Shown here: piece by piece, positions 1-64,000 of the stretch | How the letters are laid out: every line of letters begins with the position of its first letter | How positions within the stretch are numbered: position 1 is the first letter of the stretch | DNA from: Erysipelotrichaceae bacterium | Lineage (GTDB): Bacteria > Bacillota_I > Bacilli_A > Erysipelotrichales > Erysipelotrichaceae | Direction of reading: 5' to 3' | NCBI GenBank assembly: GCA_017404205.1 | Contig: JAFRCV010000006.1 | Location: 1 to 64,000 of the forward strand | Length of the DNA: 64,000 bases | The notes under the pieces: model-generated | The model's database searches: none | Told to the model about the DNA's origin: nothing | The model's input: only the letters and a program-made list of their open reading frames with translations | Translations under genes and position numbers: made by a program

Positions 1-189
1 GAAGGGATAAAGTCTTTTCTTTACTCAAAATCTTATACATAAATATAAAAACCTCCTGTAATTACTATACAAGAGACAAAAAAATGGGTGGTGACATTTT
101 CAAAAAATCAAAAGGTGACAAAATCAAAAAATCTTAACATAAGCGTTCATCATTATTCTAAAATATTCTATATGTGTTAAAATCAACAT

Positions 190-951
190 ATGAAGAAGTT
201 TTTATTGTTAATTTGCATGTTATTGGCTTTATGCTCATGTCAAAACAAGCCTAATAAAGAAATTACAATTGAGCCCCATAAAGACAAGCAAGAAGAAATA
301 ACAGAAGTTGATGAAGCAAGATTAGAAGAATATAAAGTTCTTAATGCGGCATTTGATGAAAACTATCATATTACACATGATTTTCGTGGGTTTATTAAAG
401 TTGGTAATTTAGTAGATTTGCCATTTGTTCAAGGAAAGAGCAATGATACTTATTTAAGAAAAGACTGGTATACCATGAATTATGATGAAGAAGGTAGCAT
501 CTTTCTTGATTCAAATAACTATTTAGATGATCAAAATCTAATTATTTATGGGCATTATGTTTATCATTCGTATGAACCAAGTGGTACTCATAAATTTACA
601 CCATTAGAAAAATTAATTGATGAAAAGAATTATGAAGATAACAAATATATTACACTCCAATTAGAAAGCGAAATTCGAACTTACGAAATAGGCATTGTCT
701 TTTATATTGATACATATGTAGAAGATGGTGTTCGTTACACATATCCTGGCTATGTTTATTATTATCCTAATTATCCTGATGATTATTTTGATGAATATAT
801 TAAGAACGCATATGATGCAGCATTCTATGACACAGGTGTTGAAATCACCAAGGAAGATAAATTGTTGACTCTTCAAACATGTGTAGAAGGAAAAGAAAAT
901 TTAAGGGAAATAATTGTCGCAAAACAAATTGGCATAGAAAGAACAAGGTAA
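190..951 (+). CDS. Lipoprotein-anchored class B-like sortase
   Basis: This 253-residue protein looks like a sortase B-type transpeptidase. The fold region runs from about residue 65 (DFRGFIKVGNLVDLPFVQG) to the end. The catalytic triad candidates are His122 (IIYGHYVY), Cys231 in the TLQTC motif and Arg239. The N terminus is a lipoprotein signal peptide with lipobox L-C-S-C, so Cys17 would be lipidated; sortases normally use a transmembrane anchor, so this is unusual. No ribosome binding site precedes the ATG. A TAAAAT -10 box lies at 178-183, six bases upstream, which suggests a leaderless mRNA. The stop codon lies five bases before gdhA, so the two may be co-transcribed. The substrate is unknown, and no sorting-signal protein was noticed in the window. 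The sortase call is good; class B is inferred. Confidence 0.75.
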   Translation: MKKFLLLICMLLALCSCQNKPNKEITIEPHKDKQEEITEVDEARLEEYKVLNAAFDENYHITHDFRGFIKVGNLVDLPFVQGKSNDTYLRKDWYTMNYDEEGSIFLDSNNYLDDQNLIIYGHYVYHSYEPSGTHKFTPLEKLIDEKNYEDNKYITLQLESEIRTYEIGIVFYIDTYVEDGVRYTYPGYVYYYPNYPDDYFDEYIKNAYDAAFYDTGVEITKEDKLLTLQTCVEGKENLREIIVAKQIGIERTR

Positions 952-955
952 GTTT

Positions 956-2293
956 ATGTATATTGAAAGAGTATTAGAAGAAACAAGTAGAAGAAATCCT
1001 CATGAAGATTATTTTTTACAATCTGTAAAGAAATTTCTAGATTCTGTTAGACCGGTTATTGATGCTCATCCAGAATATGAAGCAAACGCTTTACTTGAAA
1101 GACTAGTTGAACCAGAAAGAGTATTTCAATTTAGAGTGCCATGGCTTGGTGATGATGGAAAAGTGCATGTCAATAAAGGCTATCGTGTACAATTCAATAG
1201 TGCTATTGGCCCATATAAAGGTGGCCTACGTTTTTCTAGCTCAGTCAACCTCGATGTACTAAAATTTTTAGGCTTTGAACAAACTTTTAAAAACGCACTT
1301 ACTACTTTACCAATTGGCGGTGCTAAAGGCGGTTGTGACTTTGATCCTCATGGCAAAAGTGATAATGAAATCATGCGTTTTTGTCAATCATATATGACTG
1401 AACTATATCGTTATATTGGACCATCTTTGGATATTCCAGCTGGTGATATAGGGGTGTCAGAAAAAGAAATAGCTTATTTATTTGGCCAATATAAGCGTAT
1501 TAAAGGTGTCTATGAAAATGGCGTAATTACAGGCAAAGGAATTAATTATGGTGGCTCATTAATTAGACCTGAAGCAGCGGGTTATGGTGTTTTATATTAT
1601 GCAAGAGAAGTATTAAATCATCAAAAAGATGTAATTCAAGGCAAAACATTTGTTTTATCTGGATATGGAAATGTGACTTGGGGATGTATTAAGAAAATTA
1701 ATGAATTAGGTGGCAAAGTCATTTCCATTTCAGGACACAATGGTTATGTTTATGATCCAGATGGCATATGTGGCGATAAAGTTAATTATTTATTAGAACT
1801 TAGAGCTAATAAAAATAGAGATGTTAAGATGTACGCTGATAAATATGGATGCAAGTTTTTTGAAGGAAGAAAACCTTGGGAGCTTAAAGGCGACATTTAT
1901 ATTCCATGTGCTACCCAAAATGAAATAGATGTATCTGAAGCTAAGATGATAGTTGAAGGTGGTTGCAAATACTATTTTGAAGGTGCAAATATGCCAGCAA
2001 CCAACGAAGCCATTGAATATTTACAACAAAATGGTGTAATTGTTGGACCTGCCAAAGCCGCTAATGCAGGAGGCGTTGCGGTATCGGCACTTGAAATGTC
2101 ACAAAATAGCATCCGCTATTCATGGACTAAGGAAGAAGTTGACAACAAGCTTCAAGAAATAATGAAAAAGATTCATGATGAATCTGTTGAAGCTGCTGAA
2201 AGATATAATCTTGGATATGATTTAGTTAAAGGTGCAAATATTGCAGCGTTTGAAAAAGTTGCGAAAACTATGATTTCTGAGGGAGTAATTTAA
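956..2293 (+). CDS. gdhA: NADP-type glutamate dehydrogenase
   Basis: The 445-residue product matches the hexameric glutamate dehydrogenases that interconvert 2-oxoglutarate plus ammonia and glutamate. Substrate-binding motifs are visible (YKGGLRF with Lys88, and PIGGAKGGCDFDP with Lys124). They are followed by a Rossmann domain with GYGNVTWG near residue 237. Length is typical for the small (about 450-residue) bacterial class, which generally uses NADP(H). The start follows the sortase stop closely, and the purine-rich AAGGTAAG overlapping that stop can serve as ribosome binding site. A hairpin terminator follows immediately. It is the main visible ammonia-assimilation gene of the window. Confidence 0.93.
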   Translation: MYIERVLEETSRRNPHEDYFLQSVKKFLDSVRPVIDAHPEYEANALLERLVEPERVFQFRVPWLGDDGKVHVNKGYRVQFNSAIGPYKGGLRFSSSVNLDVLKFLGFEQTFKNALTTLPIGGAKGGCDFDPHGKSDNEIMRFCQSYMTELYRYIGPSLDIPAGDIGVSEKEIAYLFGQYKRIKGVYENGVITGKGINYGGSLIRPEAAGYGVLYYAREVLNHQKDVIQGKTFVLSGYGNVTWGCIKKINELGGKVISISGHNGYVYDPDGICGDKVNYLLELRANKNRDVKMYADKYGCKFFEGRKPWELKGDIYIPCATQNEIDVSEAKMIVEGGCKYYFEGANMPATNEAIEYLQQNGVIVGPAKAANAGGVAVSALEMSQNSIRYSWTKEEVDNKLQEIMKKIHDESVEAAERYNLGYDLVKGANIAAFEKVAKTMISEGVI

Positions 2294-2296
2294 AAA

Positions 2297-2341
2297 GTGA
2301 ACCTCCCACAAGTCTTTAGCTTATGGTAGATTCACATTTTT
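2297..2341 (+). terminator. Intrinsic terminator after gdhA
   Basis: GTGAA (2297-2301) pairs with TTCAC (2331-2335), with a second inner pairing of CCA-AAG with CTT-TGG. A run of T residues follows. It closes the sortase-gdhA unit and ends at the stop codon of the convergent cysE. Confidence 0.65.
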
Positions 2342-3105
2342 TAAATACCACCAGATATATTTTTAATTTTAGAATTAGCTGGAATTGATTTATCAATCCA
2401 TGCGTTAGATCCGATTGTTGAATTATCACCAATATAAGTATCACCACCAAGTATTGAAGCGTTTGCGTAAATAATAACATTATTACCAACGCTTGGATGT
2501 CTTTTATAATTCCTTAATAATCGTCCAGCATCATCTTTTAGAAAACTTCTTGTGCCAAGCGTTACGCCTTGATATAGACGCACATTATCACCAACTTCAG
2601 CTGTCTCACCAATAACGACACCTGTTCCATGATCTATACAAAATGCTTCACCAATCTTAGCTCCAGGATGTATATCAATACCAGTTTTAAAATGAGCGTG
2701 TTCTGCAATTATTCTTGCGACAACAAAATATTTAAGTTTATAAAATTCATGGGCAATACGATGGGCGATAGTCGCATAAAAACCAGGATAAGTTGTTATT
2801 ATTTCTTCGTAGGATGTTGCGGCTGGATCACCATCATATGTAGCTTTTAAGTCTTTATTCAATAATGAAAAAATAGTTGGTAGTTTATTTAAGAAAGAAG
2901 TGACATCTTCTTTTTTTATTTTTTCATCTAAGATGTTTTCGATTTCATTTATTTTATCTATATTCTTCTCATATTTTGTTTTATAAACTTCTGGATAAAA
3001 TAAACTAAGTATTAATGTGAAAACAGATAGGACTTTATCTCTATCAATACTATTGCCTAAATTTAATCTTTCATTTTCTATTTTTTCAATTATTAAATTA
3101 TGCAT
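2341..3105 (-). CDS. cysE: Serine O-acetyltransferase
   Basis: The product (254 residues from the chosen start) acetylates serine with acetyl-CoA to give O-acetylserine, the substrate of CysK. It has an N-terminal helical domain containing the DPAA sequence, followed by a left-handed beta-helix with hexapeptide repeats. Typical SAT motifs are GIDIHPGAKIG, IDHGTGVVIGETA and YQGVTLGT. An in-frame upstream start (3144) would give 13 extra residues, but the ATG at 3105 is preferred. It overlaps the cysK stop by eight bases, which indicates translational coupling. It is the second gene of the attenuator-controlled cysKE operon. A late unit of the helix includes a KRHP sequence typical of this family. 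Confidence 0.93.
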   Translation of the reverse strand: MHNLIIEKIENERLNLGNSIDRDKVLSVFTLILSLFYPEVYKTKYEKNIDKINEIENILDEKIKKEDVTSFLNKLPTIFSLLNKDLKATYDGDPAATSYEEIITTYPGFYATIAHRIAHEFYKLKYFVVARIIAEHAHFKTGIDIHPGAKIGEAFCIDHGTGVVIGETAEVGDNVRLYQGVTLGTRSFLKDDAGRLLRNYKRHPSVGNNVIIYANASILGGDTYIGDNSTIGSNAWIDKSIPANSKIKNISGGI

Positions 3106-4036
3106 TTTCTTCACCAAATAATGCTGTTGATAGATAACGATCACCGGAATCAGGAAGAATCACAACAATATTCTTATCTTTATTTTCTGGTCTATTTGCG
3201 AGTTTAATTGCTGCTGATACTGCTGCACCAGCTGATATACCAACTAAAACACCTTCTTTTTTACCTACAAGAGCACCAGTAGTTAAAGCTTCTTCATTTT
3301 TGATACGAATTATTTCATCAATGATATTAATATCTAAAGTATTAGGTATGAAACCTGCACCAATGCCTTGAATTTTATGAGGACCAGCTTTATCACCAGA
3401 TAAGACAGCTGATGAATCAGGCTCAACTGCCACAACTTTAATATTAGGATTTTTTTCTTTTAAATATTTTCCAACGCCTGTTATTGTACCCCCAGTGCCC
3501 ACACCAGCTACTAAGATATCTACTTTTCCATCAGTGTCACTCCATATTTCCTTAGCAGTAGTTAAATAGTGAGCTCTAGGATTTGCGGGATTATCAAATT
3601 GACTAGGAATAAAACTATTTGGAATTTGGGCAGCTAATTCTTTTGCCTTAGCGATAGCACCCTTCATGCCTTCGCTGCCATTTGATAAAACAATTTCTGC
3701 ACCATATGCCTTAATAAGTTTTCTTCTTTCAATTGAAAATGTTTCGGGCATGACAATTATTACACGATAACCTTTAGCAGTTCCTACCGATGCTAAACCA
3801 ATTCCTGTATTACCACTTGTGGGTTCAATAATTGTTGAACCATCTTTTAAAATGCCTTTTTCTTCTGCATCTTCAATCATTGCCTTTGCTATGCGATCTT
3901 TAACAGAGCCTGTTAAATTTAAATATTCAAGTTTTCCTAGTAATTTAGCTTTTAAATTAAATTCTTTTTCTAAATGACTTAGTTCCAATAATGGAGTATT
4001 ACCAATAAGTTCAAGACTACTTCTTTTAATGTTCAT
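3098..4036 (-). CDS. cysK: Cysteine synthase A (O-acetylserine sulfhydrylase)
   Basis: This 312-residue PLP enzyme makes cysteine from O-acetylserine and sulfide. The PLP lysine is Lys46 in TGSVKDRIA. The substrate loop TSGNTG is at residues 73-78, and a glycine-rich phosphate-binding loop (GVGTGGTITG) lies mid-protein. Length is normal. A clear AGAGGAAAA ribosome binding site precedes the ATG. It is the first enzyme gene after a long leader that encodes a short peptide with four consecutive Cys codons followed by a terminator, so expression is probably controlled by cysteine supply. Confidence 0.95.
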   Translation of the reverse strand: MNIKRSSLELIGNTPLLELSHLEKEFNLKAKLLGKLEYLNLTGSVKDRIAKAMIEDAEEKGILKDGSTIIEPTSGNTGIGLASVGTAKGYRVIIVMPETFSIERRKLIKAYGAEIVLSNGSEGMKGAIAKAKELAAQIPNSFIPSQFDNPANPRAHYLTTAKEIWSDTDGKVDILVAGVGTGGTITGVGKYLKEKNPNIKVVAVEPDSSAVLSGDKAGPHKIQGIGAGFIPNTLDINIIDEIIRIKNEEALTTGALVGKKEGVLVGISAGAAVSAAIKLANRPENKDKNIVVILPDSGDRYLSTALFGEENA

Positions 4037-4063
4037 ATTTTCCTCTTTCTAAAATGATGTAAT

Positions 4064-4087
4064 AAAAAATCCGAGCACGCTCGGATT
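4064..4087 (-). terminator. Attenuator terminator in the cysKE leader
   Basis: On the minus strand AATCCGAGC and GCTCGGATT form a GC-rich hairpin followed by six T residues. It lies between the leader peptide and the cysK ribosome binding site, so it would stop transcription before cysK unless an alternative pairing prevents it. Confidence 0.85.
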
Positions 4088-4134
4088 ATTGCTACTAGTT
4101 TAATTTTACTTAAAAATCCTAGAAAACTAATCCG
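4082..4134 (-). promoter_or_regulatory. Putative antiterminator pairing of the cysKE attenuator
   Basis: CGGATTA at 4128-4134 (minus strand, inside the last codons of the leader peptide ORF) is complementary over seven bases to TAATCCG at 4082-4088, the upstream arm of the terminator. A ribosome stalled at the Cys codons would leave CGGATTA free to pair and disrupt the terminator. A ribosome that reads on to the stop codon would cover it. The pairing is seen in the sequence; the mechanism is inferred. Confidence 0.6.
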
Positions 4135-4187
4135 GGCTTATTATTAATCAAACTGCAACAACAACACATATTATTAAAATATTTCAT
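4119..4187 (-). CDS. Poly-cysteine leader peptide of the cysKE attenuator
   Basis: A 22-codon ORF begins MKYFNNMCCCC and ends KPGLVF. Cys codons occupy residues 8-11 (TGT TGT TGT TGC; plus-strand GCAACAACAACA at 4155-4166). It starts about 27 bases after the predicted transcription start, with GAGG upstream as a weak ribosome binding site. Its last codons overlap the predicted antiterminator arm. A terminator and then cysK follow. Four successive Cys codons in front of cysteine biosynthesis genes are very unlikely by chance, and the layout matches classical ribosome-mediated attenuation of amino-acid operons. The peptide itself probably has no other function. Confidence 0.8.
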   Translation of the reverse strand: MKYFNNMCCCCSLINNKPGLVF

Positions 4188-4220
4188 AGCTCAGATTCCT
4201 CTCATCATTTTCAAATTTAT

Positions 4221-4249
4221 TTTATATCTTTTATTTTAAGTTTCAACAA
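4221..4249 (-). promoter_or_regulatory. Promoter of the cysKE operon
   Basis: On the minus strand TTGTTG (4244-4249) and TATAAA (4221-4226) are separated by 17 bases. Transcription would start near 4214, upstream of the leader peptide ATG at 4187. Confidence 0.6.
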
Positions 4250-4256
4250 AAATAAT

Positions 4257-5186
4257 CTAATTATGTTTTCTTAAAGTATCTTCGACAATATTCCAGAAAG
4301 CATCTAAATCAAGACTCAAACCAATAGTAGCGTTAGCTTTTTTATGATAGCGATTATTAAAATCACAAAGTGTTCTACCATAACTTGGCCCATAAATATT
4401 TGTATCTACTTCAACAAACATATCTTTTGTTTTATATATTTCAGGAGCAATTAAATATGTTACCGCAGTTACATCATGTACAGGTCCAGCTTCAAGACCA
4501 TTTACAGCTTGTGATTTAAATGTAAAACGCATAATATCACCAAATAATTTACCAGCCTTATTACCAAGAGCTTCCATTCTTTCAATTATTTGCATATTAG
4601 CTAAAACGGTATTTGTTAAGTCTAAGCCCATCATGGTGATTTTTACACCGCTTGAGAAAACTATTTGTGCAGCCTCAGGATCAGCATAGATATTGAATTC
4701 AGCAGCAGGTGTAGCATTTCCTAAATTAATAGCGCCACCCATTAAAACGATTTCTTGAATTTTATCGACAATTCTTGGCTCAAGCCTTATAGCCATAGCA
4801 ATATTTGTGAGTGGTCCAACAGGAACAAGTGTAATGTCACCATCACTATTCATTAATGTTTCAATTAAATATAAAACAGCATGTTTATCTTCTGCTTTCT
4901 TATTACATGGGCCAAAGACCGGGCCATCAAGTCCACTTTCGCCATGAACATCATCAGCTACATATTGTTTTCTAACAAGCGGTAAACTCATTCCTGCATA
5001 TACAGGTACATCAAGTCCTAAATGATCACATACATTTAAAGTATTTTTCAATGTTTTAGGAAGTGTTTGATTTCCAGCTACAACAGTTACACCCAATAAA
5101 TCAATATTTGGATGTTTTGAAGCAACCATTAACGCAATAGCGTCATCATGTCCAGTATCACAATCAAGAATCATTTTTCTTTTCAT
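4257..5186 (-). CDS. Inosine-uridine preferring nucleoside hydrolase (RihB-like)
   Basis: The 309-residue product belongs to the IU nucleoside hydrolases, which release ribose from nucleosides. The N-terminal Ca2+/ribose-binding motif DCDTGHDDA starts at residue 8. [10 protein letters not shown] and LMGGA motifs follow, with the catalytic-side His near [10 protein letters not shown]. Length is standard for the family. It is divergent from a Crp/YeiL-type regulator across a 22-bp palindrome. In Escherichia coli yeiL likewise lies beside a nucleoside hydrolase gene (rihB), so the pair probably forms a regulated nucleoside salvage unit. Exact substrate preference cannot be read from sequence. 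Confidence 0.9.
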
Positions 5187-5233
5187 TTTTATGTCCCTCT
5201 TTCATTTAAATCATAGTATTATTTAATTAAGAA

Positions 5234-5255
5234 AAATAGGATATATATCCTATTT
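5234..5255. promoter_or_regulatory. 22-bp perfect palindrome between nucleoside hydrolase and YeiL-like regulator
   Basis: AAATAGG and CCTATTT flank a central ATATATAT to give a perfect 22-bp inverted repeat. It ends eight bases before the regulator start codon and lies 48 bases upstream of the nucleoside hydrolase start. Crp-family dimers bind such symmetric sites, so it is probably the operator of the neighbouring regulator, possibly for both genes. Confidence 0.6.
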
Positions 5256-5262
5256 CATAAAT

Positions 5263-5934
5263 ATGCAGAAAATACACGATAAAAAACTAATTCAAAAATA
5301 TTTAAAACATCCAGTATATAAAAAATATTTCTCTGATCATTTTGATGATGATGTTTATTTAGTTGAAACTAAAGCAAATGAAACATTGATATATCAAGGT
5401 GATGAATCTACAACATTATATTTTTTAGTTGAAGGAAGATGTCGTGTTACAGCGATTAATGGAAATGGAAAGTTATTTGTGATTAATGCAATTGAAGCAC
5501 CTGATCTTGTGGGAGAAATTGAATTAATAAGTGAAGATGACTCTTTTAGTGTAGAGACAATTGAAAAGTCAAAATTGCTAGCTTTGCCATATGAAAAATG
5601 TAAAAAGAGATTATTAAATAATGCTAATTTCTTATTAAGTCTTTGTGAATTATTAATTGAAAAAGAAAGAAGACATGCAATTAAACTCACTCAGGTTAAT
5701 TCTTTTCCCCTTGAAAATAGACTTGCTGAATTTCTATTAGACAATCAAATCAATAATGAAATTAATTTAAAGAAGACAATTATTGCTGAAAGCTTAGGCG
5801 TATCATATCGTCATTTAGAAAAAGTTATGAATGATTTTGTCATTAATAAAATATTAAAGAAAGATAAATTTGTTTATACAATCATCAATAAAAAGAAGCT
5901 TATTGATTTAGCTTCTGTTTTAGATATTTTTTAA
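5263..5934 (+). CDS. Crp/Fnr-family transcriptional regulator, YeiL-like
   Basis: The 223-residue protein has an N-terminal cyclic-nucleotide-binding-like beta-roll (about residues 30-115, with YFLVEGRCRV and DLVGEIELIS). It has a C-terminal winged helix (about residues 165-210, IIAESLGVSYRHLEKVMNDF). No canonical Shine-Dalgarno sequence precedes the ATG. Divergent placement beside a nucleoside hydrolase copies the yeiL/rihB arrangement of enterobacteria, which supports a role in controlling nucleoside use. The effector is unknown. The last four bases overlap the convergent NAD(P)HX dehydratase gene. Confidence 0.8.
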   Translation: MQKIHDKKLIQKYLKHPVYKKYFSDHFDDDVYLVETKANETLIYQGDESTTLYFLVEGRCRVTAINGNGKLFVINAIEAPDLVGEIELISEDDSFSVETIEKSKLLALPYEKCKKRLLNNANFLLSLCELLIEKERRHAIKLTQVNSFPLENRLAEFLLDNQINNEINLKKTIIAESLGVSYRHLEKVMNDFVINKILKKDKFVYTIINKKKLIDLASVLDIF

Positions 5935-6764
5935 TTATTCATAAAGAATTGATTTGCCAAAAATTGATAAATGCTTAAATCAAATACTTCTTTTGAATAA
6001 TACTTTAATGCGTTATCAGCTAAGTGACCATGTAGCCATACCGCATCAATACAAGCATCATAATAATTATCATACAAAGCACATAAACCAGTAATCATAC
6101 CAGTCAATATATCACCAGAACCAGCTCTAGCCAATATAGAATTACCACTATCATTTTTATAAAGGTTTCCATTATTATCAATAACTAAAGTGTGCGGTCC
6201 TTTAAGAATTAAAATTACATTATTTCTTTTTGCATAATTGATGGCAATTTCTTCTTTATTATTTTCAATTTCTTCCTTTGATAGTTTAGTTAAGCGCATA
6301 AATTCGCCTAAATGCGGTGTAAGAATAATATTGTCATTTAGTTTTAATAAATTATTATGATTGCTTATGATATTTAAACCTTCAGCATCAATTATTAAAG
6401 GAACTCTAGCTTCTTTTAATAATAATTCTAAATATTTTTCTTTATCTATAAGATTGCTTAGACCAGAGCCAAAGGCAATAGCTTTAGCCTTTTTAAAAGC
6501 ATCTAAATCAATAAATGAATTATCATCAAAAACATTTGGATGATAAATTGCACCAATTTGATTAGACGCAACTATTGGATAGATATCTTTTGGTAAATAG
6601 ACATCAATATAACTGCTGCCAACAGAATTTGCCCCAATAATATTAAAGATACATGATCCAGCCATTCCATAAGATCCGCCAATTATTAATATCCTTCCAT
6701 TATCAAACTTATTTGAATCATCTTTTCTTTTAGGATAATGTTTAAAAAATGTTTCCTTGTTCAC
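5931..6764 (-). CDS. nnrD: ADP/ATP-dependent NAD(P)H-hydrate dehydratase
   Basis: The 277-residue product is the C-terminal (YjeF_C/carbohydrate kinase-like) half of the NAD(P)HX repair system. It uses a nucleotide to dehydrate damaged NAD(P)H hydrates. Signatures are ILIIGGSYGMAGS near the N terminus, ILTPHLGEFMRL, and the C-terminal ILARAGSGDILTGMI nucleotide/substrate motif. The usual epimerase half is absent. Translation begins with GTG at 6764. A TATTAT box lies six bases upstream (6771-6776) with no ribosome binding site, pointing to a leaderless transcript. Confidence 0.9.
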   Translation of the reverse strand: MNKETFFKHYPKRKDDSNKFDNGRILIIGGSYGMAGSCIFNIIGANSVGSSYIDVYLPKDIYPIVASNQIGAIYHPNVFDDNSFIDLDAFKKAKAIAFGSGLSNLIDKEKYLELLLKEARVPLIIDAEGLNIISNHNNLLKLNDNIILTPHLGEFMRLTKLSKEEIENNKEEIAINYAKRNNVILILKGPHTLVIDNNGNLYKNDSGNSILARAGSGDILTGMITGLCALYDNYYDACIDAVWLHGHLADNALKYYSKEVFDLSIYQFLANQFFMNN

Positions 6765-6849
6765 ATATTAATAATAACAATAAAATATGCGAAAATAAAA
6801 ATGTGACCAAAACACTTAAATGGTTAGTAGATTATTGAAAGGAGGAGCC

Positions 6850-7410
6850 ATGGAAGATTTAGAAATTGTTGAATTATACTGGCAAAGAAATGAAGAGGCA
6901 ATTAAAGAAACTTCTAAAAAATATGGAAATTATTGTTATACAATTGCCAACAATATTCTATACAACAATGAAGATGCTCAAGAATGTGTCAATGATACAT
7001 ATTTAGGAGCGTGGAATGCAATACCACCACATCATCCAAATGTTTTATCAACATTTTTAGGTAAGATTACACGTCGTCTATCTTTAAATAAATGGCGTGA
7101 GAAGAATGCTATTAAAAGGGGCAATGGTGAGGCTGCATTATCTTTTGATGAACTTGAAGAATGCATTCCAAGCAATTCTTCTATAAAAGAAGAGTTAGCT
7201 TTAAAAGAACTTAGTGAAGCAATTAATACATTTTTAGAAACATTAAAAGTTGATGAAAGAAAAGTATTTGTTTGTCGCTATTTTTATTTTGAAAGTATTG
7301 ATGAAATTGCTTTTAGATTTTCTTTTACTCCAAGTAAAGTAAAAATGATGTTAAAAAGAACAAGAGATAGATTAAAAGATTATTTAATTGGAAAGGGTGT
7401 TTTGGAATGA
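6850..7410 (+). CDS. ECF-like RNA polymerase sigma factor
   Basis: The 186-residue protein has a sigma-70 region 2 near residues 10-75 (ANNILYNNEDAQECVNDTYLGAWNAI) and a region 4 helix-turn-helix near 125-180 (VFVCRYFYFESIDEIAFRFSFTPSKVKMMLKRTRDRLKDYL). The ATG at 6850 is chosen because an AAAGGAGG ribosome binding site (6838-6845) precedes it. An in-frame ATG at 6820 has none. The ATGA overlap with the next membrane protein suggests a sigma/anti-sigma pair. Confidence 0.87.
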   Translation: MEDLEIVELYWQRNEEAIKETSKKYGNYCYTIANNILYNNEDAQECVNDTYLGAWNAIPPHHPNVLSTFLGKITRRLSLNKWREKNAIKRGNGEAALSFDELEECIPSNSSIKEELALKELSEAINTFLETLKVDERKVFVCRYFYFESIDEIAFRFSFTPSKVKMMLKRTRDRLKDYLIGKGVLE

Positions 7411-8381
7411 AGAGTGAAAAAATAATCGATGCTATTGGTGAAATAAAGGATGAATACATTGTCGAGGCTCATAATAAAAAAGAATTAAAGCCATTTAATA
7501 TTATGATGCTAGGAAAATTCGTAGTTGGAGCATTGGCTCTATGTTTAATAATTACGATAGTTCCTAATATACTAAGAGGTGGCAATGCTGGTGGCGATTA
7601 TTATAATAAGACGGCTAATTATGTTCAAGAAAGTTATTATGAAAATAGTAGCGATACATCTTATTATGATTTTGAAACCAAGGATTCATCAGCTAGAGAA
7701 AGTATTAATATAAATAAAAAATTAATTGTTACTGGTGATATGAATTTAGAAACGATGGATCTAGACAAAGCCTTAACTAATTTAAATGATGCAATTAATA
7801 ATAATGATGCTTATATACAAGATTCTTCAATTAATACTAGAGGTGTAAATCGCATCTATAATGCAACAATAAGGATTCCTGCTGATAATTATCAAAACTT
7901 TATTGGTGGCATAGGGAATGATGGCAATATCACTTATTATCATGAAAATACAAAGGATATTACAGATACATATAGCGATTTAGATGCAAAATTGACTTCA
8001 CTTAAAGCACAAGAAGAAAAAGTCTTAGAATTTTATAAAGAAGCAAAATCAATTGAAGATTTAATGTCTATTGAATCAAGATTAAGTGATATTCGTTATC
8101 AAATCGATTATATTGAAACACAACTAAAGAATTATGATTTATTAGTAGCTTATTCAACATTGAATATTACAATTACAGAAACAAAAGCATATACCGAAAC
8201 TAGCGAGAATTTCTTCACAAGACTGGGAAACAGTTTTGTGAACGGTTGGAATAGTTTTATAAATGAAGTTGGTGATTTTGTAATTGATGTTGTCTATAAT
8301 ATTTGGGTGATTATCATTGTTGTGCTAATAATCTTTGGTGCATATAAGGCTTATAAACATTTCCGAAATAAAAAGAAATAA
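7407..8381 (+). CDS. DUF4349 membrane protein, probable anti-sigma partner
   Basis: The 324-residue protein starts with a short cytoplasmic stretch (SEKIIDAIGEIKDEYIVEAH) of the kind found in membrane anti-sigma factors. A transmembrane helix lies at about 32-52. A long extracytoplasmic DUF4349-type domain with a coiled-coil segment follows (about 195-245, DLDAKLTSLKAQEEKVLEFY onward). A second transmembrane helix lies near 295-315. It overlaps the sigma factor gene by four bases. Domain order and coupling suggest it senses an envelope signal and holds the sigma factor. DUF4349 has no known biochemical function, so that role is inferred. Confidence 0.75.
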   Translation: MKSEKIIDAIGEIKDEYIVEAHNKKELKPFNIMMLGKFVVGALALCLIITIVPNILRGGNAGGDYYNKTANYVQESYYENSSDTSYYDFETKDSSARESININKKLIVTGDMNLETMDLDKALTNLNDAINNNDAYIQDSSINTRGVNRIYNATIRIPADNYQNFIGGIGNDGNITYYHENTKDITDTYSDLDAKLTSLKAQEEKVLEFYKEAKSIEDLMSIESRLSDIRYQIDYIETQLKNYDLLVAYSTLNITITETKAYTETSENFFTRLGNSFVNGWNSFINEVGDFVIDVVYNIWVIIIVVLIIFGAYKAYKHFRNKKK

Positions 8382-8411
8382 TCAAGATTCGAATTTTGTG
8401 AACAAAAGATA

Positions 8412-8449
8412 AAAACGACAAGGCATAAAATATGCCCTGTCGTTTTATT
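8412..8449 (+). terminator. Strong intrinsic terminator after the sigma/DUF4349 operon
   Basis: AAAACGACA-GGCATA pairs with TATGCC-TGTCGTTTT around an AAA loop, with one internal mismatch. Confidence 0.9.
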
Positions 8450-8497
8450 AATAAAGTAAGATAAACGCTTTTATTACTATCATGCTAAAATTGAATT

Positions 8498-8986
8498 ATG
8501 AATAACGATACTCATCAAGTTGTTGATATGAATGGCAAGGCTGTTGTAATTGCAGATACAGTTAATGAATTAGAATATAAGCCCGAAGACAAAGGATATG
8601 TTTTGATTGCTGATAGCTATAATGCAACAATAGCTACGGTAGGTGGTGATGGCTATGAAGAATATTGTTTATATCAAAAAGACGATATCTATGAAATACA
8701 TCATTATAAAAAATATGAATACACTTCATATGTTCATGAAGCTTATTTAACTGATATCAATTGTAAGAATGAATTAATAGAATTTTTTAAAAAAGAAAAA
8801 ATAGCTAACTATGAAGGCAAGATTTCTCAATGCATGGCTGGTGGAAGATTAGTCATGAAATTAAAAAAAGAAGAAAAGATGATAGGAGTGTCAAGTGATA
8901 ATGTTCCATATGATAAGCATTATCTTTTTCATGATTTTAGAAATCTGATATTAAAATATATTGATACAAATAAAAGAATTTTTTAA
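8498..8986 (+). CDS. Hypothetical protein (162 aa)
   Basis: I do not recognise this soluble, acidic, tyrosine-rich protein. No signal peptide, membrane segment or catalytic motif stands out. The N-terminal part looks beta-rich, with repeated short strands ending in Tyr (GYVLIADSYNATIATV, EEYCLYQ, YEIHHYKKYEY). An extended -10 TG-C-TAAAAT lies at 8483-8491, exactly six bases before the ATG, with no ribosome binding site. It is therefore probably an independent leaderless gene between the terminator and the esterase. Confidence 0.6.
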   Translation: MNNDTHQVVDMNGKAVVIADTVNELEYKPEDKGYVLIADSYNATIATVGGDGYEEYCLYQKDDIYEIHHYKKYEYTSYVHEAYLTDINCKNELIEFFKKEKIANYEGKISQCMAGGRLVMKLKKEEKMIGVSSDNVPYDKHYLFHDFRNLILKYIDTNKRIF

Positions 8987-9011
8987 TTATATATAGAAAA
9001 GGTTTTCAAAT

Positions 9012-9854
9012 ATGAGAAAAATAATTATAGTTTTATTTTGTTTATTAATGGTAGCTTGTTCAACAAATAATAATGGCAATAATAAAAAGCCACCTATTAA
9101 TAAACAAGAAGATGGAGGCATAGAAGTGGATAATATTACATATGGCCTTGAAGCAGGCTGGAATGATTCATTAAAGAAAGACATTGAACAATTTGGCATA
9201 CCTTATCAAATTTATCTTCCAGAAAATTATTCGCAAGATAAAGAATATCCGGTTTTATTCTTTTTACATGGCAATGGTTCAAGAGGAACTGATAATTTCT
9301 CACAATTTCAAAATGCACAAATATGTAATACCTTTATTTCAAATGATGAACAAAAAGATATTATTATGATTGCCCCACAATGTGATAAAACTATGCAATG
9401 GGTGGAAGCTGATCATACAGCAGGAAATTATATTCTTCAAACAGAGATATCTTATTGTCTACAAGAGGCTTTAAATATCTTTGATTATTGGACAGATAAA
9501 TTGTCATGTGATAATAATCGCTTTTATCTATTTGGAAACTCAATGGGTGGTTTTGCGTGCTATGACTTAATATGTCGCTATGAAGATAAATGGGCTTGTG
9601 CTGTTGTGGTAGCAGGCTGTGGTGATTTAAATAAAGTAGATATCATAAAAAATATTCCTCTTTGGATTCATCACGGCACAGCAGACACGCTTGTTCCATA
9701 TGAAGGCAGTTTAAAGATGTATGAAGCTTTAAAAGCTGTTGGAGCAAACGATAACGTCACTTTAACAACATACGAAGGTGAAGGCCACACAATCTTTAAA
9801 GAAGTAGGAATGAGCAAAGAAGTTGCAGATTGGATTTGGAAGCAACAAAAGTAG
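9012..9854 (+). CDS. Lipoprotein alpha/beta hydrolase (feruloyl/acetyl-esterase type)
   Basis: The 280-residue protein has a lipoprotein signal peptide with lipobox (VACS) and an Asn-rich linker. An alpha/beta-hydrolase domain follows, carrying the oxyanion stretch PVLFFLHGNGSRG, the nucleophile motif GNSMGG, Asp in HHGTADTLVP and His in GEGHTIF. The architecture resembles PHB-depolymerase/LpqC-type carbohydrate esterases exposed at the cell surface. AAAGG lies about ten bases before the ATG. Substrate cannot be assigned. Confidence 0.82.
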   Translation: MRKIIIVLFCLLMVACSTNNNGNNKKPPINKQEDGGIEVDNITYGLEAGWNDSLKKDIEQFGIPYQIYLPENYSQDKEYPVLFFLHGNGSRGTDNFSQFQNAQICNTFISNDEQKDIIMIAPQCDKTMQWVEADHTAGNYILQTEISYCLQEALNIFDYWTDKLSCDNNRFYLFGNSMGGFACYDLICRYEDKWACAVVVAGCGDLNKVDIIKNIPLWIHHGTADTLVPYEGSLKMYEALKAVGANDNVTLTTYEGEGHTIFKEVGMSKEVADWIWKQQK

Positions 9855-10007
9855 TAATTATGTTAAAAAAACAGTATCATTATGAACAAGTATTAGCAGA
9901 ATACTAATAATATTTATTTCAATTCTAATTATCGCTTTATCAGTGCTTGCCTACCACATGGAATCAAAGCGAATTATTAATGCCGTGATATGCCGGCTTA
10001 TGCTAGA
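9855..10007. other. Intergenic stretch with a possible gene remnant
   Basis: From 9895 a plus-strand reading frame without a start codon encodes a hydrophobic segment (RILIIFISILIIALSVLAYH) followed by a short charged stretch. It looks like the 5' part of a decayed membrane protein at the edge of the accessory ATPase gene. A stop codon lies just upstream. Confidence 0.25.
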
Positions 10008-11156
10008 TTATGCAAACAGGTCTTCACTTGTGATGATGGCCTGTAGCTCGTCACTATACGCATTATCCTCCACGCCATAAGTAGTGATTAACGTAGAGTG
10101 GATTGCATATTTCGTTTTTGTTTTTGTAATAAGATCTGATATTTTTCTCTTTTGATCTTTAACAAATCCTTGGTTAACGATGTAGTTATTTTCTGAATAT
10201 TTCATTTCACATAAATTAATCACTTGATCTCTTCTAACAATTAGTAAATCAATCTGAGAGCCAAACAATCCACTGTCGAGGTCAGATTTACATTGCCAGG
10301 AATTAACCGTCGTTTGCACTCCAGATATCCCTAAAGCCTTTTTGATTTGAGGAATGTGCTCAAGGCACACTTTTTCAAAAGCTATACCACTCCATGCATT
10401 TATTTTGGGGGTGTTTATTTGATTTTTCCAAAAGTTTTCATCATATGTATTATTTTCTATAAACTGATAATAAAAGAGCGTAAAGTTATCCATAAGCTGA
10501 TATAGGCTATTTTTTTCTTTGAAGCCAAAAGGAATATATTTTCTAATAAATCCACAGTCTTCCAACTCCTTTAGTTTCTGTGTGAGCCTTCCAGAGCTTG
10601 AAATCCCTGTCTTTTTAGATATTTCGTCCCTTGTTAACCCTTTGTTATCATTGCTTAACACCCTAACGATCTTTATATAATGATTTGGCTTGTTAAATAA
10701 AGCCTTATATAAATTATCGTATTCGTTTTTTAATGGGGCATTGTCTACAAAGAATAAATCATCAACATTCTGAGCCAAGCTTTTCCCTTTCTTTAACAGA
10801 CTCCAATAATATGGAACTCCTCCTAGAATCATGTAACTTTGCAGAATTTGATGTCTTGTAAATTTGATTTTTCGTTCGTTTAAAAACTCTTCACATTCGT
10901 TTAATGTGAATGGCTTTAAGTGGATTTGCCCAGTCAACCTATTATGAAGCCCTCCTTTTGCATTAACAATATTATTCATCATCCAATATGTCGCTGAAGC
11001 ACAAACTATGAGTATAATATCTTTTTCTTTACGTGCTGTTGCAAATCCATTCCAAAAACTCTCTAATGCTGATACTAGCCCGCTATTCCTTGTGTTCATC
11101 CACTCTTCATACATGATATTTTTAAGATACTCTTTTTCTTCTTTTCTTCCTATCAT
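10008..11156 (-). CDS. AAA/DUF234-type ATPase lacking its P-loop (internal deletion)
   Basis: The 382-residue product matches the archaeal-type ATPase family with a C-terminal winged helix and DUF234 nuclease-like domain. The winged helix is near 165-220 (LTRDEISKKTGISSSGRLTQKLKELEDCGFI), and the nuclease-like region has SQIDLLIVRRDQVINLCEMKYS. In intact members MIGRKEE is followed by a P-loop and a Walker B before SGLVSALESFWNG. Here MIGRKEEKEYLKNIMYEEW is joined directly to MNTRNSGLVSALESFWNG. Some 80 residues holding both Walker motifs are therefore missing, in frame. The protein is probably inactive as an ATPase. Context and base usage look accessory. Confidence 0.75.
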   Translation of the reverse strand: MIGRKEEKEYLKNIMYEEWMNTRNSGLVSALESFWNGFATARKEKDIILIVCASATYWMMNNIVNAKGGLHNRLTGQIHLKPFTLNECEEFLNERKIKFTRHQILQSYMILGGVPYYWSLLKKGKSLAQNVDDLFFVDNAPLKNEYDNLYKALFNKPNHYIKIVRVLSNDNKGLTRDEISKKTGISSSGRLTQKLKELEDCGFIRKYIPFGFKEKNSLYQLMDNFTLFYYQFIENNTYDENFWKNQINTPKINAWSGIAFEKVCLEHIPQIKKALGISGVQTTVNSWQCKSDLDSGLFGSQIDLLIVRRDQVINLCEMKYSENNYIVNQGFVKDQKRKISDLITKTKTKYAIHSTLITTYGVEDNAYSDELQAIITSEDLFA

Positions 11157-11297
11157 TGTCTTTTAATTGCCCTTCTTCAAACATTCATTTGTTCCAAAAC
11201 TGAATTAAATAATAACTTTTGGAACTTTTAAAACAATTATTTTCACCAATCCTGTTAGACAGCCAGTTCAAAACCCGCTTTATGGGCACTGAGCATT

Positions 11298-11319
11298 AAG
11301 CCATTAACAATGGCTTTTT
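11298..11319 (+). terminator. Orphan intrinsic terminator
   Basis: AAGCCATT and AATGGCTT pair around AAC and are followed by T residues. No plus-strand gene ends here. It may be left over from a gene lost when the ATPase region was remodelled. Confidence 0.6.
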
Positions 11320-11355
11320 AGATAATTATGTATAATAATAAAAAAGGAAAATAAT

Positions 11356-12090
11356 ATGAATAACATAATTAAAGAACTTGTTGAAAGAAAATCTGTACGT
11401 GCCTTTTTAGAAAAAGAAATTAGTCTTGAGGATAAGGAACAAATATTAAATGCTGCCGTTAATGGACCATCAGCAGGTAACCAACAAATGTACCGCATAA
11501 TCGATGTGACTGATAAGGAAATAAAAGATAAACTATCTATTTTGTGTGATAATCAGCCATTTATAAAAGAAGGTAAAATGTTGCTTGTTTTCTGTAGTGA
11601 TTTTAAAAAGTGGTACGATGCTTTTAAGATTGCTGATTTAAACCCAAGAGAAGTTGGCGTAGGTGATTTAATATTGGGAATTGAAGATTCAATGATTGCA
11701 GCTCAAAACGCTATCACAGCTGCTTGGTCTTTAGGGATAGGTTCTTGTTATATTGGAGATATTCTAGAAAATAAAGAAAAGATAAAGGAATTATTGAAAT
11801 TACCAGAATACGTGTTTCCATCGACATTAGTTGTTTTTGGTTATCCTACAAAACAACAACTTGAAAGGGCAAAGCCAAAAAGAGAAAGTCTTAAATATTT
11901 AGTATGTGAAAATGTTTATAACAACTATAGTGATGAAGATTTACTTAAAATGTTCATTGATAAACAAGGCTTTAATAATGAAGAAGATTGTAAGATGTGG
12001 TTAAAAAGATTTTATAACCGTAAATATAATTCAGATTTCGCAAAAGAAATGTCTAGATCTGTCAATGAATATTTAAAAGAATACAAATAG
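11356..12090 (+). CDS. Nitroreductase family FMN oxidoreductase
   Basis: The 244-residue protein has the N-terminal FMN-binding RKSVRAF and the GPSAGNQQ motif. Further on come GIGSCYIGDI and a long C-terminal tail that includes LKRFYNRKYNSDFAKEMSRS. The family reduces nitro compounds, quinones or flavins with NAD(P)H in the cytoplasm. AAAGGA upstream of the ATG is the ribosome binding site. It is eight bases before the LUD gene and probably co-transcribed with it. The physiological substrate is unknown. Confidence 0.88.
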   Translation: MNNIIKELVERKSVRAFLEKEISLEDKEQILNAAVNGPSAGNQQMYRIIDVTDKEIKDKLSILCDNQPFIKEGKMLLVFCSDFKKWYDAFKIADLNPREVGVGDLILGIEDSMIAAQNAITAAWSLGIGSCYIGDILENKEKIKELLKLPEYVFPSTLVVFGYPTKQQLERAKPKRESLKYLVCENVYNNYSDEDLLKMFIDKQGFNNEEDCKMWLKRFYNRKYNSDFAKEMSRSVNEYLKEYK

Positions 12091-12098
12091 GAGGCCTT

Positions 12099-12734
12099 AT
12101 GAGTACAAAGAAAACATATTATGAAACAAAAGCTAAAGCATTAATTAATGTATTAAAGAACCATAATTTTGATCCTTATTATTGCGATTGTATTGATGAT
12201 GCAAAAAAGCTGATTATAAATTTATTAGGAAGCAACAAAGTTATCAGCCATGGTGGTTCAATGACTTTAATGGATAATGATTTTTATGAGTGTTTAGAAA
12301 AAAATGGAAATGAAATTATTAATCGTTTTGATTATAAGACGCCTGAAGAACAAAAAGAATTAAAGAAAAAAGAAGTAACTGCTGATGCATATTTTACAAG
12401 CTGTAATGCATTAACAATGGAAGGCGAGATAATCAATATTGATGGTTTGAGTAATCGCGTATCAGCAATCATGTATGGACCAGATGAAGTTTACATTGTT
12501 GTAGGCATGAATAAAGTTGTGCCTAATAGAGAAATTGGTTTAAGTAGAGCCAGCAATGTAGCGGCAGTACAAAACGCAATTAGATTAAATACTGGTACAC
12601 CTTGTACGAAAGGTGGAAGGTGTTTTAATTGTTTAGATGAACATACTATATGTTGCAATATCGTTATTACAAGATATTCACGTATTAAAAATAGAATTAA
12701 AATAATTCTTGTTGGCGAAGAATTAGGATATTAG
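12099..12734 (+). CDS. LUD-domain (LutC/YkgG-type) lactate utilisation-like protein
   Basis: The 211-residue product carries the LUD fold with VISHGGSMTLMDNDFYECL, ADAYFTSCNALTMEGEIINIDGLSNRVSAIMYGP and a Cys-rich C terminus (CTKGGRCFNCLDEHTICC). LutC-type proteins are linked to lactate oxidation. Stand-alone LUD proteins in anaerobes have no settled role, and no LutA/LutB partner is present here. An AGGAGG site precedes the ATG. The gene overlaps the convergent restriction endonuclease by four bases. Confidence 0.8.
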   Translation: MSTKKTYYETKAKALINVLKNHNFDPYYCDCIDDAKKLIINLLGSNKVISHGGSMTLMDNDFYECLEKNGNEIINRFDYKTPEEQKELKKKEVTADAYFTSCNALTMEGEIINIDGLSNRVSAIMYGPDEVYIVVGMNKVVPNREIGLSRASNVAAVQNAIRLNTGTPCTKGGRCFNCLDEHTICCNIVITRYSRIKNRIKIILVGEELGY

Positions 12735-13444
12735 AATTTTTTTGATATAGTTTTATTGAATTCTGGTGGATCATACCAATAACAGCCAATACAATTTTGG
12801 CTGTTTTCGTTGCCTATTGTCCATCCCTTTTTGTATCCTAATTTTTTAGCATCATATCTTTTATTATTTGAAATACAAATTTTGCAATGATGCCGTTTTG
12901 CATCATTTGCAGTTTTACACAGTGGTTGAAAATCATTTAGTTGTTGCTTTTTAATGTTAGAAACATTTTTATCGTTATAGCGACCATTTTTATGATCTAC
13001 CTCAATATTAGTGCCAATATCCAATATAACACAATTTTGATTTTTTATTTTGCTCACTATATCTTTTCTAATGCCTCTAAATCTCTGTGGTCTATCATTT
13101 AGACCATTCAGTTTTATTGAATAAACTTTGCCTTTTGACCGTGTTCTGATAATGTTATACTTTCTTCCTAGATAATTTTGATCAGTTCTTGCCCATTGGC
13201 AACCATTTGTTGTTTTAAAATAGTCATTTATTGCTAACAATTCGGTCATAGAAATATCTGGAGAAATAAATTTTGATTCATCTTCCCACCCGACAACACC
13301 AACGTAAGCTTCAAAAAGATATCCCAGCGTGGTATTTCCTAATTGTGAAGTTTTAAACTTTTCTTTTACATATTCCAAAACATCTTCATTTTTGATGCTT
13401 TTGTTATTTAAAAGATTAATGATTTTTTCATCAATTCTATTCAT
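12731..13444 (-). CDS. HNH-type type II restriction endonuclease
   Basis: The 237-residue protein has a C-terminal HNH-like nuclease signature. IEVDHKNGRYND is followed by DFQPLCKTANDAKR. Two Cys pairs (CKIC and CIGC) could hold zinc, and the GCYWYDP ending resembles HNH restriction enzymes. The start is placed at 13444, where the ATG overlaps the methyltransferase stop by eight bases; a longer frame upstream merely reads the methyltransferase out of phase. Overlap suggests translational coupling, so the nuclease may be made only when the upstream methyltransferase is read through. Recognition sequence is unknown. Confidence 0.75.
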   Translation of the reverse strand: MNRIDEKIINLLNNKSIKNEDVLEYVKEKFKTSQLGNTTLGYLFEAYVGVVGWEDESKFISPDISMTELLAINDYFKTTNGCQWARTDQNYLGRKYNIIRTRSKGKVYSIKLNGLNDRPQRFRGIRKDIVSKIKNQNCVILDIGTNIEVDHKNGRYNDKNVSNIKKQQLNDFQPLCKTANDAKRHHCKICISNNKRYDAKKLGYKKGWTIGNENSQNCIGCYWYDPPEFNKTISKKF

Positions 13445-14170
13445 CAAAGACACCTTCTTTAGATAGTCTGTCGATTGATTTGTTGTAATATTCTTTAGAA
13501 ATCTCGCAGCCAATGAATCTTCTTCGTTTGTTAAATGCTGCCAATGCAGTTGTTCCTGCTCCAGAGAAACAATCCAAAACCAAATCATTTTCGTTTGAAT
13601 GTTTTAAGATAAGTTCTTCAATCAAAGCTAATGGTTTTTGTGTTGGATGAAAACGGCCCTTATCATGGCATATGGGGTAGCTATAAATTCCGTTGTCATA
13701 TTCACTATTGAAAATAGGCTTGCTCTTTTTTACTCCAGTAATTGCAATTTCTCGAGCATTTGTTAAATAATTAGTTTTACTATTTATTGGCACAGGGTTT
13801 GTTTTTAGCCATTCTATAAAACGAATTTGTTTAAAATTTGCTTTTTCATAATAGCATTTTAGATTCGAAATCTTCCATAAATCATAGAAACAAATAATTG
13901 TTCCACTAGGTTTTAGAATTCTATAACATTCTTTTATTACTTCATCTAAACCAGAGAAATTATTATCCCAATCACCAAAATCCATCGAGACCCTAAATCG
14001 ATCAGTGTTTGTCCCCGTTGGTTGCCCAGAAGAAAAATTTGTTTCACGACTAACTTCATAAGGTGGATCAATACATACTAAATCAACTGAATTATTTTTC
14101 AGTAAAGGTAAAAATTCAAAACAGCTGATATTTTTAAGAGAGATCTTCTCTCTCTCTCTCTATGAGCCAT
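13437..14170 (-). pseudogene. Beta-class DNA adenine/cytosine-N methyltransferase, frame-shifted at a dinucleotide repeat (phase OFF)
   Basis: In one frame the minus strand encodes a complete methyltransferase. It has VDLVCIDPPYEVSRETN (DPPY catalytic motif, about 14060), then RFHPTQKPLALIEELI and DCFSGAGTTALAAF (SAM motif) near the C terminus. This is the beta-class order. That frame has no start codon and meets a stop just before a (GA)7 tract. The only plausible start, ATG at 14170, lies in another frame and stops after 23 codons. Deleting one GA unit, or adding two, joins the ATG to the DPPY frame. A TATCAT box sits six bases before that ATG and TTGATA 18 bases further upstream. The downstream ORF beginning at 13985 lacks DPPY and would not be active. 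Confidence 0.8.
14147..14161. repeat. (TC)7T simple sequence repeat in the methyltransferase 5' end
   Basis: Seven TC units plus a T on the plus strand lie directly after the first three codons of the methyltransferase ORF. The tract length decides whether start codon and catalytic frame match, so slippage here would switch the gene. Confidence 0.9.
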
Positions 14171-14259
14171 AATTACATGATAAATAATAACACTTTTTAT
14201 TATCAAAAACATGGAGTATTTATCTATAATAAAAAATCTAATTAAACTAACTTTTGTAT

Positions 14260-17200
14260 TTATTCAGATCTTAAAGCGATGACTGGATCTTGTTTAGCTG
14301 CTTGTTTTGCAGGGATAAGTCCAGAAATTATTGTTAAGAATACCGAAATAATAACTAAGATGATAGCGTATTTACTTGGCAATATAGCATTAATAAAATC
14401 ACTATTAGCCAATGAATGGATAATTGCATTTATTGGTATTATTAATAAATAAGATGCACCAACTCCAATCAATCCTGATAATAATCCGATGATAAATGTT
14501 TCGGCATTAAATATTGATGAAACATTAGCTTTTGATGCGCCTATAGCTCTTAAGATACCAATTTCTTTTCTTCTTTCAAGAACAGATATCAAGGTAATAA
14601 CCGCAATCATGATGCTAGAAACAATCAACGAAATAGAGACAAACGCAATCAAAACATAAGTTACACTATCAACAATTGTCTTTACAGATGACATTAATAT
14701 TCCAGTAATATCAGCATAATTTAATTTTTGTTCTTGATTGGCGTTTTCGTTGTAGTTGTTAAGCCAACTCATAAAGTTTTCTTTTGATTCAAAGCTATCA
14801 AAATAGAATGATATTGATGTTGGCTCATTTTTATCTTGGTATCCTAAAGCGATTAAATTACTTGAGGCAGTAGAAATAGATTCATTGTTCATAGATGCAT
14901 TCATGATTCTCATAAACTCTTCCGCATCAATATTAAATTTGAATGCATTTTGAAGTTTATTGGCATCAATTGTAAACAAATTAGACATATCACCATTATT
15001 AAACATTGATTTACCAATTTCAGTTATCAATTGTGTCATCAAATTGTTCATATATGTTTGAACAGTATTAGTTACATATTTTTCAATTGTGTTAATAATA
15101 TCTTCATCATTCATTATGTTAGAAATAATTTGATTTATATCGATATCTTCAATATCGAAAATATCAGCATCTGGAAATAATGATGATTCGTTTTCTCTGG
15201 CTTGATTGATAAATTCATTAAATAATTTGTTCGCAATAGTTCTAATTTCTTCTTCTTTTAATACGTCACTAGATAATAAATCTTCTTGATATTCATTGAC
15301 AAATTCTTCTGATACATTTGTATATTGTTTGTAATTATCTTTGTATACATAAATCATCTTTGGAGATTCTTGATCAACAGTGAATCCTTTTACCTCATGA
15401 TAATTGAAATATTCACTATCGTTGTTATCAGGCAAATTGCATCCAAGTAAACGGTTATCATTTACATATCCCAATGGACAAGCTTCACCTTCAACATTTT
15501 CAGGTACATAAAAGCTATATGAATTAATATAATTGTCAATGACATTTCTTAATGTAGAAGTAATTTCATTAATTGTTTCTTGGTAGCCATCTATTTGGAT
15601 CTCTCTTAAATCATCGAGAGAATTGTTTATAAGCTCATTAACAATTTTTGTAATATTCGTATTTACAAAATTATTGTTGATATTAATTTTGAATGCTTCA
15701 TTTAACATTTTTTCATCTATAGATATAGCATCTTGCATATTAAATGTCTTTTTTAGTTCTTCATTTTTTTGATCAAATGATTTGCTAGAAAAGACATCAA
15801 TATCTTTATTGTTTAATTGTTTCTTAACGATTGAAGATGCATAAGCATTATCAATAATATATTCTGTTAATTCTTTTGAATAATTAACCCCAGGAGATAG
15901 TGCATTTGTATTAGAACCTTCTTTAGGAACTACAATACCAACAACATCTAGTTTTAATGCGTTGTCATATTGTTTTTTCATATATTCTCCATCATTAGAC
16001 ATATCTTCATAAATATTGTATTCACCATTGTATTTATAAAGATTACTGGCATTTATAAGTCTTAAATCAATATCTAATAATTCATCATATGAATAAACAT
16101 TCATATTTTTTTCATTGTTGGTGCTTGTTTGTGTAATTAGGTTTTTTAATTCAGAATAATTCTTAAGTCCTAAAGAATATGCTAATAAATCAGATATGCT
16201 ATCTTTTTGCGATAACACAATAATTAGTTCATTGTATTTTTCAGGCCATCTGCCCGCAAGTATTTCATAGTCGTTTTGGATATCTTTGCTGTCATTCATC
16301 TCGTTATATATGCCAAAGCCATATGACGAAGAAGTTGATGTCATATATGAAGAAAATGAATTAGATGTCATTGATGAAAACATTCCGTTAGGATTAAGCT
16401 TTACAAGGGAATTTGATGAATCTATTGTATAGATAATAGGTGATATAGAATAAGTGTAAGTTATATTAGTAATATCATCTTTGATTTCTTCATAATTATT
16501 TTCTAAATATTGTTTAAATGATTTTAAATCATTTGTGTTAACTGAAGAAAACATATTTGACATAAAGTTTTGTTCTTTTACATAGCCTTCATCTACTTCA
16601 TATTCAGCATCGCTACGCATTGATAAAACTAATGACACAAAATCTGCTGATTCTTTATTAATAGTTAATGGATAAGATGACAGCGTATTTCTTTGAATAG
16701 AATCAATATAATTTTGAAATCCTTGGGAAACTGACAATATCAAGGCAATTCCAATAATACCAATTGATCCCGCAAAGGCCGTTAAAATAGTACGCCCTTT
16801 TTTCGTCAATAAATTGTTAAAAGACAATGTCAAAGCTGTAAAAAAACTCATTCGAGCTTTGCCAATACGCTTGCTACTAATTATTTGTTTTTCTTTGATT
16901 AAATATGGATTAGAGTCATCAACAATTTCACCATCTTTAAGTCTTACAATTCTATTGGCATAATTGTCAGCTAATTCGGGATTATGAGTAACCATAACAA
17001 CAAGCCTATCTTTAGCCACTTCTTTTAATAACTCCATTACTTGAATTGAAGTCTTTGTATCTAAGGCACCTGTTGGCTCATCAGCCAAAACAATATCAGG
17101 ATTATTTACTAAGGCTCTAGCTATGGCAACTCTTTGCATTTGACCGCCAGATAGTTGATTTGGTTTTTTATGAGCCTGTTCTTTTAGGCCAACTTTATCT

Positions 17201-17577
17201 AAGGCTTCTAAAGCTCTTTGTCTTCTATCATTTTTAGATACTCCACTTATTGTAAGAGCCAATTCAACATTGGCCAAAATGCTTTGATGGGGAATTAGAT
17301 TATATGATTGAAAGACAAAACCAATACTATGATTACGGTAAGCATCATAGTCTCTATCTTTATAATTTTTAGTTGATATACCATTGATGATTAAATCACC
17401 ACTGTCATAGTGATCTAGGCCACCAATAATGTTTAAAAGAGTAGTTTTGCCTGAACCAGATGGCCCAAGTATGGCTACAAATTCATTATCTCTAAGGTTC
17501 AATGATACGTTATTTAACGCTTTTTGAATCAAATCACCCGTTTTATATGTCTTTGAAATATTTTTAATTTCCAACAT
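14260..17577 (-). CDS. MacB/FtsX-type ABC transporter, ATPase and permease fused
   Basis: The 1105-residue protein begins with a LolD/MacB-type ATPase (residues 1-225). Walker A is GPSGSGKTTLL, the signature is LSGGQMQRVAIARAL and Walker B is IVLADEPTGALD. A transmembrane helix follows near 265-285. Then come about 650 residues of extracytoplasmic sequence and a C-terminal FtsX domain with three membrane helices and the ERRKEIGILRAIGAS motif. Such fused transporters are thought to act mechanically on envelope substrates or export peptides, rather than as import channels. The gene is apparently monocistronic. TAAAAT (17584-17589) lies six bases upstream of the ATG with no ribosome binding site. 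Substrate unknown. Confidence 0.88.
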   Translation of the reverse strand: MLEIKNISKTYKTGDLIQKALNNVSLNLRDNEFVAILGPSGSGKTTLLNIIGGLDHYDSGDLIINGISTKNYKDRDYDAYRNHSIGFVFQSYNLIPHQSILANVELALTISGVSKNDRRQRALEALDKVGLKEQAHKKPNQLSGGQMQRVAIARALVNNPDIVLADEPTGALDTKTSIQVMELLKEVAKDRLVVMVTHNPELADNYANRIVRLKDGEIVDDSNPYLIKEKQIISSKRIGKARMSFFTALTLSFNNLLTKKGRTILTAFAGSIGIIGIALILSVSQGFQNYIDSIQRNTLSSYPLTINKESADFVSLVLSMRSDAEYEVDEGYVKEQNFMSNMFSSVNTNDLKSFKQYLENNYEEIKDDITNITYTYSISPIIYTIDSSNSLVKLNPNGMFSSMTSNSFSSYMTSTSSSYGFGIYNEMNDSKDIQNDYEILAGRWPEKYNELIIVLSQKDSISDLLAYSLGLKNYSELKNLITQTSTNNEKNMNVYSYDELLDIDLRLINASNLYKYNGEYNIYEDMSNDGEYMKKQYDNALKLDVVGIVVPKEGSNTNALSPGVNYSKELTEYIIDNAYASSIVKKQLNNKDIDVFSSKSFDQKNEELKKTFNMQDAISIDEKMLNEAFKININNNFVNTNITKIVNELINNSLDDLREIQIDGYQETINEITSTLRNVIDNYINSYSFYVPENVEGEACPLGYVNDNRLLGCNLPDNNDSEYFNYHEVKGFTVDQESPKMIYVYKDNYKQYTNVSEEFVNEYQEDLLSSDVLKEEEIRTIANKLFNEFINQARENESSLFPDADIFDIEDIDINQIISNIMNDEDIINTIEKYVTNTVQTYMNNLMTQLITEIGKSMFNNGDMSNLFTIDANKLQNAFKFNIDAEEFMRIMNASMNNESISTASSNLIALGYQDKNEPTSISFYFDSFESKENFMSWLNNYNENANQEQKLNYADITGILMSSVKTIVDSVTYVLIAFVSISLIVSSIMIAVITLISVLERRKEIGILRAIGASKANVSSIFNAETFIIGLLSGLIGVGASYLLIIPINAIIHSLANSDFINAILPSKYAIILVIISVFLTIISGLIPAKQAAKQDPVIALRSE

Positions 17578-17746
17578 GCTTAAATTTTATCATTATTGGT
17601 CTTTATTAAGTTACTTTTAACTTCTAAAACCTTTTAACTAAAAATGAAAGAATTTACATTTAATGAAAAAATAAATCATTTTGTATTGAAAATAATTTTC
17701 ATTGGTTATACAATGTGATTATTATTTTTTAAAAAGGAGGCTTTAA

Positions 17747-19342
17747 ATGAAAAAGTTGTTGGTAGTTTTATTGGCCTTGCTTATGCTAGTGGGCTGTGGC
17801 CAAGGCGGTAAGAGTGATGATGGAGAAACAGTAGTTATCTATCAAAACGAAAATGTCAGAAAAGCAATTGCTTATGCAATCGATAGAGAAGCACTTGCTA
17901 AATCTTTGAATGATGGATCTGTTGGCGCAGAGGGAATTATTCCTTTTAAACTAGCATCTAATCCTGAAACAGGTAAAGACTTTAGAGAAGATCAAGGATC
18001 AGTTGTTGCCTATGATGTAGATGCAGCAAAAGGCTATTATGAAACTGCTCTAGAAGAGCTTAATAAAAAGTCTTTAAAAATTGATTTGCTTTATGGAACA
18101 AATGAAGGTGATTCAGTTATTAAAGCTGCAGAACAAATTGCTTATTATCTAGAAGAAGTAGGTTTTGAAGTAAATTTGGTAGCTAAACAAAAGAAAGAAA
18201 GACTTTCTTTATTAACTGATGGCGATTATGAAGTATGTTTAACTCGTTGGGGCCCTGACTATGCTGATCCTCAAACATATATGGACTTATTTGTAAGCAC
18301 AAACGTTTCAAACAATTCAGGTAGATATAATAGTGCTGAATATGACAAATTGATTGCTGATGCACTAAAAACTACCGACATGAAAGAAAGATGGCAAAAA
18401 TTCTTAGAAGCTGAAAAAGTATTAGTTGAAAAAGACAACGCCATTGTACCTGTATTCCAAGCAGGTGGAGCTATGATCATTAGACCAGGTGTAGGTGGTA
18501 TTGAATTCCATTCAGCAGCCGTTGATAATTATCGTCATGTATTTGGCAAAGACACATTAACATTAATAACAAATACAGATATTTTAAATCTTGATAACCA
18601 AGTTGCTACAGATGGAACATCGTTTATCGCTCAAACAATGTTCATGGGTGGTTTAACAGAACTTGATGAAAGTGGCAATCCTGTTTTAGATTTAGCTGAA
18701 AGCTATGATGTAAATGAAGATGGAACTGTATATACATTCAAGATTAGAGATGATGCAAATTGGTACAACAATAAAGGTGAACTAGTTGCTCCAATAACTG
18801 CATATGATTTTGAATATTCTTGGAATAGATTAATCTCTGATGAATTAGCTTCTGAATATAATTGGTGGTTAGATACAATGTCTGTTGATTCTTGGAAAGC
18901 AATTGATGATAAGACATTTGAAGTTACATTAAGTACACCTTCGGGAATATTCCTAGGTTGTCTTGCTTTCCCAAGTGTATTCCCAATTAACCAAGAATTT
19001 GCTGAAGCACAAGGCAATCAATATGCTACTAGTGCTGAAACAGTATTAAACTGTGGACCATTTATCTTAGATTCATGGACTCCAGATTATTCTTATGAAT
19101 TTGTTAAGAATCCTAATTATTATTTTGCTGATGATTATACAAAAGCTGGTGGTGCTAATAAAGTTGTATTTAGAGTATTAGCTGATACACAAACAGCATT
19201 AATGGAATATGAAGCTGATAAGATTGACACTGTAATATTAGCTGGTGAACAAGTAGATGCTAATAAAAATGTTGATGGCTATGTCGATCGTTTACAAGGA
19301 TATCTATTCTATCTATCATTAAATATTAATCATTACGAATAA
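17747..19342 (+). CDS. oppA: Oligopeptide-binding lipoprotein OppA with circularly permuted domain order
   Basis: The 531-residue lipoprotein (signal peptide and VGC lipobox, Cys17) contains all segments of an SBP_bac_5 peptide-binding protein, but in swapped order. Residues about 33-268 match the normal C-terminal half (NENVRKAIAYAIDREAL, RWGPDYADPQTYMDLF, VPVFQ). Residues about 270-531 match the normal N-terminal half (TLTLITNTDILNLDNQ, GGLTELDESGNPVLDLAESY, YTFKIRDDANWYN, ending LFYLSLNINHYE). In ordinary homologues the LSLN segment runs straight into NVRKAIAYAID. A strong AAAAAGGAGG site precedes the ATG. It opens the opp operon, and a hairpin follows. It is either a real permutation or a rearranged assembly. 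Confidence 0.85.
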   Translation: MKKLLVVLLALLMLVGCGQGGKSDDGETVVIYQNENVRKAIAYAIDREALAKSLNDGSVGAEGIIPFKLASNPETGKDFREDQGSVVAYDVDAAKGYYETALEELNKKSLKIDLLYGTNEGDSVIKAAEQIAYYLEEVGFEVNLVAKQKKERLSLLTDGDYEVCLTRWGPDYADPQTYMDLFVSTNVSNNSGRYNSAEYDKLIADALKTTDMKERWQKFLEAEKVLVEKDNAIVPVFQAGGAMIIRPGVGGIEFHSAAVDNYRHVFGKDTLTLITNTDILNLDNQVATDGTSFIAQTMFMGGLTELDESGNPVLDLAESYDVNEDGTVYTFKIRDDANWYNNKGELVAPITAYDFEYSWNRLISDELASEYNWWLDTMSVDSWKAIDDKTFEVTLSTPSGIFLGCLAFPSVFPINQEFAEAQGNQYATSAETVLNCGPFILDSWTPDYSYEFVKNPNYYFADDYTKAGGANKVVFRVLADTQTALMEYEADKIDTVILAGEQVDANKNVDGYVDRLQGYLFYLSLNINHYE

Positions 19343-19364
19343 TTTTAATTTAAAAACAAACACA

Positions 19365-19394
19365 AACTAGAGCGATTAGTTTCGCTCTAGTTTT
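19365..19394 (+). terminator. Hairpin between oppA and oppB
   Basis: An 11-bp stem (AACTAGAGCGA with TCGCTCTAGTT) and a short T tail form a partial terminator. Such elements usually let the binding protein be made in excess of the membrane components. Confidence 0.8.
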
Positions 19395-19412
19395 CACACA
19401 TTAGGAGGGAGT

Positions 19413-20348
19413 ATGAAAAAATATATTTTAAAAAGAGTTCTAATATCGCTCGCAACTCTTTTTGTTATATTGCTGGTATTATTCATACTAATGGATCTCA
19501 TGCCAGGAACACCATTTAATGATGAAAAATTAACTGAAGCTCAAAAGACTTTATTATTTGCTAAATATGGCTTAGATAAACCAGTATTAGTTAGATTTTT
19601 TCTTTATGCAAAGAATATGTTGAAGGGAGATCTTGGTGTATCATATGCTATAAATAAAAATTTTGCTGTTAGTGAAATGGTAAAAGATCGTTTAGGAATT
19701 TCAATAGCTGTTGGAGCTATGGCAATGATTATCGGCACAATATGTGGCTTGCTATTAGGCATCTTAGCTGCTTTGAATCATAACACTTGGATTGATAATT
19801 TATGTTCTGCCATTTCAGTAATAGGTGTAAGCATTCCTTCCTATGTTTTTGCACTATTATTATGCTACTATGTGGCGTATCGTTTAGGATTGCTACCAAT
19901 CCTATATAATGTTGAACAGCCATTCATTTCTTTAATTTTGCCATCTATCGCATTATCTGTATCACCTACAGCTAATATCGCAAGATTCACAAGAAGTGAA
20001 ATGATTGATGTCTTAAATTCTGACTATATATTATTAGCTGAGTCTAAAGGCATAAAAAACTGGAAATTAATAATAAGTCATGTCTTAAGAAATACACTAA
20101 TACCTGTCATCACAGTTATGGGACCAATATTAGTAAATTTATTAACTGGTTCTAGTGTAATTGAAAAGATTTTTGGCATCCCAGGAATTGGAAAACTAAT
20201 GATTACAGCTATTCAAGAGAATGATTACAATGTAACAATCGCATGTGCTTTTGTTTATTCAGTGTTATACATAATCGTTATGTTATTTGTCGATATATTA
20301 TATGGCATAATTGATCCACGCATTCGTATCGCAAAGGAGGGCAATTAA
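19413..20348 (+). CDS. oppB: Oligopeptide ABC transporter permease OppB
   Basis: This 311-residue integral membrane protein has an N-terminal helix (LISLATLFVILLVLFILMDLMPGTPFND) and the conserved PGTPF/KYGLDKPV region. Five further helices follow, with the permease EAA-type loop (LAESKGIKNWKLIISHVLRNTLIPV). It forms the inner-membrane channel with OppC. An AGGAGGGAG site precedes the ATG. Length and topology are typical. Confidence 0.93.
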   Translation: MKKYILKRVLISLATLFVILLVLFILMDLMPGTPFNDEKLTEAQKTLLFAKYGLDKPVLVRFFLYAKNMLKGDLGVSYAINKNFAVSEMVKDRLGISIAVGAMAMIIGTICGLLLGILAALNHNTWIDNLCSAISVIGVSIPSYVFALLLCYYVAYRLGLLPILYNVEQPFISLILPSIALSVSPTANIARFTRSEMIDVLNSDYILLAESKGIKNWKLIISHVLRNTLIPVITVMGPILVNLLTGSSVIEKIFGIPGIGKLMITAIQENDYNVTIACAFVYSVLYIIVMLFVDILYGIIDPRIRIAKEGN

Positions 20349-21362
20349 ATGACTAATTTTGATCATGAATTTCATAATGATGATTTCAAATTTGCTCATT
20401 CTGCAGATGAAAAACTTGTCGATAAGAATTATAGTGCTACTTCTTATGCAAAAGATGTATGGAATAATTTTAAGAAGAATAAAGGCGCATTAATCGGCGC
20501 AATCATCATCTTAATAATTGTTTTAATGGCTATTATTGGTCCAAACATGAATAGTTTTACCTATAAACAAATTCATAGTGGGCAAGAATGTCTAGTTCCT
20601 CGTATCCCTGGCTTAGAAAAACTTGGAATAGCAGATGGCTATCATAATGGCACAAATCAATATTTAGAAAAAGGTGCTGAAGATGTTTATTATTGGTTTG
20701 GCAGCGATACACAAGGAAGAGATATTTGGACAAGGGTTTGGTCTGGAACCAGAGTATCTTTAATCATCGCCTTAGCAGCAGTGTTGATTGATATTATCAT
20801 TGGCATGGTATATGGACTTATATCGGGATTTTTTGGTGGCATGGTTGATAATGTTATGCAAAGATTTGCGGAAATATTAAATGGAATACCAACCCTAGTA
20901 ATTGTCACTTTATTAGGAATGGTTTTACCGGCTGGAATAGTGTCTATTATTTTCGCTTTAATGTTGACTGGTTGGATTGGTATGGAGAGAATAGCTAGGG
21001 CACAAGTATTAAAAGTTAAGGAACAAGAATTTGTTTTAGCTTCAAGAACACTTGGCGCAAGTAAATTAAGAATAATATTTTCAGAAATATTACCTAATAT
21101 TTTAGGACAAGTAATTGTTACAAGTATGTTTTCAATTCCAAATGCTATTTTCTTAGAAGCATATTTATCATTTTTAGGATTAGGTGTACCAGCACCTATG
21201 GCTTCGCTTGGCTCACTTGTTTCAGATGGTTATAAATCAATGACGACATTTCCACACATATTAATAATCCCTGTTATTGTTATGGCGATATTGATGTTGT
21301 GTTTTAATTTATTTGCTGATGGATTAAGAGATGCATTTGATCCAAAAATGTTAAATAAGTAA
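20349..21362 (+). CDS. oppC: Oligopeptide ABC transporter permease OppC
   Basis: This 337-residue membrane protein starts with a soluble tail and a first helix (GALIGAIIILIIVLMAIIGP). It has the OppC extracellular GSDTQGRDIWTRVWSGTRVSL motif and a C-terminal permease block with the EAA loop (LASRTLGASKLRIIFSEILPNILG). It follows oppB without a gap and shares its AAAGGAGGG ribosome binding site region. It pairs with OppB. Confidence 0.93.
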   Translation: MTNFDHEFHNDDFKFAHSADEKLVDKNYSATSYAKDVWNNFKKNKGALIGAIIILIIVLMAIIGPNMNSFTYKQIHSGQECLVPRIPGLEKLGIADGYHNGTNQYLEKGAEDVYYWFGSDTQGRDIWTRVWSGTRVSLIIALAAVLIDIIIGMVYGLISGFFGGMVDNVMQRFAEILNGIPTLVIVTLLGMVLPAGIVSIIFALMLTGWIGMERIARAQVLKVKEQEFVLASRTLGASKLRIIFSEILPNILGQVIVTSMFSIPNAIFLEAYLSFLGLGVPAPMASLGSLVSDGYKSMTTFPHILIIPVIVMAILMLCFNLFADGLRDAFDPKMLNK

Positions 21363-21371
21363 GGAGTTCAC

Positions 21372-22469
21372 ATGGAAACAATTAAAAGAAACAAAAATGA
21401 AAGAGTCTTATTTATTCGTGATTTGAATATATCTTTTAAAACTGCTTATGGTATAGTTAACGCAATAAGAGGTGTAAGGCTAGACTTATTTAAAGGCGAA
21501 ACAATTGCGATTGTTGGTGAATCAGGATCGGGAAAATCAGTAACCGTAAAAACATTAATGGGCATTTTAGATTCAAATGGAGTTATTGATTCTGGACAAA
21601 TAATATATACATACAAAGATGAAAATGGCGATGAACAAGAAATTGATTTAGTAAAGATGAATCAAAAAGAAATAAGATATAAATTATGTGGTAAACATAT
21701 CGCCATGGTCTTTCAAGATCCAATGACTTCGCTAGATCCGACAATGTCTATTGGCAAACAAATTATGGAGCCAATGAGACAACATTATAAATATTCAAAA
21801 CAAGAAGCTAAACAAAAAGCTCTTAAATTATTAGAAGAAGTTGGCATTGATAATCCAGAGAAAAGATTTAAACAATATCCTCATGAATTATCAGGTGGAA
21901 TGAGACAAAGGGTTGTCATTGCGATTGCGCTTGCGTGTGATCCAGATATTCTTATTTGTGATGAGCCAACAACAGCGCTAGATGTTACAATACAGGCAAA
22001 AATACTTGAACTAATAAAAGAAATTCAAAATAAAAAAGGTATATCAGTAATCTATATTACACATGATTTAGGGGTGGTTGCGAAAGTTGCAGATTATGTT
22101 GCGGTAATGTATGCAGGAAGAATAGTTGAAAAAGGAAAGATTAATGAAGTCTTCTATGATCCAAGACACCCATACACATGGGGACTATTATCTTCAATGC
22201 CTGATACAGATACAAATTCAAGAAGACTATTTGCCATTGCTGGCTCACCACCAAATCTAATGGAAAGAGTAAATGGCGATGCCTTTGCGCCTAGAAATCC
22301 TTATGCATTAAATATTGATTTTAAAGAAGAACCACCAATGTATGATGTTGGTGGGCAACATCGTGTTGCATCTTGGCTTGCTGATCAAAGGGCACCAAAA
22401 GTTTCTTTACCAGTAGAACTTCAAGAAAAATTGGAAAAAATGAAAAAGGAGGCTAGTATTTATGACTAA
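21372..22469 (+). CDS. oppD: Oligopeptide ABC transporter ATP-binding protein OppD
   Basis: The 365-residue ATPase has Walker A GESGSGKS, a Q-loop in MVFQDPMTSLDPTMS, the signature LSGGMRQRVVIAIAL, Walker B ILICDEPTTALD and a switch His in ITHDLG. The C-terminal oligo_HPY region (DPRHPYTWGLLSSMPD) is typical of peptide importers. It powers uptake with OppF. It overlaps oppF by eight bases. Confidence 0.94.
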   Translation: METIKRNKNERVLFIRDLNISFKTAYGIVNAIRGVRLDLFKGETIAIVGESGSGKSVTVKTLMGILDSNGVIDSGQIIYTYKDENGDEQEIDLVKMNQKEIRYKLCGKHIAMVFQDPMTSLDPTMSIGKQIMEPMRQHYKYSKQEAKQKALKLLEEVGIDNPEKRFKQYPHELSGGMRQRVVIAIALACDPDILICDEPTTALDVTIQAKILELIKEIQNKKGISVIYITHDLGVVAKVADYVAVMYAGRIVEKGKINEVFYDPRHPYTWGLLSSMPDTDTNSRRLFAIAGSPPNLMERVNGDAFAPRNPYALNIDFKEEPPMYDVGGQHRVASWLADQRAPKVSLPVELQEKLEKMKKEASIYD

Positions 22470-23394
22470 TATTAGACAACCCTTACTTCATGTAGAAAAT
22501 TTAAAACAATATTTTAAAGTATCTAGAAACTATATGACAAAAGCCGTAGATGGTATCAGTTTTGATATATACGAAGGGGAAACATACGGATTAGTTGGTG
22601 AATCAGGATCGGGTAAATCAACTACAGGAAGATCGTTAATAAGATTGTATGAGCCAACTGATGGCAAGATTATTTTTGATGGTCATGATATATCAGGAAA
22701 ACTTAATAAAGAAGATGAAAAATTCTTGAGAACAAATATGCAAATGATCTTCCAAGATCCAATGGCTTGTTTAAACCCACGACGTAAAGTATCGCAAATA
22801 ATTGCTGAGGGGTTAAAAATTCATCATATTTGTAAAGATAACGATGAAATAAATGAAAAGGTAACAAACATTTTGGACAAAGTTGGATTGTCAAAAGAAC
22901 AAGGGACACGTTTTCCACATCAGTTTTCTGGTGGTCAAAGACAAAGAGTTGGCATCGCAAGAGCGCTTGTGATGAATCCTAAACTTGTTATTGCTGATGA
23001 ATGTATTTCAGCATTAGATGTTTCCATTCAAGCACAAGTTGTAAATATGATGAAAGATTTACAAGATGAACTAGGAACAACTTATCTATTTATTGCTCAC
23101 GATTTATCAATGGTTAAATATATATCGGATCGTATTGGTGTAATGCATTTAGGGCACATTGTTGAAACAGGCACAACTGATGAAATATTTAAAAATCCAA
23201 TTCATCCATATACTAAATCGCTATTAAGTGCCATTCCTCATCCAAACCCTGTTGTTGAAAAACAAAGAGTAGCACTAAACTATGATAAAGAAAAAGAAGG
23301 CATTGACTACAATCTTGGCCATCAACATCAATTAAGCGAAAACCATTTTGTATTAGCTACTGATGATGAATTTGAAAAATGGATGAATAAATAA
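22462..23394 (+). CDS. oppF: Oligopeptide ABC transporter ATP-binding protein OppF
   Basis: The 310-residue ATPase carries Walker [13 protein letters not shown], the signature [15 protein letters not shown], Walker [13 protein letters not shown] and the oligo_HPY ending ([19 protein letters not shown]). The stretch ADECISALD is usual for OppF. An AAAAAGGAGG site lies within the end of oppD. It acts as a heterodimer with OppD. Confidence 0.94.
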
Positions 23395-23396
23395 TC

Positions 23397-24038
23397 ATGA
23401 AAATCGCAATTATTCAAAGATATAAGATAGATGAAGATGGTGATGGAATCTTCTATACAACCAAAGACAATGTCAAAATGTTTGAAAACAAAAACATCAA
23501 ATTAGTATTTGTGAGCAATACAGAAAACATTGATGAAGTTGTAAAAGAATGTAATGGTTTATATGTTCCAGGAGGCGTAGATGTTTGTCCAAAACACTAT
23601 CATGAAGAAGTAAGTGGAACATTAAAACATTATGATTTTTTGGATGAAATTGATTTCGCTTATATTAAAGCATTTTATAAAGCAAATAAACCGATACTTG
23701 GTGTTTGTAGAGGACAACAAGTTATCAATGTTTGTTTTGGTGGAACTTTATATCAAGATATCTCAAATCATGTTGATGTCTGGCATGATGTAAAAGTTGA
23801 AGATATATCATTCATTAAAGATATTTATAAAAAGGATGTTATTAATGTTAATTCATATCATCATCAAGCAGTTAAGAAAATTGCAGACGGCTTTAAAGTA
23901 GTCGCAAAAAGTTTAGATGGAACAATTGAAGCGATGCAATATAAAAACATTTATACAGTTCAATGGCATCCTGAAAAATATGATGCCGATGTATTTATCA
24001 ATTATTTTATTAATAATATTTTTTGTAAAACTGAATAA
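23397..24038 (+). CDS. Class I glutamine amidotransferase-like gamma-glutamyl hydrolase (peptidase C26/PuuD-like)
   Basis: The 213-residue protein has the nucleophile elbow LGVCRGQQVINVCFGGTLYQDI and the His/Glu pair in QWHPEKYD, and the GGVDVCPKHYHEE start of the family. Peptidase C26 enzymes hydrolyse gamma-glutamyl amides such as gamma-Glu-GABA or other gamma-glutamyl peptides. It starts two bases after oppF, so it is co-transcribed with the peptide importer and may process imported gamma-glutamyl compounds. A clear ribosome binding site is absent, so translation may be coupled. Confidence 0.85.
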   Translation: MKIAIIQRYKIDEDGDGIFYTTKDNVKMFENKNIKLVFVSNTENIDEVVKECNGLYVPGGVDVCPKHYHEEVSGTLKHYDFLDEIDFAYIKAFYKANKPILGVCRGQQVINVCFGGTLYQDISNHVDVWHDVKVEDISFIKDIYKKDVINVNSYHHQAVKKIADGFKVVAKSLDGTIEAMQYKNIYTVQWHPEKYDADVFINYFINNIFCKTE

Positions 24039-24065
24039 AATCAGTAGCAATAAATACATAAAAGT

Positions 24066-24088
24066 AAAAGAGGCGTAGCCTCTTTATT
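24066..24088. terminator. Bidirectional terminator between the opp operon and the nucleotidyltransferase gene
   Basis: AAAGAGGC and GCCTCTTT pair around GTA, with A and T runs on the two sides. It overlaps the last codon of the convergent gene ending at 24084. Confidence 0.8.
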
Positions 24089-25202
24089 TTGTTTTGTTGA
24101 ATAATGTTTTGATTTCCCAAAGTATCTTTTTTGTGTTTTTAAATAAGCCATGAATCAAACGGTAAATAGTCAAAAAAGGTCTAGCCCATTTGTGTTTATA
24201 AAAGAATGGATATGATTTTTTTAAATACATTTCATCAAGAAATATTCTATTTAAGATATATTTAAAGATATTTATTTTGCCATCATTATTTCTGTTTTTT
24301 TCTAATGATTGGAATACGCCACCTTGGCTGCTACCGTTGGCTCCAGAAACAAACATCAATTCTAAAAGATGTAGTTCTTCTTTATTCAATTCATCATTGT
24401 TATCAAATAATTTATAAGCGGTATTTCTAAATAATTCTTCTTGTTTAACTAGATTCATTTTATTTAAAGAATCTTTAATAAAAACCCAATCAAGATCATT
24501 ATTCTTTGTATATAAATAAAAATCTATAAGATGTCTTATGCCAACGCCATTAACAACAAAGTGACAATAGGCATGACAAAACAAGTATAAATAAAATTCT
24601 TCTTTACTTAGATGGTATTCGTATTTATTTTCTTTATCTTGAATTAAACGATTAGTAATTGAGGAAAAATATTCATTTACTTCTTTAATATCATATTCAT
24701 CAAATAATGATTTATGAAATTCATAACTATATATTGGCTGTTTATGATAAACATCATGGTGATCACCACCAAATTCTTCACAAGTAAAGCCAAGAGAAAG
24801 CATTATTTCATTAATCTTAATTAAATCTTTTTCTTCCACAAGAATGTCGTTGTCAGACATCTCACGATATGCTCCGCTAGGATAGTAATCTTTCATCTTC
24901 AACCCTTTTAATAAACAATATTTAATGTTGTTTTTTTCAAAGAGCTTTAAGATTTCTTCTCGTTGTGTATTGAACAAGATATCTCTTCTTACAGCTTTAA
25001 TAATAGCTTTAGTCCAATATGGTTTAGGATTGTTAAAAGCACTGCCAACTAGTGATGCTAAGCGTTGGCTCTTACACAAATTAAAAAGATCAACATCGTT
25101 TTCTATACTGTCAGTTTTTTGTTTATTCAAGGCAAGATTTATTAAATAAATCATTTCTGAATAAGTTTCATTATTTAATATATTTCTTTTCCTTAACATC
25201 AT
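24084..25202 (-). CDS. Nucleotidyltransferase family protein (NTP_transf_5-like)
   Basis: The 372-residue protein shows the pattern of uncharacterised nucleotidyltransferases: YCLLKGLKMKDYYPSGAYREMSDNDILVE at about residues 94-122. The DND of that stretch is the likely metal-binding pair. A helical C-terminal region contains HAYCHFVVNGVGIRHLIDFYLY. This family recurs in gene clusters with PqqD-like and HPrK-like proteins, including some lasso-peptide clusters. Here it overlaps the HPrK-like gene by four bases as third gene of such a trio. Its substrate, and whether it modifies a peptide, are unknown. Confidence 0.75.
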   Translation of the reverse strand: MMLRKRNILNNETYSEMIYLINLALNKQKTDSIENDVDLFNLCKSQRLASLVGSAFNNPKPYWTKAIIKAVRRDILFNTQREEILKLFEKNNIKYCLLKGLKMKDYYPSGAYREMSDNDILVEEKDLIKINEIMLSLGFTCEEFGGDHHDVYHKQPIYSYEFHKSLFDEYDIKEVNEYFSSITNRLIQDKENKYEYHLSKEEFYLYLFCHAYCHFVVNGVGIRHLIDFYLYTKNNDLDWVFIKDSLNKMNLVKQEELFRNTAYKLFDNNDELNKEELHLLELMFVSGANGSSQGGVFQSLEKNRNNDGKINIFKYILNRIFLDEMYLKKSYPFFYKHKWARPFLTIYRLIHGLFKNTKKILWEIKTLFNKTK

Positions 25203-25927
25203 TTCATACCGTTATAGCTAATAATTGCAGACTTTGGATCTAGATTGCATTTAAGACGATAGAATTTAATTTTTCCATCTAGTTCACCTAAGATATTAAC
25301 AATTTTAAATAAATAGTGAGTGTTATTATGGCGATGAGTTTGATTAACTAAAGTAGAAAAAGCATCGTCAAAACTAATCTCATTAATTAGGTTATCTGTT
25401 CCTCTTTCAAGTATACAGATAGCTTTTAGCTCTTTGATTTCATTAATGCCATATTTTTCTTTTCCACGCCATGGAGTTCCACAAGCATATACTTTATTAT
25501 TCATTATTCTTAATAATGGTTTATCGCCATTTAGGACATAAGCATCTTTAAAATTATCTAAATAGAATCTTGTATGTGTTGTTTTTCCTGTTCCGGATTT
25601 AGCAGTAAAAATAAATGCTTCACCATTTACAACAACAACACTTCCATGAAAAATAATAGTTTTATAATCAATTATTTTTTTGCCAATTAAACGATATAAA
25701 GCAAGTGTCTCTAAATACTCATTTTGAAAATTGATTCTAGGTCTTCCTTCAGCATCATATTGGGCATATGATTTGATTCTTTCCTGTTCAATATCGTCTT
25801 GACTGATGTGCACACAAAAATCATCGCCATTATCACATAAATAATCCCGACAAAATTTCTTTGTAGTTTCATAATTGGCGAATACTTTGATATTGACATT
25901 AGCCAAAGAGATATTAAATTCTATCAT
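25199..25927 (-). CDS. HPr kinase-like protein
   Basis: The 242-residue protein carries the HPrK/PEPCK-like core. IIFHGSVVVVNGEAFIFTAKSGTGKTTHTR contains the P-loop (AKSGTGKT) near residues 109-118. The second motif is VLNGDKPLLR, and GTPWRGKEKYG follows. The N-terminal about 90 residues form a separate domain. True HPr kinase features are absent. In lasso-peptide clusters such proteins can phosphorylate the precursor C terminus. Overlaps of four bases at each end place it firmly in the PqqD operon. Confidence 0.8.
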   Translation of the reverse strand: MIEFNISLANVNIKVFANYETTKKFCRDYLCDNGDDFCVHISQDDIEQERIKSYAQYDAEGRPRINFQNEYLETLALYRLIGKKIIDYKTIIFHGSVVVVNGEAFIFTAKSGTGKTTHTRFYLDNFKDAYVLNGDKPLLRIMNNKVYACGTPWRGKEKYGINEIKELKAICILERGTDNLINEISFDDAFSTLVNQTHRHNNTHYLFKIVNILGELDGKIKFYRLKCNLDPKSAIISYNGMK

Positions 25928-26187
25928 TCAATAGCACCAATTTCTTTAAGTTTCTCTATTACTTTTAGGACACTTGTTTTAGCTTTATCATCATCGACAT
26001 CATATACTTCTTTAATTTTGCCTATTAAACCATCAATATCTATCTCATCTTTTAAACAATCAATAATAAATGCTGTTGTGCCATTTACGCTTAGCACGCC
26101 TCTAAAATCTTCTGCTAATTTTCCTGTTGGAACAAGTATAGTTTGATCATTTATTTTTTGAGTTAAAAAATTATTTTTTAAACGCAT
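25924..26187 (-). CDS. PqqD-family peptide-recognition protein
   Basis: The 87-residue product has the PqqD/RRE winged-helix pattern (VLSVNGTTAFIIDCLKDEIDIDGLIGKIKEVYDVDDDKAKTSVLKVIEKLKEIGAIE; quoted only as region 30-87). PqqD-type domains bind leader peptides of RiPP precursors. A GAGGAGC site precedes the ATG, and TATAAT lies upstream on the minus strand. It is first in a three-gene operon with HPrK-like and nucleotidyltransferase genes. No precursor ORF was found in the 111-bp upstream gap. Confidence 0.82.
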   Translation of the reverse strand: MRLKNNFLTQKINDQTILVPTGKLAEDFRGVLSVNGTTAFIIDCLKDEIDIDGLIGKIKEVYDVDDDKAKTSVLKVIEKLKEIGAIE

Positions 26188-26298
26188 ATAAGCTCCTCGT
26201 GATTAACTTAATTATACAAAAATAATTATAAAAGGGCATTTGTTTATTGTTTTAATTATTATTAATAAAAGTTGAAGATAAAGTGATAATATATCAGT

Positions 26299-27651
26299 AT
26301 GCGTAAAACAAGAATAGACATTTTAAATGGACCGATATATAAACAAATTCTAATATTCTTTTTTCCAATTATGCTTGGGACCTTTTTCCAACAGTTATAT
26401 AACACAGTTGATGCGATAGTTGTAGGAAATTTTGTTGGAAAAGAAGCATTAGCGGCTGTTGGTGGATCAACGGGAACACTAATTAATCTTTTAATAGGCT
26501 TCATTGGTGGTTTAGCTAGTGGTGCTACAGTTGTCATTGCCCAAGAATATGGTGCCGGCAATTTTAAAGGCGTTAAAGATGGCGTAAAATCAGGTATGTT
26601 TTTAGGCATTTCCTTAGGGCTAGTTTTAACTGGTGTGGGTATTTTATTTACACCAGCACTATTGAGAATGATGAATGTGCCAACAGATATGTTTGATTAT
26701 TCGGTATTATACATGCGTATTTATTTATCAGGGTTAGTTCCAACAATGATTTACAATGTTGGTTCTGGTATATTAAGGGCTGTCGGTGATTCAAAAAGGC
26801 CTTTATATTTCTTGATTGTATCTTGCGTTGTAAATATTACTCTAGATGTTATATTAGTTGTGGTATTTAATCTTGGTATAGTTGGCGTTGGTGTTGCAAC
26901 AGTTATCTCACAAGTTGCATCGGCAATACTTGTAATGTTTGTGCTTTCTAATAAAGATGCAGTTTATCATTATGATTTAAGAAAAGATATTAATTTTGAT
27001 ACTGTTGTTTTAAAGAGGATTGTCTTGATTGGCTTGCCTATGGGCATTCAATCTATTCTATACTCAATTTCTAATTTATTTATTCAAGCTAAGGTTAATG
27101 TTTTTGGAACAAGTTCAATTGCTGCTTTTACGGCTTTCGGCAAAATTGATGCAATATTTTGGATGATTTCTAATGCCTATGGTGCAGCTGTAGTAACTAT
27201 TGCTGGACAATGCTATGGTGCTCATAAATATAAACGTGTTAAAGAGGTTTCTTGGGTTGCATCTTTAATGCACGCCTTAACATCAATAATCATTTCATTA
27301 GTATGTTGTTTAAGTGGCAGAATCTTAATGCATCTATTCACAAATGATGAAGAAGTCATAAGAATTGGAATTGAAATCCTTTACAATATCGCACCATATT
27401 GGTTTACGTTTGTGTTTGTTGAAGTATTGTCTTCTTCAATTAGGGCGTGTGGAGAATCATTAAAACCAATGATTATTACTGCGATATCTATTTGTGGAGT
27501 TAGAATTCTTTGGATATTATTTTATCCAGCAAGAAGCGTCATTGAAACATTATTCTGTTATCCAATTACTTGGATTTTAACTAGTTTATTGTTCTTATTA
27601 TATTTCTTATTTGGAAAATGGTTATATAAAACAAAAACAGAAACAAAGTAA
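26299..27651 (+). CDS. MATE family efflux transporter
   Basis: The 450-residue protein has about twelve transmembrane helices. Typical MATE sequences are FFPIMLGTFFQQLYNTVDAIVVGNFVG at the N terminus and its second-half counterpart IGLPMGIQSILYSISNLFIQAKVN. It would export drugs or metabolites with Na+ or H+. TAATAT (26287-26292) lies six bases upstream of the ATG with no ribosome binding site, so the mRNA is probably leaderless. It is divergent from the PqqD operon. Confidence 0.92.
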   Translation: MRKTRIDILNGPIYKQILIFFFPIMLGTFFQQLYNTVDAIVVGNFVGKEALAAVGGSTGTLINLLIGFIGGLASGATVVIAQEYGAGNFKGVKDGVKSGMFLGISLGLVLTGVGILFTPALLRMMNVPTDMFDYSVLYMRIYLSGLVPTMIYNVGSGILRAVGDSKRPLYFLIVSCVVNITLDVILVVVFNLGIVGVGVATVISQVASAILVMFVLSNKDAVYHYDLRKDINFDTVVLKRIVLIGLPMGIQSILYSISNLFIQAKVNVFGTSSIAAFTAFGKIDAIFWMISNAYGAAVVTIAGQCYGAHKYKRVKEVSWVASLMHALTSIIISLVCCLSGRILMHLFTNDEEVIRIGIEILYNIAPYWFTFVFVEVLSSSIRACGESLKPMIITAISICGVRILWILFYPARSVIETLFCYPITWILTSLLFLLYFLFGKWLYKTKTETK

Positions 27652-27670
27652 AATTTTATATAATATAGAT

Positions 27671-27838
27671 GTGAAAAACATCGGAGATTTTTTGACAATT
27701 GGTTTTACTATTATTGCGGTCTTTTTTGTTGCCTATTTGATTGGCACAAAACTTGATAAACTTAGTTTATTTTTAGTAATTGGCGCAGTATTTAATCTAT
27801 TATATTTATTTAATATTGTTAGAAAAGAAATAAAATGA
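27671..27838 (+). CDS. Small two-helix membrane protein, AtpZ/AtpI-like
   Basis: The 55-residue protein has two hydrophobic helices separated by GTKLDKLS (FLTIGFTIIAVFFVAYLIG and FLVIGAVFNLLYLF). The GxxLD turn resembles AtpZ/AtpI accessory proteins of ATP synthase. GTG at 27671 is chosen over an upstream ATG that lies inside the MATE gene, because TATAAT (27659-27664) sits exactly six bases before it, the leaderless pattern seen elsewhere in the window. It overlaps the next gene by four bases. Confidence 0.6.
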   Translation: MKNIGDFLTIGFTIIAVFFVAYLIGTKLDKLSLFLVIGAVFNLLYLFNIVRKEIK

Positions 27839-28431
27839 AAACATATAATATTGAAGATTTAGAAGAAATAAAAAATGATCTGTTAAATAGTAAGATTGTT
27901 GCGTTTGGAACGGATACGGTTTTTGGTTTAGCTTGTGTTTATGATGATGAAGAGGCAATTGAAAAAGTGTTCAATGCGAAAAATCGTGACTATTCAAAGG
28001 CTTTGCCAATGATGTGTTCTACATTTGAAATGATAAATTCGGTAGCCCATGTTAGCTTAAAAGCCAAGAGGATTATGGAAGCATTTATGCCCGGACCTAT
28101 CACCATCATTTATCAAAAGAAAGATGTCGTAGATGATAAAGTGACAAGTGGCCTAAAGACCATTGGCATTAGAATGCCAAATGACAAGTGGATTTTAGAT
28201 TTAATCAATTTAGTTGGCAAACCATTACTTGTGACAAGCGCAAACTTATCTAACGAACCTAATTTATATAAGTGGCAAGATGTAAAAGAGAAATTGGCAG
28301 GTCGCATTGATGGCGTGGTAAAAAAGGATGCATCTGGTGATTTAGCGAGTACGATTGTTGACTGTTCAAATGAAGAAATAAAGATTTTAAGGCAAGGACC
28401 TATCAGTATAGAAGATATTTTGAATGCGTAA
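27835..28431 (+). CDS. tsaC: L-threonylcarbamoyladenylate synthase
   Basis: The 198-residue YrdC/Sua5-type protein makes threonylcarbamoyl-AMP for the t6A37 tRNA modification. Motifs are IVAFGTDTVFGLACVYDD, KNRDYSKALPMM, PGPITIIYQKK and LLVTSANLSNEPN. The C-terminal Sua5 domain is missing, so it is the short YrdC form, and IKILRQGPIS ends it. It overlaps the preceding small membrane protein by four bases. Confidence 0.92.
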   Translation: MKTYNIEDLEEIKNDLLNSKIVAFGTDTVFGLACVYDDEEAIEKVFNAKNRDYSKALPMMCSTFEMINSVAHVSLKAKRIMEAFMPGPITIIYQKKDVVDDKVTSGLKTIGIRMPNDKWILDLINLVGKPLLVTSANLSNEPNLYKWQDVKEKLAGRIDGVVKKDASGDLASTIVDCSNEEIKILRQGPISIEDILNA

Positions 28432-28442
28432 GGAGTAAACAC

Positions 28443-30056
28443 ATGAAAAAAGTTACTTATGTCATCGGACATAAAAACCCCGATACGGATGCGATTGTAT
28501 CAGCTATTGCTTATGCTGAATATAAGAATTTAAGTGGAAACTTAAATGTAGTAGCTGGCAGGATTGGACCTATTAGTGATGACACGGAATATCTTTTAGA
28601 AAGATTTAGATTTGAAGAACCAATTCATTTATATTCCGCTAAATCCAATGTAAATGAAATTGATTACGATAAAGCTGTTTTAATTAGCCCAAACATTACC
28701 ATTAAAGAAGCTTTATCAAAAATAATTAATACTGATACAAGAACAGTTTTCATTACAGATAAAAAGAAGAAATTGCTTGGTCTGATATCTTTAAGTAACC
28801 TTAATAAATTATGGACAGCCAATGAAAAATATTTATCTAAATTATTAAAAACTGCATCTTTAGAAAATATTGTGCGTATTTTAAAAGCTAAAATTTTAGT
28901 CAAAGCATCTTCTTTTAAAACTAATGGTGTTGTTGAATTGGCTCCATCGGAAGATGATGCAATTAGCAAAGACAGTATCATTATTACTTCAAGCACTAAA
29001 CGTTTTAGAGAAGCTATAAAGGCTAAAGCTTCATTGATTATTATTGTTGGGAAAGCTGATAATTTTATTGATTTGTTGCCATTAGCTGAAAAAGCAGACA
29101 TTAATGTTATACAAACATCTTTTAATGCTTTAAAAGTATCTAAATTGATTTATCAAACGCCAACCATTGAACATATCATGATGAAAGAAGATGAAGTAAT
29201 TAAGATATTAATTGACGAAACAGTTGATTCAAGCTTAAATAAAGTTTCTAAATCGCGTTATAGATCTTATCCGATAATCGATGAAAATAAAGCGGTTGTT
29301 GGTGCTTTATCTAGATATCACTTGATTAATTATAAAAAGAAGCGTTTTATCTTGGTTGACCACAATGAATCAAAACAATCTATTGATGATATTGATACAG
29401 GCGAAGTAATTGAGATTGTTGATCACCATCGCTTCGGTGGATTTGAATCAACTAATCCAATAAAAATTACAACCATGGTCGTTGGTGCTACAGCCACAAT
29501 TATCACCAATATGTTTTTAGAAAATAAAATAAAAATTGAAAAGAATCTAGCAGGCTTATTGTTAGGAGCTGTATTGTCAGATACAATGAATTTTAAATCA
29601 CCGACAACAACTATTCTTGATAAAAAAGTGGCTGCAGAATTAGAAAAGATAAGTGGCGTAAATGGTGATGAACTATATAAAGAGATTGTTAAACACGGTA
29701 AGCCTTTATCAAATAGAAGAAGTATTGATATTTTATATGATGATTACAAGAGTTATGATATCAATGGATTAAAAGTTGGAATATCGCAAGCCACATGTAA
29801 AGATGAAGAAGAATTACTAAGTGTTAAAGATTCTTTAAAGATAGCTATGGAAGAAGCTTGTAAGACTAGAGATTTAGATTTGATAATTTGTATGCTTACT
29901 GATCCTAATGGCAGTGGTTCATATTTATTATCGTGTGGTGATAAAGAAAACATTATCGAAGAAATGTATCCAAACAGGAAGGAAAACAACTTCGTTGTTA
30001 GACTTATGTCGCGTAAAAAACAACTATTACCAGAAGTTATCAAGGTTTTATCTTAA
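28443..30056 (+). CDS. ppaC: Mn-dependent family II inorganic pyrophosphatase with CBS and DRTGG domains
   Basis: The 537-residue protein has the DHH-type N terminus (IGHKNPDTDAIVSAIAYAEY). Inserted regulatory CBS motifs lie near 65-120 and 245-300, with a DRTGG domain between. The rest of the catalytic core follows (FILVDHNESKQSIDDI, IVDHHRFGGF, LSDTMNFKSPTTT). The C-terminal DHHA2 domain ends with VVRLMSRKKQLLPEV. It hydrolyses pyrophosphate in the cytoplasm, and CBS domains make it responsive to adenine nucleotides. AAGGAG precedes the ATG. Confidence 0.93.
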   Translation: MKKVTYVIGHKNPDTDAIVSAIAYAEYKNLSGNLNVVAGRIGPISDDTEYLLERFRFEEPIHLYSAKSNVNEIDYDKAVLISPNITIKEALSKIINTDTRTVFITDKKKKLLGLISLSNLNKLWTANEKYLSKLLKTASLENIVRILKAKILVKASSFKTNGVVELAPSEDDAISKDSIIITSSTKRFREAIKAKASLIIIVGKADNFIDLLPLAEKADINVIQTSFNALKVSKLIYQTPTIEHIMMKEDEVIKILIDETVDSSLNKVSKSRYRSYPIIDENKAVVGALSRYHLINYKKKRFILVDHNESKQSIDDIDTGEVIEIVDHHRFGGFESTNPIKITTMVVGATATIITNMFLENKIKIEKNLAGLLLGAVLSDTMNFKSPTTTILDKKVAAELEKISGVNGDELYKEIVKHGKPLSNRRSIDILYDDYKSYDINGLKVGISQATCKDEEELLSVKDSLKIAMEEACKTRDLDLIICMLTDPNGSGSYLLSCGDKENIIEEMYPNRKENNFVVRLMSRKKQLLPEVIKVLS

Positions 30057-31189
30057 TGGCAAGAATATTATTTTCTCACGCACATCTTACTGTTGATGGA
30101 AATAGAGAATATGAAGATGGTGCTTTACTTGTAAATGATGAAATTATTGAAGATGTTTTTTATCATAGTAGCCAACTAATCATTAATGGCGATTATGATG
30201 AAATAAACCTAGAAGGCAAAATTGTCATGCCAGGTTTTTTTGATAGTCATATTCATGGTTGTTTTTCTAAAAGTTTTAATGTGATAAGCAAGGATGAACT
30301 TAATGAAGTTTCATACAAATTATTAAAGAAAGGCACAACAAGTTTTCTTGTTACATTAACTAATAATCAAAATCTTATTAATGAATTAAAGGCATTGGCG
30401 ACAGCAAATACTGATGGCTCAAGATTTTTAGGCATACATTTAGAGGGACCTTTTATTAATTCAAAATATAAAGGGTCAATTGATGAAGAATATATCAAAG
30501 ATTATGATGAAGAATTGTTGAATAGCATTTTATCTTCATCGGCTAAAATTAAACAAATGACTTTAGCTCCTGAAAATAAAAACAGTTCACTTTTAATTGA
30601 TAAGCTAAAAAATGAAAATATAAAAGTTATGCTTGGACACAGTGGCGCAAGACAAGAAGATGTCAATTATTATGATGGTTTTACACATTTATTTAATGCT
30701 TCAAAAGGACTTCATCATCGTGAGACAACTTTAGTAAATATGGCTTTCAATAATACCGATAAGTATGTTGAAGTAATAGCTGATGGTGTTCATTTAAATT
30801 TAAGCATTCTTAAATTAATATATAAGAATATACGAAGAGATCGAATAATGCTTGTTTCTGATGCCATAATGCTAGCAGGTGAAGATGACAACGAATTCAT
30901 CTTTGAAAATAATAAATGTATTAAAAAAGGAAATAAATGTTATCGCTTAGTTGATAATAAACTATGTGGTAGTGTATCTTTTGTAATTGATGAAATTAAA
31001 AATATGCATAATGTTAATGTACCACTAACCGATATATTACTTATGACCAGTTTGAATGCCTATCGATTTTATAATTTAGATAAGCGCTTTGGAACATTAA
31101 GCAAAGGGAAATATAGTGATATTGTTGTTTTAAATAATGATTTAGATTTAGTATTCACTTATGCGAGAGGTAAGATAATCAATGCTTAA
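30056..31189 (+). CDS. nagA: N-acetylglucosamine-6-phosphate deacetylase
   Basis: The 377-residue amidohydrolase has MPGFFDSHIHGCF (metal/structural His pair), FLGIHLEGPFINSKYKGS, GHSGARQED and HLFNAS. The catalytic Asp region is IMLVSDAIMLAG. It deacetylates GlcNAc-6-P for amino-sugar recycling or use. The ATG overlaps the ppaC stop by one base (TAATG), indicating reinitiation. No nagB was seen in the window. Confidence 0.9.
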   Translation: MARILFSHAHLTVDGNREYEDGALLVNDEIIEDVFYHSSQLIINGDYDEINLEGKIVMPGFFDSHIHGCFSKSFNVISKDELNEVSYKLLKKGTTSFLVTLTNNQNLINELKALATANTDGSRFLGIHLEGPFINSKYKGSIDEEYIKDYDEELLNSILSSSAKIKQMTLAPENKNSSLLIDKLKNENIKVMLGHSGARQEDVNYYDGFTHLFNASKGLHHRETTLVNMAFNNTDKYVEVIADGVHLNLSILKLIYKNIRRDRIMLVSDAIMLAGEDDNEFIFENNKCIKKGNKCYRLVDNKLCGSVSFVIDEIKNMHNVNVPLTDILLMTSLNAYRFYNLDKRFGTLSKGKYSDIVVLNNDLDLVFTYARGKIINA

Positions 31190-31385
31190 ATTTTATTTAA
31201 AAGTAGTAATTTATTTATTTAGTTTTGCGTTAAGTTTGATTGGTTTAAATGCTTTTGATTTCAATCGCTTTATTAAAAAGGGGCAAGTTGTAAAAGCTTG
31301 GATTTTATATTTTGTAGTAGCTTTATCACTAGCTTATTTATTAGGTTCTTTCTTTATAAGCATCATTTATTATTTTCAAGTATGA
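31182..31385 (+). CDS. Small membrane protein, YwzB/DUF1146-like
   Basis: The 67-residue protein has two membrane helices (VIYLFSFALSLIGL and ILYFVVALSLAYLLGSFFISIIYYF) around NFDRFIKKGQ-like sequence (AFDFNRFIKKGQVVK), the pattern of DUF1146. Members often lie near cell-wall or ATP synthase genes in Firmicutes. Function is unknown. It overlaps nagA by eight bases. Confidence 0.65.
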   Translation: MLKFYLKVVIYLFSFALSLIGLNAFDFNRFIKKGQVVKAWILYFVVALSLAYLLGSFFISIIYYFQV

Positions 31386-31414
31386 TATATAATTAAATTC
31401 TAGGGGGAATAAAT

Positions 31415-32524
31415 ATGGAAACTTTAAAAACGGCCTTACCTTATATATTGGTTTCCTTTATTATTTGTTTTGTAATTGTTCCTCTTGTTAAGAAGATTGG
31501 CTTAGCTATTGAAGCTTATGCAGTAGAAAATGAAAGAACAGTTCATCATGGTAAGATAGTTAGAATTGGTGGTATTGCTATTTATGCGGCATTCATTATT
31601 ACAATGGCTATTTTTGTTCATCCTGATAGTACATTCAATGCCATTATTGTTGGCTCGATGATTGTTTTTTTGGGTGGCTTAATTGATGACATGTTTGATT
31701 TAAAACCAATTATTAAATTAGTATTTCAAATAGTTGCAGCTATCTATGTTGTATTTGTTGGTCATATTCAATTAAATGAAATAAATTTAGGCTTTATAAC
31801 AATTAAATCAATGCCAATTATTTATTTCATTTCACTATTCTGGATTGTTGGTGTTACAAATGCTATCAATTTAATTGATGGTCTTGATGGACTTTCATGC
31901 GGCATTTCATTCATCACTTTATGTGTTATAGGCTTTATTGCTTATCAAATGCGTAGAATTGATGTTTCAATTATTTGTTTAATATTATCAGGAGCCATTG
32001 CGGGCATAATACCATATAATTTTCATCCAGCTTCAATATTCGTTGGTGATTGTGGTGCTTTATTTATGGGCTTTATGATTGCTTGTCTATCTTTATTGGG
32101 CTTTAAAGCGACAACTTTTATTTCTTTAGTCTTCCCATTGATCATCTTATTTATACCTTTAGCAGATACAAGCTTAGCAATAATTAGAAGAAAAGCTAAT
32201 GGTCATAGAATATCTGAAGCTGATCGTTCACACTTGCATCACGTCTTAATGTACAAAATTGGTTTAAGTCATAGAAACACAGTGTTGTTACTTTATTTTG
32301 TGACATTGCTATTTGGAATTGATGCTATTTTGATGTTTTTTCATCAAAAAGCTGGTTTAATAATGCTTATAATATTATGCTTTATTATGTGGCTGTTTAT
32401 TGAACTTACAGGTATGATTAAAAGTGATTTTCATCCAATTATTGGATTATGCAGGAAATTAACTGGACATCCTAAAAAGAGCGCCAATGCTTATTTTGAT
32501 GCCAATAAAATAAAAGAAGAATAG
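31415..32524 (+). CDS. MraY/WecA/TagO-family undecaprenyl-phosphate sugar-1-phosphate transferase
   Basis: The 369-residue polytopic protein has the family signatures VRIGGIAIYAAF, GGLIDDMFDLKP (cytoplasmic Asp pair), NAINLIDGLDGLSCGIS, FVGDCGALFMGF and the His-rich loop SHLHHVLMYKIGLSH. It transfers a HexNAc-1-phosphate from a UDP-sugar to undecaprenyl phosphate, starting teichoic acid or polysaccharide synthesis. A GGGGGAA site precedes the ATG. Confidence 0.9.
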   Translation: METLKTALPYILVSFIICFVIVPLVKKIGLAIEAYAVENERTVHHGKIVRIGGIAIYAAFIITMAIFVHPDSTFNAIIVGSMIVFLGGLIDDMFDLKPIIKLVFQIVAAIYVVFVGHIQLNEINLGFITIKSMPIIYFISLFWIVGVTNAINLIDGLDGLSCGISFITLCVIGFIAYQMRRIDVSIICLILSGAIAGIIPYNFHPASIFVGDCGALFMGFMIACLSLLGFKATTFISLVFPLIILFIPLADTSLAIIRRKANGHRISEADRSHLHHVLMYKIGLSHRNTVLLLYFVTLLFGIDAILMFFHQKAGLIMLIILCFIMWLFIELTGMIKSDFHPIIGLCRKLTGHPKKSANAYFDANKIKEE

Positions 32525-32536
32525 AAGCAGATTATT

Positions 32537-33067
32537 ATGAAAACCAAAGATATGATTTTAGTGGCTGTATTTACAGCCATATTATGTGTTATGGCGCCAC
32601 TATCTCTTCCTTTAAGTGGAGGAGTACCTATATCGCTTGGAACTCTTTTAGTGATGCTAATAGCTTTTGAATTAAAGCAATATCGTGCAACACTAGTTAT
32701 TTTGTTATATATCTTTTTAGCGATGATGGGTCTTCCTGTTTTATCTGGCTATGTTGGAGGAATAGATAGAGTTCTTGGCATGACTGGTGGATATATTATC
32801 GGCTATTTGCCACTTGCTTTCATTGTTGGCTTTGTATCAAAAATAACTATTAAATATGAAATTAAGAAACGTTTATTTTATATTTTTATTTCAATGTTAA
32901 TTGGAACCCTTGTCCTATATACGATAGGCACAATTTGGTTTTTGATATTCACAAAGACAACATTGTCAGTAGCTTTAATGGCTTGTGTTATACCATTTAT
33001 TCCTGGCGATATTCTAAAGATGATTATTGTTTTAGTTGTTGCTCCAAGAATTGAAAAAAGTATTTAA
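32537..33067 (+). CDS. bioY: Biotin transporter S component
   Basis: The 176-residue membrane protein has six helices and BioY signatures (APLSLPLSGGVPISLGTLLVML, GLPVLSGYVGGIDRVLGMTGGYIIGY, FIPGDILKMIIV). It is the biotin-binding S subunit of an ECF transporter or a solo importer. Placement just before pckA and the biotin-dependent oxaloacetate decarboxylase, with birA beyond, indicates imported biotin feeds that enzyme. Confidence 0.92.
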   Translation: MKTKDMILVAVFTAILCVMAPLSLPLSGGVPISLGTLLVMLIAFELKQYRATLVILLYIFLAMMGLPVLSGYVGGIDRVLGMTGGYIIGYLPLAFIVGFVSKITIKYEIKKRLFYIFISMLIGTLVLYTIGTIWFLIFTKTTLSVALMACVIPFIPGDILKMIIVLVVAPRIEKSI

Positions 33068-33086
33068 GTAGGAAGTGTAAAAAAGT

Positions 33087-33117
33087 AACCGTTTTCATTA
33101 TGAAAATGACGGTTTTA
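33087..33117 (+). terminator. Intrinsic terminator after bioY
   Basis: AACCGT pairs with ACGGTT, an inner TTTCAT pairs with ATGAAA with a small bulge, and a T-rich tail follows. Confidence 0.75.
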
Positions 33118-33121
33118 TTCA

Positions 33122-33150
33122 TTGTTTATTAATCAAAATCATCATATAAT
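33122..33150 (+). promoter_or_regulatory. Promoter of pckA
   Basis: TTGTTT (33122-33127) and TATAAT (33145-33150) are separated by 17 bases. pckA begins about 40 bases after the predicted start site, with GAGGCG as ribosome binding site. Confidence 0.65.
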
Positions 33151-33198
33151 ATGTTCTAATCTGGGTATTTTTTATGCGGATATAGAAAGAGGCGAAAA

Positions 33199-34803
33199 AT
33201 GAAGAATATTGATTTAAATGAATATGGTATTGTAGGCACAAAAGAGCTTGTTTATAACCCATCTTATGAAATGTTATTTAATGAAGAAACTAAGCCTGAA
33301 CTAGAAGGATATGAAAAAGGGAAACTTACTGAATTAGGTGCCGTTAATGTTATGACTGGTATCTATACAGGAAGATCTCCTAAGGATAAATATATTGTTG
33401 TTGATGAAAATTCAAAAGATACTGTTTGGTGGACTAGTGAAGAATATCCTAATGATAATCACCCAATGTCTATCGATACTTGGAATACAGTAAAAGAATT
33501 AGCTAAAAAAGAATTATCTAATAAAAGATTATTCGTTGTTGATGCATATTGTGGCGCTAACAAAGACACAAGAATGGCAGTTAGATTTGTCATGGAAGTT
33601 GCTTGGCAAGCACACTTTGTAAGAAATATGTTTATCAAGCCAAACAAAGATGAAGAAGAAAACTTTAAACCAGACTTTGTCGTTTATTGTGCTTCAAAAG
33701 CTAAAGTTGAAAACTATAAAGAATTAGGTTTGAATTCAGAAACTTGTGTCGCTTTCAACATCACTTCAAAAGAACAAGTCATTATTAATACTTGGTATGG
33801 TGGAGAAATGAAGAAAGGTATGTTCTCAATGATGAACTACTATCTACCATTAAAAGGAATCGCTTCAATGCATTGTTCTGCTAATACAGATTTAGATGGA
33901 AATAATACTGCTATTTTCTTTGGACTTTCAGGAACTGGCAAGACAACATTGTCAACTGATCCTAAACGTTTATTGATTGGTGATGATGAGCATGGTTGGG
34001 ATGACAATGGTGTATTTAATCTTGAAGGCGGTTGCTATGCTAAAGTTATCAATCTTGATGCTGAAAGTGAGCCAGATATTTATAATGCAATTAGAAGAGA
34101 TGCATTATTAGAAAATGTAACTGTAGATGAAAATGGCAAGATAGATTTTGCAGATAAATCAGTAACAGAAAATACACGTGTTTCTTATCCAATTGATCAT
34201 ATTGAAAAGATAGTACGTCCTGTTTCTGCTGGTCCAGATGCAAAAAATATTATCTTCTTATCAGCTGATGCTTTTGGTGTATTACCTCCAGTATCAATTC
34301 TTACTCCTGAACAAACAAAATATTATTTCTTGTCTGGATTCACAGCTAAATTAGCTGGTACAGAAAGAGGAATTACGGAGCCAACTCCAACATTCTCTGC
34401 TTGTTTTGGCCAAGCATTCCTTGAACTTCATCCAACTAAATATGCTGAAGAATTAGTTAAGAAGATGGAAAAATCAGGTGCTAAGGCTTACCTTGTAAAT
34501 ACAGGTTGGAATGGAACTGGCAAGAGAATTTCTATTAAAGATACTCGTGGTATCATTGATGGCATTTTATCTGGTGCAATTAATTCATCTGATACAAAGA
34601 AGATTCCTTATTTTGATTTTGAAGTTCCTACATCTTTAGAAGGTGTTGATACAGGCATTTTAGACCCACGCGACACATATACAAATCCTCAAGATTGGGA
34701 CAATAAAGCAAAAGATCTTGCTGAAAGATTTATTAAGAATTTCAAGAAATATGAAAATAATGAAGCAGGTAAAGCTTTAGTAAAGGCTGGACCTAAGCTT
34801 TAA
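33199..34803 (+). CDS. pckA: ATP-type phosphoenolpyruvate carboxykinase
   Basis: The 534-residue enzyme interconverts oxaloacetate and PEP with ADP/ATP. Visible are [11 protein letters not shown], the Mn2+/substrate His region (MHCSANTD), the kinase-1a P-loop [11 protein letters not shown] and the 2a motif LIGDDEHGW. Length matches the bacterial ATP form. In anaerobes it often runs towards oxaloacetate, saving ATP. A terminator separates it from the oad operon, which uses the same oxaloacetate pool. Confidence 0.96.
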
Positions 34804-34806
34804 TAT

Positions 34807-34829
34807 AAACTCCATTTTTGGAGTTTTTT
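34807..34829 (+). terminator. Terminator between pckA and oadA
   Basis: AAACTCCA and TGGAGTTT pair around TTTT and are followed by more T residues. It lies 16 bases before oadA. Confidence 0.8.
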
Positions 34830-34844
34830 AATAGAAGGTGAAAT

Positions 34845-36215
34845 ATGGTAAAAATAGTTGAAACATCAGTGCGTGACGGACATCAATCATTATTCGCTAC
34901 AAGAATGACTACTGAAGAAGTAGTTAAACTTTGTAAGATCTATGATAATGTTGGTTATCATGCAATCGAAGTCTGGGGTGGGGCAACATTTGATGCTTGC
35001 TTAAGATTTTTAAATGAAGATCCATGGGAAAGATTAAGAGCAGTAAGAAAAGCTTGTCCAAATACCAAATTACAAATGTTATTTAGAGGACAAAACATTT
35101 TAGGCTATCGTCACTATTCAGATGATGTTGTTGATATGTTTTGTAAAAAATCAATTGAAAATGGAATTGATATCATTAGAGTTTTTGATGCCTTAAATGA
35201 TTTAAGAAATTTAAAAACAGCTGTTGAATCTACAAAGAAATACGGTGGTGAATGTCAAATTGCTTTGTCATACACTACATCACCAATCCATACAATTGAT
35301 TATTATGTTAACTTAGCCAAAGAAATAGAAGCTTTAGGTGCTGATTCAATTTGCATCAAAGATATGGCTGGAGTACTATTGCCAGATGATGCAACTGCTC
35401 TAGTTAGCGCATTAAAGAAGAATTCAAAGCTTCCAATTGAGCTTCATAGTCATTGCACAGCAGGTATTTGCGAAATGACATATATGGCAGCTATCAAAGC
35501 TGGCATTGATATTGTTGATACATCTTTATCTCCATTATCAAACGGCACTGCTCAACCATCAACTCAAGCTTTAAATTATGCCCTTAAAGGAAGTGAATAT
35601 GATCCAAAACTTAATGTTGAAGAGATTCATAAAGCTGAACCGATTGTTACAGAAATCGTTAATAAGTATTTAAAGAATGGTTTGTTGAATCCTAAATCAT
35701 TCCAAATTAATCCAAACATTCTTACTTATCAAGTACCAGGTGGCATGCTATCAAATATGATCAAACAATTAACTGATCAAGGTGCAATGGACAAATATGA
35801 GGAAGTATTAAAAGAAATTCCAAGAGTAAGAAAAGAAATGGGCTATCCACCACTTGTAACACCATTGTCACAAATGGTTGGCACTCAATCAGTATTAAAC
35901 ATTCTTGGTGGCGAGAGATATAAATTATGTGCCAAAGAAATTAAAGATTATCTTCATGGCAAATATGGTAAATCTCCTGCACCAGTTGATGAAGATATTA
36001 AAAAGAAGATTATTGGTGATGATAAAGTAATCACTTGTCGTCCTGCTGATTTGTTAGAACCTGAATATGAGACTTTAAAAGAAAAGTATAAAGATTTAGC
36101 AAGAAGTGATGAAGATGTTTTATCTTTAGCTCTATTTGAACAAGTCGCTGTTGATTTCTTAACCAACAAATATAATCCAAAATCAGATAGCGATGAATTT
36201 GAAATGTATATTTAG
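34845..36215 (+). CDS. oadA: Oxaloacetate decarboxylase alpha subunit, carboxyltransferase part
   Basis: The 456-residue protein is the carboxyltransferase of the Na+-pumping decarboxylase. It removes CO2 from oxaloacetate onto biotin. Signatures are ETSVRDGHQSLFATRMTTEE, DALNDLRNL, SICIKDMAGVL and LHSHCTAG (metal-binding His pair). The usual C-terminal biotinyl domain is absent and is encoded separately two genes downstream. AGAAGGTG precedes the ATG. Confidence 0.94.
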   Translation: MVKIVETSVRDGHQSLFATRMTTEEVVKLCKIYDNVGYHAIEVWGGATFDACLRFLNEDPWERLRAVRKACPNTKLQMLFRGQNILGYRHYSDDVVDMFCKKSIENGIDIIRVFDALNDLRNLKTAVESTKKYGGECQIALSYTTSPIHTIDYYVNLAKEIEALGADSICIKDMAGVLLPDDATALVSALKKNSKLPIELHSHCTAGICEMTYMAAIKAGIDIVDTSLSPLSNGTAQPSTQALNYALKGSEYDPKLNVEEIHKAEPIVTEIVNKYLKNGLLNPKSFQINPNILTYQVPGGMLSNMIKQLTDQGAMDKYEEVLKEIPRVRKEMGYPPLVTPLSQMVGTQSVLNILGGERYKLCAKEIKDYLHGKYGKSPAPVDEDIKKKIIGDDKVITCRPADLLEPEYETLKEKYKDLARSDEDVLSLALFEQVAVDFLTNKYNPKSDSDEFEMYI

Positions 36216-36223
36216 GAGGAATC

Positions 36224-36544
36224 ATGACATTAAAATTAATTGAAGGAATTAATGGATTAGATCTTCACAATTATTCTCAAGGTGGATTAATTGCGATTAT
36301 CGCTGTTGTCATGGTCTTCGTGATATTGGCATTAATCATTATATTAACTGAATTAGTAGGTTCAATCATTAATTTAAAGGAAACAAAAAATATAAACGAT
36401 GATAATGCACCCCACGAAGAAATAAAAGAATCATTAGATTTAAATGATGAAGATAAAGTAGTGGCAGCACTAATCGCAAGTATAGATTATCGCAATGAAA
36501 CAAAGAAGAACATTCAAGTATTAAGTGTAAGAGAGGTCAAATAA
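36224..36544 (+). CDS. oadG: Oxaloacetate decarboxylase gamma subunit
   Basis: The 106-residue protein has one membrane helix (LIAIIAVVMVFVILALIIILTELVG) and a charged cytoplasmic tail ending AALIASIDYR. This fits OadG-type assembly subunits linking the alpha and beta subunits. TAGGAGGAA precedes the ATG and it is followed within one base by the biotin carrier gene. Confidence 0.85.
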   Translation: MTLKLIEGINGLDLHNYSQGGLIAIIAVVMVFVILALIIILTELVGSIINLKETKNINDDNAPHEEIKESLDLNDEDKVVAALIASIDYRNETKKNIQVLSVREVK

Positions 36545-36545
36545 A

Positions 36546-36875
36546 ATGAAAGTATATAAAGTAAAAGTTAATGGTAAGGTTTATGAAGTTGAACTTGAAG
36601 CTGTAGAAGAAAGAAAAGAAGAAATTAAAGCTGATGCTTTAAAATCTACAAACAATGTAGATGGCAAAAACATTGTAGCTCCAATTGCTGGCAAAGTTGT
36701 TGATGTTAAAGTAAAAGTTGGCGATGTTGTTAAAGAAGGCCAAACAGTTGCCGTTATTGAAGCGATGAAATTAGAAAACGAAATTCAATCACAATTTGCT
36801 GGCAAAGTTGTTGATGTAAGAGTTAATAAAGGTTCTGCTGTTAATAATAAGGACGTATTAATCGTCTTAGGATAA
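36546..36875 (+). CDS. Biotin carboxyl carrier protein of oxaloacetate decarboxylase
   Basis: The 109-residue protein ends in a biotinyl-lipoyl domain with the biotinylation motif VIEAMKLENEIQ, where the Lys of EAMK is biotinylated by the BirA encoded downstream. A short N-terminal part and a Lys/Glu-rich linker precede it. It carries CO2 from OadA to OadB. The carrier is an independent subunit here rather than fused to OadA. Confidence 0.92.
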   Translation: MKVYKVKVNGKVYEVELEAVEERKEEIKADALKSTNNVDGKNIVAPIAGKVVDVKVKVGDVVKEGQTVAVIEAMKLENEIQSQFAGKVVDVRVNKGSAVNNKDVLIVLG

Positions 36876-36879
36876 TAAT

Positions 36880-38049
36880 ATGAATATATTAGATTTCTTA
36901 ACTGAATTCTTTAAATCGACAGGCATCTATTCAATTTGTAATGGCAGTTGGCAAAATCTATTGATGGTACTTGTTGGCTTATTATTCTTATATCTTGCTA
37001 TTAAAAAACAATTTGAACCATATTTATTAATTCCGATTTCTTTTGGAATGATATTAGTTAATTTATTCCCAGAGATTTATATTACATATGGCGCAAATGG
37101 TGAAGTGTTGCATCGTGGATTGTTAGGTGTTTTACACCTTGGTGTTGAATATGAACTATATCCTTGCTTAATATTTTTAGGCATTGGTGCAACAACTGAC
37201 TTTGGACCTTTAATTGCTAATAAAAAAACCATGCTACTTGGTGCTGCAGCACAAGTTGGAATCTTTGTTGCCTTCTTTGGAGCATTATTCTTAGGATTTA
37301 ATTTCTATGAGGCTGCTTCAATTGGCATTATTGGAGGTGCTGATGGGCCTACAGCGATACTAGTTTCAAATAAATTATTGGCATTATCTGGAACTGTAAG
37401 CAAATATGCTGCCCCAATTGCGTTGGCCGCTTATTCATACATGGCGTTAGTACCGGTTATCTTCCCACCAATTATTCGTCTTTTTACAAGCAAAAAAGAA
37501 AGACGTATCAAGATGGAACAATTAAGAGAAGTTTCTAAAACAGAAAAGATTTTATTTCCAATAATTGTCACGATTGTTGTTTCATTAATTGTACCTACAG
37601 CTACTCCACTAGTGGGTTGCTTAATGCTTGGCAATTTAATTAAAGAAGTTGGTGTTGTTCCTAATTTATTAAACACAATCGCTAATTCATTGTTATATAT
37701 TTGTACAATTTTACTTGGCTTATCTGTTGGCGCAACTTCTATTGGAAGTTCATTCTTAACTATTCAAACATTATCAATATTTGCACTTGGTATTATAGCC
37801 TTTATTGTTGCGGCAATATTTGGAATACTTGGTGGCAAATTAATGTGTTTATTTACTAAAGGTAAAGTTAATCCAATGATTGGTGCTGCTGGTGTATCAG
37901 CTGTGCCAATGGCAGCTAGAGTTGTTCAAAAAGAAGGACAAAGAGAAGATCCATCAAACTTCTTGTTGATGCATGCAATGGGACCAAATGTTGCAGGCGT
38001 TATCGGATCAGCAATTGCTGCTGGTATATTACTTGCTATCTTTGCATAA
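36880..38049 (+). CDS. oadB: Na+-translocating oxaloacetate decarboxylase beta subunit
   Basis: The 389-residue membrane protein decarboxylates carboxybiotin and pumps Na+ out. Family signatures are FLGIGATTDFGPLIANKKTMLLGAAAQVGIF, GIIGGADGPTAI, and GAAGVSAVPMAARVVQKEGQREDPSNFLLMHAMGPNVAGVIGSA (quoted as region about 340-385). It starts four bases after the carrier gene. The resulting Na+ gradient can energise MATE or other transporters. Confidence 0.95.
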   Translation: MNILDFLTEFFKSTGIYSICNGSWQNLLMVLVGLLFLYLAIKKQFEPYLLIPISFGMILVNLFPEIYITYGANGEVLHRGLLGVLHLGVEYELYPCLIFLGIGATTDFGPLIANKKTMLLGAAAQVGIFVAFFGALFLGFNFYEAASIGIIGGADGPTAILVSNKLLALSGTVSKYAAPIALAAYSYMALVPVIFPPIIRLFTSKKERRIKMEQLREVSKTEKILFPIIVTIVVSLIVPTATPLVGCLMLGNLIKEVGVVPNLLNTIANSLLYICTILLGLSVGATSIGSSFLTIQTLSIFALGIIAFIVAAIFGILGGKLMCLFTKGKVNPMIGAAGVSAVPMAARVVQKEGQREDPSNFLLMHAMGPNVAGVIGSAIAAGILLAIFA

Positions 38050-38050
38050 T

Positions 38051-38767
38051 ATGAAGACAATTCATTTTGATAATATCGACTCAACAAATACCTATCTTAA
38101 AAACAATTATCGTTTTTTAGAAAACATGACTTTTGTAAGTAGTGATTATCAAAGTGCAGGTAAGGGCAGGAATGCTCGCATATGGAAATCTGAAAAAGGG
38201 AAAAATCTATTGTTTTCCCTTTTATTAACTGATGATTATTTAATTCAACAATATAAAATAATATCAATATTAACATCTTTTTGTGTAATAAAAACATTAG
38301 AAGAGTATGATATACATAATCTAAGCATTAAGTGGCCGAATGATGTTTATGTCAATGATAAAAAAATATGTGGTATCTTATTAGAAGCAACCAGTAGCAG
38401 TAAACTTGATTGTTTAATTGTTGGTGTTGGAATTAATGTTAATCAAAAAGAATTTGAAGGTGATTATCTAAGAAAACCAACATCAATGATTAATGAATTA
38501 AATAAAGAAATAAATATTGAAGAATTAAAAATTAGATTATTTAAAACAATTGAAAATAATCTTAATAATATTGATGACGATTACTATTCAATTATAAAAG
38601 AATACGATTATTTAAAAGATAAAGAAGTATACGCTAATATTGATAATGAAAATAAAAAAATAAAAGTTTTAGGAATCAATAATGATTATTCATTAAAAAT
38701 TGAATATGACAATATAATTAGAGACATTGAAGCTGGTGAAATAAGTTTCCATAATGAAAAAGATTAG
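38051..38767 (+). CDS. birA: Biotin-protein ligase (monofunctional BirA)
   Basis: The 238-residue enzyme attaches biotin to the carrier protein via biotinyl-AMP. Visible are HFDNIDSTNTYL, SSDYQSAGKGRNARIWKSEKGKNLLFSLLL (biotin loop GKGRNAR), IKWPNDVYVNDKKICGILLEA and GVGINVN. The DNA-binding N-terminal domain of bifunctional BirA is absent. The ATG at 38051 directly follows the oadB stop and starts the conserved domain; an upstream in-frame start lies inside oadB. There is no ribosome binding site, so translation is probably coupled. Confidence 0.92.
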   Translation: MKTIHFDNIDSTNTYLKNNYRFLENMTFVSSDYQSAGKGRNARIWKSEKGKNLLFSLLLTDDYLIQQYKIISILTSFCVIKTLEEYDIHNLSIKWPNDVYVNDKKICGILLEATSSSKLDCLIVGVGINVNQKEFEGDYLRKPTSMINELNKEINIEELKIRLFKTIENNLNNIDDDYYSIIKEYDYLKDKEVYANIDNENKKIKVLGINNDYSLKIEYDNIIRDIEAGEISFHNEKD

Positions 38768-38789
38768 TTACTTGGCAACTAATCTTTTT
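38757..38789. terminator. Bidirectional terminator shared by birA and pepT
   Basis: A 13-bp perfect stem (AAAAAGATTAGTT with AACTAATCTTTTT) around a seven-base loop overlaps the last codons of both convergent genes. Confidence 0.9.
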
Positions 38790-39976
38790 AATATCTCACT
38801 CATTATCTTCATTTCCTCAATAACCGCAAATTCATAGCGGCCATGATAATTGCGACCACCTGTTCCAAGATTTGGACAAGGAAGTCCCATATAGGTTATA
38901 GTTGCACCATCGGTTCCTCCTCTAATTGGTGAAGAAGTAGGTTCAAGGCCAAGTTCACTAATAATCTTTTTTACATCATCAATAATTTCCATATGAGGTA
39001 GAATCAATTCTTTCATATTTGAATAAGAGTCTTTAATAGTTACTTTAACAGTATCAGGACCATATTTTTCATTCAGAATCCTTGAAGCTTCGTAGAAATC
39101 TTCCTTTTGTCTATTTAAGATATCTTTGTCATGATTCCTTAAGATATATTCCATCTTACAATTTTCAACATCACCATTAATGTTTGTAAGGTGGTTAAAT
39201 CCTTCATAATCCTTTGTGTATTCAGGGCGTTCCTTTTTAGGCAAGCGAGTATTAAATTCCATCGCTACAATTGAAGCATTAATCATGCGGTCCTTAGCAG
39301 AACCTGGATGAACTGATAAACCATGAATCTCAACAACAGCACTAGCAGCATTGAAATTCTCATATTCAACATCATTAACTGCGCCGCCATCAACAGTATA
39401 TGCATAATCAGCATCAAATTCTTTAATGTCGAAATTCATTGCGCCTTCACCAATTTCTTCATCAGGGGTAAAGGCAATAGAGATACCGCAGTGTTTGTAT
39501 TCAGGGTGTTCATGTAGATATTGAAGCATATCCATTATTTCAGCGATGCCTGCTTTATCATCTGCGCCTAATAATGAATTGCCATCAGTTACAATTAAAG
39601 TTTTGCCAACGACAAGTTTTAAATTAGAAAAATGTTCTGGTGAAAGAATGATATTCTTTTCTTTATTTAAAATAATATCTTTTCCATCATAATTTTCAAT
39701 TATTTGAGGATTACAATTTTTACCACTCATCTGTTCAGAAGTGTCCATGTGTGATATAAAACCAATTTTTTTATTTGTATCAGTGTTGGCTTTTAAATGA
39801 CCATAAACAATGCACTTATCATTTACATAAGCATCTTCAACACCAATTTCTTTTAATTCTTTTACTAGCAAGTTAGCCAAATCATATTGTTTCATTGTAC
39901 TAGGTGTTGTATGTGTATTTGAATCTGATTCTGTGTCAATTTTACAATAGTTGATAAATCTTTCTATTAGCTCCAT
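38768..39976 (-). CDS. pepT: Peptidase T (tripeptide aminopeptidase)
   Basis: The 402-residue M20B zinc peptidase removes the N-terminal residue of tripeptides. Motifs are IGFISHMDTS, SLLGADDKAGIAEIMDML, AFTPDEEIGEGAMNF, YTVDGG and SSPIRGGTDGATITYMGLPCPNLGTGG. It would degrade peptides brought in by the Opp system. AAGGTAGG upstream of the ATG can act as ribosome binding site. Confidence 0.95.
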   Translation of the reverse strand: MELIERFINYCKIDTESDSNTHTTPSTMKQYDLANLLVKELKEIGVEDAYVNDKCIVYGHLKANTDTNKKIGFISHMDTSEQMSGKNCNPQIIENYDGKDIILNKEKNIILSPEHFSNLKLVVGKTLIVTDGNSLLGADDKAGIAEIMDMLQYLHEHPEYKHCGISIAFTPDEEIGEGAMNFDIKEFDADYAYTVDGGAVNDVEYENFNAASAVVEIHGLSVHPGSAKDRMINASIVAMEFNTRLPKKERPEYTKDYEGFNHLTNINGDVENCKMEYILRNHDKDILNRQKEDFYEASRILNEKYGPDTVKVTIKDSYSNMKELILPHMEIIDDVKKIISELGLEPTSSPIRGGTDGATITYMGLPCPNLGTGGRNYHGRYEFAVIEEMKIMSEILKRLVAK

Positions 39977-40018
39977 ATTAGTACCTACCTTGCCTATATT
40001 ATAGATTATAATAATGGT

Positions 40019-40714
40019 GTGAAAAAAGAAGAGTTTTTAAATAAATTAGAAGAAAATGGATTATTCTTAAACAAAAAACAAATTGAGCAGTTAGACAATT
40101 ATGCTTCATTTTTAAAAGAATACAATCAAAAAATTAATTTAACAGCAATTGATGAATATGAAGAGGTATTAGATAAACATTTTTATGATTCACTTATTGG
40201 TTTTTTTGAGATTGATAAGAAAGCTAGTTTAGCTGATGTTGGTACAGGAGCTGGTTTTCCAGGCGTTGTACTAAAGATTTGTTTCCCAGAATTAAAAGTT
40301 AGTTTGATAGAACCATTAAAGAAAAGATGTATTTTCTTAGAAGAATTAATCAATAAATTAGGATTAAAAGATATCGAAGTAATTAATCAAAGATCAGAAG
40401 ATATTGTCAAAGAACACATCAAATATGATTATGTAACCGCAAGAGCTGTCAGTAATTTGCGCATACTAATTGAAATATGTGGTGGCCTAGTAAGAAAAGG
40501 CGGATATTTCATAGCTTTAAAGGGCGCTAATGGAATAAATGAGTTGTTAGAAGCTGATAAAGCAATTAAAACAATGGGCTTTAGCTTAAAAGAAACAAAA
40601 GAAGCAGCCATTTTTGATGGTTCTAAAAGAGTCATTATCTATTTGCATAAAGATAAGGATAGCCCTAAAGCATTTCCTAGAAAATATAGTATAATTAAGC
40701 AGAAGCCTCTATGA
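40019..40714 (+). CDS. rsmG: 16S rRNA (guanine527-N7) methyltransferase
   Basis: The 231-residue SAM methyltransferase shows LTAIDEYEEVLDKHFYDSL, LADVGTGAGFPGVVLKI (SAM-binding) and YDYVTARAVSNLRILIE. It starts with GTG at 40019, exactly six bases after a consensus TATAAT (40007-40012), without a ribosome binding site, so the transcript is leaderless. It leads the rsmG-noc-soj-spo0J order typical of origin-proximal Firmicutes DNA and overlaps noc by four bases. Confidence 0.94.
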   Translation: MKKEEFLNKLEENGLFLNKKQIEQLDNYASFLKEYNQKINLTAIDEYEEVLDKHFYDSLIGFFEIDKKASLADVGTGAGFPGVVLKICFPELKVSLIEPLKKRCIFLEELINKLGLKDIEVINQRSEDIVKEHIKYDYVTARAVSNLRILIEICGGLVRKGGYFIALKGANGINELLEADKAIKTMGFSLKETKEAAIFDGSKRVIIYLHKDKDSPKAFPRKYSIIKQKPL

Positions 40715-41460
40715 GTGAAGTTGTTAAGATCAAGTTAAACAATATTGTTCCAAATAAAAGCCAACCACGTTTGGATTTTTATGATGAAACAATCGAAAGC
40801 TTGGCAGAAAGCATCAAAGAAAATGGTCTTTTGCAACCAATTAGCGTAAGAAAACAAGGAAGCAAATATGAACTTATAGCAGGTGAAAGAAGATATAGAG
40901 CATGCTTGTTACTTAAAAGAAAAGAAATAGAAGCTATTGTTTACGATATAGATGATGAACAAAGTGCAACTTTATCACTAATTGAAAATTTGCAAAGAGA
41001 AGATTTAAATGCAATTGAAGAAGCTTTGGCTATGCAAAGAATAATGAGACAAGAGGACATAACTCAAGTTGAGCTTGCTGAAAGACTCGGCTATAAACAA
41101 TCGACAGTCGCAAATAAATTAAGACTATTAAAATTGCCCGAATATGTACAAAACGCAATTGGGCATAGAACTATTTGCGAAAGGCAGGCTCGAGCATTAT
41201 TAAAAGTACCAGAAGATAAAATTGAAGAAGTTTTCTTAACAATAGCGAATCGTGGCTATACGGTAGCCAAAAGCGAAGAATATATTAATTCAATACTTGA
41301 AAAGAACAAACATCAAAAAGGCTTATCAGGTAATGCTCAAATTGGCATCAATACTATTAAACAAGCATTTGAAATATGTAAGAAATCAGGACTAGATGCT
41401 GATTTACAATTAAGAGAAACAAGTGACAACATAAAAATTACAATAAAGATAAATAAATAG
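40711..41460 (+). CDS. noc: ParB-family nucleoid occlusion protein
   Basis: The 249-residue protein has the ParB N-terminal CTPase motifs ([57 protein letters not shown]). A helix-turn-helix follows ([24 protein letters not shown]). It is the upstream ParB copy next to rsmG, the usual place of Noc, which blocks division over the nucleoid. Distinguishing Noc from a second Spo0J rests on this synteny. Confidence 0.85.
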
Positions 41461-41468
41461 GTGACTTT

Positions 41469-42245
41469 ATGGCAAAAATAATCGCAATGGCAAACCAAAA
41501 AGGTGGAGTTGGTAAAACTACCACAGCAATAAATTTAGCAGCTGGCTTAGCTTATCTAAGCAAGAAAGTTTTATTAATTGATTTTGATCCTCAAGGAAAT
41601 TCGACTCAAGGCGTTGGTTTTGAATTAGGCAATAATGACCTTAGCGTCTATGATGCTTTATTGAATGATGTTGATATTAAAGAATGCATTAGAACTTTAA
41701 AAAGACCACCACTTGATTTACTTCCAGCAAATATTAATTTAGCTGGTGCTGATTTAGAAATAGCTAATATTAAAGAAAATCGTGAACAGCTTTTAAATAG
41801 AATATTAGATAAAGTAAAAGATGAATATGAATATATAATTATTGATTGTCCACCTTCTCTTGGTTTATTAAATACCAACGCATTAACTGCTGCTGATTCA
41901 GTGTTGATACCAGTACAATGTGAATACTATGCTCTTGAAGGTGTAACACAACTTTTACAAACAATTAGATTAGTTCAAAAATTATTTAATCCTAAATTGA
42001 AGATAGAAGGTGTTTTATTAACAATGTATGATGCAAGAACAAATCTATCTGCTGAAGTTGCTCAAGAAGTTCACAAGCACTTTAAAGAAAAAACATACAA
42101 TGTTCATATTCCAAGAAATATTAAATTGTCAGAAGCGCCTTCTGTTGGCAAATCTATTTATGATTACGATATGAATTGCGAAGGTTCAAGAGCATATGTT
42201 GCTTTAACTAAGGAAGTAATTGATAACAACAAAGAAGGAGAATAA
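41469..42245 (+). CDS. soj: Chromosome partitioning ATPase Soj/ParA
   Basis: The 258-residue protein has a deviant Walker A ([17 protein letters not shown]), a Walker B-like [13 protein letters not shown] and [13 protein letters not shown], the standard ParA set. With Spo0J it controls origin segregation and replication initiation. GTGACTTT upstream offers only a weak ribosome binding site. Confidence 0.95.
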
Positions 42246-42246
42246 G

Positions 42247-43107
42247 ATGGCCGAAAAAAGAAAATTAGGTAAAGGACTTAATTCAATCTTCGGGGATGTT
42301 GATTCAGTATTAGAAGAAATAAACAATGGCGAAAAGGAAATTAAGGGTGATAAAATTGGAATCAAAATATCTGACATTAGACCAAATCCATATCAACCAA
42401 GAAAAGTCTTTGCTGAAGAAGCATTAAAAGAATTGTCTGAATCAATTAAACAAAGAGGAGTATTTCAACCAATATTAGTTCGCAAATCATTAAAAGGTTA
42501 TGAACTAATCGCTGGCGAAAGAAGATTAAAAGCTTCTAAGATGGCTGGCTTGAAAGAAATTCCAGCTGTTGTTGTTGAATTTGATGATAAAGATATGATG
42601 GAAGTATCTCTGCTTGAGAACATTCAAAGAGAAGACCTCAATCCAATAGAAGAAGCCGAAGCTTACAATCAATTAATTGAAAAACTAAATTATACACAAG
42701 AAGAATTAGCGAACAGAATTTCTAAATCAAGAACTTATGTCACTAATACACTTCGTTTATTAAAACTTCCAAAGAAAGTTCAAGATTTATTGGTTACAAA
42801 TAAAATAACTTATGGTCATGCTCGTGCACTATTAGCATTAACTGATGAAGATAAAATGCTCGAATTGGCAAATCGTGTCGTCAAAGAATCATTGACAGTA
42901 AGAGATATAGAAAAGTTAGTTAATCAAAAGCCAAAGAAAGAGAAAACAAAAAAAGAAGATCCATATCTAGAAAGTCTTCGCCACAGCTTGGAAAACAAGT
43001 TATCAACAAAAGTTGAACTTGATAATAAAAAAGTCACAATACATTATACAGATACTGATGACTTGAATAGAATATTGGAAATCATAAATTGTCTTGAAGG
43101 AGAATAA
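42247..43107 (+). CDS. spo0J: Chromosome partitioning protein Spo0J/ParB
   Basis: The 286-residue protein opens with KRKLGKGLNSIFGD, the typical Spo0J N-terminal Soj-interacting stretch. ParB motifs follow (RPNPYQPRKVF, LIAGERRLKASKMAGL, SLLENIQREDLNPIEEA), then a helix-turn-helix and a C-terminal dimerisation region. The ATG at 42247 is preferred because AGAAGGAG precedes it and it gives the conserved N terminus. It would bind parS sites; none were recognised in this window. Confidence 0.95.
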   Translation: MAEKRKLGKGLNSIFGDVDSVLEEINNGEKEIKGDKIGIKISDIRPNPYQPRKVFAEEALKELSESIKQRGVFQPILVRKSLKGYELIAGERRLKASKMAGLKEIPAVVVEFDDKDMMEVSLLENIQREDLNPIEEAEAYNQLIEKLNYTQEELANRISKSRTYVTNTLRLLKLPKKVQDLLVTNKITYGHARALLALTDEDKMLELANRVVKESLTVRDIEKLVNQKPKKEKTKKEDPYLESLRHSLENKLSTKVELDNKKVTIHYTDTDDLNRILEIINCLEGE

Positions 43108-43110
43108 AAA

Positions 43111-44280
43111 ATGTCTGAAAAGAAAGAAGAAAAAATTGTCTTAACATTAGGGGACGAAACACAAGAAACAGTAGAAACACCGCTTGTAGAAGCAGAAAAA
43201 GAAACTATTAGTGAAGAAAAATTGAGAGAAGTTCGTGTTGATTCATCAAATCTAACTGAAGAAGAAAAACAAATGGTAAAAGATTTCTCTAAACAAATTG
43301 ATATCACTAAAGCAAATGCTGTTCTTCAATACGGTAGTGCTGCACAAAACAAGGTAGCTGATTTCTCAGAAACTACATTAAAGAATGTAAGAACAAAGGA
43401 CCTTGATAGTGTTGGCGATACTCTTGAAGATTTAGTCAAAGAACTTAAAGGTTTTAATGTGAATGAAAAAGATGGCTTCTTTGAGAAATTATTTAAAAGA
43501 GGTGCTAACGCTGTTCAAAACATGAAGATTAAATATGACAGCGCAGAGAAGAATGTTGAAAAAATCGTTAAGATTCTTGAAGATCATCAAGTTACATTAT
43601 TAAAAGACATTTCTTTACTAGATCAACTTTATGAAAAGAATGTTGTCAATATTAAAGAATTAACAATGTACATCTTGGCTGGATATGAAAAGCTTGATGA
43701 AATCAAAGCTAATGAAATGCCTGCATTATTAAAGAAAGCACAAGAAACAGGCGATCCTGAAGATGCGCAAAAAGCTAATGACTTAAGTAATGCTATTAAT
43801 CGTTTTGAAAAGAAATTGCATGATCTTGAACTAACAAGAATGGTTTCAATTCAAATGGGACCACAAATTAGATTAGTTCAAAATAACGACACATTAATGG
43901 TTGAAAAGATTCAATCAACATTGGTAAACACTATTCCATTATGGAAATCACAAATGTTGATTGCACTAGGTATTTCACATTCTAAAGAAGCTGCTAAAGC
44001 TCAAAATGAAGTTACTGAAATGACCAATAGAATGCTTAAAGAAAATGCTGAAAACTTAAAGCAAGCTACTATTGAAACAGCTAAAGAATCTGAAAGAGGC
44101 ATTGTTGATATTGAAACTTTAACTGAAACTAATAAGAAACTTATTGAAACACTTGAAGAAGTTCAAAGAATTCAAAAAGAAGGCAGAGAAAAAAGAGCTG
44201 CTGCTCAAATTGAATTACGTAAGATTGAAAATGAGCTTCACGATAAATTAACTGATGTAAAAGATTCGTTAGTTAAATAA
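43111..44280 (+). CDS. TelA-family toxic anion resistance protein
   Basis: The 389-residue, strongly helical protein has TelA signatures (MVSIQMGPQIRLVQNNDTLMVEKIQSTLVNTIPLWKSQM, quoted as region about 250-290). Charged N- and C-terminal coiled-coil stretches flank them. Members were first linked to tellurite resistance, but the cellular role is unclear. It directly follows spo0J and is the last gene before a terminator, so it is probably expressed with the partition genes. Confidence 0.85.
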   Translation: MSEKKEEKIVLTLGDETQETVETPLVEAEKETISEEKLREVRVDSSNLTEEEKQMVKDFSKQIDITKANAVLQYGSAAQNKVADFSETTLKNVRTKDLDSVGDTLEDLVKELKGFNVNEKDGFFEKLFKRGANAVQNMKIKYDSAEKNVEKIVKILEDHQVTLLKDISLLDQLYEKNVVNIKELTMYILAGYEKLDEIKANEMPALLKKAQETGDPEDAQKANDLSNAINRFEKKLHDLELTRMVSIQMGPQIRLVQNNDTLMVEKIQSTLVNTIPLWKSQMLIALGISHSKEAAKAQNEVTEMTNRMLKENAENLKQATIETAKESERGIVDIETLTETNKKLIETLEEVQRIQKEGREKRAAAQIELRKIENELHDKLTDVKDSLVK

Positions 44281-44296
44281 CAATTAGATATGTTTC

Positions 44297-44327
44297 AACG
44301 CTATTCGTTAACGCGGATGGCGTTTTA
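44297..44327 (+). terminator. Terminator after the partition operon
   Basis: AACGCTATTCG pairs with CGGATGGCGTT (two G-T pairs) around a six-base loop, then TTTTA. Confidence 0.75.
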
Positions 44328-44341
44328 TTGTAGGAGAACAA

Positions 44342-44911
44342 ATGAAGTGGCAATTTGATGATGAATTAAAACAAAGAAAAATAAGACTGATTAATGATGG
44401 TTATGATGCCTATTGTCTTTTTTCTTTGCCAGGATTAGAAACGCAAATTGCTGAAGAAATTAATAACAACTATGAATATTGTTTAGCCACACCTCTAACA
44501 AAAATGTCGCATCGTTCAAGAAATGGATTTAAATATGATGTTCAAGAAGTGATGATAGGCGGTTATGTTTTCTTATTCCTTGAAAAAGGAAGAGATGTCT
44601 TTAAAATACGTAGTGCAAAAAATTATTTTAAGATACTTAGCTATAAAAATGATAACGGAAAATTATATGGCAAAGATTTAGAATATGCCAATTGGGTTCT
44701 AGATATTGAAGGCTTCTTAAGCGTTAGTGATGCAATAAATATTAATGGTCGTATCAAGATAGTAAATGGTCCATTAAAAAATATGGAAGGATCAATCGTT
44801 GAATACTCAAGAAGAAATCGTAATTGTTGTATTGAAATTGATTTGTTAGGCCAAAAAATTAGAACATGGTTACCATTTGATTGGGTTGATGCAGAAGTCA
44901 AAGCCTTATAA
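44342..44911 (+). CDS. NusG-family antiterminator, LoaP-like
   Basis: The 189-residue protein has an NGN-like N-terminal domain (YDAYCLFSLPGLETQIAEEI, IGGYVFLFLEKG) and a C-terminal KOW domain (IKIVNGPLKNMEGSIVEYSRRN). It is shorter and more divergent than housekeeping NusG. LoaP-type paralogues act on long polysaccharide or biosynthetic operons, and envelope sugar genes lie nearby (45.9-49.7 kb), though not in the same transcript. TAGGAGAA precedes the ATG. The 3' end overlaps the convergent hydrolase by six bases. Confidence 0.72.
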   Translation: MKWQFDDELKQRKIRLINDGYDAYCLFSLPGLETQIAEEINNNYEYCLATPLTKMSHRSRNGFKYDVQEVMIGGYVFLFLEKGRDVFKIRSAKNYFKILSYKNDNGKLYGKDLEYANWVLDIEGFLSVSDAININGRIKIVNGPLKNMEGSIVEYSRRNRNCCIEIDLLGQKIRTWLPFDWVDAEVKAL

Positions 44912-45829
44912 ATTATTGACTTTATCAATTAATGAACTGAATTTACTTTCATAAGCTACCTTATCTACAAGGTAGCTTTTACAATGGCTAGCATTATTCA
45001 CCACTAAGATATCCTTTTCACCTTTGACGTTATCATATAAGTTATAGACATTTTTTGTAGGCACCATTAAATCTTTATCGCCATGTATTAATAAAACTAT
45101 ACCATTAAATTTTTGAATTTCTTCAATTGGCTTAATATCTTTTAAAGAGTATTTAGCAAATATTTTTAAATATGTATTATAAAAAACTATTAATGGAAAA
45201 CTTGGCGCATTATAATATCTTCTGATTTGGTTAGACATCTCTTCATAAGCGTTTGAAAAAGAACTGTCTGAACAAATTCCTTTTACTTCAAAAGGAAGCT
45301 CCTTATTGCCAACAGCGTTAATAACTGTAGCTGCGCCCATTGATAGACCATATAAGATTATTTTTTCTTGCTTTAAATTATTTACTAAATATTTAGCCCA
45401 TTCTACGACATCTTTACTATCTAGTATTGAAAACCCTGTATAAATTCCTTCAGATTTGCCATAACTACGATTATCAAGCACTAAAATATTGTAGCCAGAT
45501 TCACATAAAAATTTTATAGTCATTCCAAAGTCATCAAGACCTGTTTTAGTTTTAAAACCATGTACACAAATTATAGTTCTATTTAGATATTTATTGCCCT
45601 CAATGAAAATACCTCTAAGTTTTAAATTATCGTTAGTTTCTATATAGATATCTTTAGTGTCCTTATTCTCGAATAACCACTTTGTTCCAAGCTCATTAGC
45701 TTCAACATAACTTTTATTTGCTTTTAAGATAAAAAGCTTATTTTTATTTGTGAAAAGGGCAGTAAATAATATATAGGCAATAATTGAATATATTACAAAA
45801 ATGCTAAACAATATAATAACAATAACCAT
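44906..45829 (-). CDS. Membrane-anchored alpha/beta hydrolase
   Basis: The 307-residue protein starts with a transmembrane helix (VIVIILFSIFVIYSIIAYILFTALF). An alpha/beta-hydrolase domain follows with ICVHGFKTKTG, nucleophile GLSMGA, Asp in IHGDKDLMVP and His in ASHCKSY. It resembles BAAT/YqkD-type serine hydrolases. TATCAT (45836-45841, minus strand) lies six bases before the ATG with no ribosome binding site. Divergent from the HTH-dehydrogenase gene across a 33-bp palindrome. Substrate unknown. Confidence 0.82.
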   Translation of the reverse strand: MVIVIILFSIFVIYSIIAYILFTALFTNKNKLFILKANKSYVEANELGTKWLFENKDTKDIYIETNDNLKLRGIFIEGNKYLNRTIICVHGFKTKTGLDDFGMTIKFLCESGYNILVLDNRSYGKSEGIYTGFSILDSKDVVEWAKYLVNNLKQEKIILYGLSMGAATVINAVGNKELPFEVKGICSDSSFSNAYEEMSNQIRRYYNAPSFPLIVFYNTYLKIFAKYSLKDIKPIEEIQKFNGIVLLIHGDKDLMVPTKNVYNLYDNVKGEKDILVVNNASHCKSYLVDKVAYESKFSSLIDKVNNL

Positions 45830-45854
45830 AGAAATATGATAACATTTTTTATTA

Positions 45855-45887
45855 ATTATTAATGTTCTAAATTAGAACATTAATAAT
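45855..45887. promoter_or_regulatory. 33-bp perfect palindrome (16-1-16) in the divergent hydrolase/ugd region
   Basis: TTAATGTTCTAA and TTAGAACATTAA are the inner arms around a single A (45871), and symmetry extends to 16 bases each side. It lies between divergently oriented genes, 26 bases upstream of the hydrolase start and 54 upstream of the HTH-dehydrogenase, so an operator is more likely than a terminator. Confidence 0.7.
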
Positions 45888-45941
45888 GAAATATTGAATT
45901 GCGATGTTATATTGAGTAACATTATATATAGAGGCAGTATT

Positions 45942-47405
45942 ATGAGAAAGATTAAATTAGATTTATTAATAAAAGTTATTAAACAAAAAAGAAATGACAA
46001 CAATATTACGCAAAAACAATTAAGCGATTTAACAAAGATAAACCGTTCAACAATATCAAAGATCGAAAACGGCACATATTGGCCAACTATTGAGCAATTA
46101 GAAATCATTGGTGATACTTTAGGGTTTGAAATAGAAGATATCTTGGAAAATGAAAAAATAAGTAAGAAAATAATTAAAGAGCCTAAGGCAAAAATTGCCG
46201 TTGCAGGAACAGGCTATGTAGGGCTTTCTTTGGCCGTCTTATTATCTAGAAACAATGAAGTAAAAGCCATTGATGTTGTAAAAGAAAAAGTAGACATGAT
46301 TAATAGTCACATTTCGCCAATTCAGGATGATTTAATAGAAAAGTATTTAAAGGAAGAAAAATTAAACTTAAAAGCAACTCTTGATCCTAAAAAGGCTTAT
46401 AGTGATGTTGAATATGTTATAGTTGCTGCACCAACAAATTATGATCCTAAATTAAACTTTTTTGACACAAGCGCTGTTGAACAAGTTATTGATTTGGTTA
46501 ATAAATATAATCCAAAGGCAACAATTATTATTAAATCAACAATTCCTGTTGGTTATACAAATAAAATCCGTAAGATTAAAAAGAACAACAACATTATCTT
46601 TTCTCCTGAATTCTTGAGAGAGTCTAAGGCTCTATATGATAATCTTTATCCTTCTAGAATTATTGTCGGTTGTGACTCTAAAACTAAAAAGTCTGCTGTT
46701 AGGTTTGCGAACCTTTTGAAAGATGCTGCACTTAAAGATGATATTGAAACACTAATAATGGGTTACACAGAAGCTGAAGCAGTTAAACTATTTTCTAATA
46801 CCTATTTAGCTTTAAGAGTTTCATATTTTAATGAACTTGACACATATGCTGAATCTAAAGGCTTAAACACAAAGGAAATAATAGACGGTGTTTGTCTAGA
46901 TCCAAGAATTGGCAAACATTATAACAACCCTTCATTTGGCTATGGTGGCTATTGTTTGCCAAAAGATACTAAACAATTATTAGCGAATTTTGATGATGTT
47001 CCTCAAAATTTAATTGCCGCAATAGTTGATTCAAATAGAACAAGAAAAGATTATATTGCATCTCGTGTATTAGAAGTGGCTGGATTTGATGATAACGGAG
47101 TAGTCAAAAAGAAGACAAAACAAAAGGTTGTAGGTGTATATAGGCTGACAATGAAATCTAATAGCGATAATTTTAGACAATCTTCAATTCAAGGTGTAAT
47201 GAAGCGAATAAAAGCTAAGGGTGTTGAAATAATTATTTATGAGCCTACACTTAAAAATGGTGACACATTCTTTGGAAGTAAAATTGTCAATAATTTAAAT
47301 AAATTTAAAAAGATGTCTGATGCGATTATTGCGAATAGATATGATAGTTGTTTAGATGATGTAAAAGACAAAGTATATACGAGAGATTTATATCAAAGAG
47401 ATTAA
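45942..47405 (+). CDS. Xre-type HTH fused to UDP-glucose/GDP-mannose-type nucleotide-sugar dehydrogenase
   Basis: Residues 5-68 form an Xre/Cro helix-turn-helix ([37 protein letters not shown]). From about residue 83 a full nucleotide-sugar dehydrogenase follows: GTGYVG (89-94) for NAD binding, [21 protein letters not shown], and the catalytic Cys338 in [15 protein letters not shown]-terminal UDP-binding domain ends it. It would oxidise a UDP-hexose to a uronic acid for surface polysaccharide, and may regulate its own synthesis. ATG at 45942 with GAGG upstream is chosen; an upstream in-frame ATG adds an unrelated 16-residue tail. The frame is continuous through the fusion. Confidence 0.88.
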
Positions 47406-47407
47406 TA

Positions 47408-47439
47408 AAATGCTTAGTGGAAGAATTCACTAAGCATTT
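47408..47439. terminator. Bidirectional terminator between the dehydrogenase and flippase genes
   Basis: AAATGCTTAGTG and CACTAAGCATTT form a 12-bp perfect stem around an eight-base loop. It overlaps the last codons of the convergent flippase gene. Confidence 0.85.
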
Positions 47440-48703
47440 CTTTTATTACCATTGGATTTAATGCTTTAAACATTAACACATTATTTCTTCTAATTGGTTT
47501 AATAATAAAGCCAAGAATAACATTAACAAATATTTGGACAAGAATAGCACCAACTGCCGCCCCACTTGCCCCAAACAATTTAATCAAAATATAATTACAC
47601 ATTAAACTAAACAAAGCACCAAGAATAGAAATTATCCAAATATATTTTTGTTGTTCTTTGGCAACTATATACACGCTTCTTGCGATACCAATAAAAGAGA
47701 ACAAGCCATACCATGTAACAATTCTTAGTAAATTAATGGATGGCAAATAATCTAATCCGTACATAATCTTAATAATTATTGGCGCAAAAATATCTAAGAA
47801 TATACACATTAATAGTGCTAGATATATAACAACAGAATAAAGCCTAGTCATACCTTTTTCAAATAATTCATTATTTTGATTATTTTTTTCAATTAGATCA
47901 GGTTGTGTTGAATCAATAATAGCAATAAAGATAAATGTAGCCATATTGACAATTGTTATGGCGGCCACATAATAACCGTTAACCTCATCGCCACACATAT
48001 TTTTCAATAAAATGCGATCAATTTGTGTGTAAAAAGTAACAGCAAGTGACGATACTAAAAAATATTTAGAACGATTAAATAAGGTTTTTGCGATATCTTT
48101 ATTGAATTCAAATTTTTGTCCACCTTGTTTTTTATAAAAATATAACAAAGAAATTGCAATTATTAAATAATACAGAGTTTGTGATAAAGCAAATAAATAA
48201 ATAGACTTATTAATAAACAGAATAGCTAAACGATATATGGAGGCAATAACATAAGCTACAAAGAAAGTGATAGCTGTATATTTAGACATATAGTGAGCTA
48301 AAAACCAATATTGCAATAATTCAAATACCTGAAATAGCAATAACGAACTATATAAAACACAAACAATAATTGTTTCACTTGATCCAGCATTTACAATACT
48401 TGTAAATATAAGCACAAATAGTATTGCGATAGGGGCAGCAATCATTGCCATCATTAAGGAAGTTCCCATAATGCTTCCTTCATTATTCTTATTATTGACT
48501 AGTTCTTTAATCAATATTGAATTAAGGCCAAGTTGCATGATTGGTACAACTACGGTAACAATTGATTGAGCATAAGTTATTAGGCCAAAATTGGTTGGTC
48601 CAAATATGCGCGCTTGAAAAATCGTAACAGCCAACATAAATAATGTTTCAGCCACTTTACAAGCTATAATCCAAGATGCATTTTTTACTATTTTATTCAC
48701 CAT
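47414..48703 (-). CDS. Polysaccharide flippase (Wzx/MurJ superfamily)
   Basis: The 429-residue protein has about twelve membrane helices with the Wzx-like start (IVKNASWIIACKVAETLFMLAVTIFQARIFGPTNFGLITYAQS; region 5-47) and MCGDEVNGYYVAAITIV in the middle. It would move undecaprenyl-linked oligosaccharide across the membrane. TATAAT lies close upstream on the minus strand. It belongs with the neighbouring dehydrogenase and glycosyltransferase in surface polysaccharide assembly. Confidence 0.87.
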   Translation of the reverse strand: MVNKIVKNASWIIACKVAETLFMLAVTIFQARIFGPTNFGLITYAQSIVTVVVPIMQLGLNSILIKELVNNKNNEGSIMGTSLMMAMIAAPIAILFVLIFTSIVNAGSSETIIVCVLYSSLLLFQVFELLQYWFLAHYMSKYTAITFFVAYVIASIYRLAILFINKSIYLFALSQTLYYLIIAISLLYFYKKQGGQKFEFNKDIAKTLFNRSKYFLVSSLAVTFYTQIDRILLKNMCGDEVNGYYVAAITIVNMATFIFIAIIDSTQPDLIEKNNQNNELFEKGMTRLYSVVIYLALLMCIFLDIFAPIIIKIMYGLDYLPSINLLRIVTWYGLFSFIGIARSVYIVAKEQQKYIWIISILGALFSLMCNYILIKLFGASGAAVGAILVQIFVNVILGFIIKPIRRNNVLMFKALNPMVIKEMLSEFFH

Positions 48704-48780
48704 TTAATTATAACTTAAAGAAAACGGTATTAAAAAGCCCCATTGTTTATTTATAATATAATTGAAATGGAGGAAACAAG

Positions 48781-49698
48781 ATGTTAAGTGTAATAGTTCC
48801 ATGTTTTAATGAAGAAGAAGCAGTTAAATTGTTTTATCCTGAGCTTAGAAAACATTTAAGAAAATTTGTGAGTAGATATGAAATAATTTTTATTGATGAT
48901 GGTTCAAAAGATAAGACTGTTGAAGAATGCTTAAAACTTAAAAAAGAAGATAAGAATATAAAAATAATTAGTTTTTCTCGCAATTTTGGAAAAGAAGCCG
49001 CAATCTTAGCTGGATTGAGAGAGTCAATAGGCGATTATGTAGTTATTATGGATGCCGATTTGCAAGATCCACCTGCGCTTCTAGAAGAAATGTACAATTA
49101 TGTTGAAAGTGGTGAATATGATTGTGCTGGCACATATCGTGTCACAAGAAAAGGGGAGCCACCAATTAGAAGTTTCTTTGCGAGAATGTTTTATAAACTA
49201 ATCAATAAAATGATCGATGTTGAAATTGTCGATGGTGCTAGAGATTATCGCTTAATGTCTAGAAATATGGTGAATGCGATATTGTCTTTACCAGAATATA
49301 ATCGTTTTTCAAAAGGCATTTTTTCTTGGGTTGGCTTTAAGACAAAATACATTGAATATGAAAATGTTGAAAGAGTGGCTGGAGAAACTAAGTGGTCATT
49401 TTGGAAATTATTTGCATATGCCATTGATGGAATCGTTGACTTTACAATCGCTCCACTTAGAATCGCAACGGTAAGTGGCTTGATTGTTTCGTTATTTGGT
49501 TTTATTTATATGCTTTATATTGTTATAAAAGCATTAACAATAGGAGACCCTGTGGCTGGTTATCCTAGTATGATCGCAATTATATGTTTACTTGGTGGTA
49601 TCCAATTAATTGTAATTGGAATTGTAGGTGAATATCTAGGCAAAACTTATATGGAGTCTAAAGCTAGACCAAAATATATAATTAAAGAAATCAAATAG
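48781..49698 (+). CDS. GT2 family glycosyltransferase, DPM1/GtrB-like
   Basis: The 305-residue enzyme has VIVPCFNEEEAV, FIDDGSKDKT, MDADLQDPP (DXD-type metal site) and RDYRLMSR. Two C-terminal membrane helices follow (VSGLIVSLFGFIYMLYIVIKAL and IAIICLLGGIQLIVIGIVGEYLG). Such enzymes transfer a sugar to undecaprenyl phosphate, giving a donor for polymer decoration. ATGGAGGAA precedes the ATG; a consensus-like TATAAT lies upstream. Confidence 0.9.
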   Translation: MLSVIVPCFNEEEAVKLFYPELRKHLRKFVSRYEIIFIDDGSKDKTVEECLKLKKEDKNIKIISFSRNFGKEAAILAGLRESIGDYVVIMDADLQDPPALLEEMYNYVESGEYDCAGTYRVTRKGEPPIRSFFARMFYKLINKMIDVEIVDGARDYRLMSRNMVNAILSLPEYNRFSKGIFSWVGFKTKYIEYENVERVAGETKWSFWKLFAYAIDGIVDFTIAPLRIATVSGLIVSLFGFIYMLYIVIKALTIGDPVAGYPSMIAIICLLGGIQLIVIGIVGEYLGKTYMESKARPKYIIKEIK

Positions 49699-49701
49699 AA
49701 T

Positions 49702-49731
49702 AAAAACACTTCAATTAAATGAAGTGTTTTT
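49702..49731. terminator. Bidirectional terminator between glycosyltransferase and lipid kinase
   Basis: AAAAACACTTCA and TGAAGTGTTTTT form a 12-bp stem around ATTAAA and overlap the stop region of the convergent kinase gene. Confidence 0.9.
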
Positions 49732-50617
49732 ATTTACTAATGATATTTATAGCCTTTTGTTTATCTTTGATTATAGTGCGATTATATGAACCACCATATT
49801 CGCCATCAATTGTCCAAGGGATACTTTCTTTTGATTCAATGATGATGTTGTGTGCTTTAAAAGTTAAAACGAGACTACTATTTTTAATTCCACCTAATAA
49901 GAAACTAGCTATTTCATTAAATTCGACGACATCTTTTGGCTCTTTAACAAGCATTACTTCTAATAAGCCATCATCTAAACTGACTTCTTTAGGATTTAAT
50001 TTATAGACACCACCAACTTGTAAAGTATTAGTAATCATACCAAAAATAAAATTGCCTTCCACCACAGTATCATCTAACTTAACTTTAATTTTTTGTGCTT
50101 TAATTTCTGATAAACTTTTAACACCCTCAACTAAATAAGCTAAATGTCCAAAAACATTCTTTACATCTTGTGGTGTATCATATGATACTCTTGTAAAAGC
50201 GCCAAACGCTGCAACATAAATAAAATATTTTGAATTTAATTTACCAACATCATAGCTTTGAACTTTTCCATTAACAATAAGTTCAGCAGCCTTTTCCATG
50301 ACTTTTGGTATTTTTATGCTACTTGCGTAATCGTTTGTGGAACCAGCAGGAATATACCCTAAAGGAGGTAATTTCTCGCTATTTAAACTAAGCAAACCAT
50401 TAATTGTTTCATTTAATGTTCCATCGCCACCAGAACAGACAATCAAATCAAATTTCAATGCATTGTTTTTTAGATATTCGGCTATCTCTCCAGACTTTTT
50501 AGTAGGATATACAGTCAAATCATATTCAGCACTAGCGAAAATATTTAGAATATTATAAAGATGACTTTTAATCTGCATCATTCCAGCATGGGGGTTATAA
50601 ATAAACAATGTTTTCAT
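49730..50617 (-). CDS. Diacylglycerol/lipid kinase (DgkB/YegS family)
   Basis: The 295-residue protein has the DAGK catalytic signature (FIYNPHAG, VCSGGDGTLNETINGLL, LGYIPAGSTNDYASSI) and the C-terminal LDDGLLEVMLVKEP with TIDGEYGG. It phosphorylates diacylglycerol, recycling lipid released during teichoic-type polymer synthesis. TATAAT (50624-50629, minus strand) lies six bases before the ATG and there is no ribosome binding site, so the mRNA is probably leaderless. Confidence 0.88.
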   Translation of the reverse strand: MKTLFIYNPHAGMMQIKSHLYNILNIFASAEYDLTVYPTKKSGEIAEYLKNNALKFDLIVCSGGDGTLNETINGLLSLNSEKLPPLGYIPAGSTNDYASSIKIPKVMEKAAELIVNGKVQSYDVGKLNSKYFIYVAAFGAFTRVSYDTPQDVKNVFGHLAYLVEGVKSLSEIKAQKIKVKLDDTVVEGNFIFGMITNTLQVGGVYKLNPKEVSLDDGLLEVMLVKEPKDVVEFNEIASFLLGGIKNSSLVLTFKAHNIIIESKESIPWTIDGEYGGSYNRTIIKDKQKAINIISK

Positions 50618-50670
50618 AAGTTCATTATATCTTAAATGTTATATAATTTAGGAGTTAAAGGAGAAGTAAA

Positions 50671-51243
50671 ATGGCAAATAAAGTATTAGTAGAAACAAGT
50701 GCTAGACACGTACATGTAACTGATAGTGATCTAGAAGTATTATTTGGAAAAGGTCATACATTAACAAATAAAAAGAACTTAAGCCAACCTGGGCAATTCG
50801 CATGTGAAGAAAAAGTAACGGTTGTTGGTCCAAAAGGACAATTAAAGGCATCTATTCTTGGACCTACAAGAAGTCAAACACAAGTTGAATTATCATTAAC
50901 TGATGCAAGAACTGTTGGATTGATAGCCCAAATAAGAGAATCTGGTGACTTAAAAGGCACTAATGGTTGTAAATTAGTTGGACCAGAAGGTGAGATTGAA
51001 ATAAGTGAAGGTGTTATAGCTGCTAAAAGGCATGTTCATTTAGATCCAAAAACAGCTGAAGAATTTGGAATTGAAAACGGACAAATCGTTTCTGTAAAAG
51101 TTGAATCAGAATCAAGATCATTAGTATTTGGTGATGTTGTCGCAAGAGTATCTGATAAATATGCTCCTGCAGTTCATATCGATACTGATGAAGCTAATGC
51201 TGCTGGTTTGGCTGGCGCAGTTGAAGGCGAAATTATTAAATAG
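50671..51243 (+). CDS. pduL: Phosphate propanoyltransferase/phosphotransacetylase PduL
   Basis: The 190-residue zinc enzyme exchanges CoA and phosphate on short acyl groups. Two PduL repeats are visible, each with a His pair (TSARHVHVTDSDLEVLFGKG and IAAKRHVHLDPKTAEEFGI). LSQPGQFACEEKVTVVGP is also typical. There is no microcompartment-targeting extension and no Pdu genes nearby, so it probably serves as the housekeeping phosphotransacetylase for acetate formation. AAAGGAGAAG precedes the ATG. Confidence 0.92.
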   Translation: MANKVLVETSARHVHVTDSDLEVLFGKGHTLTNKKNLSQPGQFACEEKVTVVGPKGQLKASILGPTRSQTQVELSLTDARTVGLIAQIRESGDLKGTNGCKLVGPEGEIEISEGVIAAKRHVHLDPKTAEEFGIENGQIVSVKVESESRSLVFGDVVARVSDKYAPAVHIDTDEANAAGLAGAVEGEIIK

Positions 51244-51268
51244 TTTTATTAAAAAATTACGAAAAGAG

Positions 51269-51296
51269 TGTTCAAGTTTAACTTGAACATTTTTTT
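51269..51296 (+). terminator. Terminator after pduL
   Basis: TGTTCAAGT and ACTTGAACA pair around TTA, followed by seven T residues. Confidence 0.9.
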
Positions 51297-51370
51297 ATGC
51301 TTCTAAATCCATACTTATTAGATATCAATAAAAATTAATAATGTATTTAATCTGTAAGGAGAAAGAAAAA

Positions 51371-51889
51371 ATGAATAAATTAGTAGAAGAAGTAAATGAA
51401 ACTATAAAGGATTTCCATAACGCAAGAATCAATAATGAATTAAATGAAGATAATTATTTTGATTTCATGAAAAAAATAATTGGAAAAATGTCTGAAATCG
51501 CCAGAGATGACAGTATTGTATTTTATTGCCCTACTAAAAAAATATATTTACTAAATAATGGAGAATTATTTGTTCCCTTTTTTAGTGACCTATCTTTAAT
51601 TTTAGAAGAAATTAATAAAGATCAAGAACTAGAACAATTAAGTTTAATGGAAATATTAGAAAATACAGCTATTTTAGAAGAAGAAGCATCTAAAAACACA
51701 AATAAAACAGAAAATAATAATGCAATTGAAAATATGACAAGCAATCCCAAAATAAGCGGTGTTGTTTATAATCCTCGTAGTGACTTGGAATATTATTTTG
51801 CCGATACTGATTTCAAAGTATTGTTCTTAAAAGCCGAAGAGATGGATAGCGTAAGAATAATATGTGGCGAAAAAGTAATTGAATTTTGA
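51371..51889 (+). CDS. Hypothetical protein (172 aa)
   Basis: I do not recognise this acidic soluble protein. It starts with a helical stretch (NKLVEEVNETIKDFHNARI). A middle part with FYCPTKKIYLLNNGELFVPFFSDL is a little reminiscent of SseB-type folds. An Asn/Lys-rich linker near 110-135 and a short C-terminal domain follow. The ATG at 51371 is chosen because AAGGAGAAAG precedes it; an ATG ten codons upstream lacks a site. It is followed closely by the CCA enzyme gene. Confidence 0.6.
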   Translation: MNKLVEEVNETIKDFHNARINNELNEDNYFDFMKKIIGKMSEIARDDSIVFYCPTKKIYLLNNGELFVPFFSDLSLILEEINKDQELEQLSLMEILENTAILEEEASKNTNKTENNNAIENMTSNPKISGVVYNPRSDLEYYFADTDFKVLFLKAEEMDSVRIICGEKVIEF

Positions 51890-51912
51890 ATGTTATTATA
51901 GAATTATAATAG

Positions 51913-53256
51913 ATGAAAAAAGTGGTAGAAAAGAAAATAGCTGAGCTTGTAAAAGAAAAGGGTGGAAGGACTTTTTATGTTGGTGGCTATGTAAGAGATA
52001 AACTACTTGGAATTAACAATTTAGATGTCGATATTGAAATACATGGAATTAGTGAATCTGTTTTATTAGAAGTACTGAACAAAGTCGGAACACCTCTTAA
52101 ATACGGAAAGAGTTTTGGCATTTATTATTTAGAAGGCCAACATATAGATATTGCTTTGCCTAGAAAAGAAAAGGCCATTGGTAAAGGTCATCGTGATTTT
52201 GAAATAACCATTGATCCTTTCATTGGCTATAAAAAAGCTGCTTTAAGAAGGGACTTCACCATAAATGCTTTGATGGAAGATGTTTTAACAGGTGAAATAG
52301 TTGATAACTTTGATGGATTAAATGATTTAAAGAAACAAATAATTCGTCATGTCGATGATAAGAGTTTTGTAGAAGATCCTTTAAGAGTTTTAAGAGCTTG
52401 TCAGTTCGCATGTAGATTCGATTTTAAAATTGCTAATGAAACAATTAATTTATGTAAAAATATTGATATCAAAAATTTAAGTAAAGAAAGAATAGAAGAA
52501 GAAATAAAAAAAGCACTAATTAAAGGTAAAAAGCCATCATTGTTTTTTGAATATTTAAAGAAAATGAATCAATTAAATTATTGGTTTAAAGAAATAGAAG
52601 AATGTATCAATATTAAACAAGATCCAATTTATCATAAAGAAGGCGATGTTTATACACATACAATGTTGGTGATTGATAATGCATCGAAATATAGAAATGA
52701 AGTAAGTAATGCATATTATTTCATGCTTAGTGCTTTGACACATGATTTAGGTAAAATAGCAACAACTGAAATAGTGGATGGAAGAATCCATTCATATAAT
52801 CATGAAGAAAAAGGCGTTGAAATTGCTAAGACATTTTTGAATCGTTTCACAAACAATAAACATTTACAACGTTATGTATTAAATATGGTGAAGTTACATA
52901 TGAAACCAAATATGATGATGGCTAATAAATCGCATATTAAAAATACAAATAAGATGTTCGATGAAGCAATTGCTAAAAAAGACTTGATATATTTAGCCAT
53001 GGCAGATAATTGTCTAATTGAAAATAGAGATAATATAAAAAACGATTATGAATTCTTATTTAAAAGATTAGATATATATAAAGAATATATGAAAAGACCA
53101 TATGTAAGTGGTGATGATTTAATTAAAGCTGGTCTAGAAGCTGATGAATCATTTTCTGATGTTTTAACTTTTGCACATAAATTAAGATTAGCAGGTCTTG
53201 ATTTAAATGATGCACTTAAACAGTGTTTAGCTTACGCAAGAAAACTTAAAAAGTGA
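51913..53256 (+). CDS. cca: CCA-adding tRNA nucleotidyltransferase with HD domain
   Basis: The 447-residue protein has the class II nucleotidyltransferase head (FYVGGYVRDKLLGINNLDVDIEIHG, with the catalytic DxD). RRDFTINALMEDVLTGEIVDNFDGLNDLKKQIIRHV follows (region about 115-150), and the helix DPLRVLRACQFACRF. An HD domain (LTHDLGKIATTEI) completes it. It repairs or adds the 3' CCA of tRNAs. It overlaps the Y-family polymerase by four bases. There is no good ribosome binding site and TATAAT lies only two bases before the ATG, so the true start may differ. Confidence 0.9.
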   Translation: MKKVVEKKIAELVKEKGGRTFYVGGYVRDKLLGINNLDVDIEIHGISESVLLEVLNKVGTPLKYGKSFGIYYLEGQHIDIALPRKEKAIGKGHRDFEITIDPFIGYKKAALRRDFTINALMEDVLTGEIVDNFDGLNDLKKQIIRHVDDKSFVEDPLRVLRACQFACRFDFKIANETINLCKNIDIKNLSKERIEEEIKKALIKGKKPSLFFEYLKKMNQLNYWFKEIEECINIKQDPIYHKEGDVYTHTMLVIDNASKYRNEVSNAYYFMLSALTHDLGKIATTEIVDGRIHSYNHEEKGVEIAKTFLNRFTNNKHLQRYVLNMVKLHMKPNMMMANKSHIKNTNKMFDEAIAKKDLIYLAMADNCLIENRDNIKNDYEFLFKRLDIYKEYMKRPYVSGDDLIKAGLEADESFSDVLTFAHKLRLAGLDLNDALKQCLAYARKLKK

Positions 53257-54758
53257 AACGTAGTTATATGGAAAAAGAAAGAACCTATATCGCTATTGAT
53301 TTAAAATCATTTTATGCCTCAGAAGAATGTGTCAAGCGTGGTCTTGATCCTTTAAATACGTGCCTTGTAGTAGCTGATGAAACAAGAACCAATAAGACAA
53401 TATGTCTTGCGGTTTCTCCTGCTTTAAAGGCACTTGGAGTTCCAGGTAGACCGCGTTTATTTGAAGTTGAAAAGATAGTTAATGATTTAAATAACAAAAG
53501 ACAAAAAACCAATAAAAGACCAATTAAAAAGAAAACTATCTATTTAGATGAGATCAATAGTCAAAATGATATTTTGATTGACTATGTTGTAGCTATGCCG
53601 GCTATGCAAGATTATGTTGATGTTTCTAACAAAGTATATGAGACTTATTTAAAATATGTTTCTAAAGATGATATTCATATTTATTCAATTGATGAAGTAT
53701 TTATTGATGTAACTGATTATTTGAATACTTATAAATTAAGTGCTCATATGTTAGCTTTAGCGATGATTAAAGATGTTTTAATGACAACAGGAATTACAGC
53801 TACAACTGGCATCGGGACCAATATGTTTTTAGCTAAGGTAGCGATGGATATTGTTGCTAAACATATGCCGGCAGACAAGGATGGTGTTCGAATAGCTGAG
53901 CTTGATGAATATAGCTATCGTAAACTTTTATGGGCTCATAGACCTATCACTGATTTTTGGCGTATTGGTAAAGGCATCGCAAAAAGATTAGAAAAATATG
54001 ATCTTTATACAATGGGTGATATTGCTAGATTTTCATTAACTGATGATTATAGACTATACAAAGAATTTGGCATCAATGCTGAACTAATTATTGATCATGC
54101 TTGGGGCTATGAACCAACAAGAATTTCCGATATTAAGAATTATCATACTGATAATCATTCCCTTGGCGCAGGGCAAGTATTAATGCGTCCATATAAATAT
54201 GATGAAGCATTGATAATAGCTAAAGAAATGACAAACAGTTTATCTTTAGATTTAAAAGAAAAAGGATTGGTGACTAATCAAATAGCCTTAGGGATAGGAT
54301 ATGATTCTAGTAATGATTTATCGCTATATAAAGGTAAAACAATTGTTGATTATATAGGAAAAACCGTAGCTAAACCTGCAGGTGGTTCTATTAAACTAAA
54401 AGAATATACTTCTTCAGCTTCTTTACTTAGACAAGCTATTGAATATATTTATTCAAGCACTGTTAATAAAAAGCTAACGATCAGAAGAGTTAACATCACC
54501 GCTTTACATGTCATCACATTAGAAGAATCAAAGAATATATCTTATCATGAACAATATGATCTTTTTTTAGATGTTGAAGAAAAGGAAAAACAAAATAAAG
54601 AATTAAAAAAACAAATGGAAAAAGATGACAAACTACAAGATGCCATGCTAAAGATTCAAAAAAGATTTGGCAAGAATTCAATAATGACCGGTACAAGTTA
54701 TGAAGATGCAGCAACAGGAAAAGAAAGAAATGAACAAATAGGAGGACATCGTAAATGA
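53253..54758 (+). CDS. Y-family DNA polymerase (UmuC/UvrX-like)
   Basis: The 501-residue translesion polymerase shows YIAIDLKSFYASEECV (first carboxylate), IYSIDEVFIDVTDYL (catalytic Asp-Glu), TGIGTNMFLAKVAMD and the little-finger region. A charged C-terminal tail (EEKEKQNKELKKQMEKDDKL) follows. The downstream YolD-like gene overlaps it by four bases, the usual UvrX-YolD pairing of Firmicutes. It bypasses DNA lesions. An in-frame Met six codons later is an alternative start. Confidence 0.93.
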   Translation: MKRSYMEKERTYIAIDLKSFYASEECVKRGLDPLNTCLVVADETRTNKTICLAVSPALKALGVPGRPRLFEVEKIVNDLNNKRQKTNKRPIKKKTIYLDEINSQNDILIDYVVAMPAMQDYVDVSNKVYETYLKYVSKDDIHIYSIDEVFIDVTDYLNTYKLSAHMLALAMIKDVLMTTGITATTGIGTNMFLAKVAMDIVAKHMPADKDGVRIAELDEYSYRKLLWAHRPITDFWRIGKGIAKRLEKYDLYTMGDIARFSLTDDYRLYKEFGINAELIIDHAWGYEPTRISDIKNYHTDNHSLGAGQVLMRPYKYDEALIIAKEMTNSLSLDLKEKGLVTNQIALGIGYDSSNDLSLYKGKTIVDYIGKTVAKPAGGSIKLKEYTSSASLLRQAIEYIYSSTVNKKLTIRRVNITALHVITLEESKNISYHEQYDLFLDVEEKEKQNKELKKQMEKDDKLQDAMLKIQKRFGKNSIMTGTSYEDAATGKERNEQIGGHRK

Positions 54759-55207
54759 AAAATAAAGAAAATAATGATCCAAATAGATACGATGATATAA
54801 TTAATCTCCCACACTTTGTTTCAAAAAACAGAAATCATATGAGCTTAAGTGATAGGGCTGCACAATTTGCGCCATTTGATGCATTAACTGGTTATAGTGA
54901 AGCAATAAAAGAAACAGGCAGACAAACAGAAAAAGAAAAAGAACTCGGTGAATACGAACTTAATGAACTTGACATGCGTTTAAAAATAATTGAAAGTTTT
55001 ATAAAGGATATGCCGCTTGTAAAGATTAAATATTTTATCTTAGATGAATTAAAAGGTGGTGGTACATATCAAACGGCATCTTTCAATGTTAAAAAAATAA
55101 ATAGAAATAAAAGAACACTCATTTCAACAAACGATGAAGAATATGACTTAGATTATATTTTTAGTATTGAAAGTGATGTAATAGAAAAGGTTTTAAATGA
55201 TGAATAA
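54755..55207 (+). CDS. YolD-like protein
   Basis: The 150-residue protein has the YolD signature HMSLSDRAAQFAPFDALTGYSEAIKETGRQTEKEKELGEYEL (region about 28-70). A small beta-domain follows (VKIKYFILDELKGGGTYQTASFNVKKINRNKRTLIST). It is coupled to the Y-family polymerase by an ATGA overlap and is thought to act as its regulator, similar in position to UmuD. Detailed function is not known. Confidence 0.85.
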   Translation: MKNKENNDPNRYDDIINLPHFVSKNRNHMSLSDRAAQFAPFDALTGYSEAIKETGRQTEKEKELGEYELNELDMRLKIIESFIKDMPLVKIKYFILDELKGGGTYQTASFNVKKINRNKRTLISTNDEEYDLDYIFSIESDVIEKVLNDE

Positions 55208-55982
55208 GCATATTAAGATAATACCTTTTGGTTCAGGATCAACAGGGAACTCAATGTATATTGAAATAGAAAATCATAGAATTCTTGTCGACATGGGCAT
55301 AGGGATGAGAAAAATAAAACAGGCATTAGAAAAACATTCAAGAAGCTTAAATGATATTGAAGCTATTTTTATAACACATGATCACTATGACCATATTAAA
55401 AATGCCCCAGCAATAATCAATAACACTAAAGCGTTGGTATATTGTAATGAAGAAACTTCTGAATATATGAAAAATAAGAATATTGATTATTGTCTATTAT
55501 CTTTAAATGATAAAAAAGAAGTATTAGAAGGGCTGTTTGTGGAAGCTTTTAAAGTACCACATGATAGATATGTTTATGGATATTTATTTGAAGTAGGGAA
55601 CACTAGGCTTGCCTATGTTACAGATTGCGGAACGATGAATAATAAGATTTTTAATTATTTAAAGAAAGCTGATGTTGTAATTATTGAATCTAATCATGAT
55701 TTAGATATGTTAGAGAATGGTCCTTATGATTATTATTTAAAACGCAGAATAAGATCTAAAAATGGTCATCTTTCTAATGCTGATTGTGCAACTACGATTA
55801 AGAAGTTAAATGATTTAGGAATAAATAATTTTTTGTTAGCCCATTTAAGCAGAGAAAACAATAGACCCGAAATTGCTTTAAACGAAACATTAAAAGCATT
55901 AGATAATAAGCAAGTGAACATTTATGTTTGTCCTGTTGAAAGCGATGAATTGTTGGAATATAGAATCAGTGATTCAATATAA
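55197..55982 (+). CDS. YycJ/WalJ-type metallo-beta-lactamase hydrolase
   Basis: The 261-residue protein has GSGSTGNSMYIEIENHRILVDMG, the metal motif ITHDHYDH, LAYVTDCG and IIESNHDLDML, and the C-terminal LLAHLSRENN. The family is viewed as a DNA exonuclease involved in repair, fitting its place behind polymerase and YolD genes. It overlaps yolD by eleven bases. Translation may begin at either of two adjacent ATG codons. Confidence 0.87.
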   Translation: MMNKHIKIIPFGSGSTGNSMYIEIENHRILVDMGIGMRKIKQALEKHSRSLNDIEAIFITHDHYDHIKNAPAIINNTKALVYCNEETSEYMKNKNIDYCLLSLNDKKEVLEGLFVEAFKVPHDRYVYGYLFEVGNTRLAYVTDCGTMNNKIFNYLKKADVVIIESNHDLDMLENGPYDYYLKRRIRSKNGHLSNADCATTIKKLNDLGINNFLLAHLSRENNRPEIALNETLKALDNKQVNIYVCPVESDELLEYRISDSI

Positions 55983-56002
55983 TATAACAGATTTAGGTTA
56001 TT

Positions 56003-56131
56003 ATGTTTTTAAATGGAATAAAATATGTGTTTGTTGATGTGCACTTTTTAATTAATTGTAGCCCTGCTGATAATGACTATACTTTATACAGTGAAGATGA
56101 TATTAAAAGTCAATTCATAATAGTGGTCTAA
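56003..56131 (+). CDS. Possible small ORF (42 aa), uncertain
   Basis: An ATG-started frame of 42 codons encodes MFLNGIKYVFVDVHFLIN followed by an acidic stretch (PADNDYTLYSEDDIKSQF). It lacks a ribosome binding site. It may be a remnant or chance ORF in the 255-bp gap between the nuclease and Fic genes. Confidence 0.25.
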   Translation: MFLNGIKYVFVDVHFLINCSPADNDYTLYSEDDIKSQFIIVV

Positions 56132-56237
56132 ATAAACTGAGCTAAAATGATCTAAAAAGAATTATCAATTTACAAATAATCACAAAGAATAAATTTTACG
56201 TATATTTATATAATTTTCTTTATAATATAATTTAAGT

Positions 56238-57212
56238 ATGAATCTAAACTTTGATGTAATAAATCCTGTTTTTAATCTGTCAAGTAAAAATATTAAAACT
56301 ATTAATGAAATAGAAACATTTTTGAAAGACGCAAAAAAACAAAAGTTAAAGAAATTCGTAAGAAAAAAATCCCAAGTTAGATCCGTTTATTCATCTTTAG
56401 CTATTGAAAACAATTCTTTATCTTTGGAAGATGTTAATAAAATCTCTAATAACATATCTGTATCAGGAAAAAGAAAAGAGATTCAAGAAGTCAAAAATGC
56501 AATAGAATTATATGAAAATATTGTTAGTTATAATTGGCGAAAAGAAAAAGATTTAAACAAAGCACATAAAGTATTAATGAAATACTTTGATGATGATAAT
56601 GGAAATTATAGAAAACATGGCGAAGGTGTAAAAAGAGGAAAGAAGATTGTCTTTATTGCACCCGAATCAACTATTGTTCCCGATCTCATGAAAAGCCTAT
56701 TTAAATATATAAAGAATAACGAGAAAAAAATACATCCGTTAGTTTTATCAAGTATATTTCATTATTATTTTGTATATATTCATCCATATACTGATGGCAA
56801 TGGTAGAGTTGCGAGATTTTGGGTAAGCTTAATGCTTACTGACTATAATGAAGCGTTTACTTATCTTCCTTTTGAGGAGACAATTTATAAACATCGAAAG
56901 GAATATTATAAATCAATTGAATCATGTCATCTTAATGGCAACGCAAATGTTTTTATTACATTTATGCTGAAAATCATAAAAGAAACAATAATAAATACTA
57001 CCCAGGAAACTACCCAGAAAAAAATAAATAATAGTCAAAAGAAAATCATTGAATTGATAAAAGAGAATCCTAGCGTTACAAGAAAAGAAATGGCTGAAAA
57101 AATAGGAATAAGTGATGATGGTATTAAATACAATCTTAACAAACTTAAACAAATGAATATACTTACAAGAGTAGGTTCTGACAGAAGCGGTACTTGGAAA
57201 ATTAGTAAGTAG
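56238..57212 (+). CDS. Fic-domain AMPylase with N-terminal inhibitory motif and C-terminal winged helix
   Basis: The 324-residue protein has the Fic core HPYTDGNGRVARFW (catalytic His182) and a class II inhibitory helix S-x-x-x-E-N (SLAIEN, residues 53-58). A C-terminal winged helix follows (about 262-320, KKIIELIKENPSVTRKEMAEKIGISDDGIKYNL). It would transfer AMP from ATP to a target hydroxyl, restrained by Glu57. TATAAT (56226-56231) lies six bases upstream of the ATG with no ribosome binding site, so leaderless. It marks the start of the accessory zone. Confidence 0.9.
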   Translation: MNLNFDVINPVFNLSSKNIKTINEIETFLKDAKKQKLKKFVRKKSQVRSVYSSLAIENNSLSLEDVNKISNNISVSGKRKEIQEVKNAIELYENIVSYNWRKEKDLNKAHKVLMKYFDDDNGNYRKHGEGVKRGKKIVFIAPESTIVPDLMKSLFKYIKNNEKKIHPLVLSSIFHYYFVYIHPYTDGNGRVARFWVSLMLTDYNEAFTYLPFEETIYKHRKEYYKSIESCHLNGNANVFITFMLKIIKETIINTTQETTQKKINNSQKKIIELIKENPSVTRKEMAEKIGISDDGIKYNLNKLKQMNILTRVGSDRSGTWKISK

Positions 57213-57281
57213 AAAAAAATCTTTTATTTTCTTATATAAATGAGTTGTACGCAAAATGCGCATAACTGAAATAATTATTAC

Positions 57282-57350
57282 ATGGAAGTTAAAACATCAA
57301 TTAGATTTTATAATAATAAACCATTAGAGCATTATGAAGTGAACCCCTAA
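57282..57350 (+). pseudogene. 5' fragment of a BRO-N/DinD-like gene
   Basis: A 22-codon ORF beginning MEVKTSIRFYNNKP matches the start of phage antirepressor/DinD-type BRO-N proteins as remembered. It runs into an insertion-sequence-like end and stops at once, so only the first codons remain. Confidence 0.4.
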
Positions 57351-57380
57351 AGTTGGTCCAACTTACAGAAGATTCACTTC
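57336..57380. mobile_element. 45-bp IS-end-like inverted repeat remnant
   Basis: GAAGTGAA (57336-57343) and TTCACTTC (57373-57380) form 8-bp terminal inverted repeats around a 15-bp palindrome AAGTTGGTCCAACTT (57350-57364). The stretch TGAACCCCTAAAGTTGGTCC resembles the termini of IS3-family elements. No transposase is present. Confidence 0.4.
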
Positions 57381-57405
57381 GCTCCTTTCTACAAAAGAAA
57401 ACACT

Positions 57406-57469
57406 TTAAAAAATAAAAAGTACATCATCTCTGACGTACTTTGAATGCAAATGGAGCAGATGAAGGGAT
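57406..57469. repeat. Left direct repeat of the RiPP-like cassette, tRNA 3'-end-like core
   Basis: This 64-bp sequence recurs at 60412-60476 with one substitution and one single-base length difference. It contains a hairpin (AAGTAC with GTACTT) and ends in TGGAGCAGATGAAGGGAT. The reverse complement, ATCCCTTCATCTGCTCCA, reads like the T-loop end, acceptor arm and CCA of a tRNA-Gly-like gene. That is the classic attachment site of integrative elements. Confidence 0.8.
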
Positions 57470-57501
57470 GTGCTCATTAAATAATTCTATACTTAGTTAG
57501 T

Positions 57502-57533
57502 AACGAAGAACCTTTATTTAAAGGCTTTTCGTT
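57502..57533. terminator. Hairpin inside the left end of the cassette
   Basis: Two 15-base arms starting AACGAA and ending TTCGTT match at 13 positions around a TT loop. It lies in the 409-bp stretch without a full-length gene (57213-57621). That stretch also holds the BRO-N fragment, the IS-like remnant and the left repeat. Confidence 0.45.
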
Positions 57534-57588
57534 TGACTTCAATTGAGTTCAATTTAGTATAAATTAGCAAAATGTTCTCCAACTCAAA

Positions 57589-57622
57589 GCAAATCCTAAC
57601 AATGTTCATTGGTAGGTTTTGC
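57589..57622 (-). terminator. Terminator of the Xre repressor gene
   Basis: A 16-bp imperfect stem (GCAAATCCTAACAATG with CATTGGTAGGTTTTGC, two mismatches) begins at the stop codon of the minus-strand repressor gene. Confidence 0.6.
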
Positions 57623-57837
57623 TATACATTTGTTTCTTTTTTATTAGTCCTATTAAGCAAGTAATCGATTGATACATTATGATAATTAGCAAGTTTAATC
57701 AATATTTCTGTTGGTATATCTAAAACACCTCGTTCATAATCGCTATAAACTCTTTGACTACACGAAAGGATAATGCCCATTTCTTTTTGAGTCATATCTT
57801 TATCCTCTCTGAGATTTCTTATACGTTCATACTTCAT
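57622..57837 (-). CDS. Xre-family repressor of the RiPP-like cassette
   Basis: The 71-residue protein is a single helix-turn-helix domain (IRNLREDKDMTQKEMGIIL, followed by SCSQRVYSDYERGVLDIPTE). It is divergent from the peptide operon with an 83-bp gap that holds a perfect 7-3-7 palindrome between the promoter elements. It lies inside the direct repeats, so it travels with the cassette and probably represses it. Confidence 0.85.
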   Translation of the reverse strand: MKYERIRNLREDKDMTQKEMGIILSCSQRVYSDYERGVLDIPTEILIKLANYHNVSIDYLLNRTNKKETNV

Positions 57838-57853
57838 AATCTAAATTTTAATG

Positions 57854-57860
57854 TAGCGGA
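57854..57860. promoter_or_regulatory. Operator half-site TAGCGGA
   Basis: It is the same 7-base word as in the palindrome at 57879-57895, 25 bases away, and lies closer to the repressor gene start. It may be a second site for autoregulation. Confidence 0.5.
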
Positions 57861-57870
57861 TATTACACTA

Positions 57871-57899
57871 TTGAAATATAGCGGAAAATCCGCTAAGAT
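57871..57899 (+). promoter_or_regulatory. Promoter of the peptide-kinase-like-radical SAM operon with embedded operator
   Basis: TTGAAA (57871-57876) and TAAGAT (57894-57899) are 17 bases apart. The palindrome TAGCGGA-AAA-TCCGCTA (57879-57895) fills the spacer. A bound repressor would exclude RNA polymerase. Transcription would begin near 57906, within AAGGAGGAG, the ribosome binding site of the peptide. Confidence 0.75.
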
Positions 57900-57920
57900 A
57901 AAGATAAGGAGGAGTTAATT

Positions 57921-58022
57921 ATGTTAAATATTACTAATGTTGTATCTGCGTCTGCTGGTTCATGCCAAGGCTGTGGTAAGAACTGGGACAACGACTGTGG
58001 AAGAAACGCAAGACACGGTTAA
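57921..58022 (+). CDS. Putative RiPP precursor peptide (33 aa, Cys-rich, WDN motif)
   Basis: The peptide has a short uncharged N-terminal part (MLNITNVVSASAG) and a C-terminal part with Cys15, Cys18 and Cys26, Trp22-Asp23-Asn24 and a basic tail ending RHG. AAGGAGGAG lies six bases before the ATG, the strongest site in the neighbourhood. It is the first gene of an operon with a kinase-pattern protein and a radical SAM-SPASM enzyme. Aromatic-x-Asn triplets such as WDN are substrates for three-residue cyclophane-forming radical SAM enzymes. Cys residues could alternatively become thioethers. The product is unknown. Three Cys and several Gly in 33 residues differ from surrounding proteins. Confidence 0.75.
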   Translation: MLNITNVVSASAGSCQGCGKNWDNDCGRNARHG

Positions 58023-58026
58023 TCTA

Positions 58027-58932
58027 ATGAAAAATTTAGAACCATTAAAAATTTTTAATGACCAAGCCATCGGGAAGTTGTTTATGCCCGATGGCTTGTG
58101 TTATGAAACGCATTTATCACTAATACCTACGATTATTCACGGACGTTCAATTGCTGTTAAAGTTGAAGAATATAAATGGATTTTAATTAAAGGTGGAGGA
58201 TGGAATTTTGGTGGCCCTTTAGTATATATATCTAAAAAAGATGCAGAACTTGTTTTTGGATTATGTCCTACTGAAGCTGCAAAACGTGAAATAGTAATTA
58301 GCAATAAAATAGAAGAATTTACTGATGATTTTCCAAAAGCACTTTATTATAAAAGATTCCTAGATTATAAAATGCCTGAAAGATTTGATTTTTTTAGTGG
58401 CATCAAATATTCAGATGGAAAATTAGTCGATCCATGTTTGCTTTATACACAAGTAAAATTTCCATACAGAGTTGCTGATTTAGCATATCTGAATGATAAA
58501 GAAAAAGAAGAATGTATCAATTTGTGCTGCAAATATTGGAAAGTATCTCGCGAAGAATACATAGATTGTTTTGCTAAGAAATTGGCTGAACATGTAGCTA
58601 TTTTACATAAAAATAGTTTTATTAACGATACTCTTGAATATAGCAATGTAACAATGCTTGCAGAGATTGTCGATTACGAACTTTTTACTTATCCAGGGAT
58701 ACTGTTTGAAGATGGGGATGATGGGCAAGAAAAGCCAAACGAAAGAAAAGAAAAAGAAATTCTTTATGCTTCAGAAATAGTTCTCCAATTATCAAATTTC
58801 ATTCATAAACCATTAACGTTATTTGAAACGTATAGAAAAGTTGTCGATGAATATAAAAAAATTAACTTGGATTTTATTAATAGCAATGATGCAATTAATA
58901 AAATTTATAATGGAGAAAGTGTAATTTTATGA
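58027..58932 (+). CDS. Unknown protein with kinase/SelO-like catalytic pattern, in RiPP-like operon
   Basis: The 301-residue protein is not recognised as a whole. Three stretches recall the protein-kinase fold, especially SelO/YdiU-type AMP transferases. The first is a glycine-rich loop with Lys (WILIKGGGWNFGG, Lys55). The second is a helix with Arg-Glu (AAKREIVISNKIEE, Glu88). The third is a catalytic-loop pattern H-K-N-S-F-I-N-D-T-L with SNVTMLAEIVDYE, where Asn207 and Asp216 could bind metal. The ATG at 58027 begins five bases after the peptide stop; a longer frame from 57937 would overlap the peptide gene and is rejected. It overlaps the radical SAM gene by four bases. Role could be peptide phosphorylation, AMPylation or self-protection. 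Confidence 0.6.
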   Translation: MKNLEPLKIFNDQAIGKLFMPDGLCYETHLSLIPTIIHGRSIAVKVEEYKWILIKGGGWNFGGPLVYISKKDAELVFGLCPTEAAKREIVISNKIEEFTDDFPKALYYKRFLDYKMPERFDFFSGIKYSDGKLVDPCLLYTQVKFPYRVADLAYLNDKEKEECINLCCKYWKVSREEYIDCFAKKLAEHVAILHKNSFINDTLEYSNVTMLAEIVDYELFTYPGILFEDGDDGQEKPNERKEKEILYASEIVLQLSNFIHKPLTLFETYRKVVDEYKKINLDFINSNDAINKIYNGESVIL

Positions 58933-60332
58933 TCATCAATCAAAAAGATATAATTATTCCACCTTGGATTTCTACACATACATATTTTTATAATACCGAT
59001 AAAAGTAGAACATATATAAATAACGAAAAAAGACACACATATTTACAATTGGATGGATTATCTAGTGACTTTTGGTATTTGTTGGTGCAAAATGATTTGC
59101 AAATGTTTGATAGTTTTATTAATAAAAATGATTTAGCTAACCAAGTTAAAACTTTCATTGATATGCTGGAAAAACAAGGTTTAATTATTTATGATTTGTC
59201 AGAATTAGATAATATAGAAGTATTTGATGATTTAGAAATTATTAATAAAAAAAGTGATGAAGATTTAGAAAGCAAATTTATCCAAGAGCGTAATGATTGG
59301 CTATTAGAAAACAATTTTCTTGCATCACTTTTTTTTGAATTGACATACAGATGCAATTTAAAATGCGTACATTGTTATAATCCTAAAAATATTTCATATA
59401 TAGAAATACCTTTTGAAAAAATAAAAGAAATAATTGATGATGCATATGACATAGGAGTATTTAAAATAATACTATCAGGTGGTGAATCTACAACTTATAC
59501 ACGTTTTATTGAATTAGTAAAATACATCAGATACAAAAAAATGTCAGTCGAAATATTCACTAATGGGCAATTGTTAGCGGTTGATGATGCCTTGTATAAC
59601 GAACTTGTATCTATATATCCACACCAAATATGCTTAAGTTTATATAGCACCAAACAAGAAAAACATGAAAACGTAACTGGAATACCAGGGTCTTATAAAA
59701 AAACATACGAACTAATAAAAAAACTTAGAAGCGATAATGTAACGGTACAAATAAAAAATTTTTTATTAAATTTTACATGTGATGATTGTATAAATGTGAA
59801 AAACTTTGCTGATAGTATAGGAGCTAATGATATAGCTGATTTATCTCTTATTCCTACAATTGAAGGCGATAAAAAAACATTTGAATATGTTGTTGATGAT
59901 AATAATCTCTTTGAATTATATGTTAATCCAGAATCTCCTTTGTATATAGGGGAAAATCCAAAATTTTTCGATATAGAGGAGAATAAAGATACTTCTCCTT
60001 GCTTGGGGGGTTATACCGGTTTATGCGTATCTCCGACTTTAGATGTAAATATATGTGTATCAATGCCTAAACCGCTAGCTAATCTAAACAATATTTCTTT
60101 AAAAGATTTATGGAATGGAGCAGTGACGCACAACGAAAATAATGAACTGTATAAATGGCAAAAAATAACCAACTCAGATTTGAAAGAGTGCTATAAACAT
60201 GAGTATTGTAAATTTTGTCATTATTGTGCAGGAATGGCCTTTTTGGAAAATGGATATCTTAAAAAATCTGATATTTTATGCAAACAAGCAATTGCCAAAT
60301 TTAAAGCATATGCATATTTAAAAAAGAAGTGA
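58929..60332 (+). CDS. Radical SAM/SPASM peptide maturase with PqqD-like N-terminal domain
   Basis: The 467-residue protein has an N-terminal domain (about 30-90) with a PqqD/RRE-like winged-helix pattern (TYLQLDGLSSDFWYLLVQND, MLEKQGLIIYD). A radical SAM core follows with Cys142-x3-Cys146-x2-Cys149 (CNLKCVHC) and ILSGGESTTY. A SPASM domain with many Cys residues (PCLGGYTGLCVS, ICVSMP, CYKHEYCKFCHYC, and a final Cys near ILCKQ) completes it. Such enzymes crosslink or epimerise RiPP precursors using two auxiliary iron-sulfur clusters. It starts by ATGA overlap with the preceding gene. Reaction type cannot be told from sequence alone. Confidence 0.88.
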   Translation: MIINQKDIIIPPWISTHTYFYNTDKSRTYINNEKRHTYLQLDGLSSDFWYLLVQNDLQMFDSFINKNDLANQVKTFIDMLEKQGLIIYDLSELDNIEVFDDLEIINKKSDEDLESKFIQERNDWLLENNFLASLFFELTYRCNLKCVHCYNPKNISYIEIPFEKIKEIIDDAYDIGVFKIILSGGESTTYTRFIELVKYIRYKKMSVEIFTNGQLLAVDDALYNELVSIYPHQICLSLYSTKQEKHENVTGIPGSYKKTYELIKKLRSDNVTVQIKNFLLNFTCDDCINVKNFADSIGANDIADLSLIPTIEGDKKTFEYVVDDNNLFELYVNPESPLYIGENPKFFDIEENKDTSPCLGGYTGLCVSPTLDVNICVSMPKPLANLNNISLKDLWNGAVTHNENNELYKWQKITNSDLKECYKHEYCKFCHYCAGMAFLENGYLKKSDILCKQAIAKFKAYAYLKKK

Positions 60333-60347
60333 AAGTAGAATGTAATC

Positions 60348-60422
60348 ATGGGGTATGGACCAGAAAAAGCTTTTAAGGTGTTTTATTGGCCTGATGTTAA
60401 CAAATATCCTATTAAAAAATAA
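60348..60422 (+). CDS. Very small ORF (24 aa), uncertain
   Basis: It starts MGYGPEKAFKVFYWPD and ends in the right direct repeat. No ribosome binding site is obvious. It could be a gene end created by integration or a chance frame. Confidence 0.25.
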   Translation: MGYGPEKAFKVFYWPDVNKYPIKK

Positions 60423-60476
60423 AAAAGTACATCATCTCTGACGTACTTTGAATTCAAATGGAGCAGATGAAGGGAT
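60412..60476. repeat. Right direct repeat of the RiPP-like cassette, tRNA 3'-end-like core
   Basis: This is the 65-bp partner of the repeat at 57406-57469. The shared part includes the hairpin AAGTAC-GTACTT and the core TGGAGCAGATGAAGGGAT. The copies enclose 2.94 kb carrying repressor, peptide and two enzymes, but no recombinase. Confidence 0.8.
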
Positions 60477-60591
60477 TGTATAAGAAGGCAATAATAAAAA
60501 ATCAAAATACAAAATAATAAGTAAAATAGGGCATTATTGTATTTATAAACAATAATAAAAATCTATCAATTTATATAAAAAATGAAAAAAA

Positions 60592-60611
60592 GCACCCAAA
60601 ATGACACCCAA
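60592..60611. repeat. Subterminal repeat 1 (CACCCAA type)
   Basis: GCACCCAAAATGACACCCAA recurs at 62437-62456 with two differences, in the same orientation. Both copies are preceded by a run of A. Positions just inside the core repeats fit arm-type recombinase sites. Confidence 0.6.
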
Positions 60612-60787
60612 CATTGCATTCATACTGTAGGCATGAGTATAACAAAATTGACCTAATAGGTTAACAATAATATATACTTATGGGATTATTCATAAAATAA
60701 ATTGTTCCATTGCTTTTGTCTACAACTCTTATGTATAATATTAGTGTGTAACAAAATAATACAAAATGTTTCACATAAAGGAGCAAC

Positions 60788-61711
60788 ATGGAAATTAACA
60801 AATTAATACAAGAAAAACTGCAAATAACAAAAAGATTAGAAAAATTAAATTATGGCACAATCGAAATAAGAGAAAAGGATTCTAAAAAGTATATTTATAC
60901 ACATTTTCGTAATGAAGGCATACTAACTAGTAAGTATGTAGGTGAATATAGTAATGAACTTTATAATTTAGTTTTAGAAAATAACGAATTAGCAAAAGAA
61001 TTAAAGAAAAGATTAAAAGCTATCAATAAAGAATTAAAGAGTATAAATTATGTTGAACAAGGCGATCTAAAACCAGAAGTTGAATTAAATATAGATTTTG
61101 CAAGAAGAAATTTAGTTGATTCTATTTATAAACAAGCTATGTTAGAAGGGGTTGCTACGACATATTCGGATACTGAAGAAATCATTAATGGTGGAAAAGT
61201 TAATGGTATGACTGCTGATGATATTGGCAAAGTTGTAAATCTAAAACATGCTTGGGAATTTATTATGAGTAAAGATGTTATCACATATCCTTCAAACTAT
61301 GCTATATTATGTCAACTAAACGCATTAGTTGAAGAGGGCTTTTCATATACAGCAGGGAAAATTAGAAGTGTTCCTGTTACAATAGGCGGGTGCTCATACA
61401 TTCCTCCAATTCCTTTTGAGAATCAAGTGATTGAAGAGCTAAGAGATATTGTTAATAGTAAAGATATAATTGATAGAGCAATTGATTCGTTGTTGTATAT
61501 TATGAGAAGACAAATATTCTTAGATGGAAATAAAAGAACAGCAGTACTTTTTGCTAATCACATATTAATCGCTAATGGAAAAGGTTTGATTGTTATACCA
61601 GCAGATAAAGTTGGTGAATATAAAAAACTATTAGTAAGTTATTATGAAACAAATAATCCAAAAGAAATAAAGAAGTTTTTAATAGATAAATGTTATTTAA
61701 AAATTAATTAG
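60788..61711 (+). CDS. Fic/Doc-like protein with Gln in place of the catalytic His
   Basis: The 307-residue protein has a charged helical N-terminal part (NELYNLVLENNELAKELKKRLKAINKEL). A Fic region follows with TYSDTEEIINGGKVNGMTADDIGKVVNLKHAWEFI and the core RRQIFLDGNKRTAVLFANH. Aligned to HxFxDGNKR, the catalytic His position is Gln242. Asp246, Gly247, Asn248, Lys249 and Arg250 remain, and DGNKR resembles Doc kinases more than AMPylases. AAAGGAG precedes the ATG. It may bind nucleotides without classical AMPylation. Confidence 0.82.
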   Translation: MEINKLIQEKLQITKRLEKLNYGTIEIREKDSKKYIYTHFRNEGILTSKYVGEYSNELYNLVLENNELAKELKKRLKAINKELKSINYVEQGDLKPEVELNIDFARRNLVDSIYKQAMLEGVATTYSDTEEIINGGKVNGMTADDIGKVVNLKHAWEFIMSKDVITYPSNYAILCQLNALVEEGFSYTAGKIRSVPVTIGGCSYIPPIPFENQVIEELRDIVNSKDIIDRAIDSLLYIMRRQIFLDGNKRTAVLFANHILIANGKGLIVIPADKVGEYKKLLVSYYETNNPKEIKKFLIDKCYLKIN

Positions 61712-61723
61712 TTTAGAGGAAAA

Positions 61724-62413
61724 ATGAAAAAATACGAATTAAAACCTACAGATGACAACATATTAATTACATTAGAAAAGGATCTTTTAAATAGAAACAA
61801 AGATTTGTTTTCTTTTATTAAATTGATTCAATCACCTATTTCATCAGAAATGATTACTTTAGATGGAAAATGGGGATGTGGAAAAACATTTTTTGTGAAG
61901 CAATTAATGATGTCACTAAATTCATTTAATAGATATTCTAATTATGAACAAGACATAAGAGATAGAGTTAAGAAAGTATATAAGGACAAGATTGAAGAAG
62001 TTATTTCAAAGATTAAATCAGCTTTAGGTTCAGGTATGTCTTTGAGAACAAAGATTAAATTAATTGAAAACTTTATTGAAAATCTTCAAGGCGATGATGT
62101 AAGAGGCTCATGGGAATCTTATATCGATAAACAAATCATTGAAGATTTAGATCAAATCATATATGATGAAAACTTAAATAAAGATGAAACATATAAGTTT
62201 ATCGAAGATGCGTTAAGAACAAGTAGATTTGATTCAGCAGGAACCGCTTTAAATAAGATTCTTCCTCCAATATCAAGATTCGATAGTGATGATAGAGAAA
62301 ACAAGAAAAACATCGTCATTGGCAAACTAACTGATTTCTTTAACAGATATTGGGACATAGGAATAGATTTTGTTCAAGCAATACTAATGAATAATTTAGA
62401 TAATTATTCATAA
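61724..62413 (+). pseudogene. Chimera: KAP-type P-loop NTPase N terminus joined to HsdR C terminus
   Basis: The 229-residue ORF starts like a KAP-type NTPase (LITLEKDLLNRNKDLFSFIK, then Walker A DGKWGCGKTFF at residues 47-57). From about residue 75 it changes to sequence matching the C-terminal helical domain of type I restriction HsdR subunits (DRVKKVYKDKIEEVISKIK, LRTKIKLIENFIENL, ENLNKDETYKFIEDALR, ALNKILPPISRF, KKNIVIGKLTDFFNRYWDIG). Neither part is complete: no Walker B, no helicase. A deletion joined two defence genes in frame. TTTAGAGGAAAA precedes the ATG, so it may still be translated. Confidence 0.7.
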
Positions 62414-62436
62414 AAATAACATTTTTAAAAGAAAAA

Positions 62437-62456
62437 GCACCCAAAACAACACCCAA
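62437..62456. repeat. Subterminal repeat 2 (CACCCAA type)
   Basis: GCACCCAAAACAACACCCAA matches the copy at 60592-60611 at 18 of 20 positions and lies just inside the third core copy. Confidence 0.6.
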
Positions 62457-62507
62457 AAAATACAGCAGTTATTAATATAGCTTATAAAATGGGGTTTAAT
62501 TTGAGTG

Positions 62508-62518
62508 TGGAGCAGATG
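62508..62518. repeat. Third partial core TGGAGCAGATG
   Basis: Eleven bases are identical to the core of the 57.4-kb and 60.4-kb repeats, in the same orientation. The flanking hairpin is not repeated. It could be the right end of the second cassette. Confidence 0.5.
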
Positions 62519-62602
62519 TATCAGTTTTATTTGTGTATTAGTTAGTTAAAAATATATATTGATGTTGCATCATAATAACAAAATAAGTTAGGAGATATTA
62601 AT

Positions 62603-64000
62603 TTGGATAGTACAAAAGACATATTATTACAAACAAAAAATATAGAATATATTAAAGGTACATTAGGAAAAGAGCAATGGATTCAAGTATCCGGACATAG
62701 GAATATGAACGGAGCAAATGCTGACTTTTGGTGTGGACTAGTCTCTCTTAGCCACGCCGATAATGTATACAACGATGTTAGTTGGGATATTTCTGCTAAT
62801 ACACAAGGAATCCCAGGATTTGAAGGCAATAGCAATGGTTATCAATATAAAACAAACTTGTTGAGAGATGGTTTCGAATCTATTTTGTATTATCGAGAAT
62901 TCTATGGCGCTGCCAAAGATTATATTGAAATATCGCAAGAATTTATACTTTTAAACAATCTTCGATATGACGAAAGAAGTAAATCATATTGGGCAATGTA
63001 CGATAGCGGAGAAACTGAAGAAGCTGTAAAGTATATTGATGACACAACGATTCAAATTAAAAAGAAGTTTTTACGTAATTATGCAACAGCAAAACAAATG
63101 GCAATTCTTCTATTCTTTGATATAAGAACTGAATCTGATGATGAAATCATCGATCATAGACTTGATAATTTTAATTTCACTTATAAAGACAATGGTATAT
63201 TTTATGGATTATGGGGTGGTAAAGAAGATTCACATAAAAAACGTACATATAGTGTCCTAATGGGCAAAAAAGTTATTATGCCGTCTCCAATAGAAGAATG
63301 TGGATACTGGCCTTATGAAAAAGAAGAAAAATATGAAGATTATATTATTGGAATTGATGATAATGGCAATGAAATATTTAGTACTTGTGACCCTGATAAG
63401 TTAAATAATTATTTTGATTCCAATCCTGGTGCACAAATGTATTTAACACCTGTATTTTTTAAACGTGAAGTATTGCAAAAATATATTAACAAACCTGAGC
63501 TATACGAGATTAAAGACGGATATTTAAACTGTCAATCATTATGGGGAATAGGTATTGATAATCATCATAAAGATTATATAGTAGCATATCTTGGAGATTT
63601 AGGAGAAAAATTGCCAGAGAGTGAACGAGGATATTGGAAAAGTTTCAATATAGTTGGAGAAGGTGGATTAAGCGAAACCTCTTTCTTGAGAGATTTTTGC
63701 AATATGTTTGCAGAATCTAATATGGAAGATCATAAATTCCAATACGCATATAGTTATTTAATTAAGAAATGGAATGAAAAATACAAGTGGGATTTGTTCT
63801 TGCCGTTATCTGCCGAAGATAGATACAATCTAACTCAAATCCGTATACCTATTGGTGATAGTCAACCGGAATTTGATCAATTAGTATTATCATTAGTAAA
63901 GGTGTTGATCGATTCTCTAAATGAAAAGAAACTAAAAGTCACTGAGGATATAAAAAATGATGATGGAAGCATTAACAAATTAGAGAAATGGTTACAATCA
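62603..64000 (+). CDS. Large unknown protein, truncated by the window end
   Basis: An uninterrupted frame of 466 codons starts at TTG 62603, with AGGAG (62590-62594) eight bases upstream, and runs off the window. I do not recognise it. It is soluble, aromatic-rich and acidic (for example GANADFWCGLVSLSHADNVY, YIEISQEFILLNNLRYDE, QIKKKFLRNYATAKQMAILLFF, WGGKEDSHKKRTYSVLMG). There is no obvious membrane segment or nucleotide-binding loop. Its place after KAP/HsdR remnants suggests a defence-related gene, but that is only context. Confidence 0.75.
   Translation, partial: MDSTKDILLQTKNIEYIKGTLGKEQWIQVSGHRNMNGANADFWCGLVSLSHADNVYNDVSWDISANTQGIPGFEGNSNGYQYKTNLLRDGFESILYYREFYGAAKDYIEISQEFILLNNLRYDERSKSYWAMYDSGETEEAVKYIDDTTIQIKKKFLRNYATAKQMAILLFFDIRTESDDEIIDHRLDNFNFTYKDNGIFYGLWGGKEDSHKKRTYSVLMGKKVIMPSPIEECGYWPYEKEEKYEDYIIGIDDNGNEIFSTCDPDKLNNYFDSNPGAQMYLTPVFFKREVLQKYINKPELYEIKDGYLNCQSLWGIGIDNHHKDYIVAYLGDLGEKLPESERGYWKSFNIVGEGGLSETSFLRDFCNMFAESNMEDHKFQYAYSYLIKKWNEKYKWDLFLPLSAEDRYNLTQIRIPIGDSQPEFDQLVLSLVKVLIDSLNEKKLKVTEDIKNDDGSINKLEKWLQS

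Follow-up and report, generated by a model that had tools for sequence, protein, structure and literature searches.

The widespread pseudokinase SelO is known to AMPylate cellular proteins, and SidJ is a kinase-fold protein that works through adenylate activation of a carboxylate. In peptide modification the kinase fold is represented by the LanKC lanthipeptide synthetases (ThurKC, 8sap), in which a kinase domain that phosphorylates Ser/Thr forms one polypeptide with lyase and cyclase domains. The radical SAM enzymes CteB, SuiB, SkfB, AlbA and PapB share a CX3CX2C motif, SPASM cysteines and an RRE-like N-terminal region, and each has beside it a small precursor in which Cys lies close to an acidic residue. 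PapB forms Cys-Asp/Glu thioethers with 0–6 intervening residues (PMC9413430). No modified-peptide pathway with a SelO-like partner was found in the literature that we searched. Neither did this literature yield a described RiPP class with the protein set reported here, in agreement with the initial annotation of the locus, which named none.

The locus lies in a 64,000-nucleotide stretch of contig JAFRCV010000006.1 from an Erysipelotrichaceae bacterium, referred to below as the window. Here the kinase-fold protein is separate and SelO-like, unlike in LanKC, and is paired with a radical SAM enzyme, to whose peptide pathways it would add an ATP-dependent step.

Layout of the cassette and its control region

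The cassette comprises three to four genes and, repressor and maturase included, covers about 2.7 kb. The initial annotation had described four genes between direct repeats, all of which were found where it had placed them:

57405..57469, no strand assigned: left direct repeat and att-like tRNA remnant, made up of the 17-nt 3′ end of tRNA-Gly(GCC) in minus sense and a hairpin resembling a terminator (AAAGTAC...GTACTTT)
57622..57837, minus strand: divergent Xre/Cro HTH repressor, 71 aa (HTH_3, E 5.7e-11)
57871..57876, plus strand: predicted −35 box of the peptide promoter, TTGAAA, with a 17-bp spacer
57879..57895, no strand assigned: perfect palindrome TAGCGGA-AAA-TCCGCTA over the spacer and −10, predicted repressor operator
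57894..57899, plus strand: predicted −10 box of the peptide promoter, TAAGAT
57906..57912, plus strand: ribosome-binding site AAGGAGG, from the sequence
57921..58022, plus strand: precursor peptide, 33 aa, MLNITNVVSASAGSCQGCGKNWDNDCGRNARHG, supported by tblastn, alignment and codon-position divergence
58027..58932, plus strand: SelO-like kinase-fold protein, 301 aa, its start 4 nt past the peptide stop
58929..60332, plus strand: SPASM radical SAM maturase, 467 aa, overlapping the 301-aa gene by 4 nt
60412..60476, no strand assigned: right direct repeat; second tRNA-Gly 3′-end remnant plus terminator

The 4-nt gap after the peptide stop and the subsequent 4-nt overlap confirm the tight operon of peptide, 301-aa and radical SAM genes, and the ribosome-binding site claimed for the peptide is likewise present. 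Enclosure by direct repeats was borne out as well: each is 65 nt long, left and right are 94% identical, and both hold the 17-nt 3′ end of tRNA-Gly(GCC), an intact copy of which lies at 67554-67627 on the same contig. There is no integrase between the repeats, and we therefore rejected the idea that the cassette carries its own.

The operator palindrome was matched in 0/500 shuffled sequences. Palindromes between −35 and −10 were also found in loci L028, L030, L031 and L035, and visual inspection added AGGTCAAAAGACCT in L029 and L032. A divergent small HTH gene occupies the equivalent place in 11/13 loci. Both this gene and a strong promoter overlain by a palindromic operator are recurrent features. 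The candidate repressor target sequence is TAGCGGAAAATCCGCTA. In L028, L031 and L035 hairpins lie between the peptide and enzyme genes, as expected if the peptide is made in excess.

A conserved unit with patchy spread

Entry to the family came from a degraded radical SAM remnant in genome G403; aligned with the window enzyme, it gave a profile that found 15 loci in public genomes. Single-sequence queries with the 301-aa protein and with the radical SAM enzyme had both failed in the genome_contigs and viral_contigs collections. Among plasmids and phages, the radical SAM query met distant SPASM proteins only and the 301-aa query nothing; the class sample gave the latter no more than short stray matches. 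Viral contigs yielded no match to radical SAM, 301-aa or peptide-pattern queries and hence no sign of phage carriage.

The order peptide–301-aa protein–radical SAM is present in 12 of the 15 profile-found loci, and a thirteenth locus was found in the family of a Gastranaerophilales MAG, so that the gene order of the window cassette is kept in 13 loci outside the window. The resulting 14 natural variants come from several bacterial groups, the hosts being Clostridia, Spirochaetia, Gastranaerophilales and Firmicutes, mostly from gut and rumen metagenomes. Carriage is patchy (2/46, 2/107 and 1/273 genomes, the second count including a weak stray match), with a single copy per genome. Pairwise distances for the 301-aa protein correlate with those for the radical SAM enzyme (r=0.92, Mantel P 2e-4), and peptide distances follow those of either protein (r=0.72-0.77). 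The three genes travel together between unrelated bacteria and seem to make and modify a 33-residue peptide, which supports the earlier description of one self-contained RiPP-like unit.

Beyond the core genes, no neighbour is common to the loci except in pairs of related hosts. That the cassette lacks an exporter and a protease, as first noted in the window, holds more widely, neither gene being common to the compared loci; nor was a common immunity gene found. Spread without transporter, protease or immunity raises the question of an intracellular role for the modified peptide.

The peptide and its two predicted enzymes

Homologous small ORFs were sought upstream of the enzyme genes, and one was present in all 13 other intact loci. 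At the equivalent position tblastn matched the peptide in 12/12 intact database loci (E 1e-3 to 2e-7), and its length is 33 aa in 13/14 loci, the remaining one having lost the stop through a single-base difference. Codon-position divergence of 0.29/0.31/0.61 indicates that the ORF is translated and under purifying selection. Alignment showed M1, L2, I4, C18, D/E23, C26 and G27 to be invariant or nearly so, within an N-terminal part MLxITxxV... and a segment GCG[KR]xx[D/E]xxCG; the leader would comprise about residues 1-16 and the core about 17-33.

This alignment changes the picture drawn from the window alone. The initial annotation had singled out three cysteines and a WDN triplet. C15 occurs only in the window copy, so we rejected a three-Cys core in favour of the conserved C18 and C26; W22 is equally unique, D23 alone of the triplet being conserved, and the WDN motif was dropped as a family feature together with the Trp cyclophane suggested from it, which is unlikely for the family. 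The idea that activation requires a conserved C-terminal Gly was weakened by L070, which ends in CC. In L034 the peptide stop is lost through a one-base difference from L036 in a single MAG, and we did not use this locus as an example of a natural peptide–enzyme fusion.

The maturase carries CX3CX2C at C142/C146/C149 and seven SPASM-region cysteines (358, 376, 421, 427, 430, 433 and 451), all invariant in 15 rows, and SPASM was matched in 15/15 homologues at E≤1. A candidate RRE-like domain occupies about aa 6-85, with the order strand-strand-strand-helix-helix-helix at 6-82 in the model. The proposed PqqD-like domain gained support from PqqD matches in 6/15 homologues (best E 1.3e-3) and from alignment of the model with SuiB over 7-454. 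The nearest folds to the whole enzyme are the RiPP maturases CteB, SuiB, SkfB and ChlB; the best matches are thus peptide-modifying SPASM enzymes, and grouping with a known non-peptide SPASM enzyme was not seen. By NCBIfam score alone the heme enzymes NirJ2 and AhbD do as well as AlbA, none of the three coming near its cut-off, and a heme-enzyme reading, which has no tie to a conserved peptide gene, was discarded. Identity is below about 35% to anything found outside the new family, and NCBIfam scores fall far short of every cut-off. Unlike the systems of CteB, SuiB, SkfB, AlbA and PapB, this one has a SelO-like partner and comes without exporter or protease. The conserved C18, D/E23 and C26 would allow a Cys-to-carbon thioether of the ranthipeptide or sactipeptide type, the spacing here being Cys18-x4-Asp23 as against Cys-x3-Asp in native PapB.

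The 301-aa protein matched no Pfam or NCBIfam family, and its 13 family members gave no hit to PF02696 at E≤10. The kinase-like pattern first noticed in it is nevertheless supported by its AF2 model (pLDDT 86), whose best fold match is the SelO/YdiU AMPylases (PF02696; 6eac, 9jym, 6lna; Z 17.6 over 250 residues, 3.6 Å). The seven top VIA-align rows are SelO/YdiU-type (Z 16.4-17.6), one of them titled uncharacterized protein (6iii); the next fold is Bud32 (Z 11.6), and ThurKC ranks 15 in Foldseek. Profile comparison to SelO scored above 200/200 permutations, yet the match is weak (hhalign probability 7%, E 0.005). The two share the motif order KG.G ... RE ... R ... N ... DY. The nucleotide ligands of SelO are K113, E136, R176, R183, N253 and D262 (PMC8097203), of which 5/6 have an equivalent invariant in 13 sequences: the predicted ATP/metal residues K55, E88, R148, N207 and D216 correspond to K113, E136, R183, N253 and D262, whereas R176 aligns with T141.

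Differences from SelO are also clear. The protein has 301 aa as against about 475, the C-terminal part of SelO being absent; it has an extra Gly-rich GGGWNYGGP before RE; in most members NTDN is replaced by [DE]Y[GSA]N; and its partners, a peptide and a radical SAM enzyme, are constant. With the Asp beside Asn253 and Arg176 replaced and the C-terminal part missing, catalysis may differ from that of SelO or be absent.

A proposed pathway and its alternatives

We consider it probable that the cassette is a mobile, repressor-controlled RiPP-type unit in which the SPASM enzyme and the SelO-like protein modify the 33-aa peptide. The small Xre protein would repress the one strong promoter, and its release would yield the precursor in excess, followed by the two enzymes. 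The RRE-like domain would hold the N-terminal part of the peptide while 5′-deoxyadenosyl radical chemistry crosslinks its C-terminal half, most likely through Cys-to-carbon thioethers that join Cys18, Cys26 or both to the acidic position 23 or a residue next to it. The SelO-like protein would bind ATP and use it for a further modification of this peptide, either AMPylation (nucleotidyl transfer) or adenylate activation of a carboxylate; its target could instead be the radical SAM enzyme or a host protein. Given that exporter, protease and immunity genes are missing, the product probably acts inside the cell or leaves via host machinery. The lack of a protease in the cassette to cut a leader counts against this explanation, as do the departure from native PapB spacing, the replaced SelO residues and the weak profile match to SelO. 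Tentatively, we go further and propose a RiPP class of a new kind: a SelO-type pseudokinase standing alone would nucleotidylate or adenylate-activate a ribosomal peptide crosslinked by a SPASM radical SAM enzyme. The SelO fold would here serve peptide natural-product biosynthesis for the first time, in a three-gene unit spread between phyla. If this is so, the tie of a minimal SelO-like protein to a peptide and a radical SAM enzyme would provide a defined small substrate for this unusual chemistry.

The SPASM and RRE-like architecture and the fold matches to CteB, SuiB and SkfB would equally suit an ordinary Cys-rich radical SAM RiPP, a ranthipeptide or sactipeptide acting as bacteriocin or signal, with the kinase-fold protein a dead scaffold or chaperone aiding peptide binding. 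The position of the HRD-type catalytic Asp is Thr/Ser202 and that of SelO Asp252 is Gly/Ser/Ala, as such a scaffold might have it, but scaffolds rarely keep ATP/metal ligands as invariant as those predicted here (the Arg176 equivalent excepted), and the loci share no exporter or immunity gene; we regard this alternative as unlikely. That same absence, together with the fixed peptide length, the putative PqqD-like RRE and the single copy per genome, would fit a peptide-derived intracellular cofactor or metal ligand, like PQQ or mycofactocin, for which the peptide is raw material. However, neither a peptidase nor a conserved client oxidoreductase was found adjoining the cassette, and patchy, repressor-controlled presence fits an accessory trait better, making a cofactor quite improbable.

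It is less probable still that the 33-aa ORF is a translated leader coupling translation to enzymes that act elsewhere. The gap of 4 nt that separates it from the 301-aa gene in the window and the hairpins after it in three loci would agree with this, but constraint acts at the amino-acid level and reaches the C-terminal half, the gap to the next gene ranges from overlap to >100 nt, and RRE-type maturases act on peptides. As to role, the modified peptide might be a self-acting effector of a toxin-antitoxin-like or anti-phage conflict module, freed upon inactivation of the Xre repressor. The divergent repressor with its operator within the promoter points that way, as do the surroundings of several copies: the window copy shares a tRNA-Gly island with two Fic genes and a KAP-type P-loop protein, L037 has a NOV_C protein and a DNA methylase next to it, and in the vicinity of L036 are an integrase, a recombinase and a Rep-like protein. 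Loss in L042 would also fit. Yet PADLOC gave no match to a dedicated system, other copies sit among housekeeping genes, and the same repressor layout is also frequent in harmless accessory genes, and we think such a role rather unlikely. It concerns the function of the product and is compatible with the chemistry proposed for the RiPP-type unit.

Gene order and presumed insertion site

The initial annotation had described a divergent HTH gene, a small peptide gene, a gene for a 301-aa protein and a radical SAM (rSAM) gene between direct repeats, and all four genes lie where it placed them:

57921-58022, plus strand: 33-aa peptide
58027-58932, plus strand: 301-aa protein
58929-60332, plus strand: rSAM maturase, 467 aa
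67554-67627, minus strand: intact tRNA-Gly(GCC), same contig

The HTH product is 71 aa; 4 nt separate the peptide stop from the 301-aa gene, which the rSAM gene overlaps by 4 nt. The enclosure was likewise confirmed, with two 65-nt repeats, 94% identical, around the four genes. Within each repeat, a terminator-like hairpin comes after the 17-nt 3′ end of tRNA-Gly(GCC); no integrase was seen between the two in the window. The simplest history would be stepwise accretion of segments at the tRNA-Gly gene, with the cassette as one 3.0-kb segment and a Fic/KAP segment as the next. The cassette is flanked in this island by two proteins with Fic domains and by a P-loop protein of KAP type (56238-57212, 60788-61711 and 61724-62413); the KAP-type protein also matches the C-terminal region of type I restriction R-subunits.

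Relatives and extent of the unit

Single-sequence searches for relatives of the cassette returned nothing useful. Searching the whole class turned up a degraded piece of an rSAM in genome G403 (45% identical), and an alignment of this piece with the window rSAM, used as the query, recovered 15 loci from genome contigs. The peptide, 301-aa and rSAM genes occur in the same order in 12 of these; the remaining three are L039 and L040, truncated by contig ends, and L042, the G403 remnant itself. The family of a Gastranaerophilales MAG supplied one more intact locus, L070. By record title the hosts are Clostridia, a Spirochaetia bacterium, a Gastranaerophilales bacterium and Firmicutes, although MAG labels may be imprecise, since the flanks of L037 (titled Christensenella) and L042 (titled Firmicutes) are 85% identical. 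Occurrence is patchy: 1 of 273 genomes in the window's family, and 2 of 46 and 2 of 107 in other groups (one of the latter two being a weak stray match).

Flanking genes are mostly housekeeping and differ at every locus. Since no gene family holds a conserved flanking position, apart from the related-host pairs L033/L038, L031/L040 and L037/L042, the unit consists of the peptide and two enzymes. A small divergent HTH gene adjoins it in 11 of 13 loci, and these HTH proteins differ from one another. An exact direct repeat of 20 bp (AACCACCTAAGGTTCAACAG, at L028:2639 and L028:5626) brackets the HTH, peptide, SelO-like and rSAM genes of that locus, a second sign of the unit inserting as a whole. 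Loss is also seen: at homologous sites in two related genomes, L037:720-2860 carries the intact cassette, whereas L042:7950-8002 has lost 2.1 kb (the peptide gene, the 301-aa gene and the N-terminal half of the rSAM), keeping the C-terminal half.

A near-consensus sigma-70 promoter precedes the peptide in most loci. Several have a palindrome between the -35 and -10 boxes. The window palindrome, TAGCGGAAAATCCGCTA, was matched by 0 of 500 shuffles; taken alone, the palindrome is not significant for most single loci in this test, so the argument rests on the recurring layout. In L028, L031 and L035 the peptide gene is separated from the enzyme genes by stable hairpins with U-runs, which suggest excess production of peptide over enzymes.

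The peptide and its two enzymes

Of 14 loci, 13 encode a 33-residue peptide. The exception is L034, where a one-base difference relative to L036 removes the stop and the frame reads on into the SelO-like gene (L034:6226-7224); this could be a naturally fused gene or an error of assembly. M1, L2, I4, V8, G17, C18, G19, D23, C26 and G27 are invariant in a 13-row alignment; L070 has Glu at D23, substitutions at V8, G17 and G19, and no C-terminal Gly. Together these give a family core of C-x4-[D/E]-x2-C-G. The three-Cys, WDN pattern emphasised earlier does not extend to the family, as C15 and W22 are private to the window copy.

Radical_SAM and SPASM matches were found in all maturases. The CX3CX2C motif does not vary, nor do seven other Cys of the SPASM region; the PqqD-like domain proposed for the maturase is matched in six members. 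The maturase model (pLDDT 85.5) aligned best with CteB (5why, Z 24.6), SuiB (Z 23.3), SkfB and anSME; the SuiB alignment begins at residue 7 and thus takes in SuiB's RRE. Against NCBIfam equivalogs the maturase scores far below cut-offs, with NirJ2, AhbD and AlbA alike in score, and it therefore forms a separate subfamily.

The 301-aa protein found no family in Pfam, NCBIfam or PADLOC and no significant match in a PDB sequence search. A model built from 13 sequences was confident (pLDDT 86, pTM 0.88) except at residues 60-76. Its best Foldseek matches were SelO/YdiU, clearly separated in VIA-align from Bud32 (Z 16.4-17.6 versus 11.6). In a profile comparison with five SelO sequences, with SelO numbering placed by motif, the score was weak, yet exceeded 200 of 200 column permutations. 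K55 aligned with Lys113, R87-E88 with the RE of Glu136, R148 with Arg183, N207 with Asn253 and D216 with Asp262 (residue roles from PMC8097203). In the catalytic loop N200-D201 is invariant and residue 204 is always acidic. The 301-aa protein is SelO-like and falls outside PF02696.

Proposed chemistry and its rivals

The cassette is best explained as a repressor-controlled RiPP-type unit whose peptide is the putative substrate of both enzymes. The rSAM would form thioether links around C18, D23 and C26; PapB is a precedent, linking Cys to Asp or Glu across 0-6 intervening residues (PMC9413430). The SelO-like protein would carry out ATP-dependent transfer or activation, non-kinase chemistry on this fold being known from SelO (AMPylation) and SidJ (glutamylation) (PMC12599244).

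Four rivals remain. The weightiest is that the 301-aa protein is a dead scaffold: SelO Arg176 is replaced by Thr141, and the Asp before Asn253 by Gly, Ser or Ala in the family, while K55, E88, R148, N207 and D216 are invariant in 13 sequences. Next comes a conflict module; the tRNA-Gly island around the cassette resembles one of defence or conflict genes. A cofactor pathway carries less weight, and least falls to the 33-aa ORF being a translated leader. Against that reading, divergence at its third codon positions (0.61) is twice that at the first and second (0.29 and 0.31).

In the open-access full-text literature we found no system described that joins SelO with a radical SAM enzyme or a RiPP, or that links RiPPs to AMPylation or to a pseudokinase, and we file the cassette with rSAM-RiPP systems, as a variant without description in that literature. 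The window's genome also encodes another, distant SPASM/PqqD radical SAM protein (L002, G000:C18 about 15395-16573), accompanied by a Cys-rich peptide of its own (39 aa, MNYKKPTIIAQNKAKGSFAAGCPSNYMGGTWCRQCDRAQ) that has no NCBIfam match. A separate putative rSAM RiPP locus, L024:1191-2777, comprises a PqqD-like small ORF, a SPASM-type rSAM and a 41-aa peptide, MKYVKPQVVKFEVSIKVNSNSSDRSSCDGGHCVKSRYGQDH.
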